64,000 nt of DNA. Origin: Apostichopus japonicus. Lineage: Eukaryota; Echinodermata; Holothuroidea; Aspidochirotida; Stichopodidae. The stretch covers positions 28,131,989 through 28,195,988 of the forward strand of contig NC_092572.1 in assembly GCF_037975245.1 (NCBI RefSeq), in the 5' to 3' direction. Each line of letters begins with the position of its first letter. The stretch's first letter is position 1. The notes beneath the pieces were generated by a model. That model was not told the DNA's origin and did not search any database. It saw only the letters and a program-made list of their open reading frames with translations. Positions 1 to 64,000 of this stretch are shown in pieces. The translations under genes were made by a program, and so were the position numbers.

Positions 1-2520
1 CAAATCCACCGTTGGTCTTTTTGAGAACCTGTTGAGGACCAGGTGTCTGATATGAGCAAGAGTTGGCTCATGTGACAGAACTCACAAAATCATCCGAACT
101 GTACTTATTAAGAATTTTACCAAAACCAAACAAAACCTTGATCTCTAATAACTTAGCACACAAAGATTGCAGAGGAGTCAACTTATGGACAATTTAGATC
201 GGAATATGCCCACGAAAATATAAAGAATGGACTTGAAAGAAACTATAGAGGTCACTGGAGGTCAACCTGAGGTGAAAGGTCACCCAAATGCAGGTCGACT
301 ATTGGATTGTAATACCGTAACTCCCAACCTTGATGGACATTTGGTTCTTAAGTGATTGCAAAAATAGTAGTTTTTGACCACTAATTGACCTTTATTGACC
401 TTGGATCACATGACTGTTATGTTTAGAAATAATCCTTTACCCAATTCACAGCTAGTCCACACATATCAATCATGTCAGCCCCTGCCAATGGTAGCTTCAC
501 AAGTTACTGCACAGAAAAAACATATATTGACCTATTATTGAACTTCGGTGACCTTGGATCACATCATGGTTATTTTGGAAAATGTGCCCCTACTTCATTC
601 ACAACTTGTCCCAATATATCAGCCATGTCAGACTTCGTGACTAGAAGTTGTTGCAAAAATTAGCATAAATTGGCAGTTTTTTGCACACAAGCAACCTTGA
701 ATGACCTTGGATGACCTGATGGTATTTATCAAAAATATTCCCCTTGATGATGTGCACTCTGTCCTAAAATTGTTATTTGTTCCAATGTACACACACACAA
801 CGTTATTGCTAATAAGGTATCAAAACCAACCTTTGACCCCTCATAACTTGAGAACCGGGTGTCCGATTGAAGCGGGAGTTCGTTTCCTCTATAGAGCACA
901 CAGAGCTCTATCTTACATCAATCTATTGACAAACTTTTTTTTGGGCTCTGCATCTCCTAAAATGAGCATATTTTTCAAAATTTGACCTTTGACCTTTTGA
1001 CCTCACGGTCAGATGTAGTTTGACACACCGATTCCAAAAAACAACATGACAAGTCTGTACGACCATCCTAACTGTACTTATTTAAAAAAAAATGACCTCT
1101 GATAACTTCGCACACGAAGGTCGCACAGGGGTCAACCAAGGACAATTTTGATCGGAAGGTACTTTGGAGATCCGATTATGGCCACGAAACTTCAATGAAC
1201 CAAAGAAACTGATAAAGGTCACCGGAGGTCAAACTGAGGTCAAAGGTCACCTAGATGCGGATCGACTAATGGATTACAATAGCGTAACTCCCAACCTTGA
1301 CGGACATTTTGTTCTCAAAATATTGCAAAAATACTAGTCAAAGATCACCCAGATGCGGGTCGACTAATGGATTACAATAGCTAATTGACCTTTGGTGACC
1401 TCGGATCACATGACCGTTAAGTTTGAAAATATTCCCCTATACCATTTGCTTCTTGTCCCAAAAAATCAATCGTGTCACACTTTGGCACTGGGAGTTATTG
1501 CATTAAATGTCTGGAAATTAACTTTGACCTCATATAACTTCACACACAAAGGTCCCCTGGGGTCAACCCATTGACATTTTTGATCGGTGAGACATGAATA
1601 TAGCATCAAAACTATAAAAATTCTAACATTTTTTCTTTGCCAATTTTCTCCCCCCAATATACTAGTTTTTTAACATTAATTGACCTTTGGTGACCTCGGA
1701 TCACATGACCGTTCCTTTTGAAAATATACCCCTATACCATTTGCAACTTGTCCCAGACTATCAACCGTGTCACACCTTGGCACTGGGAGTTATTGCATTA
1801 AATGTCTGAAAATTAACTTTGACCTTGTATAACTTCACACACAAAGCTCACCCGGGTGTCAACTCATTGACATTTTTGATCCGAAGATACCTTTGATATC
1901 CAAATCTAGCATCAAAACCAAACATTTTCTTCTTTGCCCGTTTTCTCCCAAAATAAACACATTTTTTTCTAATGTGACCTTTGACCTTTTGACCTTGGTT
2001 TCAGATGTAGTTTGATCTTCTGATTCCAAAAATGAATACGACAAGTCTGTACAGCCATCCTAACTCCGACCGAAAACTTTGACCCCATTATAACTTCACA
2101 CACAAAGGTCACACAGGGTCAAACTATTGACATTTATGATAAAAAAGGTTCCTTTGACATCTGAAAATAGCATCGAAACTGTAAAAATCCCCAAAGCACT
2201 TAAAGGTCACCAGAGGCCAAACTGAGGTCAAAGGTCACCTACATGCGGGTCGACTAATGGATTACAATAGCGTAACTCCCAACCTTGAAGGACATTTGTT
2301 CTCAAGTTATTGCAAAAATACTAGTTTTTGACCCCTAATTGACCTTTGTTGACCTTCGATCCCATGACCGTTTTGTTTGGAAACGACCCCTTACCCCATT
2401 CACAACTACTCCCAAAATATCAACCATATCGCAACCTGTCAATGGGAGTTCTTGCTGTTTTTAATATATTGGTTTTGGCATCTAACTGACCTTTGCGGGC
2501 ACCAAAAACAATAGGGATCT
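1..2520. repeat. Diverged GACC-rich tandem repeat block
   Basis: The block is built from diverged copies of a unit of roughly 300 bp. A landmark of the type TGACCTTGGATCACATGACC recurs near 388, 545, 703, 1388, 1682 and 2345, and companion words such as ACTTCACACACAAAGGTC and GGGAGTTATTGCA recur between them. The short open frames inside it repeat the same words and are not genes. No start, splice or domain signal was seen. Confidence 0.8.
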
Positions 2521-4159
2521 TTCCCTAACTATGGGCTATCCACCCACCAAATTTGATCATGATACATCATTTCCTTATTGAGATATCTTGAACACAAGCC
2601 AAGTGTCACATACACATGTTTGTATTACATTCAGACCGAGAACCCCATTGTATTTTCCATTGTTCAAATCCACGTACCCTACCCTTAACAATACCCCACA
2701 CAATAGAATTCTTCCGAGGACGTGGTGATTCTTTAGAAATCACAACCAAGGACCTGAAATTCTTTCGTTCAAGTCCTCGGTCAGATAGCAAAACAAACGC
2801 ACACACACACACACGCCAAGTTGAATGCATAGGTTCCTTGCTTTGCAAAGAGCAAGGAACCAAAAACACTTAAGTTTGCAAACCACTCTACCATTCATCA
2901 AGACATTCCAAGCTGTCATTAGAGACATGCTAGAAGACTGTTAGAAATTAGTTACATTAATTTCAATACAGGTAAAGAGTTCATCTTTTAACTTTGCCCC
3001 AAATTCCTCAGGAGCCTAGTCAGTTTCATTGTGCATACCTTCTGTATATTACCTGTGAATGTATGAACTATGCAGGTTAGTTCTGTGATAGTAATGTGAA
3101 CACAGAGTGGCAGCCCGTATTAAGTGTAATTTGGAATTGATTAGTATATTGATCTCCTATGATGGCAGAATGCACAAAGAATGTATTTATTATTTAGGAA
3201 TTAATACCTGTAACAGCTATAGTGAGTCTACAAGTACAGTAATTACTAAAGTGTAATGTGTGTAAGTTCTGTATCATTTTAACTGAACATTGTTTAATAG
3301 CTGTTTACAGGGTTGATTATGGCACTTATATTCCCTCAGCCATAATGTGTGTATGGTTAAGTCCTAACCTACACTGAATTAATGTGAGAGAATTGAAAGT
3401 GCTTCAGGTTATTGGTCCAACGAGAACTCACATTGGGATATTTCTTAGTTTTATTATGTATTGCTGTGATTATGTCGAGCATTACCCGTCCCTCTAATGC
3501 ACTCACATTTATTTTTCAGTTGGTATAAGTGTCGCCATTTGAGCTATGTTTAGATCCCATGATGCAATGCTACACTTTTACTAGTTGCCATGGTGACAGG
3601 ATTTGCTGAACTTTCCATCAACTTCTAGGTTGAAAAATTTGTAGCAATATATTTAAGTAGATAGGACTGGGGCTCTATTAAGGTTTTGTTAGAATGTTAG
3701 CAAGTATTAGCAGCCCTAATAGTCACTCCTAATTGGTACAGATTCCATCAGACCAGATAAAGCTGATATTCTATGTGATATAGTCTCTGCTTTGTAGCCT
3801 ACGTTTAGTAGAAGAGGTCGCTTAGGTACATGCAGCCTAAACAAAGGTGTTTGTTGCCATGGCAACCTGTTGTCTAAGTCAAAAGTTGCAAATGGGCCGA
3901 AGTGGTTAGAGTGCTACTTGTTGTTATTATTACTAGATGAGGGATTTCCCCGTTAGAGTTTACTGCAAAATTTCCCGCTCCCGAACTTGGCAGTCATTTG
4001 TTGCTGTTAATAAGCCAATGCCTTGTCAGGAGTCATTATAGCTAAGTATTGTGTGTTCATGTACGGGTATTTTAAAGGGCATGTTTTCATGGACTGCAGG
4101 GACATAAGTTTTTCTGAGCAAGTTTTCAAGACTTTTTTAAGTCCTAGTAACAATACTGT
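2521..4159. other. Non-coding sequence, nothing recognised
   Basis: AT-rich single-copy-looking DNA with no convincing exon, RNA gene or repeat. Two overlapping short open frames on opposite strands near 2.6-2.9 kb include a short CA run (about 2801-2814) and have no coding features. Confidence 0.5.
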
Positions 4160-5455
4160 ATTAAGGGTCTACACAGTTTTTATTATGAAAGAAAATTTCA
4201 GAGGATTTTGCCATTTATTCGCCTTGTACTGTATACATGTGTTGCTATGAGAGGTTTTGCTACTTCAATCCTATTAAATTTCTTCTCATTTTTTCACTAA
4301 ATTTATTCATATTGCCACAAAATAGCAATAAGTGTGCCCTTAGGAGATGTTTGTATGCACCAAGCCCAAATATGTTTCTACTGGAGGTCTAGAACTGGTC
4401 TACAGTTTTTGTAATTCAAGAAATTTGAAAGGAGTTTGGAATTATTTACACTGTACTGTATGTGTTGCTATAAGAGGTTTTGCTTCAGCTTTCAATCCTA
4501 TTAAAACTTTCTTCTCATTTTTTCTCTAAATTGATTGATATTGCCACAAAATAGCAATAAGTGTGCTCTTATGAGATGTTCGTATGCACCGAACCCAAAT
4601 ATGTTTTATTAGAGGTCTACACACTTTTTATAATGCAAGAAATTGCAGAGGATTTTGAAAATTATTTGCCTTGTACTGTATGTATGTGTTACAGTGCTAC
4701 TTCCATCTATTAACATTTTTCTTCTCATATTTTCCCTAAAATTATTGATATTGCCACAAAATAGCAATAAGTGTGCTCTTGGGAGATGTTTGTAGGCACC
4801 AAGCCCAAATATGTTTCCATTGGAGGTCTACAAAGTTTTTCATAATGCAGGTAATTTTTGAGGATTTCGGAATTGATTCACCCTGTACTGTATGTATGTG
4901 TTGCTATAAGAAGTTTTGCTACTTCAATCCTATTAAAATTGTATCCTCATTTTTGCTCTGAATTCATTCATATTGCCACAAAATAGCAATAAGTGTGCTC
5001 TTAGGAAATGTTCGTATGCACCGAACCCAAATATGTTTCTATTGGAGGTCTACACAGTTTTTTATAATGCAAGAAATTTCTGAGGATTTTGGAATTTATT
5101 CGCCCTGTGCTGTATGTAATTGCTATGAGAGGTTTTGCTACTTCAATCCTATTAAAATTTTCTTCTCATTTTTTCTCTAAATTTATTGATATTGCCACAA
5201 AATAGCAATAAGTGTGCTCTTAGGAGATGTTCGTATGCACCAAACTCAAATATGTTTCTATTGGAGGTCAACACAGATTTTCATAATGCAAATAATTTCA
5301 GAGGATTTTGGAATTTATTCGCCCTGTGCTGTATGTATGTAATTGCTATGAGAGGTTTTGCTACTTCAATCCTATTAAAATTTCCTTCTCATTTTTTTCT
5401 TTAAATTTATTGATATTGCCACAAAATAGGAAAAATTGTGCTCTGAGGAGGTGTT
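4160..5455 (+). repeat. Tandem array of about 220-bp monomers
   Basis: About six direct copies of a 210-229 bp unit. The word ATTGCCACAAAATAGCAATA occurs at about 4311, 4540, 4750, 4972, 5191 and, slightly altered, 5415. Other constant words are CCAAATATGTTT and GCTACTTCAATCCTATTAAA. Each monomer gives a similar 60-75 aa open frame, so these frames are artefacts of repetition. The last copy is the most diverged and marks the array edge. Confidence 0.9.
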
Positions 5456-5799
5456 CGTATTCAATTATGTAGGATTACCTAATATTAACAAGCTGGATTG
5501 TGTACTGTGAAATGAAAAAAATGGCACTAATTCATATTTGATATGAAACTCCCTATAGTATTGACTGTGTATTTCTCAATCAGCAGTTTGAAATTTGCAA
5601 CAAAATTTCAACTAAAGATTTGAGTCCCAAATTTCATATTATTTCCAAGACTTGCAAAAACAGTACAAATAAACGTAATCTACAGAAATGTTCGCAGTCA
5701 CTGATACCTAACTTGGTAGTTTTACTAGCCTTTTTCATTTATCTAGATGTAAAATAAAATTCCTATGTTTACCTTTTTACACTATCCTACTGTACTTAC

Positions 5800-6601
5800 T
5801 GTGCTGTATACATCCAGTATTCCTTCTATTGTTGTTGCAAACATAAACCTGTTTACATCGTTTATCCTGATTCTAATCAACGACTCATTAATAACTCGGA
5901 AAGTAAACAATGTATGATTCTCAGAGAGAGAGTAAACAACAACAGCATCAACAGGGAGAGACCAACATGATACAAACACCAGACCAAACTCACTGCTTAC
6001 AGTGATACTGTATGCAGATGGGTAGTCTGGTGTGTTGTATTCATGTAACATCACTCCCTCCATGTTGTATCTAATGGCTCTAGTATTCCTGAGTGTAGAT
6101 ATAAACAGATTATCTCCATAAACTGTTATATCTAAAGGATAATCACTTACTAATCCTTCCAAGGTGATTGTCTTGATTTTATTTAAACTAAAATCAAACA
6201 CAATCACCTCGTTAGGAGACAAACCAATAAATATCTCTCCCTCTCTGACAGTCATACACTTGGCTGGTCCATTGCGTAACTGATCACTGTGTGTGGGTAT
6301 GTCGTCTGTCTTGATATTGAAGACATCCAACTGATCACCACACACAGTGACTATACGAGCATCATCCAAGAATGAAACACAACGAGGCCGCCATCTTGAA
6401 GGATTCTTAAATTCTATAGAATAAAACCGAGTTATAAATTGCGTCGAAGAATTAGGAATATTAAATGCAAACAGGTCTATGAATGATGTCCCTGTAACTT
6501 CGTTGTAACCGCTAACAGCAACTTTGGTAGAATCCACCGTCACATCTTGCAACTCCCAGCCGACTTCACCGGTAAACCTGGGCAACTGCGTACGATGAAC
6601 T
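5800..6601 (-). CDS. Internal exon encoding a beta-propeller (NHL/WD40-like) domain
   Basis: A minus-strand open reading frame of about 267 codons is bounded by an acceptor-like site near 6602 (pyrimidine-rich tract, then AAG) and a consensus donor GTAAGT read from 5799, so it is probably an internal exon rather than a complete gene. No ATG opens it. The product is rich in beta strands and has spaced repeats of the form 'D-I-T-V-Y-G-D-N-L-F-I-S' and 'C-M-T-V-R-E-G-E-I-F-I-G', the usual pattern of propeller blades; four to six blades can be read. Similar propellers end many invertebrate TRIM-like and NHL proteins, but no RING or B-box exon is visible upstream within the window. The propeller call is by pattern only, and the specific family is not resolved. 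Confidence 0.7.
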
Positions 6602-6602
6602 C

Positions 6603-7327
6603 TTTAATAAACAAGGCAAAAAAAGTACAATATTAGGTCAAGTTTACAAGGCCGTGTCCATGGTAACGGAGAATGTTGTCAGACACTATGCATATAGTCG
6701 CTGGAAAATGTACCTTTTCATAAGAAAAACAAGAAAATAACGGAAGCTGAAGCATCCTCCCCCAATACTAAATAATAAACAAAAAATAAAGAAACAAACA
6801 AACAACTAAACAAACTAACGGATCGAGTATATTTTGCGAACATGTTGAGAGGAATTTCGCCCTAAACACGAGCTCTGGGATATGGAAATAGCTAGTTTAT
6901 TTACATGATTGAGTGTATCAATTCATAGGACATACAGTATAAGCGATTGGCCCGTAAGACGGGCTTTCGTCGAGCACCCGGATCACGGGTGAACATTATG
7001 CTGTGATTTATTAATTATTAAAATTAAGAATTAAACAAACAATAAAATAATTGTGGATCAATGAGACGCGAGGGCTTAATTAGGTTACTCAGAAGCTGGT
7101 GATTATGTTTATTATATTCTCAGGCTGACCCCACCCTGAGCAAATTATAAAAAAAGAAACAATTAACAGGAAAAATGTACAGAAGGCCAATTTTAATAAA
7201 TTCTAGACAACTATATGATAAGCAAATGAGCAAACAACTATAAACAATCAATTAACGGATCGAGTATGTTGAGAGGAATTTCGCTCTAGATGCGAGCTCA
7301 GATCTGTACGTTACGTGTGAGGCGATC
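6603..7327. repeat. First copy and start of second copy of a duplicated repeat
   Basis: Words at 6812-6890 (ACGGATCGAGTAT, GAGAGGAATTTCGC, GAGCTC) recur at about 7255-7310. Words at 6950-7080 (ACGGGCTTT, GGATCACGG, TTATGCTGTGATTT, GAGGGCTT) recur at about 7580-7700. This is a direct duplication of a roughly 300-bp segment, the second copy being enlarged by an insertion at 7328-7570. Confidence 0.7.
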
Positions 7328-7570
7328 CCATACAAAAAAAAGTCCTGCATAAAATCCTGCAGGATCCAGCTGCGGGCCGATTTTATGCAGGATTTATGCC
7401 AGGATTTATGCAAGGATTTGGCAACATCCTGCATGCTTATGAAGGATTCCTGTACATGCATCATCGAATCCTGCATGCATATGAAGGATTCTTGTACGTT
7501 TGGAAGGAATCCTGTTACATATCCACAGGACTTTTTTTTATTATTATATATACAGGACTTTTTTGTATGG
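7328..7570. mobile_element. Small inverted-repeat insertion (MITE-like) in the second repeat copy
   Basis: The segment starts CCATACAAAAAAAAGTCCTG and ends with the reverse complement of the same word with two fewer A residues (CAGGACTTTTTTGTATGG). Its interior is full of ATCCTGCAT-type words in both orientations. It lies exactly where the otherwise matching duplicate copies differ. No target duplication was resolved. Confidence 0.55.
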
Positions 7571-7710
7571 AATTGGCACGTGGAACGGGCTTTAATTTGT
7601 AGAGCGCCTGGATCACGGAAAAAAACGGTACGGTAACGTTATGCTGTGATTTGTAGGGGAATTATTAAACAAACATAAAAATGTTAGGCGTGAGGGCTTT
7701 AATTGTTCCT

Positions 7711-10080
7711 TGTAAAATATGCACTTACCCCGTCCCCCACCCCCCTCCCAAGGTAAGGTAAGTCAATAATTAAAGAAATGAAAAAAAGAATGACAGGAAA
7801 ATTCGAGTCGATGGCGCTATAGCAATTAGTATGCTGGATTAATAAATGTAAATAAAGCGGTAATGTATAATAGATGGCGGGCTTCCACAATTCATTATCA
7901 AATCAAGTTTTACACCCTACAAAGCGGCCGCAAGGTGCTTTTCACAGTAGAGGACGTCACATTCTTATAAAATATAGGCTTAAATGTAAGGATATATCAT
8001 ATAGAAAGTGCATTTCCATGACCAAAAGGCCCGCTTTCCTACGCTTATATCCTTCACAAAGAAGCACATTCAGAAGGGAATTTCAAATATTACGAGTATT
8101 GTAGTGAATTACCAAAATTTATGATATTGCCCATGTACGACGTTAATCTGTTCTCTAAGCTCCAAACCCGAAATGCGAACCATATAAGATTTGTGGAAGG
8201 GGTCATGCGTAAAGGTCCATGTGGTTCAATATAATATGGATATTTCAAAGACATATAACGGTTGTATATGGCATGAGAAATGCCTATAGGTAACTTATAC
8301 TTCGTTTAAAAAATCTACAGCTCTTCATTGTTCACTAATCAAATCAAAACATACAAATACCACATTTATACGACAAACTACATTAATGGTACGTTAATGG
8401 TAAATTATAAACTTGGCTAATCATTCATAGATAAACTTGGCTTTTATCCGTATGACATCTATTCAATAAGATCAATAATAAAAGTAAAATGATACATTAA
8501 TCTTTGATTGGATCACACGGAGCATACATTCAACCAATCAAGGGGAGCGGTGGGGCAATCACACCTAATTCAGGCTGGTTTTACACCCCTTGAAGGGTGT
8601 TGGAGCGGTGCGGTTTGTCTCTTGGTTAGTATTTCAGCACTTGATTGTGTTCACGAATATCAAATCGGAATTACAATTAAATGAAACCACTACCTTATAG
8701 TACCCTAAATGTAAAAGTAATTCCTTTCCCTCACATTTATTGTTTTGCTTGCAAGTCTCTGCGAAGGAATTTCTCACACTTTAACAACTTCCGGTGAATT
8801 CGTCACCCCCCCCCCCACCAGGGCTTTAAACAAATTCCGGTGATATGAAACAGGAATGATCCTCTTAAGAAGAAATAACACCGCGGCGTAAATAATTTGG
8901 TACTTAAGGCGGATCCCAACGAAAATAAAATAACCTTGCACCCATCCGCCAACGTCAACGTAAAAAAATCCAAAAAAAATCACTTTCTTAGCTACGTACA
9001 GTTACAATGAAATACGTCTCCTCGTACACCCACCAAAATGGTAAGTAAAGCGAAATAATATTGGGGGGGGGGGGGGGGCGGTGGCTCCTTGCTATTACGC
9101 CACTTAAATATTTCAAAACGCTTCAATTTCTGAGGGCTTGGCCCTCTAAACCCCGCCGGGCCTCTTTCGAATATATATTGACGGTTAAGCAGTTAACATG
9201 ATGATTCTTTTAATGTAAATCAATGAACCGGTTATCAAGATCCCGATGTTTCTTTGACCGATTAGATATTTTCTGCAGACGCCGATGAATCGCTAGCAAA
9301 AAACAGAGGGGAACGATAAATTGTACCGTATGCTACGCCCCTTAGCCATTTCTCTGTCTAAGCTAGTGAAGTTAAAGAAAGCTGCCAGTATCTAAGTCTT
9401 GTCCGTCGCCAATAGATGGAGCTACTTATTTACCTCAGAGATGACTTTTTTCTGCATGTTTCTAGTTACCACCATTTCCGTCTGCACCATAGCAGTCAAG
9501 GCACTGATGTATATAGTGACATGGATATACAACGGTTTTATGTACTTATATACGGGATAATCCTTCTAGCTTCAGTTTCAAACTTCGACTGGTTTTGAAT
9601 TTCACTTGTTAATGCTGTTTGATATTCTTCTCTATCGTGAGGCTTCCTTTAAGACTATATGCTGTCGGGAAACGATGCTTTGAAAACGAGCTTATTGCCG
9701 CCAGTGTCACATGTATAACTCACAAGAGAGTGAAAACGGCTGTTTACATTTATTAGCAAATGCACTGCCTGTAACTATGAAATGTATCTCAACAGAACAA
9801 CCTCACACACACAAAAACTATAAGACTTCCCTTTGAATTTCAAAATATATAAATTCCGCATTTTTCCTCATTATTTCTAATATTCATATTACACAGCCTC
9901 AAATACGAGGGCGCAACCCTCTTGCTTCATTATGAAGAGAGATAAAGAATTTAAAATTAGGTTTACGGCCGCAATAATGAATTCTGAGATTTCACCAGTG
10001 AGTAATACTATACTGTATAGCTCTGTGCGCTAACTATACCTGTTTGTTTCTACACACGGGCGAGTCCTGAATGAATCAGT
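7711..10080. other. Non-coding sequence with homopolymer tracts
   Basis: No exon or RNA gene was recognised. There is a C tract near 8806-8816 and a G tract near 9063-9078, both common in this window. Short open frames here lack splice or domain support. Confidence 0.5.
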
Positions 10081-10084
10081 GACA

Positions 10085-10985
10085 TTGACGTCTTATTTAG
10101 AATGACCTTCGACCTCATAAAAAGCAATATATTTGTACTGACCCAGGTGAATCTACTTACAAATTATGAAGTTCATTTAGGTTGCACCTCTGGAGTTATG
10201 GTGTTAACATGATTCTCAGACTTCCATCACTGTTAACCTTAAACGATCTTTGACCTCCACTATAAATAAATAATGATTCTTGTATACTCACTAATATGGA
10301 TCTCTATACCACACATTCAAGTTTCAATATTTGAGGCATTGTCATAAAATTATCAAACGTTGACCACTATTGACCTCACATGAGCTTTGACCTCAACATT
10401 ACAAAGTGCTTTATTTGTACCAACTAAGGTAAAGTGACTTACAATGTATGAAGTTTTAATTTTGGAGTTATGTTAATAAAATTATGTGTTGTTATTATTA
10501 TTATTATTATTAATACAAGGTTTCAATATTTGGACCTCATAACTACATAATACGTTTCTTGAACTACTTAAAGATGGATTCACATACGACGTATGAATTT
10601 CATCTAAACTTTAATTTAGAGTGTTTACAAGGTTTTCAGACTGTAACCTGTGTTGAACTCAAGTGATCTTTAATCTCCATATAAAACAACAAATTATTGT
10701 ACTAAGTAAGGTAGATACACACACCAAGTATTAAGTCCATCCGAGCTTGAAGTTGACCTTCTTGAGTTATCTCGTTTATAAGGTTTTCAGACTTTGACAT
10801 CTGTTGACCTCGTATGTCCATTTGCATCCACCAATTTCAATTAGGTTCTTTTACTAACTTAAAGACAAATCCATATACAATGCATCAACTTCAGCCATCA
10901 TATACTTTTTGAGTTATTGTGTTTACAAACAGTGTTGCATACACACAGACGCACCGGCACAAATACCCACACACGACAACAACAT
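10085..10985 (+). repeat. GACCTTTGACC dispersed repeat block
   Basis: Several diverged monomers of about 130-150 bp with the recurrent order: 'gacctcaagtgacctttgacctcc', AACAATA-like core, 'aaggt(g/a)gat', 'caagtatgaagttcat', 'gagttatcgtgtttacaagg'. The block ends with a CA-rich tail (CACACAGACGCACC) near 10935. The same family recurs at 30.8-31.1, 32.6-32.8, 49.6-50.0, 51.4-53.2, 60.6-60.8 and 63.8 kb. Confidence 0.75.
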
Positions 10986-11339
10986 CAAATAAATTCCTTA
11001 TGCCTCCGGCAACTTAAAGAAAAAAGAACTGAGGAAGAAATGAACCGTCGCATCGCTGAAAGGAACACATGGATACATTTATGACATATTAGAATGAAGC
11101 AATTGTGAAGTGGGAGATGGGTGTAACCTTCAGTCTAAAGAGAACGGGAAATGAGGGACTTAAGATGGTAAATGGGGGGGGGGGGCACATAAAGCGGGTT
11201 ACTAAAGAGGGTATTACTTACGGTGTGATGATGGGATGCTTCGTAATGTCCATCTTCTGACAGATTACTCAAAGTTGCTCACGATCCTGCTCAACTAAAC
11301 CGAAATAATAATACTAAATTAAAGTACAATACAAGTGCA
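10986..11339. other. Non-coding spacer
   Basis: No gene or clear repeat was seen. A short G tract occurs near 11177. Confidence 0.4.
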
Positions 11340-11936
11340 AAAATGTTTGTATCTTTCAGTAAGCAGCATTGTACCTTTAACATATACGGGTTGGAAAACT
11401 ATGTGCATAAATAGGTCTAACATACTCACAGCGTTGTTTGTTCTATGAAGACATGTTCAAAAGGCTACTTTCGGAACACACAATTTGGATACAGGGTTTC
11501 ATTGATGTTGAGAAATATACAGCATAAAATAAGTGCGTCCCAGAAGTGATTTAATCTTTGGACGAATTAATGTGTTCAACTAAGTACAGTCAAATTAGAC
11601 TATATTTAGTAGAAATATCCTTTTTTTTTAAATGTACCTCAAATACAGATTCAAATGGAAGGCTATAATAAATAACTAGTATGATGTACATAAACAAAAT
11701 AGTGTAACAGTAAGAAATAGTGATGCAAACATGTTAGTTCTCTCATTGAGATTTCCAATAATGAAGTAAGTATTTTACGAGTTGACAATAGGCCTACATT
11801 GCAAGAGCGTCAAGAGGAGTCTACAGTTTTTCATCTGAATCGAGGTTGACCACTCACTAAGAGTGAATGCTTTTATTATGGAGTGATATGTAAGCTATAG
11901 TAATAACGCTACAAGAACTTCACGCTTAAACCTGAT
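11340..11936 (+). repeat. Left arm of a large diverged inverted duplication
   Basis: Read forward, this segment aligns with the reverse complement of about 14400-15360. Shared words in the same order include AGTAAGCAGCAT, CAGCGTTGTT, TTCGGAAC, AATATACA, AATAACTAGT, AAAATAGTGTAAC, TTCTCTCATT, CATCTGAAT, GTTGACCACT and AAGAACTTCACGCTTAAACCTGATATA. The arms are imperfect (many substitutions and small indels). The left arm lacks the 317-bp MITE present in the right arm. Confidence 0.75.
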
Positions 11937-13531
11937 ATACTAATATCATTCCAGTTAAAGAATATTCCCATAGCTGAACTGAAGTTCATTGTCTAAAATA
12001 ATTACTGGAAATCTTAATTCATCACAAAATTTGATGAACGTATCTGGCAACAGTTCTATATTGATTGTGTTTCTCCATGCAAAATGTACGAAAACAATAC
12101 AATAAGTAAATACTTTATGAAATTTAATAATGTTAGTTAACATTATATATCAGGAATATAAAGCTTGTCAAGATCATCTGCCATTATGAAACACATATTG
12201 CTTATAATGATCAGGAAGTTGTTAACGTACACTTCCTGTAGTAGAAACGGTTTATAGGTAAAGGGCATATACATTGAAATAACCATATCTAACGTTAGAA
12301 GCAGTGTATTAAGATGGTGGTCTCAGTTAATTAATACTATAGACTATCTTTCTCAAGACTTACGCAAAAAGAAACGTCTAATGCAAGTAATTTGACCTAG
12401 TTTCGAATGAGGTGTAACAGAAGTGTTAAACACCACCATCGATTCCAGAAACCCCAGCTTGCTACCGTCGGTAATTAGACACTAGTGAACAGTCAGTACA
12501 TACAGCTGCGGTCAATACCCACAGCACAGTGTACAAACGATACAGCGATGGACATCTCAGGTCCAGCTAAAGATAACAAGGTATCACGTTTCATTACTGA
12601 ACTGTCTGCATTTTGTAGCGACACGAACAAAACGTCACTTGCAAGCAACAGAAAGTTAACTTTTTTTCAGATGGCCGCACGCGGTTTGGGGGGAGTCTCC
12701 AATGCCTTTAAGCTTATGTACATGTCACGGTATACCCGCTACCGGAGTAACGCTACCTTCTAAACCATAGCCATTGACAAATATAATACTAATAACTGGG
12801 TGTTCTGATGTTATACACACAGTAAGGGTAACACTTACATTGAAAGCCACTCTAATTCACTTGCGTGATATTGCCGTGTGAACCAAGGATCCTTTGAATC
12901 CTTCTTCGTCAACTTAAAACACACCCGAGCTGAAAATGATCACGAATAGTACCTTGATGTAACCCGAAGAGGAGGAAGTTACCCCAATGTAGTAAGAACG
13001 ACGTTATGGAAATACGATAAATAGAAATGAGTCGTGAGAGTTGCAATATGAAAGCAGATTATTACACTGAACAACACTGTACATATCAATACTGATCGCG
13101 TGACTGATAAACAACGCCCACTGTCACACGTCTGAGACTGTAATTTGAGCTCCACAGTTGGGTTCAAAGGTTCATTTGTACACGTACACGGAAACTAGCA
13201 GATTTATGGTATGTATCTTCAAGTCAACTAGTGTAGATTTTCCTTTCCTGTGTTTCCCTTTCAATATTCAGTTTCACAGTAGAATGGATATATGATATTC
13301 ATTGTGTAGCCACACGACTATGGCAAGCCATATGGGACAAACACCGTATAATATATCCGCGTACTAATTCGAATATATACACCTCTGGAAATCGCTTTCC
13401 TACCGCTTCTTGGATTGTATATCGAATGAAACTGTGGCGTGATGCCTGGTTACACGGCATGTACTGTACTGTGGCTTCTGACTGGCGCCTCCAACAAAGA
13501 AATTTCCAAATAGGGATCGCCACCAACTAAT
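11937..13531. other. Loop of the inverted duplication, non-coding
   Basis: No supported exon or repeat was seen. A 92-codon frame at 12485-12763 was considered and not accepted. Confidence 0.4.
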
Positions 13532-13604
13532 GGCTGGTTAACTCAGTTGTTAGAGCGCTGGGTTTGTAACCCAGAGGTCATTGATTCGAACCCCGTTCTA
13601 GCCA
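13532..13604 (+). tRNA. tRNA-Thr(TGT)-like sequence, probably degenerate
   Basis: A 73-nt cloverleaf can be drawn: acceptor GGCTGGT pairing with TCTAGCC (one T-T mismatch, one G-T pair), a D arm with TAACTCAG and TTAGAGC, a perfect 5-bp anticodon stem CTGGG/CCCAG with loop TTTGTAA giving anticodon TGT, and a B box GATTCGAACCC. The T stem pairs badly (at least two mismatches), so it may be a tRNA pseudogene or tRNA-derived repeat head rather than a working gene. Confidence 0.5.
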
Positions 13605-13664
13605 AACATGTTTTTGCTCTCTTCCATTAATAAGTAAAACATTAGTAAAACATAAGTAAGACGT

Positions 13665-14036
13665 GGAGTGTTAGCTCAGTGGTTAACGCCGGTGCCTTTC
13701 AATCATAAGGTCCCGAGTTCGACTCACTCCAAGATTAATGTATGTTGTCCAGTTATAGCCAAAAGAATTGTACAATGTTTCATCTTTGATGGATTTTGAA
13801 GGAAGTTGCAGCTATTTTCATGATTTCGAATGCCTATTAGAGTGATTAGGACAATGTTGTTCATAGGTGTCCGTCGACCTTTAAGCTCAGCCATGGGAAT
13901 ATTCTTTAAGTAGAGTCCTGGATTGACATTAGTAAATTATATTATGATTGAAAGCAACCGGTTAACGGTCAGCTTGCGGCTTTGATAAGCCAATGATGGC
14001 TTCTTCGCGAGTTTCTGCTTACAGGAGGATCTACAA
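13665..14036 (+). mobile_element. tRNA-derived SINE, copy 1
   Basis: The head at 13665-13730 is tRNA-like: acceptor GGAGTG pairing with CACTCC, an A-box-like TTAGCTCAGTGGTTAACGCC and a B-box-like GAGTTCGACTC. It is followed by AAGATTAATGTATGTTGTCC. The 3' part (about 13966-14036) contains TCAGCTTGCGGC, TTGATAAGCCAAT, TTCTTCGCGAG and CAGGAGGATCTA before a CATA tail. The same head and the same tail occur in the same order at 37476-37712, which defines a family. The middle of this copy is about 140 bp longer than in copy 2. Confidence 0.75.
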
Positions 14037-14402
<366 letters not shown>

Positions 14403-14403
<1 letters not shown>

Positions 14404-15360
14404 CAGGTTTAAGCGTGAAGTTCTTGGAGCGTTGTTATTAGTGGTCAACATCTATTCAGATGGGAAACGGTAAACTCTTTTCGAGACTTTTGCAATACAT
14501 GTATTGTCAAAGTGTGAAGTAGTAGGTTCATTGTTAACAGTTTTAATGAGAGAAGTTGTTATTGAGAAGTTACCTTTAATTATTTCAGAAAAAGTTAGAC
14601 AACCGTATTTCCTCTACATCATTATAGAGCGGTGATGAAGTGTGTTCATGGTTCGCTATTTGAATCAAGTTTCTTACCGTTACACTATTTTGGTTGTGAC
14701 TTAACCACACTAGTTATTGATGATACAATTTGAATGAGGTATTGTAGGTAGATATTGAAAAATGATGTTTTTGCTAAAGATAATGATCAAACTTGGTCCA
14801 AAGCTATTCCAGAGGCTCAATCTCTATATTCGTCTCTGCCCGGTTCAATTGTTTCTTGGACGCCCTCATTTAATCGTACTGCGTGTATATTTGTCAACAT
14901 CCGTTGAAACTTTGTATTAAAATTATGCGTTCCGAAGTCAAGTAGCGTTTCACAGGCGCGTAGCCAAGGGGGGTGGGGCGAAGGGGGCAGCCGCCTCCCC
15001 CATTGAGCATATTTTTTTAAATTTTTTGTTAATGTTTTTATGATATCGCTAGTAATTTCAAAAGAGAAAATTCAAAGATGCAACTTACAAGGCCTGGGAA
15101 GTGCCATTTCCAGCGATCTAAGAGGCATTTTCAGCCAAACTTTTCTTGTACGCTTCGCGCCAGCTCATGGTGGCGCTACGCTTAGATAGTTTTCAATGCC
15201 GTATCTACGGCTCTGATAGTTTGCTTACATTTTCGCCCCTCCCTTGGCAAATTCCTGGCTACGCGCCTGGCGATTCATGATGTCTAAAATAGAACAACAA
15301 CGCTGTACATATGTTACATGTTATTTTGCAAGTAATTAAAGAGTTATTGTTGCTATGCTG
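14403..15360 (-). repeat. Right arm of the large inverted duplication
   Basis: This is the reverse-complement partner of 11340-11936. It begins with the TATCAGGTTTAAGCGTGAAG word next to the microsatellite and runs outward. It is interrupted at 14953-15269 by a MITE; homology to the left arm resumes after it (TTCTATTTTAGACAT and CAGCGTTGTTG read on the minus strand). Confidence 0.75.
14953..15269. mobile_element. hAT-like MITE
   Basis: A 317-bp element with terminal inverted repeats CAGGCGCGTAGCCA at the left and TGGCTACGCGCCTG at the right, a purine/G-rich run just inside the left end, and no coding capacity. The flanks GCGTTTCA (14945-14952) and GCGATTCA (15270-15277) are an 8-bp target duplication with one mismatch, as expected for hAT elements, whose ends also commonly begin CAG. 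The homologous left arm lacks it, which supports insertion after the duplication. Confidence 0.85.
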
Positions 15361-16178
15361 CTTACTTATATATTGTATACATCTACGTTTATGCTCTAAG
15401 TATGATTAATATTGTAACGGAAATGTATCCCTTTAAGTAAATTGTTATTGTAATATTTTCGTTTAGGATTGAGCTTTCCCTCAGTTCTACCCGTCGATGG
15501 CCTCTCTCCCAAAATATGTGACCCTCAGTTCTACCCGTCGATGGGCCCCTCTCTCAAAACATGTGTAGAGCTTTTGCGAGTTGCAGGTGGGGACAGCCAA
15601 TGAAAATCGTACCCCTGTTTTGTTTGTAAACTTTGCTGAATCAGCACCCGAATTTTGAGATGTTCCCCTTGTTAGTGGTAGCGCAGATTGTTTTCTTAGT
15701 TTGAGCTCACCACGCTCACGAGGTATTCCGAGATTGGCCTCTGACAGAGAGAGAACCGAGAGAACGCCTATTTTCTGTAAGTTGCTACCACTTAACTGGT
15801 ATATTTATTCTATCACACGATTATGTGCTTGGCATGACTCCTAGGTTTAATTGTTTGTCTTAGGAAAGATAAAATCGGGTATCTTTGGGGCGACAGGGGA
15901 TATTGTTCGTACACCTAGGGAATTCTAAGAAAACTATCGTTGCGCTAAGTATTTTAAGTAACAAGAAACGAGGGTGTATTTTTAAGACATCATATTTGTT
16001 GTCACTTTCTATAGGGGGTTCGATAATTGTAATTTCGACTTCACTAGGAGGCTCAACAAACGCTAGTATTATCCTTCATCTGTAAATACATTTACCCACG
16101 TACTGGTTCGGTTGTGATCTCGAAAAGAGATATTTTATTTAGTAATATAAACTGGTTAAGTCTTTAAGCTTGTTGTTG
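15361..16178. other. Spacer with a 44-bp tandem duplication, no gene
   Basis: Two adjacent copies of a 44-bp unit beginning CCCTCAGTTCTACCCGTCGA lie at 15478-15521 and 15522-15566. Otherwise no exon, RNA or repeat was recognised up to the transposon. Confidence 0.5.
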
Positions 16179-16184
16179 AGTACG
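16179..16184 (+). repeat. Left 6-bp target-site duplication AGTACG
   Basis: AGTACG directly precedes the TATGGC terminus. The identical hexamer directly follows the other terminus at 36952-36957. Confidence 0.9.
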
Positions 16185-16239
16185 TATGGCAAGCCGTTTT
16201 ACTTTTTATTCGATATTTGATGATATCATCAAATATTTG
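16185..16239 (+). repeat. Left 55-bp terminal inverted repeat
   Basis: It begins TATGGCAAGCCGTTTTACTT and ends with ATATTTG at 16239. Its reverse complement is found without mismatch at 36897-36951. It ends inside the first GATATC palindrome unit, so further similarity continues less exactly into the arrays. Confidence 0.95.
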
Positions 16240-16500
16240 CTGATATCGGCAAATGAATTGGTGATATCAGCAATTGAATTGTTGATATCAGCAAATCATT
16301 TGCTGATATCAACAATTCCAACATATCACTAATTAATTGGTGATATGAGGTACCGAATTGCTGATATCATTAAATGATTTGCTGATATCATTAAATGATT
16401 TGCTGATATCAGTAATTGAATTGGCGATATGTTGGAATTGCTGATATCAACAATTCATTTGCTGATATCAACAATTCATTTGCTGATATCAGTAATTCAA
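16210..16500. repeat. Left subterminal GATATC palindrome array
   Basis: Eleven GATATC sites plus several one-base variants (GATATG, ATATCAC) are spaced mostly 20-21 bp apart and separated by A/T-rich spacers such as AGCAAATGATTTGCT, so that each unit is itself nearly palindromic. The array lies between the terminus and the first exon of the HECT gene and may serve as transposase binding sites, as the promoter, or both. Confidence 0.9.
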
Positions 16501-16682
16501 GCGTATCGAGCCAACGTCTACAAAAAGGAATTGGAAACGAGCGCTAAAAACAAAACCCATCCACACAAACCCCGCTAATTCTGAAGTAATGGCCGTATAC
16601 ATGGTACAAACATTTTAAGCTACATCGGCTATAGCCTAGATATACATGTGTGACATGTGCACTGCATCGTATAAATTGCAAG

Positions 16683-16863
16683 ATGGAAGAAGCCGGTCCA
16701 AGTTCCAATCTCGGTTCACAGCGAACCGTCCATAACCTAGTCGGAAGAGCAAGACCAGCTATTGCCGGGTCTAGTTCGGAAGCAGAGAATGATAACGATT
16801 TCGATGTTGTCCGACAGACTTTCCGATCTTTTCGGAGACGTCGCGATACAGAAGAGAGCTTGC
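16683..16863 (+). CDS. HECT gene exon 1 (start codon)
   Basis: ATG at 16683 is the first ATG of the frame; the donor is GTAAGT at 16864. It encodes 60 residues beginning MEEAGPSSNLG, with an acidic stretch (EAENDNDFD) and an arginine cluster (RSFRRRRD). It ends in phase 1, which fits exon 2. Confidence 0.8.
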
Positions 16864-19800
16864 GTAAGTCTGACTCTGACGTTAGCCTAATTGGGTCCCC
16901 TGCTTTTTGTGTTTTAACATTAGACTTAGGCTAGGACTAATACTAGTAACGCGGTACTAATTTAGAATCCGTACCATTCGACCCTACTTCCTAACCCGGT
17001 ACTAATTTAGAATCCGTACCAATCGACCCTACTAAGTAACCCCTAACCCTATTCCCTTCTTCCTTACCCTACTCACTAACCCCTTACCATATTACTTACT
17101 TCCTAACCCTAATTCCTACTTACCCTACTCCTTAACCCTACTTTCTAACCCCTAACCTTATTCTGCCTATTCGAATTAAGCTTTACCATTCATATGGTAC
17201 GGATTCTATAGTTAGGCCCTAACCCCTAACCCTATTCCCTTCTTCCTAACCCTACTCCCTGACCCCTAACAGTAACACTTTAGTTTCCAATTTCTTGACT
17301 TTTTTTCTTGAATGTCTGTTTGCCGAATAAAAAACATTTAGGATCCACAGACTGATTGGCCATGACAAATATAAGGCCTACTTCCTAACCCTAATTCCTA
17401 ACCCCTAACCCTACTCGCTAGCCCTACTTCCTAACCCCTAATCTTATTTTGCCGATTCGAAGTAAGCTTTGCCATTCATATGGTACGGATTCTAAAGTAA
17501 GGCCAAGGCGGGAATTACTCACAGAAACTCCTTTTGTGTTTCTATTTTGTTAAAAATACAATAGGTCTAGCCTGGGGCAATATTATTCTATGCTAGTCCT
17601 ACAGTGCTTTGTACAGTACTTAACCCAGGGCCCATGCTAGGCTATATGTTACAGACTACAGTACTTACACTAGGGGCTTGATGGCCTAGCCTGGTTTGGC
17701 CTAGCATAATAATTTAGTTAGGCCTAACACATTTGAAGCCTACTTCGGCCTAACACCAGGTGTTAATATAATAAGAGAATAACATGTAGGCTAATAAAAA
17801 GGCAAGGTTTAAAAAAAACGTTTTAAGGGGAGAAAAGTGCTCCTCCCCTTTAAGAAATTTTGCCTTCAGAAGGGGGCTTAGATTCAAAATGGTTCTATCA
17901 TTTTCATTTTCTCAAACTTGTACTGTATGTTTATGCACTAGAAATTACCATTTCTTGTGAAGAACCCAGAAATCAACATGTTTTGAGAAATTAAGCAAAC
18001 TATATTTGGAAATAAAGAAAATGTGAACAATTTTCTTCTTATTATAAATGTTTTAACTGACCCCTTTGTTAATTTAAAATCAGTACATTTAAAGATGTAC
18101 TGCATCTTCTGCCAACCATAAACCTAAAAAGTAGCGGATCCAGGGTTTGGAGGAAGGGGAACCAGTCATGAAGGCAAATCCCTCACATGGGAGCATTGGA
18201 GAAAGGTGCGCCTATGACAGGGGGGGGGGGGGACTGGGGCAGAATATAAGCAGCTTTTGTTTGCAATTTTGACGGCCTTAGAATCATAATCAATACAATT
18301 TATCAGCAAATGGCAGCAATAATTGCCAAAAATAATGACTTAAATATAATAATAAATAAATACCATATATTAAAGTGCTGTTATCATGAAATAAAACATG
18401 CTCAATAGCACTGTACAAAGAACCAAAACCTGGAATATAAAATTACCAAACATGGTGAACATGCCTTCAAATTTTTGGAAAATACAGAGGCTGTGGCTGG
18501 TTGAACCCCCACATAAATCTGCACCCATTAAGGATGGGGGGTTGGTGCTGATGTTGGTTTTAAAGTCATATCCTAGACACTGTCGAAGCTGACAAACTTT
18601 GTCCTATCATTCATTGACTCCATTCATAGGGCAGTTTTTAGTAACACAAAAACATAAAGATTTTTTTCCCTTTTCTTTATAATTCAGGGTCTTCAAAGAG
18701 GGGTAGACAATTTCGAGTGGAATGGAAGGGGACTCCTTTTCTTTTGAGAAGGTCCAATCCAGACTACTTTCCATCACCTGCGGAATGTAGATTTTTGAAG
18801 GAGCAACACTTTGGTGAGAAGATCTTATTTTCTTATATGAACCAGGCTTTTGACTTTTATTAAGTTAGAATCAAAAGATGGACATAGTTACTGAGTGAAA
18901 TGAGTATTGTAATCGATGTATGGCACTGAATTACTAAACATCTTACAGTACATCGATCCATCTTTTGCCAGTCCTTATCGTGTTGAAATACTATCATACA
19001 TAGAGTTATACTGTCCAAAAATGTATGATGGTGTGATGTACTTTGTCTGTGTAGTACTAAAGAACTGGTCAAAATGCGAGTTCGGAAGCATGTTGATTAT
19101 TTATTCATGGCACATGGCTCAAATTAGCCTCACTTAGCATTACTATATAATCTGCACTTCTCTTAATTACCCAATGTACGTAGCAGGCTAGTGCATTCTC
19201 AGTTACACCAGTTGTTTAAATCTTCAGTGTCCCTTTAATGTAACCACCATCCTGTGGTAGTCCTGCACGATACATACTTACCCAGATACTGTAGGGACCA
19301 CGAGCAGTCATCATAGCATGAGTGCGTGTGTTTGAGACACTAGCTTGTATCAAACACTTAGCCGGCAAAATGGGAAATAATTATCTCAGCAAAATTTGCA
19401 CTGTTTAATGACACAGTATCCCTTTCCCGCAGCTGTATATGAGAAATATATTAGCAAACACGATAGACTGATACATTTACTGTATGTGCGTTGTGTCTTT
19501 TACTCTAGGCACCCCAGATACTCCATTTGAACCATTTAACCGCAACTGGAGTATCGAGATGCTCAAGACAAAAATTTCAGAATTATACCCCGAGAAGTCT
19601 CTTGGGGTTATCGGCTTCAAATTTGGCAGGTGTGACAAAGGGAAGAAAATTCATCTAGTTGAGCCGGCAAATGTAAGGGAACTCGAGAAGGCAGTGGGGA
19701 GAGGGAAACTTGTAGTCATTCCTAACAATGACATTGGACTTACTTCGGTAAGTGTAAGACGTATTGGGCATTGAATGAACATATACATGTGCAAGTTTCA

Positions 19801-22800
19801 GTGTGATCAGTTGTTCTGTGTTTTCATTTTAGCTTAATCTTTCCTTAAATTTCTAGTATGTCTATAATTAACTGGTAATATTAATATATGTCAATAGACT
19901 TAAAAGGGCCTTTGTTCGAATGCGTCCAGCAAGTGCAGAAATTTCAATTGGTAATACTTCAGTTGATGATATCATAACTTAATTTAAGGTACAGTATACA
20001 TGAGTTTGTAGAAGATATCTTTGAGTTCTAGGTAAACAATACAATGAAATAATACAATGACAGTATGCTACCGTAAGTGCACTCTTTCTAAGACTGTGTT
20101 ATCATACTGTACTTTAAGTTTTAATTGAACATCCGGGAATTATCAACCACATTCTAGGATTGATGGATACAATTCACTGTTAAAATTACTCAATGATTTA
20201 TTTAGAAAATCATTCATTGCAATCACAATTTCCAAATTTTACTTTTTTCCTTTTTGTGTTAAAATGTTGCAATTCGTTCACCATAAGCCTTTGTGTTTAC
20301 AGTACCTCATATTTTTTCATAATTTGTTTTTAGTAATTTTTATAAATGTTGTACAGTACCTATTACATTGTTTCTTACAGATTGAAAGTAGCAATAGACT
20401 GGAAGAATCTGGAACTCCAACTGTCACCTTTACTACACAGGATGGACAAAGAAGATCATCAGGTAAGCAAGTGATATCTTTTTTGGTTGCAACTATATGA
20501 TTCACCTATCCATTGCAATTGACCTGAAGCTAGACTAGCAATACTGTCGCCAATATAAGTCATGTAACACTTCTATCGCCGTAGTTCACTAACCTAACCA
20601 TGGCCTAAGAGTCAATGGTCATGATCTGCTTTAAAGAGTCACATAAGATCCAACCATAGACGTCAAGTGGTTCTCTGCCTTTGCAACATGATGCACAATA
20701 TTGTTCCGGTTCTTTTAAGGATCAGGGATATTGCATTAGGCAGGGCATCATGAGGAGACAAGAATATTGGACTCTGGATATAACGTTAAAGGGTACTGTA
20801 GATGCAGTCACCACAATTTACCTACAGTAGGTATATCCTTGTAACCTAATACATGTACGCTATGTTTCTTTTCTATCATGTCACGTGACAATATTTTTGT
20901 TACTGGATCGCTAAATTCATGCAGGATAAATACCTTGGTTTACCTTAAAGATAAAAGTGACAATTCCACATTCAAGAAAAGATAAGATTTTCTTAGTAAA
21001 TGCTTTTAATGGTTTTCTGTTTACACATCCGAAAGAATGGAGTCAATTTGATGTCCTGAAGTGTTGTAAAATACCGCTTAAACTTGTCATTTTCTTGTTA
21101 AAAAAATGAGCATTTTGCGAAAAGCAGTATGGTGATCATGTGGTCTAAATCAACCTGTGACGAGACAGAGGGTTTGATGGACAGCTTATGTCCGTTTATG
21201 ACCAGGGTTGAAGGTTATGTGTTGCTGCCGTGCCACACCATGTGCGTGTATGTAGTCTAAAGGTGCCTGCAACTAAAATACAGGGCCCAAATGTTGATTT
21301 AGTCATGTGAAAAGAGGCAAGGCAAAAAGAGCTGGATAAAATTCAAGTAGGGTATTTTTAGAAACCGTAGCAATGATAGTTATTGTACATTGTACCGGGC
21401 CCTGAAGGGGGGGGGGGCAACCAAATGGTATCAATCATGAGAAAAGAGACAAGGATAATTCTTTTTGCGGTACACCTACAGTATTAGACATTTGGTATCC
21501 CAAAATACTAATTGCAGCAACTTTATATTGTACCGAGCCTGTGTAGGCAGCAATCAAAGAAAGGCCCTTCGGCCCACACATAATTCATTTATGTGAAAAT
21601 GAGCAGGATAAATCTTTTAGTTGCATTGGACTCCTTGGACATTGGGGTATCCAAAAATACCAATTACAACAACTTTATGATGTAACAGGACCCATGCAGA
21701 CAGCAGCCAGAAAGGGCCTGTGGCCCACACATGATATTTAATCATGTGAAAAGAGAGCAGGATGATTTTTTATTGGTGCTGGACCCTATGTTTTTTGGGT
21801 ATACCCAAAAACCTATGACTGCAAATTTATCCTCTACCATGGCCCAGACAACCCCCCCTTCCCCCAAAAAGGCCCATACATTATTTAACCATTTGCAAAG
21901 ACCCAAGGATAATTCTTGTAGTTGCATTGGACCCTTTACCCATTGGAGAAAACCAAAAATTGCCCATCTACAACTTTTATCTGTACCGTGACTCAGGCAA
22001 CAGCCATAAAGGGCCCATGTCCCACATATGATTTGATTATGTTAACAGAGAGCAGGATAAGTCTTTTAGGGGTGTTGGCCTCATTAGTCATTGCCGTATT
22101 CAAAAATACCAACGACATCATTTTTTCCTGTAACAGGGCCCATGCAGCAACCTTAAAGGCCCAATTGCCCACACAGGAATTAATCATGTTAAAATAGACA
22201 AAGGGCCCGAAATTCTTATTTTTAGAAAAATTATTCTGATTTACCAATAATTCAACAGAAAATTCACCTCATTTTCGATTTTAACACATTCGTGAAGGAT
22301 CAGTTTATTATCACTCCTGTTTTATGAGCAACATTTATCGTTGCTTATATGGTTAAGATTTTTGCTTGCTTGCTGCAACTCCATGGAGTTGCCGCCAGTG
22401 AACAAAATGCAATCTCTTGCTGAGAGGAAATCTTTGTAGAAACCATTGCAAAATTCTTTACATTAATTATCTGTTTATGTCATTTATTCTAGTGCTATTC
22501 AAGGTCATTGCATTGTTTGCAAATTCTTAAATTCATATAACTTATGGAGGCGCAAAATCAGTATTTTAGTCTCAATTTGTTTATACCTTTCCTGATGTCC
22601 TATTTGAAAAATTCAAAAAGTATGTTATTTGGTAGCATGTAAACTACAGTGGATGTAAGAATTGGAATTTTTTTTTCTGTCTCTATTTTTCTACTTTAAA
22701 TATAGAATGTTTAACGTTCTGAAAGTCATGAAAAGTACCGTACTTGAAAAGGAAATTCAAGGAGCTTTGTTAGATTTAGCTGGTGTTTCAGAATACTGTT

Positions 22801-25800
22801 GGGAGACTTGTATACCCTTTGAGCTTGTAAAATACTAGTTATGTCTTATCTTCATTCCCTTTCTACTTGACATCAAAAGCACTCATGACAGCCTCAACAT
22901 CAACATCACCTGCTAGAGTAACAACACCAACAGTACCTGCCACAGCTTTAGAACCAAATACCCCTACTTCAACAGCCACAGATACCGCTACCTCGCAGCC
23001 AGCTGGACCATCAACGATGGTGTTAGGTAGGTCTTAAATTTATTTAGAAGACACGGGGGGACTAAGGTACAAGTATGTAAACATTTTACTTGCTAAAGTA
23101 TAGTTATCTTAAAATTGAACAAGGAAATGATGAATGTTTGTCATATATTATTTGAAAGTTTCCCTGGGTTAGACAGCAGTCAACCACACTATCCCACCCC
23201 ACCCTCTCCCAAATGGTATTAATATACTGTACCTATGTGGGATTGTGGGCATCACCCAGCATCAAGTCTGAATATTTTCACAACTGCAAATTTGGGTGGT
23301 TGACATATACCCACTGATAGTGTTTTGGTTATATATTGTAATGTAACTGTCATTATGCCATGAGGGGAGAGCCACATCAGTTACTATTATTTGGTAAACA
23401 AGTAAGTTTAACAATCCTAATGAAAGTTTGTTTGGTGTGTTGATGTCTGGTGCAATTAGCAGAATCCTTTTGATTTTGTGGATATGATAAGTGGATAGGG
23501 CAGAATTAGTTATTATGTGATGTCAGTTACTCTGCAACAACATCTGATTTTAGTCACCTTCACTACAAAGTCATTGGAAGTAAGCGTTCAAGTAAATGAA
23601 GGATGTGGAATGTCCCAGTTATTTTAAAATTAAATGACAGATATATTGGTAAGACACAGTGCACAGTGAATTGCGGGTAACCCCAAAATTGAAATAACCG
23701 CATATTATAAATACAGCAGGTGTCATTGAGAACTGTCTCTATAAACAATAGGAATCATCTGTTCTTTCGGATACTGTTAGTCATTTTCTGTATTTAACAA
23801 AGAATTGAAGTGCTAATTGAGCAAAGACCTACTGCATTAACTAAGTTGGTATAATCTATAAAAAAAATATTGACAGTTTAAGCTGTTTATAAAAAATACC
23901 TTGTAATGACTTTTTTGTGTCGGTTCACCCTAAATTATTGTATGTAAAGTCTGTATAGTATATATTTGAACAGTGTTGGACAAAGTATGTGGTCTAGCAC
24001 CGTGTTGTTTGTTTGAGTTCTTGATTTAAGTATGCCTTTTTTTCTCTTGAAAAATTATGTAACAGACAAAGTTGCAGTACATGTAGACTCAATCAATACT
24101 GGACTTAGTAATCCAACTTTCGTAAATCACTTCATTTCTTAGTAACATACTGCTTGGTGAATGCATTATATAGAAATAGTTTCCAGTTCATCAAATTGTC
24201 TCTACTTATTTCTTAGATGCCGCTGCTGACGATGAGTTACCAGATTTTGACTTGCAGTTTAATGTCATGTATGGTAAATATATTCATCCCTCATTTTCAA
24301 AATCTGCATCATTATCACATAATCAACTTCTACCTCATTATTTGTACACATATAAATGGTAACAAAGAACAGATGTGTATGCACAAATATATTGAGAAGG
24401 ATACTATTACAGTTCTCATACTTGGTATGTAGATACCGCATTTTCATAAGAAAAACTCCCTTGACTTTGATGGCAGTTTAAGGTTATCTAAGGTCACCAG
24501 TGGTCAAACTTTCAAAACCTTGTGAACACATTATCTCAAGATACAGTAAGAAGCATGGATACTTTTCATATGTAGCATGTGGTTGTGTTGCATTAAGTAG
24601 GAGAACCCCATCATTTCTTTGTGAAGGCCAAAGGTCATCTCAGGTCATCAGAGGTCAGACTGTTAAAAAATCTGCCAAAAATATTTTGCCCTACAATTAC
24701 CTTACTGAAATGTAACCCAATGCCTCTCTTGCATTCTGGTTGTTCCTCAAAGAAGGTTTAACTTTAAAATTAGTATTTATATTGCCCTTTCTAGGTGAGT
24801 AGATGACTCATGATGTTTTTCATGGAGGTAGGGATGCACTGGATATCTGGTCCGGCTGGACTATGTGACCAGACAGTAAACAATATCCATGTCTGTGTCC
24901 GGCTAGATCTTTCATGAAATACGATCGAATCTTTCACAGATTCTGGGCAGAATTAATTCTTAGAAGGTGGTGGTACTGTAGTTTCATAAATACATGTATC
25001 ATCTTTCCCCATTGTTTTTTTTTTAAATGTGTATTACATAATAAGAGATTGTCCAAGGTATGGTAGGTTAGGTGTTCATTTCACTTTTAATGTAAGTTGA
25101 TTGTGGTTTCTTAAAATTTAGACAAGTTAAAAATTATTCACATCTAAAATTACCAGAACTGACAGTGAAGGCAATTTCAAAGTTAGTCTATCCCCAGTTA
25201 TCACACACAGAAAAGTATTAAAATGTTGTTGTTGATTAATCATTTGAATGGATGAACAGCCACATTGATGTCACTGGAAACAACCATTCAGAACATGTTT
25301 CCATTAAAATACTCAAGCAAAGTAATTTATTTTGCTGTTGTTCAAAAGCCTCAAATATGTGATTTTGAAGATTTTTACATCTTTTCACCATGAAATTTGA
25401 CATTTTGCTTTGGAACCAAGTAATGTTCTGGATTTTTCCAGACCCTACATACAGTTATCACACCAAAAAGCTTCATTAATTTTCCAGTGCCTCATTTTGT
25501 GTGATTCTTTTTGGAGATAAAGCTGAGGTACAACAAATTTTATAATATGATTATCCACCAAAGTAAGCTGGGAGCAAAATGCATGCACTGACAGGGTGTC
25601 CACACAGTAGGGAAAAAAGGTAAAGTCTGGAATTTTTGTACGATCTTGAAAGTCCATGAATTGTGTAATATAGGTCTGGAAAAAATGCCATATGGTCTTG
25701 AAAATTAAAAACTTACACTTAAGGTACTTGAGATCATGTTGGTATGTGTGTCCAGTGTCCACAGTGTCTAAATGCATTAAATCAAGTTTGCAGTTTTATT

Positions 25801-28454
25801 TCTTCCCAACATAAAGCTTTCTTATTCAGTCTTAAAAATGGCCATTCTGGTCTTGATAAAGTCTTGAATTTCAGTATCTCGAAAGTGTGGTATCCCTGTA
25901 AAGAACTTTACTGCTAGGATTTTACCATACATAATGAGCATTTTTTAAAAATTTTTTTAAGATCCATTTGATACAGATCCTCCTCCTAAAAGTGGAACAA
26001 ATGAGATGGAACAGGACGTAAAGCAAGGTACAGACAGATTAAAAGTTTTTCACTGAGTTTGGCTTTTGATTACAGTGGCAAGATTTGGTATCATAACAAT
26101 CTGTATCTGAGTACAGGCCGAAGTATGTAGGTATTTGAGAAGATTATGGAGAGGTTTTTCTATGTGTTGTGTACAAATAGACTGCTGTTCTTGTGTCAAA
26201 GGTCATGATAGGTCAAGGCAGGTTAGAATGCAATTCACAATAAATTGTCTCAGTCTATTGAAAAAGAAGCTATAATCAAGTATGTATTTTATAAACATAC
26301 TTGAGCCATTTGATCTGGGTGTATCATATATGTACTTTTACAACAAGATTAGTTAAAGTATGCAATTCCAAAGATATTTTTCTGATGGATCTGCTACTGA
26401 GGCCAGCTACTACTAGAATCTTCGGTGTACCCCAGTATATTGACCTTACATATGAACTGTATGGAACAGAGAACTACTGCTGTTCACAAAATAGATGCAG
26501 TACCAAGTGATGAACTGTGGATGGCCTAAAAATAACATGAAAAGAGGATTTAACATCTGACTTCATAGCTCCGTTGGCAAAGCAAGCATAGAAAGTGGGA
26601 GGTCCCGAGTTTGAAATATATTAGAGTCATTTTACTTTCACCACTTCCATACTTTTGGTGTTATGTACAGTATATATAGCATTACATATACTAACAATAA
26701 TCACAGTGTAGCAGTGTAACTCCTAAAGTCTGTTGCACACCTCATTGACATTGACATCATTTATTTCCATCATCAATTAAATACAATAATGTTGAGCGTA
26801 ACATTTTTAAGCTCACAGAAAGCACAATACAATATAGAGACAACATTCAAGATTAAATGGAAATGGAGAAAAAAGAAGCAAAATGCTTATAAATACTTTC
26901 CCCAAACCTAAAGTAACACATCTCAATTCAACAGTCACATGCATGATAGCAGTGTGCATGTCTTCACTATGGAGACCACCTCAGTGAAGCCTGTATTAAG
27001 TGACATTATAAATGCCATAAAATATGTTGATTCTGCTCGTCTGACAGATTGCCATTTTACTGTGGTTTTAGCAATGAGCAGTGTTTTGTATATTATCCAG
27101 TCAGGATACTTGAATGTACTGTATGTATGTTACTTTTCAAATGAGGAAAAACTATGGAAGAAAAGCATGTAAGTAGCTCAGAAAGTCAACTACATGCATA
27201 GAAGTCAGTTACAGGTTTGGCAGCAGCCAGTCACATTCGTATGATCATTGGATTTGACAGAAAACTAGGTCAGGATAAGAAAATCATGAATCTGAAGGTT
27301 ATATTGAGTTTACATCTTGTCGAATATGGGCTGGCTCATTTTTCAGTGAGTTACATTGACTGATTTGCATTGTAATTTATCTATGGTTTTTTGTAATCTT
27401 TGCAGCTTTCTTAGAGTTGAACATGAGTCTGTCTGGAGAAGTGGAGGTCACAATTAAGCGTGAAGAGGTGGTTGACTGTCTCTTTAACATTCACACTAAT
27501 CCTGAGATTTGTAAACAAAAGATGAAAGTTTGCTTCGAAGGGGAGTCTGGAGATGATTTTGGTGGCCTTACAAAGGAGGCTCTCACCCTTTTCTGGAACA
27601 ACGTAACAAAGGAATTCTTCACTGGTGAACATATCACTGTACCTGGCCTGCCACTTCACCGCCTTCGCAAAGAGGAGTGGAAGTTCCGATCGCTTGGCAG
27701 GATTTTGACTCATACTGTTGCATTAACAGGTGCATTACCCTGTCGACTTTCCCAGTCAGGAATTATTGCTATGGTGTTTGACAGTGGTGTAAATCCAGAG
27801 TATCTCTGGAAGGACTGCCTCATGTTTGTTTCACCTGCAGAAAATGTTTTAATTTACAAGGCTTTAAATGACTTTGCCTCACTGACACCTACCTTGTTGG
27901 ATCGCCTTACTACATTTTTCAGTGTAAATGGCTTACTTGAAGTGCCAAAAAGAGATGAAATAAGAGACCAACTTTTGGCAATTGCAACAGAGAAGCTGGT
28001 GAAGTCTCCAAGCCGTTTCTACGCTCTGATGAGGGAAGGCATTCCAGAAGCACACCTCGGTCTGTTCTGGCGTCATCTTTCTCTGGAACACGTGTCGTAC
28101 ATAATGGACTCACAGAGACCTACTCCATCAAGAGTTGTAGAAGCTCTTCGTACCGCTGATGACTTGAGACCTCAAGAAGAGTGTGTATTATATTTCTTAA
28201 CGGAGTATATACGATCACATGACACTGATGATCTTCTTAACTTTTTACTGTTTGCAACTGCATCAATCCACCTGCCAGAAGGAGGAATAACAGTGTCTTT
28301 TGTTGCCACCTCAGGACTGCTGCGCAGGCCAGTGGCACATACTTGCTCCAACACACTGGAAATCAGCACAGCATACAACAGCAGCCAAGAATTTAAACGG
28401 GAAATGAATTTGTATTTAAGAGATAAGTATTCCTACCAATTCACACTTCCATAA
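16683..28454 (+). CDS. HECT-domain ubiquitin ligase-like protein (8 exons)
   Basis: Exons: 16683-16863, 18688-18813, 19509-19747, 20381-20462, 22880-23026, 24217-24273, 25962-26027 and 27406-28454. All introns are GT-AG and the phases agree at all seven junctions, giving 648 residues from the first ATG of exon 1 (AAGATGG context). Residues 1-60 are polar and acidic-to-arginine-rich; exon 3 (about 103-182) is a compact unrecognised domain; exons 4-7 form a Ser/Thr/Pro and acidic linker; exon 8 (about 300-648) is the HECT domain. HECT hallmarks are the N-lobe signature around 'FEGESGDDFGGLTKEAL' and the C-lobe 'AHTCSNTLEIS', whose Cys is residue 613 (codon 28344). HECT enzymes form a thioester with ubiquitin on that Cys before transferring it to a target. 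The HECT region resembles the G2E3-like proteins that are multicopy in fish and invertebrates. It lies wholly inside the transposon, starting about 500 bp from its left end, so it is probably element-encoded cargo. Substrate and function are unknown. Confidence 0.88.
16864..18687. other. HECT gene intron 1 with telomere-like CCTAACCC repeats
   Basis: About 16970-17480 is a degenerate array of CTAACCC, CTAACCCTA and CCTAACCCCTAA words. Longer duplicated words occur within it: GGTACTAATTTAGAATCCGTACCA twice near 16950-17020, and GCCATTCATATGGTACGGATTCT near 17185 and 17475. A fragment like another MITE (GTAGCGGATCCAGGG) is at about 18133, and a G tract follows at about 18220. Confidence 0.6.
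18688..18813 (+). CDS. HECT gene exon 2
   Basis: Acceptor TTCAG before 18688 and donor GTGAGA at 18814. The 42 residues contain 'RGRQFRVEWKGTPFLLRRS' and 'PDYFPSPAECRFL'. Phase 1 in, phase 1 out. No named domain was recognised. Confidence 0.75.
19509..19747 (+). CDS. HECT gene exon 3
   Basis: Acceptor CTCTAG, donor GTAAGT at 19748. Eighty residues including 'WSIEMLKTKISELYPEK' and 'GKLVVIPNNDIGL' look like a small mixed helix/strand domain, but I could not name it. Enters in phase 1 and ends in phase 0. Confidence 0.8.
20381..20462 (+). CDS. HECT gene exon 4
   Basis: Acceptor CTTACAG and donor GTAAGC. Encodes 27 linker residues beginning IESSNRLEESG. Phase 0 in, 1 out. Confidence 0.75.
21290..22215 (+). 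repeat. Diverged tandem repeat of about 140-150 bp in HECT intron 4
   Basis: Roughly six degenerate monomers share the ordered words 'gggcccatg', 'cacacatgat', 'taatcatgtgaaaagagagcaggat', 'gttgcattggaccc', 'ccaaaaatacc' and 'acaactttat..tgtac'. Short frames here are repeat artefacts. Confidence 0.65.
22880..23026 (+). CDS. HECT gene exon 5 (Thr/Ser/Pro-rich linker)
   Basis: Acceptor CAAAAG and donor GTAGGT. The 49 residues are almost entirely Thr, Ser, Ala, Pro and Val (for example ALMTASTSTSPARVTTPT), typical of a flexible linker. Phase 1 in and out. Confidence 0.75.
24217..24273 (+). CDS. HECT gene exon 6 (acidic)
   Basis: Acceptor TTCTTAG and donor GTAAAT. Nineteen residues, DAAADDELPDFDLQFNVMY. 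Phase 1 in and out. A small exon supported by phase and by both splice sites. Confidence 0.65.
24475..24670 (-). repeat. Reverse-oriented AGGTCA-type dispersed repeat
   Basis: Words such as AAGGTCACCAGTGGTCAAAC and AAGGTCATCTCAGGTCATCA match, on the opposite strand, the GACCTTTGACC family seen elsewhere. It lies in HECT intron 6. Confidence 0.55.
25962..26027 (+). CDS. HECT gene exon 7
   Basis: Acceptor TTTTTTTAAG and donor GTACAG. Twenty-two residues, including DPFDTDPPPKSGTNEM. Phase 1 in and out. Confidence 0.65.
27406..28454 (+). CDS. HECT gene exon 8 (whole HECT domain, stop)
   Basis: Acceptor TTTGCAG before 27406, stop TAA at 28452-28454. The exon supplies residues 300-648. The N lobe carries the conserved 'F-E-G-E-x-G-D-D-F-G-G-L-T' segment; the C lobe ends with 'P-V-A-H-T-C-S-N-T-L-E' and a downstream 'Y-N-S-S-Q-E-F' segment, matching the HECT catalytic loop and its flank. 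The length of about 345 residues is normal for the domain, and there is no internal stop. The last four residues after the Phe (T-L-P) form a short hydrophobic end. Confidence 0.93.
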
Positions 28455-30839
28455 ACAGTCTCCCTTTCCGTATTTCTTTGTTCATGTACGTGTTGAATTT
28501 TTTATTACATTTAATTCAGGGTTGCCATGCACTAGCCATCACCTTAAGTTTTTAATGTTTCCTACATTCCATCCATTTCTGGCAACTATTTTTGCATACA
28601 CTATTTTGATACTTTGACATTTTGTAGTAGCCATTTGTTTAAATTTTAGATTCACTTGTAGACGTCAATTCTTGCCCTGTTGTTTATTGATACATGTGTA
28701 TTATAAAGTAAATGCTTAAAGGGTGCCAAATAAGTCAAGTCTAAATGCTTTATTTTCACAAAGATGCAGAGGGGTTCCAAGTGACATTTCAAGATTAACT
28801 TTTCTTAAATCAATTTCACATTAATATATCAGTGTTTTATTCTTCCCAATTATTGATAAGTATCTGGTCTTTCCTTATCGTTTTTCTGTTTAGATCTAAG
28901 GACAATTTAACATAGCTTCCGTTTAAGAATAATGTGCTTACAACTCAAATAGACAGGAGCAACTCACAAATGTGCTGAATTTATAAAAAAAAAAAAAGGT
29001 CTCAACAAAAGACAAGTTGCAAACTTGGTGACCTGATGTAGATGAGCTATGTAATGACCCAAGAAGTCATTAACATCTACCTGGTAGTAAAGCCTCTCCT
29101 TTTTCAGCTTCAGTTTATGTTTGTAATGTCACTTTAGGTATTAGCACGTATGTTATGAGAAATCTTATACATCTTCTTTACTTTCTTATCAATTACCATT
29201 GCTCTTTTATTTTAGTGCTGTTCCATTTAACTGCAAGGATCACTCTCATAGTCAAGGTAATCTCTATAACAAAGATTCTTGTATAAGCATTAATTATATT
29301 TCAGTAAGAACATTGTTTTCATAAAGACGAGATGGACACAGACAGCTGTTATCACAGAGCAATATATTCCACCAACACAGTGATAGTGTTGTTTTGTTCA
29401 TACCGCAGACTCTCATTTCATTCAACGTGAATTGATCTGTATTAGTTTGAACTTAATAATCTTTTTGTACTTTGACTTTAAATATGATACTTGACATTTT
29501 CTATCAAAGTTGCATTGGCTGACCCAAATGGATATTACCAATGAAATACCTCTAACTGACATACATGATCCTTTAATATTTTACAAAATGTGTGGGTTGT
29601 GGTTATACTTTTGAATAGTCCACATACCTTTAAGTACCATTGCATACTGATTAACTATGAACGTTACCTGTACCTCTTAATCTCTTTTGGACGTGTCTCC
29701 AGCTGCTTTTTACAATCAGTTGCATGTAAAGACATACTTCATATTTCATTTAGGACAAACCTTGTCATGATACCATTACAGAAATATCTTGTTTTCAGGC
29801 CCTTACCAAAAGTTTATATTCCAACTTGCCAAAATATTGAAGTATGATCGGTGCATATCAGGCTCACATTAGCCTTATGAAAGTCACTATTAAGTACCTT
29901 AATCCATCAAAAATAAGAACAAGCAAAACTACGCACATAATTTCAGCAAATGTATTCTGCCTTACTCATGATTTTTAGCTTTGCCTTTCTAATATATGAA
30001 TTTCACATATTATGTAAAGTATCAGCAGTGATGTAATATCCTTTTTTGGTAACTTTGTGTGCTATCGGTGTTTTCTTGCCTTTATAATAAATTTTGTTTT
30101 TAATAGAGACAAACTTTTTTATCTTTCTCATCATATGTCGTGCAGGTTTGCAAATCATTTTAGTGACAACTTTTTGATTTGATTGAAGAGAGCAAACCAA
30201 TAAGTCAGAATTTGAGAAACACTACTTAAACTGGCTGTGGGCTGAACAAGTTACATTCAGTTCACCTTTCCAACGGTGTTGTAAAACATCACAAAGGATG
30301 TTTAGGAAGGGTAAAACAAGAAATTTGACAGGATCAGCTGATGTTTCACACTTGAGTAAGGGCGACTGCTTATGCCATTTTAAAGAGTTTCAACAAGATC
30401 ATCCCTGAATTTAACACCATTACATTTCCATCATCAAAGGCATTGACTACGCCTTATGTTTCTGGCATGTGCATAATAGATTATTCCCATCTTTTAGCCT
30501 GCCTCTCCTTAAAATACTCAAATAGTAGTTATGAATATGGTAAGTGCCAACTAAATGAGTTGTATGTATTTGCACTAGTCCTCATTTTATTTGTTCAACA
30601 TGAATGTAGTTCATAGTTCATACTGCCGTAGATTTCCACGACCCTTAAAAAAATTAAAAAAAGTCAAATGATTTTGCAACATCCCATATTATTGCTGACC
30701 AGAAGTGCACAGGTATTGGAATATTCATTAATGCATGCTTCTACATACAGTATAAGGTTGAAGTTCAAACCATATTTCACTTCCTAAGTGATGATATTTA
30801 TTTATATTTATATCTAATTGATTCAAGGAAACTTAACCT
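28455..30839. other. Region between the two convergent transposon genes
   Basis: Probably holds the 3' UTR of the HECT gene. Candidate AATAAA at 30086-30091 is far from the stop, so the true polyadenylation site is uncertain. No exon or RNA gene was recognised. Confidence 0.4.
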
Positions 30840-31085
30840 CTATGAAAAACAATAGCGATCAGCTACTTACCAAGGACTACATATATACAAATTTTCACTT
30901 CTTGAGATCTGGTGTTTACAAGGTTTGAGAGTTTTCACTCTTGACCTTGAATGACCTTTGACCTGCATGAAAAACAATAGGGATCATCTACTCACCAAGG
31001 GCTATCTACAATGCAAGTTTGAAGTTCAAGCAACTTTCCCTTCTTGAGATGGAGTGTTTATAAGCCAAGGCGTCACACACGCACA
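30840..31085 (+). repeat. GACCTTTGACC dispersed repeat copy
   Basis: About two monomers, including TTGACCTTGAATGACCTTTG, AAAACAATAGGGATCATCTA and TTCTTGAGATGGAGTGTTTA, ending with the usual CACACACGCACACAC tail at about 31074. It lies inside the transposon. Confidence 0.75.
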
Positions 31086-31557
31086 CACAAAGTAAAGTGA
31101 ATTACAGCAGTACCAACATCTGTTAGGCAAAATAAGCTTTACATTTGGAAAAATATGAGAAATAGCCTTTGATGAAAACAATGATTTTAGAAAAAGGATT
31201 AATTTTCCAGAAGACCTTGAACAGCTCAGGAAAACTAGATATTTCCATTAAGTTAACATTGTTTTTATATGTGTAACATAAGTCAGGGATATTCAGTGAC
31301 TTTGTGTTACATGCCTAGCTTTCTCTGAAGATGATGTTGAATGCAGTTAACCTAAATACCTGTGAAAAATATTTAAGGTTTTAAAACTGATGAAGATAAA
31401 ACATTAGTTAGCTAATCATGCAAAATTCATAGACGTTAAGGAATTTTCCTCAAGTTGCAAATTTTGCCATCAGTGTCTTATAGTCGGCTCTACAACGCCA
31501 TCACCATCTCATAGATTCCTTCGGCAAGGATTTAAAAATACAAAACACATTTTCAGC

Positions 31558-32332
31558 TCATCGCAACATTTCATTTAGGATGGTGACACATCTTCTGTAT
31601 TTCAATTTGCTACCTCCATTGGTGTTGTCCACTGCATTTCTCAGTTGCTGCATCTGATCGTTGTCAAGACCTTCTATTGAGTGACTGTCAACACCATCCA
31701 TGGATACAGTTCTTCCCACTGTTTGCTCACTGCCTTCTTCATCATTAGCCTCCAAGAGAGAACACAATTTTGCTTCTAGGTTGTCATCTTCCTCTTGAAA
31801 CATCTCCCTTACTACTGTTGCTGTTGAGTTTGTGTTCTGTAGAAAACCATCTAGCCAAATTTGATGAGGTGTTCTACTTTGCTCTGTTCTAATTTTATGG
31901 CTGTTCCACCCATTTCTGAACTGTTCCATGAGCTGATTGATTTCATCCAGATAGACAAATTTAAGTGCAAACATTTCTGTGGGGCTGTCAATGTGTAAGA
32001 GGTCATTGTCTTCTAATTTATAAAATTCTTTATACAAAGTTGAAGTGACATCCTTGTGAACATCTCGCCACAGACGCTCGATTCTTTCATTATGTACTGA
32101 TTGTCCAGTGATGTGGCTTCCCCGTCCACTTCCTCTTAACAAATTCATGAGAAGGGCAACATCAATGTTTTCACTGCCATAGTCTGACCTGACACGGGAG
32201 GGAAGACCATACCTTTTTGCAGCTTGCACAAACGATCTCTGAACAACATCAGCCTGGTTAGTTGTAGAACAATTTAAGTACACAACCATGCGTGAATAAC
32301 CGTCGATGCCACCATGTGTCACAAATCCCCAT
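31558..32332 (-). CDS. Transposase exon 4 (catalytic core and C terminus)
   Basis: Acceptor TTTCACACAG before 32332 and stop TGA at 31558-31560. It carries D312 and E347 plus the conserved 'GIDGYSR', 'NGWNSHKIRTE' and 'TPHQIW' segments. Its first base completes the Arg codon begun in exon 3. Confidence 0.93.
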
Positions 32333-35300
32333 CTGTGTGAAACAAAACAAATCTTCATATCATTTACAGTACTAAAACTTATGTTTCGATCATGCCATGA
32401 GTTTCAGGTTTATTAGACATTTGGTTCTGTAATAATGGTGTTACAGGCAAAGCATCACAAAACAGTACAATAAAACAGAAGGAACAAGAATGCAAAAATT
32501 GATTGAGGTTTGATGACTTCATTACACTAGACATCTGCTCGTTCACCAGAAATAGTTCTTAAAATATAAATGTCCTGAATAGCTTTTGGATCTACCAGTA
32601 CACTATGGCATGTACAAAACACATCATTCTTCTGTGAAAAATCACCCACAATAAACAATAGGGGTCATGTAGTCAATGTGAGCAACCTCACACCAACTAT
32701 GAGAAGTATCCATTATTACTCCCTTCAAATATTGTGTTTAGGTTTTCAGAGTTGACCTCTGGTGACCTCAAAATGTTCTGAATTGTTGTTCTCAGTAAGA
32801 TGAATGTGACTCACGGTATTCATAGCCCAGCCAACATGCCCAGCTGGGCTTAGAGGTAGTCTGTATTGGCCCCAAATTATAGCATGCTATAATTTCTAGA
32901 CGTTTTTAAAAAGTACTTTCCTGGAGGTCTTTACTATCCAAATTGTTCTCAGACATTCTAAATGAACACAAGATGACTAAATTTCCCAGTGAGGTAAATT
33001 TCTTGAAAAAAATATATCAAGAGTAAAGTAACCCATGTTTTGGCTAATGTCGGGCTTTCCGTTACTCTGGAGCCCAGCTGGCTCCCAAGCGCGGCCCAAC
33101 TGGGCAGACACTCTTATTTGATTGATGCTTATTTCTTAGAAAATTCATGTTGTTGGCATTTTGTGTGTTATTGGGAGTTTTAAGTTAAAGGATAGGCTAT
33201 GTGATTACAGCTTAATGTCAATCTAAAATTTAGTTCAATTTTTGCTGGGCTGCAGCTGGGCTATTGCTGGAGTTTCCCACTATTTGGAACCCAGCTAGGG
33301 CCCTACTGGGCACTTCTTTGGACAAACACTCTTCAGTTCATAAACCCAATTTTGTCAACCTTGAAAAAAATAAAAGAAAAAAATTAACATGTTTGTATCT
33401 GGCTTAACCCTTACAAAAACTTCACACATGTTTTCCTGCCTACCGTTTTGGGATGTACTTATTTATCAAGCAAGGCCATATATACTGTAGCTAGGCCTGT
33501 AGCGGTTAATTACCCCACGGACAAGTTTGAATTTTGAGAAATAAATGTGTGTCATATATGGTATTCTACAGTGTGTAGACTAAATCCGTGCAGCATTTCA
33601 AATTGAAGTTTTCTCATAGCTTTGAGTCCAAACAGTATCTATTGGTGTGTTTAAGCATCAGTCATCACCTACTGCCTTAATGGAGGATCTGAACAGAAAC
33701 CGCCCAAATGAAAGAAAGAAAAGGCACCTAACTATATGCATATTACTTGCTTTCATGCCCATATGGTTTACCCAAAAAGCAGCTGGAGCCCACCTATAAC
33801 CCAACCATAGCCCAGATGGAGCCCGGCTGGGCCTAGGTCGTGCTAGCTCAGTTGGGGCCCACCTAGGACCCACGTGGGCCCCGGTTGGGACAAACACGGC
33901 TTGGCCCCAGCTGGGAATGTTGGCTGGGAGGTTCGAGGACTAACTGACAGCAACTTTAAAGAAATTAATAGATTGTGAAAAAATTGATATATTGGGATTA
34001 CTGTGGATATGCCAACCTTGGAATTGTCTTCTTGTTTTTCACTATGTGGCCAGACAGCCAGGCCGCACTGGATATCCGGTGCATCCCAAGGCTTTACAGC
34101 GAACAAGCCAATTGAATACATCGAGGCAGTCACCCGAGGACATTTTGACAGTGTGTAGTATGAAGTCTAGCTTTTTATATACCAAACAGTGTGTTAGTCT
34201 GTTGATTATTTAAAACCATCACAGGGAATAATTTAGTGTTCAAATTTTGCCTAGCATTTCTGAGGTTTTTTCAGTTCTTAAGCATAAATACATTAAAAAC
34301 CCTGGGGTTATGCATGCGAAAAAAATGCTACAGATGTTCCATTTGTGTAGCATTTTGACCAGTTTGTATAGCCAAATGAGATGTGATACTGGATAAATTA
34401 TTCCCTGCACGTCCATAGAGCAAAATTGAGACAAACCTAATGAGTTTCATATGGCCATCTATATGCCAAAGACTGTTGGGTGTTGGAACAAAGTAAGTTC
34501 TTCTGGCCACGGTCCTTCCCCATCTACTGGCAGTTCCCACCGGATCAGCTGTACGCAACATGGAGCGATTTTTTTGCCGTGGGACCAGAATTCCTTGGCT
34601 CCTAAGGTATCCATTTATCATCTGAAAATAAAAAAGCATACAATATACAGCATCAGAAAACCACGGGGGGCAGCATGCAATTCCACCCTGGAAAAGACAG
34701 AAAAAGGTCCCATAATTGCATTGACTGGGCCGAAAAAATATAGGAAAAGTGAAGAAAATGGCCCCATAAATTCTTATCACAGAATATGAGATGAAGCTAT
34801 TCTTATTTTTTTTCTGGTAATGAAGTTTCTTTGGCCAATCTCAGCCTAGTTTTGATAGAAACTGCTACCAGCCAAGATCAGTCTGTGCTGATAGACCATA
34901 CAGTACACCATTGTTAGTAGCGACCATGCTAGAAAGTTTGTGTAACCTTTGGGATCAGTATGTACGTAGATATTGTTGATATTTTTCCCACACAGGCAAA
35001 CATATGCCGTGTACCACTATTAACACGAAAACACACGTGTTTTCGAAGATACCAACTAGCATTTGCACTGCTAAATTTGACAGTGAAATATCAGCCATTT
35101 ACCCTACAAAACCACCATCTTATATACAAACAGTTACCCACCAACTGTTATGATTGACCTACTTATTTGAGAATCTTTTGCAACTTCAATTCTTCAGAAT
35201 GGAAAGAATGTATTATTGTAACATGAACAAACCTCTGTGCCACTATTTGGGTGCTGCTTACTCAAGTTAGTAATAATGGCTGTTAGGTCTTCTTCACTCA

Positions 35301-36233
35301 TGTTTGTGTAACGTTGTCTCATTTTCATCCCATGTTGGTAAAGGAGCTTGTACACAGCAGCAACTGAACACTTAAACTGTTGCGCCATTCTCTTTGCAGA
35401 ATAACCCTTTTCATACAGGTAACGCAACTGCTCAAATGGTATTTCCAATCTCGGCCTTCCTCTTCGACCTGTTGAACAGCAAAAGTAAACATACACTGTC
35501 ACTAAGAAAACAAAAACAGATTCACAATCAAACAGTGACGTAGCCAGAAATAGGATGTTTAACTTCCGCAGTCACATGCAACGTTGCATTTTGACTTATG
35601 AAAGATAATCTAGAGTGCCAAACTTGTGTGCGAGTGTAATGACATACCGTACATTATACAACGGGAGGGGAAAGGGGACTAAGTTACACAGTACTACTAC
35701 TGCCACTGGGAGTGGTACGGTAACTACTCATGCACTTGTTACAGGGAGGACAAACGTTGGGCAAGCACCGAAGGGCCAGGCCTATAAACCTATAGATGAG
35801 AGGCTATGACAAATAATACCGGGGTGGTTAAGTAGTTCAATATGAAAGACCAAAATGTTAAAAGTATACCATGGTCGGCGACAGGAACAGGCTGGTAAAT
35901 GTGCCCATTAGACTGGCTCCCCGATGGTGGCTGCAACGTTCCGTCTGGCTGTGCCTGTGCGTCTGCGATAGAAAGGAGCTGATCTAGCACAGCTGCTATA
36001 GAATTGAACCTGTGCTCATCGATGCTCGCGTTAATCCGCTCTAAATTTCTCTTTGCTTGGAGAAGACGTTCTTTCGCTTCAGAAGCATTGTCATTGTCAG
36101 TTAAGAGCCGCTCTACTTCGCCCAAAATCCGAGAAATTCTGTCAAGAACGATCTGTGCTTCGTCATTTACAGCCATCGCCATGGTGAAAGTACCGCTATC
36201 GGTACCCTGTTGTCTCGCCACTGTCATTTGCAT
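31558..36233 (-). CDS. Integrase-like DDE transposase (4 exons)
   Basis: Exons on the minus strand: 36233-35870, 35468-35233, 34621-34437 and 32332-31558. All introns are GT-AG and the phases agree at every junction, giving 519 residues. Exon 1 encodes a helical, acidic N-terminal region (ERLLTDNDNASEAKERLLQ). Exon 2 has an 'RRGRPRLEI' basic patch then a helix-turn-helix of the kind found in resolvases and transposases. Exons 3 and 4 hold the retroviral-integrase-like core: first Asp in 'LWHIDGHMKL' (D255), second in 'RVRSDYGSEN' (D312), and Glu in 'HNERIERLWRDV' (E347), a DD34E arrangement. 'HGGIDGYSRMVVYL' is a hallmark of this eukaryotic integrase family. The acidic C-terminal tail is family-variable. 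It would cut and join the transposon ends. The gene starts about 720 bp from the right end, next to the GATATC array. The start could instead be the in-frame ATG at 36182. Confidence 0.92.
32640..32825 (+). repeat. GACCTTTGACC repeat fragment in transposase intron 3
   Basis: AAACAATAGGGGTCATGTAG, TTGACCTCTGGTGACCTCAA and AGTAAGATGAATGTGACTCA are typical monomer words. The fragment is cut at 32825 by the CCAGCTGGG element. Confidence 0.6.
32826..33928. mobile_element. 1.1-kb non-coding inverted-repeat element nested in the transposon
   Basis: The ends are CCCAGCCAACATGCCCAGCTGGG at 32826-32848 and, inverted with one mismatch, 33906-33928. The interior has many CCAGCTGGG and GGGCCCA-like words, especially near 33060-33320 and 33770-33925. 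No coding capacity was seen. It sits in transposase intron 3, so it should not disturb the protein. The target duplication could not be resolved. Confidence 0.7.
34437..34621 (-). CDS. Transposase exon 3 (first catalytic Asp)
   Basis: Acceptor TTTATTTTCAG before 34621 and donor GTTTGT at 34436. The 61 complete codons contain 'GYLRSQGILVPRQ', 'RRTYFVPTPNSLWHIDG' and D255. Ends two bases into an Arg codon. Confidence 0.9.
35233..35468 (-). CDS. Transposase exon 2 (helix-turn-helix)
   Basis: Acceptor GTTCAACAG and donor GTTTGT. It encodes 'GRRGRPRLEIPFEQLRYLYE' followed by 'YSAKRMAQQFKCSVAAVYKL', a clear helix-turn-helix, and ends 'KQHPNSGTE'. Phase 1 in, phase 0 out. Confidence 0.88.
35870..36233 (-). 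CDS. Transposase exon 1 (helical N terminus)
   Basis: Encodes a 121-codon amphipathic, acidic segment with heptad-like Leu/Ile spacing (DRISRILGEVERLL, ERINASIDEHRF, AAVLDQLLSIAD) and a Pro/Gln/Ser-rich end. The donor is GTATAC at 35869. The upstream ATG at 36233 is preferred as first in frame; 36182 is an alternative. Confidence 0.75.
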
Positions 36234-36279
36234 GTACTGCACATCGTGTGCGCATGCTTGTAAGGCGGGCTGTCACGGT

Positions 36280-36925
36280 TGATTTACTGATATCATCGTC
36301 ACGGTTGAATTACTGATATCAGCAAATGATTTGTTGATATCATCAAATGAATTGGTGATATCAACAAAAGCCTGCATTAGTGATATGTACGGTTCATTTG
36401 CTGATATCATTAAATCAATTACTGATATCACCAATTGATTTGTTGATATCAGCAAATGAATTAGTGATATGTTGGAATTGTTGATATCAGCAAATGAATT
36501 AGTGATATGTTGAAATTGTTGATATCAGCAAATGAATTGGTGATATCAACAATTATTTGTTGATATCAGCAAATAATTGTTGATATCATCAAATGATTTG
36601 CTGATATCATCAAATGATTTGCTGATATCACCAAGTCATTTGGGGATATCACCAAATAATTGCTGATATCTGCAAATATTTGTTGATATCAGCAATTATT
36701 TGTTGATATCAGCAATTATTTGGTGATATCAACAAATGAATTGGTGATATCAGCAAATGAATTGGTGATATCAGCAAATGAATTGCTGATATCAACAATT
36801 ATTTGGTGATATCAGCAAATAATTGTTGATATCAGCAATTATTTGATGATATCATCAAATGATTTGATGATATCAACAATTATTTGCTGATATCACCAAA
36901 TATTTGATGATATCATCAAATATCG
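36280..36925. repeat. Right subterminal GATATC palindrome array
   Basis: About 28 GATATC sites and a few GATATG variants occur at 20-21 bp intervals, separated by near-palindromic spacers such as AGCAAATGAATTGGT. The array is over twice the length of the left one. Reading frames through it give Ile-Ser-Asn-Ser-Phe-type peptide repeats, which are artefacts. Confidence 0.92.
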
Positions 36926-36951
36926 AATAAAAAGTAAAACGGCTTGCCATA
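36897..36951 (-). repeat. Right 55-bp terminal inverted repeat
   Basis: Exact reverse complement of 16185-16239, ending GGCTTGCCATA at 36951. Confidence 0.95.
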
Positions 36952-36957
36952 AGTACG
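36952..36957 (+). repeat. Right 6-bp target-site duplication AGTACG
   Basis: Identical to 16179-16184. The two bases beyond it (TC) do not match the left side, so the duplication is exactly six bases. Confidence 0.9.
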
Positions 36958-36989
36958 TCCCAATAAGATGTATTGTATGCCTCCACGAG

Positions 36990-37135
36990 TTAGTGTAACT
37001 GCGTAAGTGCGTAACTGCGTTAGTGCGTAACTGCGTAAGTGCGCAACTGCGTAAGTGCGTAAGTGCGTAGTTGCGTAACTGTGTAACTACCTAATTGCGT
37101 AACTTGATAAGTGCGTAACTGTGTTACTGCTTAAG
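36990..37135 (+). repeat. GCGTAACT/GCGTAAGT minisatellite
   Basis: About fifteen units of eight to nine bases (GTAACTGC, GTAAGTGC, TTAGTGC), increasingly degenerate to the right. It begins about 35 bp outside the transposon end. Confidence 0.85.
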
Positions 37136-37475
37136 TGTACAGACAATTCCTGTACCATTTATTTTAACTGCTTATCAAAGTCTGTCAATGCCGTAATCTG
37201 TGGTGAATTCATATGCCAGTGGATCAAAGATCAACGTAATAAATCAATAAATAAGAGATCAACCAGTCATCAACCTCTTCTCCGATTTTTGTCTTAATGT
37301 GTTAAAGATTTTTATTAGTTCAAGCAGCTGGACTTCAGGAGAAACTGGTCAACGTTACAATATAAACCATAACTATTATTTTGGTACAGTGGAGCAGGAA
37401 CGTGTGCACATTGAGATGTGTGTCAGGAGATGGACACTTGGAACCAGCCCACCATCACACCGTAAGTAAAGATTT

Positions 37476-37712
37476 CTTCTGTAGCTTGGTGGTTAACACC
37501 GGTGCCTTTCAATCATAAGGTCCCGTGTTCGAGTCACTCCAAGATTAATGTATGTTGTCCAGTTACAGAGTTGTTGAAAATTGAAAATTCATAATCATGG
37601 GCGTTAAATATGAATCTACGAGACTGACTTCGATCAGCTTGCGGCATTGATAAGCCAATCGAGTTTCTTCGCGAGTTCCTGCTTGCAGGAGAATCTAAAA
37701 TACATACATACA
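37476..37712 (+). mobile_element. tRNA-derived SINE, copy 2
   Basis: Shares with the copy at 13665 the head (GGTGGTTAACACCGGTGCCT, CAATCATAAGGTCCC, TTCGAGTCACTCC, AAGATTAATGTATGTTGTCC) and the tail (TCAGCTTGCGGC, TTGATAAGCCAAT, TTCTTCGCGAG, AGGAGAATCTA) followed by a short CATA run. The first bases of the tRNA-like head are mutated. Confidence 0.75.
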
Positions 37713-40612
37713 TATATAAATGTAACAGGTGTTAACTCTTTGGTATATAACACCCACACTTTCATATAGCAGATGTTTGTAAGCTACTCTTTTTCGCATA
37801 GAAGAATTGGGCCGAAGTTATGTTCAATCCTTGGGGGGGGGGGGTTGAATCCTGTACTGATTAGTATAGGGGCATAATCTTAGGGCCAGACGGGTCCAGG
37901 TTCCTTTCAATTATTAATAAGGGGGATGTGAGACCCTGGGATATTTTAAGCCGAACCTCTTGTAGGGGGCGGGGTGGTTCCCTCGATAAAGTAACAAATA
38001 TACGTTACGTGGTGCATTCTGTGGCATATTGAAACTTTACATTAGGTCTTTTATTAGGTAATAACGCAGTTATGTTTAAATAAACACTTGGTTTGAGTTC
38101 TGTGTGAGGTTGAAGCTCGATCTTCTTCTCCCCCTGGGCGAAGAGTTGTCTCATTCTTCTTCGACTGAACGCAATAAAACATTTAAAAAATGACTGACGA
38201 CGGGAGACAATGCTTCCCATCCCATCTTGTGCACGCACGCCACTGTTAGTAATGAACCCAACCAACCGAAGTGCATAACATATTCAAGCTTCTTGTAGAA
38301 AACGATTTGTACACACCCATGTGCAGTCATGTTACATTTGAAGATATGTTATATTGAAGTTTGCTTGAAAATAAACCTATGCCTATACAGACAATCAGTC
38401 AGAAAATCCATCGTAATCATCACAAACAATACTAAACTGCATTATTACACACGTAAGAAAGATACGCAAGTCCGTGTTTGTAATCACCAATGACCAGTTT
38501 GCTGGTACTGATATGGGTACAAGGTTCCTACTAAAAATATGAGTATGAGTACAAGGTCCCGGATAGATGACCGAATACAAATCCATACTTACGAGTACAC
38601 GTGTATATGATTGTCACATATTAAGAGCTAAAACACATGAGTAAGGTCAGATAAATCTACATGAGTGCCTGGACAGGCTGGGTACTAGAAGGATGATTTA
38701 TTCCGTGAGTACCTTAAACTCCGCACTTTTTGGCTTATAAAATTCCAGCATAGAAGTATTATCATGCAATTACATGATGCACGTAACTAGGTAAGGCTAA
38801 AAGAAATAGAAAATAAATATTTGGTTTAAAACCCTTTACGGGTGTAATGTTAGTAGTGTGTTCCTCTTTTAGCGCCTCATGTTCAGAAACGTTTGAATGG
38901 ACCTGGGAATGTAAAGACCCACGTCTAACTTGTGTATGACGACTATTCAAGCATAACTAACAATCAATTTCTTAGGCACGATTGTTTCATTTCGTGTTCA
39001 GATGAGATAACGAAGTAACTTTTATATTTCACTGGCAGTATTAGTAAAAAAGGCAGATCCTATAACTTCCGTTCAATAATCACAAGTTTAGAGACAAAGC
39101 TGTTGTCAGCCGAAGAAGCTAAAACTAATTACAATCCTTGATTTGAAAATTCAATGAAATGCTTTTAGAATATTAATGTATGGAGACCAGTATACGGGAC
39201 TTTCGATAGGTTACTATTTGATAGAAGAAAATTCACGATAATTTGTAAAAAAGACGAAAGAAATGTGGTCCCTCGAAGACACGGATGTTTCATAATTAGT
39301 TATTGCACAGCGCCATCTATTCAGGGATTTCGAAAGATCCCCAGAGTTAAATGGGAGGGGGGTGGGAAGGCAGTGTCCAACCACGATTGTATGAAACGGA
39401 CTGACTTTCATTACGTCAAATAAATTCACGTAGAAAGGATTACTTTTTCAGGGTTTCGAAAATTAAGAACTATGGGTTTATCACACATGAATGTAGCAAT
39501 CGTGGTGCAGAAAAAAAGAACGAAAGAACGGAAGACGAAGAACGACAGTTAAAAAAGAATTACACTTGCATTACCTGGTGCTCCCGTGTGGTAAGAGAGA
39601 GAGAGGGGGTAGTTATAAGGGTTGTTTCCTGAACTAGTACCTTCCCCACGATGCATTTGGCAAGCGCCATGAATCCTTAAAGTTTCTTGACTATGCTAGG
39701 AGACGTATTAGTCACTCGATATGAAAACTAGGCTGCTGTCTTGTTCGTATGTCTCGCGTCTCACATTCCGGTAAAGGTAGTAGCTTTTAGCTAATACATA
39801 AACCAGTGCGAGTTTTATTAGACGTGTGGAAGATGCTGCAGTCTGGACCATTGTTATTGGTTGATGTTGGTACCGTAGCCTAACACAATAAAGTCAGTGA
39901 TTGTACATCCGCTAATAGGCTAACCACTCTTGGGCAAAGTGTCAGGCTATGAGAGCGCCTGCAGTACTGACTTGAATTTTCAGGATAGTTGCAGTCGTTA
40001 TCGCTTTTTATGCTTGGAAGGTTAAAGCGTGTAAGGGAAGCTACACAATTTGTGAACATTAAGGAAGAACGACGAAGCTCAACATCACAGTTTAGCAATT
40101 CGCTGGTGAATTGCAGCGATTCCGAGACAGAGAGTAGATTGGGAAGGCTGCAAAAATACAATAATTCTAAACTTTCTCTTCTGGCTCAAAATCGAAACTG
40201 TCCTGGTATTGAAAATGGCGAGTACCATGCTTAGACCAAACATTCATCTACCGTAAGGCAACTAGGACGAGCTTACTTGTGGGACATACCTTCGACCTCG
40301 TTTTTAACTAAAATAGGGAGATTTTAAACAATCCCCACCCAAAGCAAATCGGGAAATCAGGGGGAATAAAGCAACATCTAACTTAAGAAATCTCTGGTGA
40401 AAAGTACTGTGCTGTAGAAATATTTTGGGGTCTTACACGTCACCCAGCGCAATGGAATGTAGGCTATATAATACTATGGTACTCGCGCTAACGTTAGCGA
40501 TGCAGAACACGATGGCAGAAGCTTTTTATACAATTGCCAGCAAAACGAAGTGGATTAGGTAATAAAAATCGCAGACCGTGAGATTATCTTAATCTTAATC
40601 CGGAAGACTCAC
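37713..40612. other. Non-coding sequence, no supported gene
   Basis: A G tract lies at about 37841. A 93-aa minus frame and an 81-aa plus frame overlap near 39.9-40.2 kb, but neither has convincing splice sites or a recognised domain. Confidence 0.4.
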
Positions 40613-40812
40613 GATGTAAAACCAGGGAGTTGAAATATAATCAGATGAGTTGAAAGGTCTCCGGTCGGAAGGCCCTGCTCTATCGAAATTCTGACAAATT
40701 TATCAGGTGACTCGTAACTTGTTACCGTAAAAAACGGATGATCGACCGACAGAATATGCAGTATGCTACCTGACGACATTAACAGCAGGCAAATAAACAC
40801 AAAACGAAACAT
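40613..40812 (-). CDS. Candidate first exon of a secreted protein
   Basis: A true ATG at 40810-40812 (minus) opens a frame with a textbook signal peptide: Met-Phe-Arg, then a hydrophobic run FVFICLLLMSS, then polar residues. The frame continues for 66 codons to a consensus donor GTGAGT (complement of 40607-40612) before its in-frame stop. The mature part (DHPFFTVTSYESPDKFVRIS) was not recognised. No following exon was identified on the minus strand, so this rests on the signal peptide and donor only. Confidence 0.4.
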
Positions 40813-40819
40813 TTAATTG

Positions 40820-43590
40820 TAGGTGTTAATTAAATCACGATCGCACAAAGTATAATAAATTACATTAGATATACTCAATTCATGTGTAGGCCTATATACT
40901 GTACATGCATTGTCAATGTCGAAAACTTGACATGAAATATTTGGGAAAGAATCTTATAGTTTTGTTTGAACAACAATAACCACAAAATGAAATAAAATAA
41001 ATAAATATTAACTTAACTTCAATGTGGACATCGAGACATGGTGATTTAGAAATGGCATGTTGAGGGGTTTTTTTGGGATAAAACTAAAGACTTAATGAGT
41101 CATTTTCTGCTTTTTCATAGGCTGACAAAACTTTGACGTTTAGGAATTGAAACTCTAATTAAAGGATGAAGAATAGCTAGTAAGTCAACTCTCGACGAAT
41201 GACAATAGTCATAAGTTTTTTAGAGCAAAACTTTCTAGTATACATATCAACAGACAGTCACATACTCTCCTTTGATTGAGAGATGTTTCTTGGACATCTT
41301 AGGAGAGTGACTTCTAACTCTTTGTTATGAAGAGTAGGAATGTTTGATCCAGGCCGATTTTATGACATATTTCTCGGAGGTACATACCATGCAATGTTCT
41401 GCATTCATCAGCTCATACCACGCAAAGGTGTGTATTTCATCAGCACAGCTTCTACATCACATTATTGGTTCTGTAACATGATTGCACATCATCATACAAA
41501 GGTGAATGTTGTGACTTTATGTAACAATTGATAAACAATGAAAAGTGTTCTGCTGGTAATGACTCCAACAACCACTATTCCTTTATATTACTCCACCTTT
41601 GTTAACAATACCGTATAGACTATATGCTACTCTATTAACCACTCTACTGTGAAAACACAAAATGCTGGCAAAAGTGCACAGCACGTCGCATTATCTGTGG
41701 TGACAAACAACTTAATTGAGAAATATTTTAAATTTAAGGCGAACACTTATAAAACAATCATCCATGGCGGAAAATCAAGGAGAAGTAATCTTGCTGTTCT
41801 AATTCTGAAATTTGCCTTCATGACTTTTAATCTCCACTTTGAATTGCCAGGTGAAAAATATTCACCAGTAATCGAATGGCAACCCACGACAAGAAAATTA
41901 ATCAAAATCCTCACTCTTTGTATTGTATTTCACGGGATGATATATAGACTGTTTCAGCTTCGATTGTTAGACAAATTGAACGTTCGTCGTAACTGCTCAC
42001 ATGAATATCTGAAAAGGACTAGGAATATATGAAAATCACTATGGCAACTCTCTTGATGTCAGATATGATGAACATACAAAAAGAAGGGAAAACGAAAAGA
42101 AAGAAAGAAATAAACAAACAAGAAGGAGAAAGAAAGGAAATTGTATGATAGAGAGTAGCCTGTAGTGATAAGGACATATATAATGTGTACGATGTTATAT
42201 CGAAAACATTTAAGAGTAGTAAATCAAAAAAATAGAAACATTAACGGAAGAAAAGAATTTAAACTGGACAACCACTAGTGATATATGTTATTGTCTTATT
42301 TAATGGAGGAATGTTATTAAAAAGACAATTAATATACATTAATTAAATAATAATGCATAGAGATGAGACTTGTTAAACAATTAACCCGCCTTTTAGGAGA
42401 GTATAGGAGCTTCAAGTATGGATATTTGAGCACTGTGTGTATTACAGTTATAAATATGCACGAAGCAAAGATTTGTAGGTGTTCAGTGACACTAATATCC
42501 TCAAGTACTGGGTTTCAAAATCGAAATTTTTAGTTCTTAGGAAATCTTATATTCACAAACACATATGAAATTCTGTAGGCTAATAAACAATATACTTAAA
42601 ACTATTTTGGATTGCTGTAAAAGTCTGATCTAAGACGAAAAAGTTTTGGACGATGGGATGGCAAAGGTATTAGAACATTCGATATAGGTACCTCACATCA
42701 GAAGTGTCTGGTTGGTATGAATGTGGCTGTATTAATGATCTTATATTACACCACCATGCAAGTATATTATATATATATTGAACATACTTAATTTAGGATG
42801 GTTAAACAATACGATATAGTTGCTAATATGGCTTTTAGAGGTATATTCCGGCTTTCCTAAAATCATGCGGCTAAATATAGGTGTTAACTTGAGTATAACT
42901 AGGTTAGGCCCCTATAAGCTAGGCAACTATAACGTTATGATATGTCTAACGTTAGTAAATGTACCATGAAGTATACCTAGTAGGGAACCGGTTTGTTAGG
43001 CCTAGCCTATACTATAGTCCTAGGCCACTATATATACAGTTTCTGTTCAATTCAAATATTAATGATAAAGAGCACGTTTACAATCAATTATAACGTTACA
43101 AGTATGTGTCAATAATATAAAGATACTGCAAGATCACAAGGGAGGGAACTTAGCCGCGGTAATAATTTGAAACTGTTGACAAAATCGGTTACAAATGCGA
43201 TTCTGCGAAGCTTCTGTTGGCGTTAGTGGTTTGCGGATTCGGAATTTATAAATTTAGCGCTAACACAAGACAAATGTCAAAGTTCAAATTTAGTCGGATC
43301 ATACTATTTTGCACTAGGAAGGCATTTTGCCTACCAATTGTTCAAATCGCCGAACAAAGTATAACATATTTTTTTCAAATTGATTATATAGTAAATATTT
43401 CATATTTTTAATCATTGCGATGCAAAAGTTTAATCGTTTAATCATAATTGTGTTAAATATGACAAAGATTTATTTTACACCCCTCATAAGTTGGCTAATT
43501 TAGCATTTTCAATATATTACGATACGGTTACTGCTTACGAACTTACATTATAATATTCTCGATAATTACGCCTAAAATAAAAGCAGTCAA
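40820..43590. other. Non-coding sequence, no supported gene
   Basis: AT-rich. A 127-codon plus frame at 41649-42032 has no recognised motif and no clear splice signals, and was not accepted as a gene. Confidence 0.4.
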
Positions 43591-43594
43591 CATA

Positions 43595-43940
43595 GTCCAA
43601 ACCCAGTTGGGCCAGTGTGAAACCTAGTTCAACCCCAATAGGGCAAGTGCACCAGTCAACATAGTTCAAACCCAGTTGGGCTAGTGCAAAAACCACTGAA
43701 ACCTAGTTGAAGCCAAACTGGATCAGTCCAAACATAGTTCAAATTCAGTTGGGCCTGAACAAACCCAGTTGAACATTGTGTAAACCCAGTTGAACCTAGC
43801 TCGTGTACAGCATAGCCCAGTTGGAACCCAGTAAGACCCAGTTAAACACAGTTAAACACAGTTAAACACAGTTAAAAACCAGTTAAACATAGTAGGCCCT
43901 AGAAGAACCTAGTTGATTTTTTAACTGGGTTCTACTGGAA
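43595..43940 (+). repeat. CCCAGTTG-rich degenerate minisatellite
   Basis: Repeated words AACCCAGTTGGGC, AACCTAGTTGAA, CATAGTTCAAACCCAGTTGG and three consecutive AAACACAGTT copies near 43845-43875. No coding potential. Confidence 0.75.
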
Positions 43941-45537
43941 TTTCTACCAGGGATAGGAGCTATTATCTAAAACGTCAGCTGCTTACCATACGTCATTATA
44001 CAAGTGTCCTAAGATAGTAATATTACTTCACGCGTCATTGTAAACTTGACCTAGTGTGACATGAATGGAACCCTGTAAAATGCAGAGAGCAAAAACGATA
44101 TAAAAAATAGAAATTGGCGTGAGAAAACACTAGTCCTTCCAGAGGGTTGAGAAGTGAACAGGTAGTTCAAAGAAGCCGTCGACGCGCACTCCGAGGGACC
44201 TGGAGAATAAAGGAGCTGGCCAGACGTACTATTACATGACACACTGTACAAAAGACATGACCTGGAAATCCTTCCAGGTCCCTATATACAACTTTAATTG
44301 TTAAATTATTTCTTCTCTTTTATCAGTAGTGTACATTTGGATGTACAAGGAAATCCATGTATTAAATAATATCAGTAATGTATGACATCACACGAGCGCT
44401 CCAAAGTTCATGTCTGTACAATTTTCCATGGAACGGGATTTGTGTGTTCGGGGGAAGCGCACACTGTTGTACGTGAAATGCGACAAAACAAATTGATATG
44501 CATAGGTTTCTAACACACATAATGTAGTGAATAGCAATCTAAAAGCAATATAAGAATCTGATTTATGAAGAACATATTCCTAATTCCATATACCCTTCGA
44601 ACCAACTTGCAATGTGTACGACCCTAAAAGCTACGAACGATCAGTATCAGTTATTCAATTGTTTCAAAAGGCGGGATCTTTGGAATTGAACATGGTAACG
44701 TAACCTTTCGCAATTTAACAATTCCCGAAAGTTGGTGGTTCACTTAGTTACATAATGAATGTGGCAGCCATGCTTTTATGACATAACTTGTTAACATAAT
44801 ACACATAATATGGAGTTACACAACAATGAAGTGACGCCGCGGTATGACGTCACGTCTCATGACCTAACATGGCTGGTACGTACGTCACCGTAAGAAACGT
44901 ATCGTCCTAGCCTTTGTCGTCACATGTTTATTGTAAACCTACTTAAACTATTTAGTCTTTCGTGTAACGTATACATTAGTCATACGCTGTGGGGGGGGGG
45001 GGGGTATGCAGCAATAATTCGATATTCATAATAGTTGAATTCACATAACTGTCGAATAATAATGGAACAAGTTGTGACAGCTGCCTAATGATAATACCTC
45101 TCTAAACTGAACTTTCGTATCAGAGCACTCGTTTTGACTGTACAATAGTTCATAGCCTTTATCTGGTAGAAACATGATAGTCATACTGCTCATACTGTTA
45201 GTACGAGAGCTCTGAAGCGGGACATGACAGTACAGTGTAGATCAAAAATGTCCCATCTGGTGAAATGATGACACAGTTGAAGTCTACACTAAAATGATTA
45301 TGCAAAATCCATTGTATGAAGATCTTAGACAATGTCTTTAATTGGAATTAGGGCGCATTCCAGTGAAATTCGAAGCACTTCGTTTAAGTTGTTACGCTGT
45401 ACAAAATCTGGTATTCACGGCCTTAACCTGAAAATGCAGATGAATGCGGTCTTGATCTAAAACATATTAATTCGAAGCGTATATCGAACAGGGAATACCT
45501 ATCTGCTACCCTACTGATACCATTTTGTTTCCAACAG
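43941..45537. other. Intergenic or intronic sequence upstream of the GPCR exon
   Basis: No exon was recognised. A G tract lies at about 44991-45003. Confidence 0.4.
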
Positions 45538-45737
45538 CTAAGTTCCGCCGAGAGTTTCAGGCCGCCCTCTGTCCTTTCCTACAAGCCAAACAACGCACAA
45601 GAGGCTATTCCAGAGCAACACTTAACAGCCGGACTAGGCGGACGATAAGCCGGGAATCACGCCCGTCTAGTAACACTGCCGCTCTATCCACGGAGAGTAT
45701 GCGCATGTCCAATTTATCCAGATTTCCAGAATCCTAG
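45538..45737 (+). CDS. C-terminal exon of a class A G-protein-coupled receptor
   Basis: An acceptor (GTTTCCAACAG) is followed by a frame opening 'AKFRREFQAALCPF', the standard helix 8 pattern of rhodopsin-like receptors (F-R-x-x-F-x-x-x-L-C), with a Cys that could be palmitoylated. The rest is a Ser/Thr/Arg-rich cytoplasmic tail of about 50 residues ending in TAG at 45735-45737, suited to phosphorylation. The exon starts one base into a codon. The exons for the seven membrane helices were not found in the window, so they must lie upstream of it, possibly with the 20.8-kb transposon in the intervening intron, or be too fragmented to see. Receptor subtype cannot be told from the tail. Confidence 0.6.
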
Positions 45738-46160
45738 GAGGCGGATGAAAATGGTCATGTGATACAATTGAATGTTCTTATCACAAGGAAGGTAACACAA
45801 AAAGTGCAGTTCTAAATTCTACGACAAGACTAGAGTATATGGTCCGGTGAATCTTAAATCTCGTTTGCTGTAATATCTTTCATGGCAACATCGTAATGTC
45901 CATGTGATCTGACAAATCAGTCGAAGATGATTCTGTACAGTAGTTCAAATATCCGAGCAAGATGTCCAAACAAAATGTCCAAACAAAATCAAAACTATAG
46001 GATTAAATGTGTCCTCCGAAAGGAAATAAGGGCGGCATTGCGGAACTTAGCATTCGTGGAATCCGGATGTGTGACCTGATAATTTCGTAACGTAAAATAA
46101 TACAAAACTATTATCAAACTGCTTATCAACTAAAGAACCTGTGTAAGAAAATGCGTACAA
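45738..46160. other. Non-coding sequence, possible GPCR 3' UTR
   Basis: Directly follows the stop codon of the GPCR exon. No repeat or further exon was seen. Confidence 0.4.
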
Positions 46161-46534
46161 GTAAGTGGGCCTGACGTTTCGATCCTAGCAAGATCTTCTT
46201 CAGAGGCTGAATGACAAGTAACGGTAACAGAATGGGCAAATACATGCACATAATACAGGCAGGTTAATGAGCAGGGTGAACACAAAACGACAGATGTAAG
46301 AGGATTAGTAGACTAGGGATGGAGAGAAGAAAGAAACCAACAGGCCGGGGGAAGAGGAGAGGTATACATAGGAGATAAACTGTAGAGGGACAAAGTATCT
46401 CTTAAAAAGAGAAGGAAAAAGACAGACAAATGTAGAGGAAATATTGGAAGAGAGCTACGAGAAGACGGGTGACAGGGAGGGAGGGGGGGGGGTGGAGCAG
46501 ATCCTTCTAGGATCGAAACGTCAGGCCCACTTAC
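46161..46534. mobile_element. Inverted-repeat element with 27-bp perfect stems
   Basis: The left stem 46161-46187 begins GTAAGTGGGCCTGACGTTTC. Its exact reverse complement is at 46508-46534. The interior is A/G-rich and ends in a G tract at about 46483-46493. This ending word (GCCTGACGTTTCGATCCTAG) marks a repeat commonly seen in marine invertebrate genomes; that familiarity is from memory. The 84-aa minus frame inside is purine-tract artefact. Confidence 0.75.
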
Positions 46535-47085
46535 ATTTACAATAATCGTCACGCGTAATATTTGCAATAGGGGTTCTACTCGTAATGCGTTAGGTTGGCA
46601 TATAATATTTCTTTTAATAGTCTAATAAGAACTTCATGTCAGAAAACATGAACAAATGCGTGTGTTTCTAGTACGTTTTCTGCTTGCAAGCAGTCGTTTT
46701 GTTACAGATCTTTTTTCCGTTTTTGTTTTGAAAAAATCAACTTACGTGACTCCTATCAAATGATGGTACTAACCAAATATTTAGTACATGGACTATTGTA
46801 CAGTTGGTAAACAATTTCAATATAAAAAAAATATATAGTGTTGTACTACTCCTAGTGTATATGAAGCGTTGAATGCGGTCAAGCCAAGTGTTTAAATTAG
46901 GTTTGAAAATTCGTATCTTAAAATTTGTTTTTCAGTAAATATTTACTGACACGCTATGTAAGCAACTTACTCGTTGCCAGATAGGGATGAAATGCATTAA
47001 ATCATATAGCAGAAACCGTGGAACCTGGACATTGTTGATACTTGGTTTTCAACGAAATATTGCGAAAGGTTCAACATAAATTTGT
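46535..47085. other. Non-coding sequence
   Basis: Nothing recognised. Confidence 0.4.
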
Positions 47086-47089
47086 GTAC

Positions 47090-47630
47090 ATTAAGATCAA
47101 TGGAAATTCGCGTCTCTATATGATTAACAAAGAATAGCGTAATATTGGATCAACGAATAACGATAGGATCAACAAAGCTTCGCGTTTACTGTACGAACAA
47201 TAGAGATTCACCTGGTGCAATAGGATCGGTACAGATTAGTGTTACGATGTGTTACGATATGCTCGGGCTTCATATTAACAGCGATTAGTGCTCAGTAGCA
47301 TCATATGTTCTTGTAAGATACAATGGAGGTTAACGTTTGATAGCATCAACAGAGGTTTACGTTTGATAGCATCAACAGAGATCCGCGTATAGATAGCACG
47401 AACAAGGACTCGCATTAGATAGAAAAAGAAATTCACGAACAATAACATCAATATATATTGGAGTTTGATTACATCAACATAGATGAGGATTTGAAAGCAT
47501 CAACATAGAATCGAGTTTGATATCATCAACATATAATCGAGTTGTTTGTTATCATCAACATCGACTCGCGTTTTGATGGCAGGAAAACAGATTCGCGATT
47601 GATAGCATCAAGAGAGATTTCCATATAATG
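47090..47630 (+). repeat. Degenerate minisatellite of about 30-35 bp
   Basis: Repeated words GATAGCATCAACAGAG, TTTGATAGCATCAACA, CATCAACATAGA and TCGAGTTTGATA(T/G) occur every 30-35 bases, clearest at 47330-47600 and fading to the left. Confidence 0.7.
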
Positions 47631-47901
47631 AAAGAAGTATATTTATTAGAACTGTTATTTGTATATAGATTATTGTACATTCTGTACATAGCTACTTTTA
47701 AGAAAACCAAATACCTTAAGAAGTATTAATAGAGTTATTATAATGTTACAAATTCAAAATGTGTAAACTTGTATAAAGGGAATTATTTATTTTTAAATGT
47801 TATCTTATTGGGGAAAACTTCAATCCACAAGTGTATAACGTTACGCTGTGCGATAGTTATATATGGGTCGGTAATGTTGAAATCCATATCAAAGTAAGGG
47901 A

Positions 47902-47934
47902 GCAGGCGCCCTACATCGCTTGTAGGGCGCCTGC
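47902..47934. other. Perfect 14-bp stem, 5-nt loop hairpin
   Basis: GCAGGCGCCCTACA and TGTAGGGCGCCTGC surround the loop TCGCT. The stem is GC-rich in an AT-rich setting. Confidence 0.9.
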
Positions 47935-49560
47935 GAAAGTAGTGTTCTTCATGGTAAGGATCGTCAAAATTTAGTCCACATTATTGGGTTTTAAAGATTT
48001 CCTGTGTCACTTTTTAGCCAAAAGGTCGTAGAAACTGTATTATATAAACTACGTGACATTATTACAAAATGCGGCAAGATTTATAAGATGCGTCAGGTTA
48101 GTTCAATACGTCGAAGTGTATACCTCCTGTGTCATTCATTGGCCGTGTATGGTATACTGCTAGATTGCAGACGTGTGCAGTTTGTTCTACGTCAATTCTG
48201 TGACAATCTGAATGCGACATTTGACAGTTTAAATTGACATCCACTTAATAGATATATAGATGTGACAAGATGTAACCGTTTCAAATCTTAAACAGAAACT
48301 AAAGAGTATGATTTTCAAATTTGGGCTAGAATGAGTTACAAACCAGTGACCTCGTGGTTACCACATAACGGTCACACAATGGTTACTCCCTTAAGTATTT
48401 AGTTCTCATAGACATGAACAAATCCCTTTAATTCCTTTATCCCCCGATCATATACGTTAATTAACTGTTTATGGTAATTGCGTTTATGATATGCATAATT
48501 ATGAAAAACTTCAGTGGGTTTCTTTACACGGATACGTGTGAGCCCTTGTGATTCCAATAGGTAACAAAATACAAGTAAGAGGAATGGCAATGGATCTATT
48601 AATGTTCCTATTTTGTTTGTATTAAATGAATATTTCAAATTTGTAGTACATTATCCCGTTAATCAAATTGTGTGACGTTTTTCAGTGAGGTCAGTTCAGC
48701 GTTCTCATATGATGTTTAACGAAACATGATGTGTTCAGATAGCCTTGCCTACACACCTCCATTATATTACCCTTTTGGGTTTTGTTGGGTAGCTTTCCAT
48801 AACAACTCACTGCTTATACATAGTCATGATAACCTGTATTTGAAGGGGACGATGATACGGAAGGAAGGGGACCAGTATGGATGGCATGATGAGAGCTATG
48901 GAGGGGATGACGGACGTTGAAGAAAGAAGACGGTCAAACATTGACCACACCCCTATCTATTCCACCTTTGGTTCTTCTATAATTGATTGATACAGTCACC
49001 CCACACAACCCCCATCACTTTCCTTGTTGCTCAAAATTAGACTAATTATTGTTATATGTGTATTGCATATTGTTTGTAAGGGGGGGGGGGGGCAAATACT
49101 GTATTATACAATAAATCTTTAGTACGCAACCAAAAAGTGAAACCGAGTTTGAAATTTATTTAAGTCATATTTTATTCAAACACGATCTGCAGGAGGTTGG
49201 ATTTTCCACTTAAGGCTCTTGTGAAATTACATCTCAAGCACTGACGTTCATCCAACTTTTACCTTTGGAGCTATCCTAAAGTTTGTGAGAATGTCATCTC
49301 CATTCTCAGATCAAATGTCTCACCAACAAACCAACAAAAAGCAAAAACGATAACTGTTCTTGTACTGAACTATTACGGTTGTAAAGCATACGAGGTTTAT
49401 GCAAGTAAGGATGAACATCGAAAATATCTTGTAGAGTTGATGATGGATTTAAAGACAACATATCACCTTCACTTCGGGATTTATTGTATTTAAAATTGGC
49501 GCTACATATAGCGTATGGTAGACATGGATACCTTACGATATCAGTTATTAATTAAAAGAC
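47935..49560. other. Non-coding sequence, no supported gene
   Basis: Short frames at 48.0-48.9 kb have no recognised domain. A G tract lies at about 49081-49092. Confidence 0.4.
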
Positions 49561-49564
49561 TTTC

Positions 49565-50000
49565 ACTTGTTGACCTCTGCTGACTGAAATGCCCCTTGAC
49601 CTGCAATTACAACACAACTCAAGACGGTGGATCTACAACGTAACGTCATACGTATGGTCATTCAAGTGACACTGTCTGTTGTTATTAAGTTTGCAGGGTT
49701 TTGAGACTGAACTCTGACGACTGAAAAAGACCATTAATATCCACAAAGCAATAAAGTCCTCTTATTCATTAAGGTGGATCTATGTACTAAATATGTAACA
49801 ATGTACACGATCTTTCACACTTTCACTTCTATGTGCGTCAAATGAAGGTTTACCAGAAAATGCAAGAGTTTCACATACTAAGGTGGATCAACATACAATG
49901 CACGAAGTTCATTCACGCTTTACTATATAATGGACACAACCTTGAGTTACATTGACTTCGAAGGACCTATAACCTCATAAAATGCAAGAGAGCTCTTACT
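49565..50000 (+). repeat. GACC-type dispersed repeat
   Basis: Several eroded monomers with TTGACCTCTGCTGACTGAAA, AAGGTGGATCTATGTACTAA and GGACCTATAACCTCATAAAA. Confidence 0.6.
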
Positions 50001-51379
50001 AGGGTGGGTTTACTTACAAGTAGTTGTCAAACCACTGTACATGAAATCATTTGTTTATTTTGTTAACCTGAGTACATGAGCACATATAAAGTTACATAAC
50101 TTATAACCAAGACTTTAACCAGAAAGTAGCATTGCTATTATCAAGATGAAACAGTCGGGAAATCTTTAGAAAAGCTTAGCAAACCTCATTACACAGAAAT
50201 GTCAAATATGCAGTTGAGTGGTTTAGATGGGGTAATTAGACACATCTTTTAGATGCCTACCTACAAGACCACGCCAGATTGTGCTGTTTTATTGACATCA
50301 AGGAACCATTGATTTCTACTATAACATCGACGATGTTGCAATGCAGTTAAGTTGACTTTTGCAAAGTTACTTTCACCTTCTATTATGGTTCATAGTTACT
50401 ACACGAAATACAGCATTCAATGTTGCTGAGTGTGTAGCAAGGAATAAGCCAACTTTACATATCGCTGATTGTCCTACTTATGTCCATTTTCAAAATATGT
50501 AAGCAACTTCCGTATTCATACCATTAGAAGAAAAACACAACTCTGCTTTGAACTGAAATGACCTTTGAACCAATTTCCCACTCATTACTGAAACAAGGCA
50601 AAACGTTTTATCATGCAAAACCTATTGTGACTGGAAGACTACTTCTAGAGTATTGCTTTTGTTGTAAACTCCAAACAGTTATCAATTGAGTAACACATCC
50701 AAATAGACTTCAACCATATTAATATACAATATTACTATACACTGAAATAAACCTTATCATCCAGCAGTAAAAAAAAAAAAAAACATTTCCAACAACTGTG
50801 ATTGGCAGAGTAAATCATGATGATATAACACTGTGATAATCCTTGAGTGCTGTTAAAGGGAGCTCGGGAAGAAAGATCTGGTTGAGAGCACCAATGGCAT
50901 GTAGTATCTTAATCAACTTTGCTTTCACATAACATCATAATCAAAGTTAGCTGCGACCAATTTGATGTATATCTTGTTTGGCGCCCTCTACAAAGTTAAA
51001 ACAAGCTTCTAGAGAGATGGTACATTGGTGACCCTTTCCAACCAGCAATTGCCAGAAGTCCTCCCAGAAGAGATTAGAACCCTAGGATTTTTCTTTGCCA
51101 CAAATGACCCTAGATTTATGTTTTATGGTTTAATGAAGCCACTAACAAAGGCAAAAACTTGGAGAACCTTCGTCAGGATTGAGCAAATGAATTGCCAGCA
51201 AATAACATTAGAGCTGGTGTTGACAGAAATATAGAGACACGTAATTGTTATTGCATAAGCTTTGTTGACTTTGCTAATTAAGCTGTAGACAATTATGTTT
51301 GGTACCCATTATGAGGTTTCCTCATATGGGGTTTTGGATGAAACTTAAGCTTGCTGAATCAGATATCATGTCTACAATG
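50001..51379. other. Non-coding sequence
   Basis: Weak traces of the GACC repeat but no clear monomers; no exon recognised. Confidence 0.4.
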
Positions 51380-53175
51380 TTTTTAAACCTTGACCTCTAA
51401 TAAACTCAAATGATGTTTCGTTTCCTTTTGTTATATCTGCCATTAAATCACAATGATATACATTTGTTAATGCAAATTCGTAGCAATGATGCAGCGGGAC
51501 GAGAAGATTACTAACAGAATGCCAAAATGCATTGTGGTTTCCATGATGTAACATAAGCAGTGTTCTTCGTGAATCTGAATTAATGTTTAGTGAGGGTGTA
51601 CAACATACTTGATCTTAGTAATACAGTAAAAAAGCAGTGACAAACAGATGTGACAAACAATAAACCAACAAACGACACAGGCTGTCCTGAAATTACGTTT
51701 GACCTAAACAACTGGTTTGTTGTACTATATCTGAAACATCAAAAATTGCATCTGTGCTTATTTGACCCCCGGTGAACTCAAACGGCCATTGGCCTCCACC
51801 CATAACATTAGGCTTCCTGTAATTAATGTGGTACTATAACATACCTAATATATTATCTGTCTGAGCTTCCCTTGTGATATTATGTTTAGGTAGGTGCGTT
51901 AGTGTAGAGAAACAGGTAAGAGAGGAGTGAAGTAAATGGTAGGCGTTTGTTGACTTGGTATGACAGTTGACCTCCACCAAAATCAAAAGGCTTCTTTCAC
52001 TCAATGTTATACACCTTCATACCAAGTATGAGATCTGCCCAGGCTTCCAACATTTTGATATCATGCTTACAAGATTTTCAACATTTTACCTATGATGACC
52101 CTAACTGACCATTGACCACCACAAAAACTACAGGCTATTCTGTACTCACATGGTTCATACCAAGTATCAGATATGCTAAATCTTCCAATAATAAAATATC
52201 ATGTTTACAATGATTTCACAATTTCACATTTGATGACCCCAAATACCTTCGACCTCCACATAACACAACAGACTTCTTTGTACTGAAAGTGGTACTTCTA
52301 CACACCAAATACGAGGTCTGCCAAGCTTCATTTCTTGAGATATTGTGTTCACAAGGGTTCTACAATTTGACCTCCAGTGACCAAAAATGACCTTTCACCT
52401 CCACCAAAAATGCTTATTGTACTCATTGTGGTTCATATACATACAAAGTATGACCTTTTTCCTATCTTCCCTTTTCAGATATCGTGTTTACAAGCTGGGC
52501 GTCACAATCGCACACATACACATACATAAATGCAAAGGTTACGATTAGCATCGAAACCAAAAGGAAAATCGGGTTCATTTACCTAAAATAGAGCCTTCAC
52601 ATACCAACTGAGAAATATGTCAAAGATTGCTTGCTTGAGACATCATGTTTACAAACTATTCAAGTTCATGAAATCAAATTACCTTTGATCGCCAAAAAGG
52701 ACTCATTATGGAGCAGCTAAACTCTTGAAATGTCATCTTTACAAGTTTTTCATATTTTTGCCTCTGCTGACCTACAAGGACCTTTGACACAATAAGTTTC
52801 TTGAATTTTAATGAGGGATATTAAAATTCGAAATATGAGATTCATTCAATATTTCTTTCTTGAGATATCGTGTTTGGAAAATTTGTAGCTTCTGATCTCT
52901 GCTGACCTCAAGTGAAAGTTGACCTCCAATGATTACAATAGAGGTTCATCTAAATGAGTATTGAGCAATTAAACACTTAATATATTCATTCAAAGTTGTA
53001 ATCTTAATGTATGGTATTAACAAATTTTTCACATTTTGCCTCTGCTGACTGCACATGACCTTTCACCTCCACCATTAACAAAATGCTTGACATCAACAAG
53101 GATTATCTACAAGGAAAATTTGAGGCCTTCCAGTCTTATCGTGTTTACAAGCAAGGTATCACACACAGTTGCCCA
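51380..53175 (+). repeat. Long GACCTTTGACC tandem repeat block
   Basis: About ten diverged monomers of 130-150 bp in head-to-tail order, each with TGACCTCCACC-like, CTTCTTGTACTCA-like, ACCAAGTATGAGATCTGCC-like and GATATCGTGTTTACAAG words. Two sub-blocks end with GCGTCACAATCGCACACATA (about 52500) and GTATCACACACAGTTGCC (about 53156), the usual CA-rich terminus. This is the largest block of the family here. Confidence 0.85.
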
Positions 53176-54219
53176 TCACTATAATTGATTACAAATTACG
53201 ACAAAACGAAGAATATGAAACGGACACAGATGTAAATATCTTCCATTTGCATGTTGGTTACTGTGTGACACAAAGTGTGTGTTTAAAAACATACAGGTTT
53301 ATTATTGTAGACTTGCTTTATTGAATATTACATGGTTGGAATGTCACTGGAAGCTTTTGACAAATAGTAGGTCTACTGGGTAGAATGTGCTTGCAAATAA
53401 AAACAGTGTAAGGACAATCCATGTTATACACCATATGTAATAATGCTTCACAGTGATAATGAACACATCCTGTAACCATCAATGGTCTTTGCAATGTTCT
53501 TTGAAGTGCATTCTGTGAAATGCTAGATAATTCATAGTTCTACTGAATTTTACTTCACAACATGTTATCAACCATAACATTAATATAGTACACACCAGAT
53601 AAAATGAACTCTGAATGTTCTTTTCTCTCATCATACTTACTATGCAAAGGAGGACAGTACATCACCAACTTGCAATAACCACTTGCACATACTTGTTTAT
53701 ATGATACTGACAACTATGAGCTACGTTCAACACTACATAAATTGGAATGGGAAAACTCTCTGATAGTATTTAAGAGGCAACACTGGCAAATTGACACATT
53801 GAATAAACTATATATTTAAATTAATATTACCCAATTTAACCGAGCAATTCTATCATGTACAAGGGATGTGTTTATGAAACTCCTAGTTGATAGCATTGTG
53901 TATATGACAAAAACCAATTCCCAGTCTACTTGTCGTATAACCAACACGCCTTCATTATCTCGTTTGTTGAACTGATTGCTATTGTGGTAATTATACTGTA
54001 TTAAACTCCTCCTCCTCCTCCTTCTTCTCCCCTATTTAGTCATTGTAACTGTAACATATACTTTGTTGTACATTCAGTAGTACTGCAGTATATATTTGAT
54101 ACAAATGGTGATTTTCCGGTGATGTTAATGAAGTCAGTGATCTGATCTCTACCAGTTTCTACAGCATACATTACATTTGTCATACTTGTAGCTTGCATGT
54201 AGAGTAGTTCTTTAGACTA
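53176..54219. other. Non-coding sequence
   Basis: No exon seen. A short CTC/CTT run lies near 54008-54030. Confidence 0.4.
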
Positions 54220-54775
54220 GTCTGATGTCAAACTTCATGATATCTCCTTCAGATGAGAGCCTGGGGTGTTGCCCTGTGGTCATACCAACATCGCTTTATC
54301 CCCTATTCAGGTTGCAGCTTGATCATGTAGATGCATTCTCCTGACAATAACCTTTGAGCAAAATAGCAGAAGCTGGTTCCTTCAAAATAGCAGTACTCTA
54401 TTGCCACAGATGTTGTACCAAATTTGGTGCCCCTAGCCCAGTCAGTTCACATTGTGCCCCTTGGATTAATTCTCAGGCATAAATGAATTGGTGACAAGGT
54501 GGCCACTTGAAGTCCTTTCCTTTAGATACAAAGTATGTGTCTTTGCTACAATATTTTGCTTCTTCCTCAAAGCTTGTATAACGATAGCTTTAAGTCAACA
54601 ACTACTGTGATAGATCATCGAGTCCATGACTTACAATTCTGATGTCATAACTGTCTCAATCCCATAACAAGCATCCTTGGTGCAAAACTTAAGATATTAT
54701 AAGTCTGTTGGATAGTTTGGCCTTCAAGTTGACATGTTGCTCTCCTGATTGTATCGAATTCAAAGCTGTCTATGA
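54220..54775 (-). pseudogene. Possible decayed coding segment or 3' UTR
   Basis: Read on the minus strand, after a plausible acceptor TTTTTCATAG, stretches of protein-like sequence follow one another in different frames (for example EFDTIRRATCQLEGQTI, then CSKDTYFVSKGKDFKWPPC, then SVAIEYCYFEGTSFCYFAQR), each ended by a stop. This could be a frameshifted gene relic, or chance. No family was recognised. Confidence 0.2.
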
Positions 54776-56401
54776 AAAAGAAGAAACCAGCTTATAACAA
54801 AAATCATTCATTTCAAATCGATTAATTTCACAGTTTTTTGGCAGTTTGGTTCAAGTTTCCATTTATTGATTATTCATTTCTATATTGAATTATACATCTA
54901 GTACTTTGTACAACATTTATTAAGATAGGCTAAAATAAACACATTTAATTTGTAAGATTAAACTACACATTTATAATAAGAATAATCACGGTTGGTCCAT
55001 CATCAGAGCTTCATTGCAGAGAAAATGATCCTTTTTATCTGAGGTTGGTTATTTAGTACAGCTATTGCAGCCAATTTCAATTATATTAAACCATTTCCAC
55101 TATTTTTATTAATAATGAAACAAAGAAAAGAAAGTATGAAACCATCATTCCAATGATGGATTTCCAACTTATTTATCGAACTGCCCTGGAAAAAGAATGT
55201 TATTTCAGCAAATGACCTAACTGTCAGGTAGATTACCAATTCTGTTTCTATATCCTGATTCTTAACTTTATAATTATATACTGATTTTGTCATTGTATAC
55301 TGTCTGATACAGAGAATATGCTCAATACCCATCTATAGAGACGACAGTCACTAGGTGGGCTCTAGTTTAGATGGCTGTTCCCTGTGGAGGGTGGTGCCAG
55401 GTCTGGGATAGCCAATCTGCATAAGCTTTTTACGCCATAGTCTCCTGTTTACTTTTCCAGATAGTGCTTATTTATCTGTCAAACAAAAGTTACTGTCTGT
55501 TTTGCCTACCCTTATTCCAGTTTACCTATATTTCCATAAAGATATCACTTTTCCACAAACGTTTAACCTACCAGAAGGTCAACCTGGATCACATTCCTAC
55601 ACACCCAATCAATAAATTTTTACTATTTACTTGCTATTTCTGACTATCTGACTTGAGACTGATTTCAGATATACTAACTGGTATCAAAGCACCAATCAAA
55701 TCCAGACTGCTAACTTAATACAAAGTAAATAAAAAGGTTACAAAAAGTCCAAGAGAAAACGAAATTACAAACGTATTCCCACATTGAAATGGATATTGAG
55801 GTCACGAACAATGTAAAACCTATATGAAAATTAAAAAAATGCTCCACTGTTTCATATTTGGTTAATTGCAAAAAATCATTTCAATTTCTTGTCCCTCAAT
55901 CAAGATATGGCTGATTAATTCACTTGACTGATTGTAACCTACTTTGACTGGCTGAACCCTTGATTCTTCCCTGGAGTGGCGGTACCACTGCGATGTCAAA
56001 TATTCTTCAAAAGCTCTCCTTGTTATAATCTTCTTAGAGATTTATCCTTTGAAATCTGATGTATTTTCTGAATGTCTCCATTTTTAGATAGAAACGATAT
56101 TTTTCCTCTGTAGAAAAAGGGAGTTAAATATTGTATAACAAGAAAAAAGGAAGATTCTAGCTAAATTTCAATTTCATCGCCATAAACTCAGCTGTAAGTC
56201 CTATTTTAGTCCTATGTATTGCATTTCTGTCATGTTGTCTTAATTTCTTAGTACAGAAATGAATTGGTACCAGTTCAGTGTCTTGATGAGCTACTGTGTC
56301 ATTCTCAGTAACAAGTCACTAGGTGGAAGGGGGGGGGGGGCTTCAATATACCTGTTGGGATTTAGAGAAATATAAATAAAAACACAACAGGCTTCATTTA
56401 C
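54776..56401. other. Non-coding sequence
   Basis: No supported exon. A G tract lies at about 56330-56340. Confidence 0.4.
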
Positions 56402-58056
56402 TTGGCTGAGTGCATATCTAGAACCACAATGAAAACATTCCATGGTTCCTTGCTGCTGCTCATTGATTAACAGGGAAGACTCCAAGTATGCATTCATGAT
56501 CGAAGCATCCCCTGAAGATATACATGTACAAACTGTTGTTACCAAAATAATGCTAGCCAGGGCACTTTATAAATATGAATGAACCATGCATTGTATTAGC
56601 ACACATCAGAATGTGTCTGCTATCTACAAATATCACTGATCCAATTGTGAAGATCAAACATATGATTTCTACATAATTAACTGCAATTTGATAAATAATC
56701 CCTCATCCGGTACTCATCATTAGTCATGACATGAGCACAGAAAACAATTACGTTCAACTACTCACTAAAAATTGTAATGGTCAATAACTGCCTTGTGAAG
56801 TTATTAATCAATACACACTTGTAACCTTAATATTGTACAGCCACACCTCCTCATAAATACACAAGTTACCAATTGGAACCCACATTGCCATTTGTAGGCA
56901 ACCTACCTATAACACATTCACGTTTAAAGAAACTGTGACTAATGATTGTCAAGTTATTACAATTTTAAGATTTTACCGTTTCATCCTATGACCTCATTAA
57001 TATTCATGATATGAGCACCAAAATCAATAGGATTCATCATCTCATTGATGGGTGGACCACCCACCCATCAAGTGCGGCATTGATCAATCATTCCCTTGCG
57101 AAGTTACCATGCATACAAACTAAAGTGTCACACACACCCATACACACACACATACACACAGGCCGATCTAACTACAAAGGTTCTTTGATTTCAGCAAGAA
57201 ATCAAAAACAGTATCTGTAAAAACAACATATATTTCATATGATACTTCTTTTTTTGGGGATTTTTGGTCTCGGATATTACTAGAGACTCAATTACTGCAC
57301 AATGTTTTTATGAAGTGCAGTAAATAGTACTACAGATATTATGACAGCTGTTTACATATGTAACCAAAGTTACATTACCACATTCATTATATCATGCAAG
57401 GAATTCACTCAAGTAAATTAGGGAAATATAATAGTTCTGGATATCTGACAAATCTATGAATCGATAACATACCATACGAGATGCTGATGTTCATACTGTC
57501 ATACCATTCGGTCATACTGTCAACTATGAAATGATATTCTGTTAACATTAGAACCGGTAAGCAGCACTAATAGCTTTGGCTAAGATGGTAGTTGATTATA
57601 AATGCAAGTCTCACATTCTAAATTGATGTATGTTATTAATATTAGTTTAAAAGCTGAAATTAACAAAAATCCAAGTAGGAATAAAAAAAATCTGGAACTA
57701 TAAACCAATTTAATTGCTTTAAGACAATTCTGAGTTTTGCTTGTTTCTTGATATAGTTCATTCAAATATAATTTTATGTTCATATCAATTGAATGGAGCA
57801 ATGATCAGCTCACATATAGCTTCATATATTAGTTATTATGTACAGGTACAATGTTTAAAATATACTTACTTCTACATAACATATTTTCCATTCCACAAGA
57901 ATCTGTCAATGTGTTGTCAATACCACTACAAGTTGCCTCACTGACAGTCACTGTCACATTCGTTCCTCCAAGAAAAGAGGAAAACTGGAGAATCTTCTGA
58001 CAAACAGAACAGTTTGGCTGAAGATTTCTAACTCTGTCAGTTGGCAAAGCACTTGC
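56402..58056 (-). CDS. Possible two-exon cysteine-containing gene fragment
   Basis: Two minus-strand exons fit together: 58056-57870 (acceptor TAGATCCAG, donor GTAAGT) and 56511-56402 (acceptor ATATCTTCAG, donor GTAAAT). The first leaves one base and the second supplies two, so the phase agrees. The first has 'CSVCQKILQF', then Cys residues in 'EATCSGI' and 'TDSCGMEN', spaced somewhat like a saposin-B-type domain; the second has 'MECFHCGSRYALSQ'. No start, stop or further exons were found. It lies 3' of the Death-domain gene on the same strand and could instead be spurious or part of a long 3' UTR. Confidence 0.3.
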
Positions 58057-58597
58057 CTGGATCTAAACAATCATCAGTTATCATTTTGGATAGTGGCTAA
58101 AAAGGAAGAAAAAGAGTTTAGTAAAATGAAATTTGATGTTCAAATAGGTTCTATATGCAAATGGCCCAAAAACTTCTTAACACCCATAAACACCCATAAA
58201 ATAAAAGCTTTTTCGGCACTGAAAGTTAAACAAAAAAAAGTATATCCTACACAGACATGAAAAATACAAGATAGTCACAATAATGAATCTTATTTTTTGT
58301 TCAGGATGATAATAGGTGTCTTACATAGGCAGCAGCTTTGTAAGTTTACAGTGAACAGATGTATGATAAGATTACCTGGAACACTGAAATTTGATTCCAT
58401 CTGTCCCCTCATTTAATGGGAAATTTGTGAAAGTGAGATTCTACAGTTTATGTGAAGATTTAATTTTGCAGGAGGAAATCAAATTTACTGAATAAGTGAT
58501 ATCTTTAATAGAAAGTGATAATGCATGAAGCAGATATATAATTAATTTCTAAGTTCCTTTGAGGTATTTTATATTATTAAATTAAATACTTACCTTG

Positions 58598-58831
58598 CTA
58601 ATACAGCTTCTCTTGCAGGTCTCTGCGGCCAGCTGCTATTAAAGCCTCTCCCAGTACTCTGTATGTGGCTTGACTTCCATTTCTCTGTTTCCAAGTCAAC
58701 AACATCTGATAAACAGTTTCCTTGTGTCCCTGGTTGGTATAATCACTCTCAAGGTTATAAAGCTTTGAGTCTTCTAGTCCAAGATTTCTGCCTACAGCTT
58801 TCCATTCATTTTTAATTTCCTCTGAGAGATC
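58598..58831 (-). CDS. Terminal exon encoding the Death domain
   Basis: Acceptor CATATTACAG before 58831. Seventy-seven codons cover the complete Death domain, with the conserved Trp residues in 'NEWKAVG' and 'LTWKQRNGS'. The stop TAG is followed by CAAG and a donor-like GTAAGT, so the 3' UTR may be spliced. Confidence 0.88.
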   Translation of the reverse strand, partial: DLSEEIKNEWKAVGRNLGLEDSKLYNLESDYTNQGHKETVYQMLLTWKQRNGSQATYRVLGEALIAAGRRDLQEKLY

Positions 58832-59031
58832 CTGTAATATGATCAGAGTTTATGTATATTGAGTGTTATCTGAGTTGAACATACATAAACTATATCAGTT
58901 TTCTATCAGGTCCACTGTCTAAAGTATTTAATAATTTTTGATGCATTGATTACAGAGTGTAAAAGTTACCTCAATCATGTTCCAATAATTTTTCACAAAT
59001 TATACGATAGCTGACACCTTCTGTATATTAA

Positions 59032-59118
<87 letters not shown>

Positions 59119-59123
59119 CATAC

Positions 59124-59162
<39 letters not shown>

Positions 59163-62100
59163 CTTATATTAGAGCATGATACAGAATGGCAGATTTAACA
59201 AGCAGCTCATAAGACACTAAATTCCAACAGTGGAGTCACTCAAAGGAATTTGTGGATTCCTCTGTCCCCCACCCCCCCCCCCACCCCAATTAAGATAATG
59301 GTGACTTGGAAAATCACTGGTAATGACTTGACTATGAAAAAAATCCATGACCACACTGCAGAATAAATCAGAAAAACTCCAATAGTTGTCACTAGCTAGG
59401 TGTCTCTCAGATGTGATGAAAATAATAAATAACGCTTCTCCCAGGTACAAATTTTAAACTCCTTTGCACGCGTGCAGACCCAGAACGAGCAAATCAAAAA
59501 CACTTTAAAACAAACAATTGGTGACAAGTTGTGAGTCACCACCCAACTGACGTGTGTAGCACTCTCAATATATACGCAATACATGACCTAGTTGCACATG
59601 GCACCATGTAGCCCTTGCACATAACTACAAGGAATGGCAGTGTGCCACGCACAATGCTCATGTGATTTGTTTAAAAATTTTTGCAATTTCCTCGTTCTGG
59701 GCGCATATTTTCGTCTTGCATGATTGCAGACAAAGCGACCACTAATGGAGTTTACACCTATAGATATCTTTGTAGTGTGGAATTTGGTGCACATCCCCAT
59801 CTGTCACACATACAAATGGCATACAGCATATTTAATATAAGCACAATAAGACTTGTGACACCTTACTTTGGGTGCTGGAGTACAGATTTATATGGAATAA
59901 CCTGATTGATTGAGCAACTTGGGAAAATATGTCCTAGAAACAAGCACTAGAAGAACCTGACAATGCAAAGTCATTATCTTTTGAAACTTGACAACAGCAG
60001 TGTCATAAGTGGAAAATCTCTGTCACCTAAAAGAGTAAAGGTCAAATCCTGTGACAGTTAGTGACATATAGGAATGCCACTTGTCGAAGATATTGTGGTC
60101 AAAAATTAAAAAAATGATATGAGAGTCATTTTGTAAGCAGGTAGTAGATCTGTCATATTGTTGCTCCTAATTTCATTTCGGCAATTTAAGACTTAATGTT
60201 GTCTGTCACCAGGATGTCAGATATTATGAGTGCTGAATGTTTTGGCTCTCTGACATATAGAACTGGGACCTCATAGTAGATTTCAGAAATGGTGACCACT
60301 ATGGTAAAATTATCAGTGAAGCCCTAAGTATGAAATGGACCCTATTCCTAACCCATTTAACATATAAAATTTCATTTGAATGCTGCAATCCCACCCTTCC
60401 TCAACATTAATGTGTAACCTTCTGAAAGGGTGGTATAAATCTGTAATTATTTGTTTTGGATAGGTGAAGGTAGTACACATAATATGGGGCAACAATCATC
60501 TAACTGCAAGTTTTCACCTATTCTGTCATTGGTCAAGCTATATACAGCTGTAATATTTTTACTACTATCTACCTAAAAAGACCTTTGAACTTTGAACAAA
60601 AAAAAGTGTTTTGGACTCAATAAGTATTTTTAAGCATTCCATTTTGAGTAGAGAGCTTACACAAGTTTTCAGACTGTAACCTCTGTTGACCTCAAATGGC
60701 ATTTGAACTAAAAAAACAAAATGTGTCCTCTCTCAATAACATGCATCATTGTGCTACATATGGATTTCATCCAACTTCTACTTTGTGAGTTGTTTACAAG
60801 TCTTTTGGACTTTGACTTTGGCAAGGAATCATGGAATAAAAAGATATAAAGAAATAACAATTGTCAAATGGTGCATTCAGAGGCATACTCAGGCTTTAAC
60901 TTAAGTCCTCATAAATAGCTCAAAATGGAAGGTTGGGGTAACAAAAAATTACAAATTCAAAATTTCTTCCCACTGTTTGTGTATGGGCCTGAACCTTTAT
61001 GGGAGGGATAGAAATCATAGTTATGTATTCTAATACTCAGCCCTGTTCTAGCATAGTTTGTATACTCATACTCAGTCCTGTTCTAGCATAGTTATGTGTT
61101 CTCATACTCAGCCCTGTTCTAGCGTAGTAATGTGTACTCATACTCAGCCCTGTTCTAGCATAGTTATGTGTTCTCATACTCAGCCATGTTCTAGCATAGG
61201 TATGTGTACTTATACCCAGCCTTGTTCTAGCATAGTTATGTGTACTCATACTCAGCCCTCTTCTAGCATAGTTATGTGTACTCATACTCAGCCCTGTTCT
61301 AGCATAGCTATGTGTTCTCATACTCAGCCCTGTTCTAGAATAGTTTGTGTACTCATACCAGTTCTCTATTAGTCCCCAAGTTTAAAGATTGTATGACACA
61401 GGATTTAATGTATTGATTACAGAATGACAAATCATGTATACCATATATTGTTTATTTACATCCATTGAAGCATGACGAAGTTCCTTTATATCCAGACTCC
61501 TTCTGAGTATCTTGTGTACTACAACATGATACTAAATGATGGATCTGCCAAGCTTTTCTCAAAAAGAAAAAATAATTTATTAACTGTTAACACTTTACCC
61601 ACAAAGTGGCATCTTCAACTGGTGAAGATGCATCAACTCTTGTCTGTTGGGAAAGTCTCACATCTCTTGGCTGTAATGCTTGAGAACTCCCCGAGAGAGA
61701 TGTAGCCAGTACTTTCTGCGATCAGAATTAATAATACAAGTTATACAAAACTTCAAAAACAACAATTTTTAACTTTTGATCCACCTCCACACATCAATAG
61801 TCGTTTTACAAACAATAAACAATGGACATAATAGTATGAACTAAAGGAAGGGAATGACAAAACATATTTATTTGTATAACCAGTGTGTTATACTAGATTA
61901 CCATTTGTTCTTAAACCTCTTAATACATTTAAGAATTTTGAACTTTTGTCTACATCCTAACATCTATGATGGTTGTGTACAAACCATGGACACAACACGA
62001 ACATGATCTAGTTAAGAATTACAAACAATCATACGACTCATTACTATTAGCTATGAACAGTAGTAAACCATGCTCAGAAGTCTTTCAAGTTAATATGTTA

Positions 62101-63632
62101 GTGTAATATGTAAAAGTTATTACCTTGCTTCCATCCGTTGCCTCTATTTCCATAGGAAGTGTGTGGATTGGCATGCTTTGAGCTATTTGCTCTGTAGGCC
62201 AAGTTGGTGCAGCTACACGTTGATTGTCACTTCTGGTTTCTCCTAAATGTAAGCAATTAGATATACTGCATCTTTAGCCATGTTTGTTCTTTCTCCACAG
62301 ATATCTCCTGGCCTGAGGTTGGAAACTGCCTGGTTGTGGAAACACTGGTAGCTAAACTTGTACGAACTCTTATTAAAGAATATGTTTCAGACAATCGGTT
62401 GTCACATGGTAGTTTCTAATAGCCGAACTGTCTTTGAGTGTAAGTGTTGGTCAAGTGGATATGATCAATTGCACATTGAAATTCCTCCATTTCTTATATT
62501 TTACATAGTTTCTTATACTCTTAACGCATTCCACAGCTACTCACAGTAACCACATTTTTTTAAATTATTTGCACAATGACAAAAGTATAATCAAATGTGA
62601 TATGTAGAGTATCGTTGTGCACAAAGAATGTTCAATCTCAATGTCACACATCAATTTGACAATGCAGCTCTTCTCTTAATGTACAAATGTACTGTATCTG
62701 TCTTCTAAATGATCAACAGTTAATATTCATTGGCTAAAGATGGCGATTTTAATGTAGTAACCATTCTAATCAACATATTAGTGCTACTGTACATACTGTG
62801 AATATTTCAATTATTTATGAATGTCATTTTCTATTTTTCACTAAAATAAAGTAATTTTTTAAATGGTAAGGTGATACACTCTGTATACATTCCACATTTA
62901 CCTTGTGGCACCATTGAAGGGTTACTATGATAATCTGGTATCATGGTATTCTGACGCTGTTCATTGGAAACAGTTGGGACTTCTTGAGAAAAGCTTGGCA
63001 TTGAATCAGTACTCTGAAATACAAAGATACAATCAGACTTCTTCAATGTCTTCAAATAAGTTTTTATCACTCACACTTTGACATGACTTAATTGTATATT
63101 TTTTATCTCTTAAAAAAGTTATTTATGAATCATTCAGTATAGACAAGAGCTTAATATGAATGTGTAACTTAAAGCAATAATTACAAACTGAATTACATTG
63201 GTAAAGATGGTACAATTTGGTATTGCATTTGGCTAGAAAGCAACAATATGGAAAGTGTGTCTTTACTTTCTTCATTCTATGAGCCAAATTGGCAGTTTAG
63301 TAGGTTGTTAAGTCATCATGCAGAGTATGCAATGTTGTCAATTCCTCAAGCTCCAACATAAGATATATGTTCTGAAATGATCTAAACTCCAACATCCAAC
63401 ATTGTCACTGTCACTTGTAATCCGTCCTTTACAGGCTTGCTTTTCTGTTTGCTATTAATATAGTTTTACAGTCAAAATAACATTACTTTGGAAGATATGC
63501 TGAGATGACAAATATACTGAAATTTACCGTCACTGCAGCTGTAGATTCATTAAAGCGTCTCTTCTTTGAGCGTGGGACATCTGCTGACTGTGATGGCACA
63601 GGACTGCTTGAGAGGGAGGATGCTGATATGTC
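58598..63632 (-). CDS. Death-domain protein, 3' part of gene (5 exons in window)
   Basis: Minus-strand exons 63632-63528, 63013-62902, 62242-62124, 61715-61599 and 58831-58598 have GT-AG borders and agree in phase throughout (0-0, 0-1, 1-0, 0-0, then stop TAG at 58598-58600), giving 228 residues. The N-terminal exons are Ser/Pro/Gln-rich and disordered-looking, with a basic cluster 'RSKKRRF' that could be a nuclear localisation signal. The last exon is a Death domain: '[20 protein letters not shown]', then '[15 protein letters not shown]', then '[14 protein letters not shown]' at the very C terminus, matching the six-helix fold of adaptor and NF-kB-type proteins. Such domains bind other Death domains in immune and apoptosis signalling. 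The 5' exons lie beyond 64000. Which Death-domain family it belongs to cannot be told. Confidence 0.8.
59033..59159. repeat. (TA)n microsatellite
   Basis: About 125 bp of TA repeats with a few CATA interruptions, in the intron before the Death-domain exon. Confidence 0.95.
60560..60830 (+). repeat. GACC-type dispersed repeat copy
   Basis: AAAAGACCTTTGAACTTTGA, CAGACTGTAACCTCTGTTGA and CTCAAATGGCATTTGAAC with TTTACAAGTCTTTTGGACTT; about two monomers. Confidence 0.6.
61030..61365. repeat. 36-bp minisatellite
   Basis: About nine near-identical head-to-tail copies of a 36-bp unit containing CAGCCCTGTTCTAGCATAG and TATGTGT(A/T)CTCATACT. Because 36 is a multiple of three, both strands are open for about 100 codons (12-residue periods), so these frames are artefacts. 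It lies in an intron of the Death-domain gene. Confidence 0.95.
61599..61715 (-). CDS. Death-domain gene exon (39 codons)
   Basis: Acceptor GATCGCAG and donor GTAAAG. Open for 39 codons including '[20 protein letters not shown]' and '[16 protein letters not shown]'. Phase 0 on both sides. Confidence 0.65.
62124..62242 (-). CDS. Death-domain gene exon (40 codons)
   Basis: Acceptor ACATTTAG and donor GTAATA. Only the frame expected from the previous exon (phase 1) is open: '[20 protein letters not shown]' and '[15 protein letters not shown]'. Confidence 0.7.
62902..63013 (-). CDS. Death-domain gene exon (37 codons)
   Basis: Acceptor TTTGTATTTCAG and donor GTAAAT. Encodes '[20 protein letters not shown]' and '[13 protein letters not shown]'. 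Phase 0 in, 1 out. Confidence 0.7.
63528..63632 (-). CDS. Death-domain gene exon with basic NLS-like cluster (35 codons)
   Basis: Acceptor AAATTGCAG and donor GTAAAT. Encodes '[20 protein letters not shown]', then '[15 protein letters not shown]'. Phase 0 on both sides. The previous exon is outside the window or not recognised. Confidence 0.7.
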
Positions 63633-63789
63633 CTGCAATTTAATACGTTGAAATGAGTTAGACACACATTATGATAATATTGACTAGTAAACAGGTAGCT
63701 ATAATTGGGCTAAAAAGTGAATCCTTCACAATTGAGGATATTAAGTGCAGCACTGCAGACAAGATTGAAAGGTGAATTCACAAAATGTT

Positions 63790-63960
63790 CATACTTTGAC
63801 TTTCGTGACCTTAAAAGACCTTTCATCGTTTAATTCCTATACTCGAGCAACATTACATAGCAAGTATGAAGCTCAACCAAACGTTACATTTGGAGTTCAA
63901 CTGAAAGGATATGTGTACTTACTAAAGCAGATCCACATTCCAGGTACAAAGGTCATGCAA
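63790..63960 (+). repeat. GACC-type dispersed repeat fragment
   Basis: TTTGACTTTCGTGACCTTAA, AAGACCTTTCATC and AGCAAGTATGAAGCTCAACC match the family order seen elsewhere. Confidence 0.5.
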
Positions 63961-64000
63961 GCTGTATTACTGAAGTTTCCCATAATTATTGCCTTAGAAT

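Follow-up and report, generated by a model that had tools for sequence, protein, structure and literature searches.

An apparently intact IS3EU-type transposon of Apostichopus japonicus pairs its transposase with a predicted HECT ubiquitin ligase

Here we describe a DNA transposon from Apostichopus japonicus that is very probably an apparently intact, two-gene cut-and-paste element of the IS3EU superfamily, in which a HECT gene has been kept as a standing partner of the transposase and likely serves to ubiquitylate a protein that restrains transposition. In cut-and-paste DNA transposons there is usually little beyond a transposase. The element described here forms one mobile unit, its two genes recur as a pair, the catalytic motif of the HECT protein is conserved, and the two genes diverge in a correlated manner. 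An earlier note on this DNA, made from its letters alone, had recognized the element and its two genes; what is new beyond that reading is the enzyme class of the second gene, HECT, and its repeated pairing with the transposase.

Results

The transposon occupies positions 16185-36951 (20,767 bp) of the window, by which we mean the whole 64-kb stretch of contig C12 that was analysed. The perfect 55-bp inverted termini and perfect 6-bp target duplication claimed in the earlier note are both borne out: the left terminal inverted repeat (16185-16239, + strand, starting TATGGCAAGCCGTTTTA) matches the reverse complement of the right one (36897-36951, - strand, ending TAAAACGGCTTGCCATA) at 55 of 55 positions, the termini read TATGG..CCATA, and AGTACG stands immediately outside both ends (16179-16184 and 36952-36957). 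Each end also carries a subterminal array of GATATC-centred palindromic repeats, with 11 GATATC spaced mostly 21 bp apart on the left (16213-16505) and 28 spaced mostly 20-21 bp apart on the right (36272-36925), versus 20 in the remainder of the 64-kb window; these arrays are probable transposase-binding sites. Between the ends lie a HECT gene (+ strand) and a transposase gene (- strand), convergent and 3.1 kb apart, and here too the earlier description of two complete multi-exon genes free of disabling mutations holds, all introns of both models being GT-AG and both reading frames being open, with no stop or frameshift.

The transposase gene is modelled with four exons encoding 519 aa and shares 98% identity with an A. 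japonicus database protein of 529 aa. Exon 1 (35870-36233; gene model and database relative) starts at an ATG at 36233, with an alternative ATG at 36182, exon 2 (35233-35468) encodes a helix-turn-helix matching HTH_7 in Pfam, exon 3 (34437-34621) holds the first catalytic aspartate by alignment (D255, in WHIDGH), and exon 4 (31558-32332, with the stop) holds D312, E347 and the rva_4 integrase core, as placed by Pfam and alignment. Across 25 aligned transposases, the columns of D255 and D312 are invariant and that of E347 is nearly so. For P0017, a close relative of the transposase, Pfam lists no zinc-binding integrase domain up to E 0.5.

The HECT gene model comprises eight exons encoding 648 aa, and its protein is identical, letter for letter, to an A. 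japonicus database protein (P0001). The coding sequence opens with the ATG in exon 1 (16683-16863) and continues through exons 2 (18688-18813), 3 (19509-19747), 4 (20381-20462), 5 (22880-23026), 6 (24217-24273) and 7 (25962-26027) into exon 8 (27406-28454, with the stop), which encodes the HECT catalytic domain (residues ~290-648) according to Pfam, profile and predicted structure. The domain scores above the Pfam cut-off, and a profile built from eight HECT relatives matches HUWE1 (E 6.4e-17) with the catalytic HTC aligned; the predicted catalytic cysteine is C613 of 648, within AHTCSN in exon 8. In the predicted structure, residues 290-648 have pLDDT mostly >80, and the model matches solved HECT domains with a best E of 1.1e-13, although these fold matches are weak in geometry (rmsd 6-15 A and model-normalised TM-scores of 0.24-0.39 among the matches shown), probably owing to the disordered half of the model and differing lobe placement. 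The N-terminal 290 residues have no confident fold. With a HECT fold and a catalytic cysteine in an HTC-type motif both found, the + strand gene encodes a predicted HECT E3 ubiquitin ligase that would attach ubiquitin to some substrate. It resembles HUWE1/E6AP-type ligases in domain, aligned catalytic HTC and fold, but its domain is only 13-19% identical to theirs in the structure matches shown and, unlike them, it is a transposon-encoded protein of 648 aa whose N-terminal half is unrecognised. When all 16 HECT relatives were combined into one search profile, seven proteins were returned, of which five were new, each of those <400 aa; scans of viral contigs with HECT relative P0137 and with transposase P0017 returned no relative.

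Termini confined to this one place, named beforehand in the earlier note as fatal to its reading of the 20.8 kb as a single element, are not what the genome holds. The first 17 bp of the terminus, TAYGGCAAGCCGTTTTA, have 577 exact copies genome-wide (280 + 297), versus 0 + 0 for a control pattern obtained by reading the same 17 bp backwards in the same genome, so the terminal match is not due to chance. The note's other fatal outcome, further copies of the two genes lacking these ends, is likewise contradicted: full-size copies of the element, bounded by the same ends, holding the last exons of both genes and each with its own 6-bp target-site duplication (TSD), lie at C17:6325041-6345475 (20,435 bp, TSD CTCCCG) and C16:29793053-29813839 (20,787 bp, TSD CGCCCG), and the single-element reading stands. 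We read these two copies in part, at their ends and at the last exons of both genes: they show 0 mismatches to the terminus over 30 bases at each end, the last HECT and last transposase exons inside them are 99.1-99.6% identical to those of the window, and each copy has 98.1% identity over 3.84 kb surrounding the transposase exon. A decayed long copy at C17:20.48-20.49 Mb keeps a left end with pieces of the HECT and transposase genes.

Short copies add 15 distinct two-ended insertions in the fetched loci, with a perfect 6-bp TSD in 15/15. Scraps of transposase exon 1 survive in some of them; we rejected short copies as simple deletions of the window element, their end stretches being just ~86-93% identical to it in the seven of 15 compared. 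Together with the window element (one), the C16 and C17 full-size copies (two) and the second family described below (two), these make 20 independent two-ended insertions from fetched loci, all 20 with a perfect 6-bp TSD. In this non-random sample, which consists of insertions with both ends fetched, the TSDs are 78% G+C versus 37% for the window, position 5 is C in 20/20, and a CpG occupies positions 1-2 or 5-6 in 20/20, versus 3.7% of window hexamers.

The pairing of the two genes extends well beyond the window. Counted with Pfam models only (58 HECT loci and 83 rva_4 loci), 33 of the 58 HECT loci have an rva_4 locus no more than 15 kb away against 0.22 expected, a figure that presumes uniform placement (copies are in fact clustered on C17, with 10 observed there versus 0.44 expected), and all 33 pairs are convergent. 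Using the window transposase exon as the query yields 32/58 paired HECT loci (32/32 convergent), and a wider count that adds matches to the window HECT exon yields 41/77, with 40 pairs convergent and 1/41 not. The remaining 25/58 Pfam HECT loci lack an rva_4 neighbour within that distance, and some of these are probably host genes, as is suggested by a structure of several exons and by higher Pfam scores. Conversely, 41/83 rva_4 loci have no HECT in the wider count; some are presumably transposase fragments, yet HECT-less IS3EU elements may exist.

Within the pairs, the two genes have diverged in step. Distance matrices of HECT and transposase for 10 pairs (eight from A. japonicus plus Photinus and Mytilus edulis, with some transposase pieces short) correlate at r 0.82, a value matched by 0/20,000 permutations and somewhat inflated because the C17:16.8 and C17:21.1 pairs are near copies of one another. 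The two trees concur in grouping the window with C17:16.8/21.1 and C18 with C7, and they disagree on Mytilus, Photinus, C3:14.2 and C16:42.9. Transposase stretches in the paired families are 28-62% identical to that of the window. One such family, whose HECT is 38% identical to the window's, has the same convergent gene layout and the same 17-bp terminus, with subterminal palindromes that differ from the window's at the one end compared; its two bounded copies are C16:5792413-5813831 (21,419 bp, TSD CGAACC) and C1:12260970-12283636 (22,667 bp, TSD CGGCCG).

Sequence comparison also supports long-term constraint on the HECT protein. The catalytic TC is retained in 15/15 HECT sequences read from the genome, a set of about eight families that includes sister copies and was mostly picked among stop-free matches, and the window HECT differs from that of the nearest family with pS ~0.78 (saturated) and pN ~0.28. 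Young sister copies show six synonymous and one non-synonymous difference (L055/L056), six and two (L064/L065) and one and one (L062/L063), the C3/C6/C12 trio shows 1-3 of each, and L057/L058 show about four synonymous and 15 non-synonymous, L058 being a copy without its C-terminus that may be decaying. The young HECTs of the window's own family differ by one synonymous and three non-synonymous changes, too few for selection in that family to be read.

Relatives in other animals hint, indirectly, at a pairing that extends across phyla. In the mussel Mytilus edulis, relatives of both genes are each on a 121,010-bp contig, and in the firefly Photinus pyralis each is on a contig of 70,905,644 bp; equal size hints that the two genes share a contig, an indirect sign that is weak for the chromosome-sized Photinus contig. 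The listed HECT relatives of Brachyhypopomus (fish) and Mizuhopecten (scallop) are on contigs differing in size from those of the listed transposases. The Mytilus HECT relative reads HTF instead of HTC and may therefore be a dead copy. On balance we lean slightly towards an IS3EU lineage that acquired HECT before the echinoderm/mollusc/arthropod split, or moved it by horizontal transfer, and has since retained it as its second core gene. If so, the genes of many HECT proteins so far uncharacterised in fish, molluscs and insects would belong to transposons rather than to hosts.

Discussion

The anatomy of the element leads to a model of transposase-driven cut-and-paste with a 6-bp stagger. The transposase, with its helix-turn-helix and rva_4 integrase core, would presumably bind the terminal 17 bp together with the palindromic arrays next to them, excise the element and insert it with that stagger at CpG-containing sites. 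The HECT protein most likely ubiquitylates a protein that limits transposition, and may thereby aid movement; the target could be a host factor of silencing or repair, or else the transposase or the transpososome. The pairing of a ubiquitin-ligase gene with the transposase in many related elements of the genome suggests protein tagging as a means by which the element promotes or regulates its spread.

Which protein would be tagged is a matter of weighing alternatives. The leading candidate, to which we give not quite an even chance, is counter-defence, whereby the HECT protein targets a host protein of silencing, chromatin or DNA repair for degradation. The catalytic cysteine is kept and the pairing is repeated, and some fungal IS3EU elements carry TET/JBP genes that are thought to help them escape silencing, according to the available part of Kojima (2025; PMC12730594); the low-confidence N-terminal region, however, yields no clue to a target. 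Possible, at roughly one chance in three or somewhat less, is that the ligase acts on the element's own machinery, ubiquitylating the transposase and so limiting copy number or disassembling the post-integration complex. The pairing and the correlated divergence would suit a protein matched to its transposase, although plain co-inheritance also yields the distance correlation. Finally, the HECT gene could be passive cargo, a host gene captured once and without a role in transposition. Transposons are well established to capture host genes, and in the window's family, taken by itself, synonymous changes are not in excess; we nonetheless regard this as improbable given the always-convergent pairing across families with such diverged transposases, the conserved catalytic motif and the equal-sized contigs that hold relatives of both genes in Mytilus edulis and Photinus pyralis.

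Some viruses manipulate protein turnover. If the HECT gene keeps pace with the transposase through long periods, these elements would do likewise, and the HECT partner would offer a concrete, testable handle on the negotiation between transposon and host. A practical corollary is that, among the genes annotated as "HECT domain" in animal genomes, some may be transposon-owned.

Our assignment of the element to IS3EU, which the earlier note had proposed and which stands on the features open to test, is supported by agreement with published descriptions rather than by sequence comparison with Repbase/Dfam. IS3EU elements are described, in the parts of the two papers available, as having 6-bp TSDs and TA..TA ends (Kojima, 2023; PMC10045372) and, more specifically, TAYGG..CCRTA ends with terminal inverted repeats >30 bp (Kojima, 2025; PMC12730594). 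The window element has TATGG..CCATA and 55-bp repeats, its 6-bp TSD recurs in 20/20 insertions, and its transposase has an IS3-like DDE core, no recognised HHCC domain and a first aspartate (D255) that lies 100-300 residues from the N-terminus. It thus resembles the IS3EU/GingerRoot lineage of Kojima (2023) in termini, TSD, repeat length and core, and differs in its 20.8-kb length, its two intron-rich genes and its HECT ligase partner. The Ginger1/Ginger2 reading was rejected because the TSDs here are 6 bp, Ginger1/Ginger2 TSDs being given as 4-bp or 4-5-bp in the available part of PMC10045372.

Precedents for accessory enzymes come from fungi. According to the same portion of Kojima (2025; PMC12730594), fungal TET+ IS3EU elements carry an alpha-kinase gene in opposite orientation and a TET/JBP gene, which suggests that accessory enzymes are a habit of the superfamily. 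These elements share with ours the combination of a transposase with an oppositely oriented accessory enzyme gene (there the alpha-kinase), TAYGG..CCRTA ends and 6-bp TSDs, whereas their accessories, an alpha-kinase and a TET/JBP dioxygenase, are not HECT proteins and their hosts are fungi rather than animals. By analogy, HECT would be the animal counterpart of the fungal accessory enzymes. Fungal Intons, reported to be derived from IS3EU and to carry extra conserved proteins, differ in encoding five to six proteins, with HECT not named in the part of the meeting report available (Kapitonov; PMC3520738). In the open-licence literature we found no paper on a HECT-bearing IS3EU element, although Repbase Reports or subscription journals may already list one; the word HECT does not occur in the available portions of the IS3EU papers (PMC10045372, PMC12730594), and neither HECT nor IS3EU occurs in a paper that mentions A. 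japonicus and DNA transposons (PMC13228809).

The size of the element also calls for comparison with larger transposons. Polintons (Mavericks) are 15-20 kb long and carry an integrase and a protein-primed DNA polymerase gene. Our element agrees with them in size, integrase-type core and TSD length (Polintons also make 6-bp duplications, per the part of PMC10045372 available), but its ends are TA..TA, its longest stop-to-stop ORF is 364 aa and Pfam gave no polymerase match in 17 of the 20 ORFs of at least 90 aa (a gene of many small exons could escape such an ORF scan), leaving a Polinton identity extremely unlikely.

A second full-size copy on C12, 26,032 bp long with an internal tandem duplication of ~5.35 kb, starts 333 kb from the start of the window copy, which at first sight would fit two separate transposition events; we consider this extremely unlikely, as both copies share the TSD AGTACG and their flanks can be aligned (window 14,032-47,356 at 98.7-99.8%, beyond that 82-95%), pointing to a single insertion that was later duplicated, or to an assembly duplicate. 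We therefore treat this copy as a duplicate of the window insertion and rejected it as evidence of mobility.

A second copy of the insertion on chromosome C12

The A. japonicus assembly carries a duplicate of the window insertion on the same chromosome, at C12:27815550-27841581 (loci L009-L011 and L030-L031), which has the same target-site duplication (TSD), AGTACG, and starts 333 kb from the start of the window insertion. Within this copy, a tandem duplication of ~5.35 kb covers exons 2-4 of the HECT ubiquitin ligase gene. The flanks of the two insertions are 98.7-99.8% identical as far as window position 47,356 and 82-95% identical beyond it; to the left of window position 14,032, no match of more than 300 bp to the fetched duplicate DNA was among those listed. 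This copy is either a true segmental duplication or an assembly duplicate.

Target sites, relatives and remnants

Across 20 insertions, the TSD hexamers show a very strong bias towards CpG-containing, palindrome-like sites resembling CGNNCG. In the full-size copy on C16 (L036; C16:29793053-29813839, TSD CGCCCG), the transposase stop codon falls one codon earlier than in the window transposase, a difference that is probably harmless.

Elsewhere, six HECT fragments, all on the + strand and each containing stops, lie at C9:13.94-14.34 Mb, and no rva_4 transposase was found within 15 kb of them, save a short rva_4 scrap beside one. IS3EU transposase and HECT matches, many containing stops, are also strongly clustered along a single stretch of C17 (~15-25 Mb). 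The Mytilus edulis HECT relative (P0010) reads HTF, with F where the catalytic cysteine stood; its N-lobe is partly absent, but it is in other respects a related HECT protein.

Simple repeats occur both in and beside the element: degenerate telomere-like CCCTAACCC/CCTACTTCC repeats lie within HECT intron 1 (window 16941-17441), and 17.5 tandem copies of the 8-bp unit GTAACTGC occupy the flank near the element's right end (window 36995-37134).
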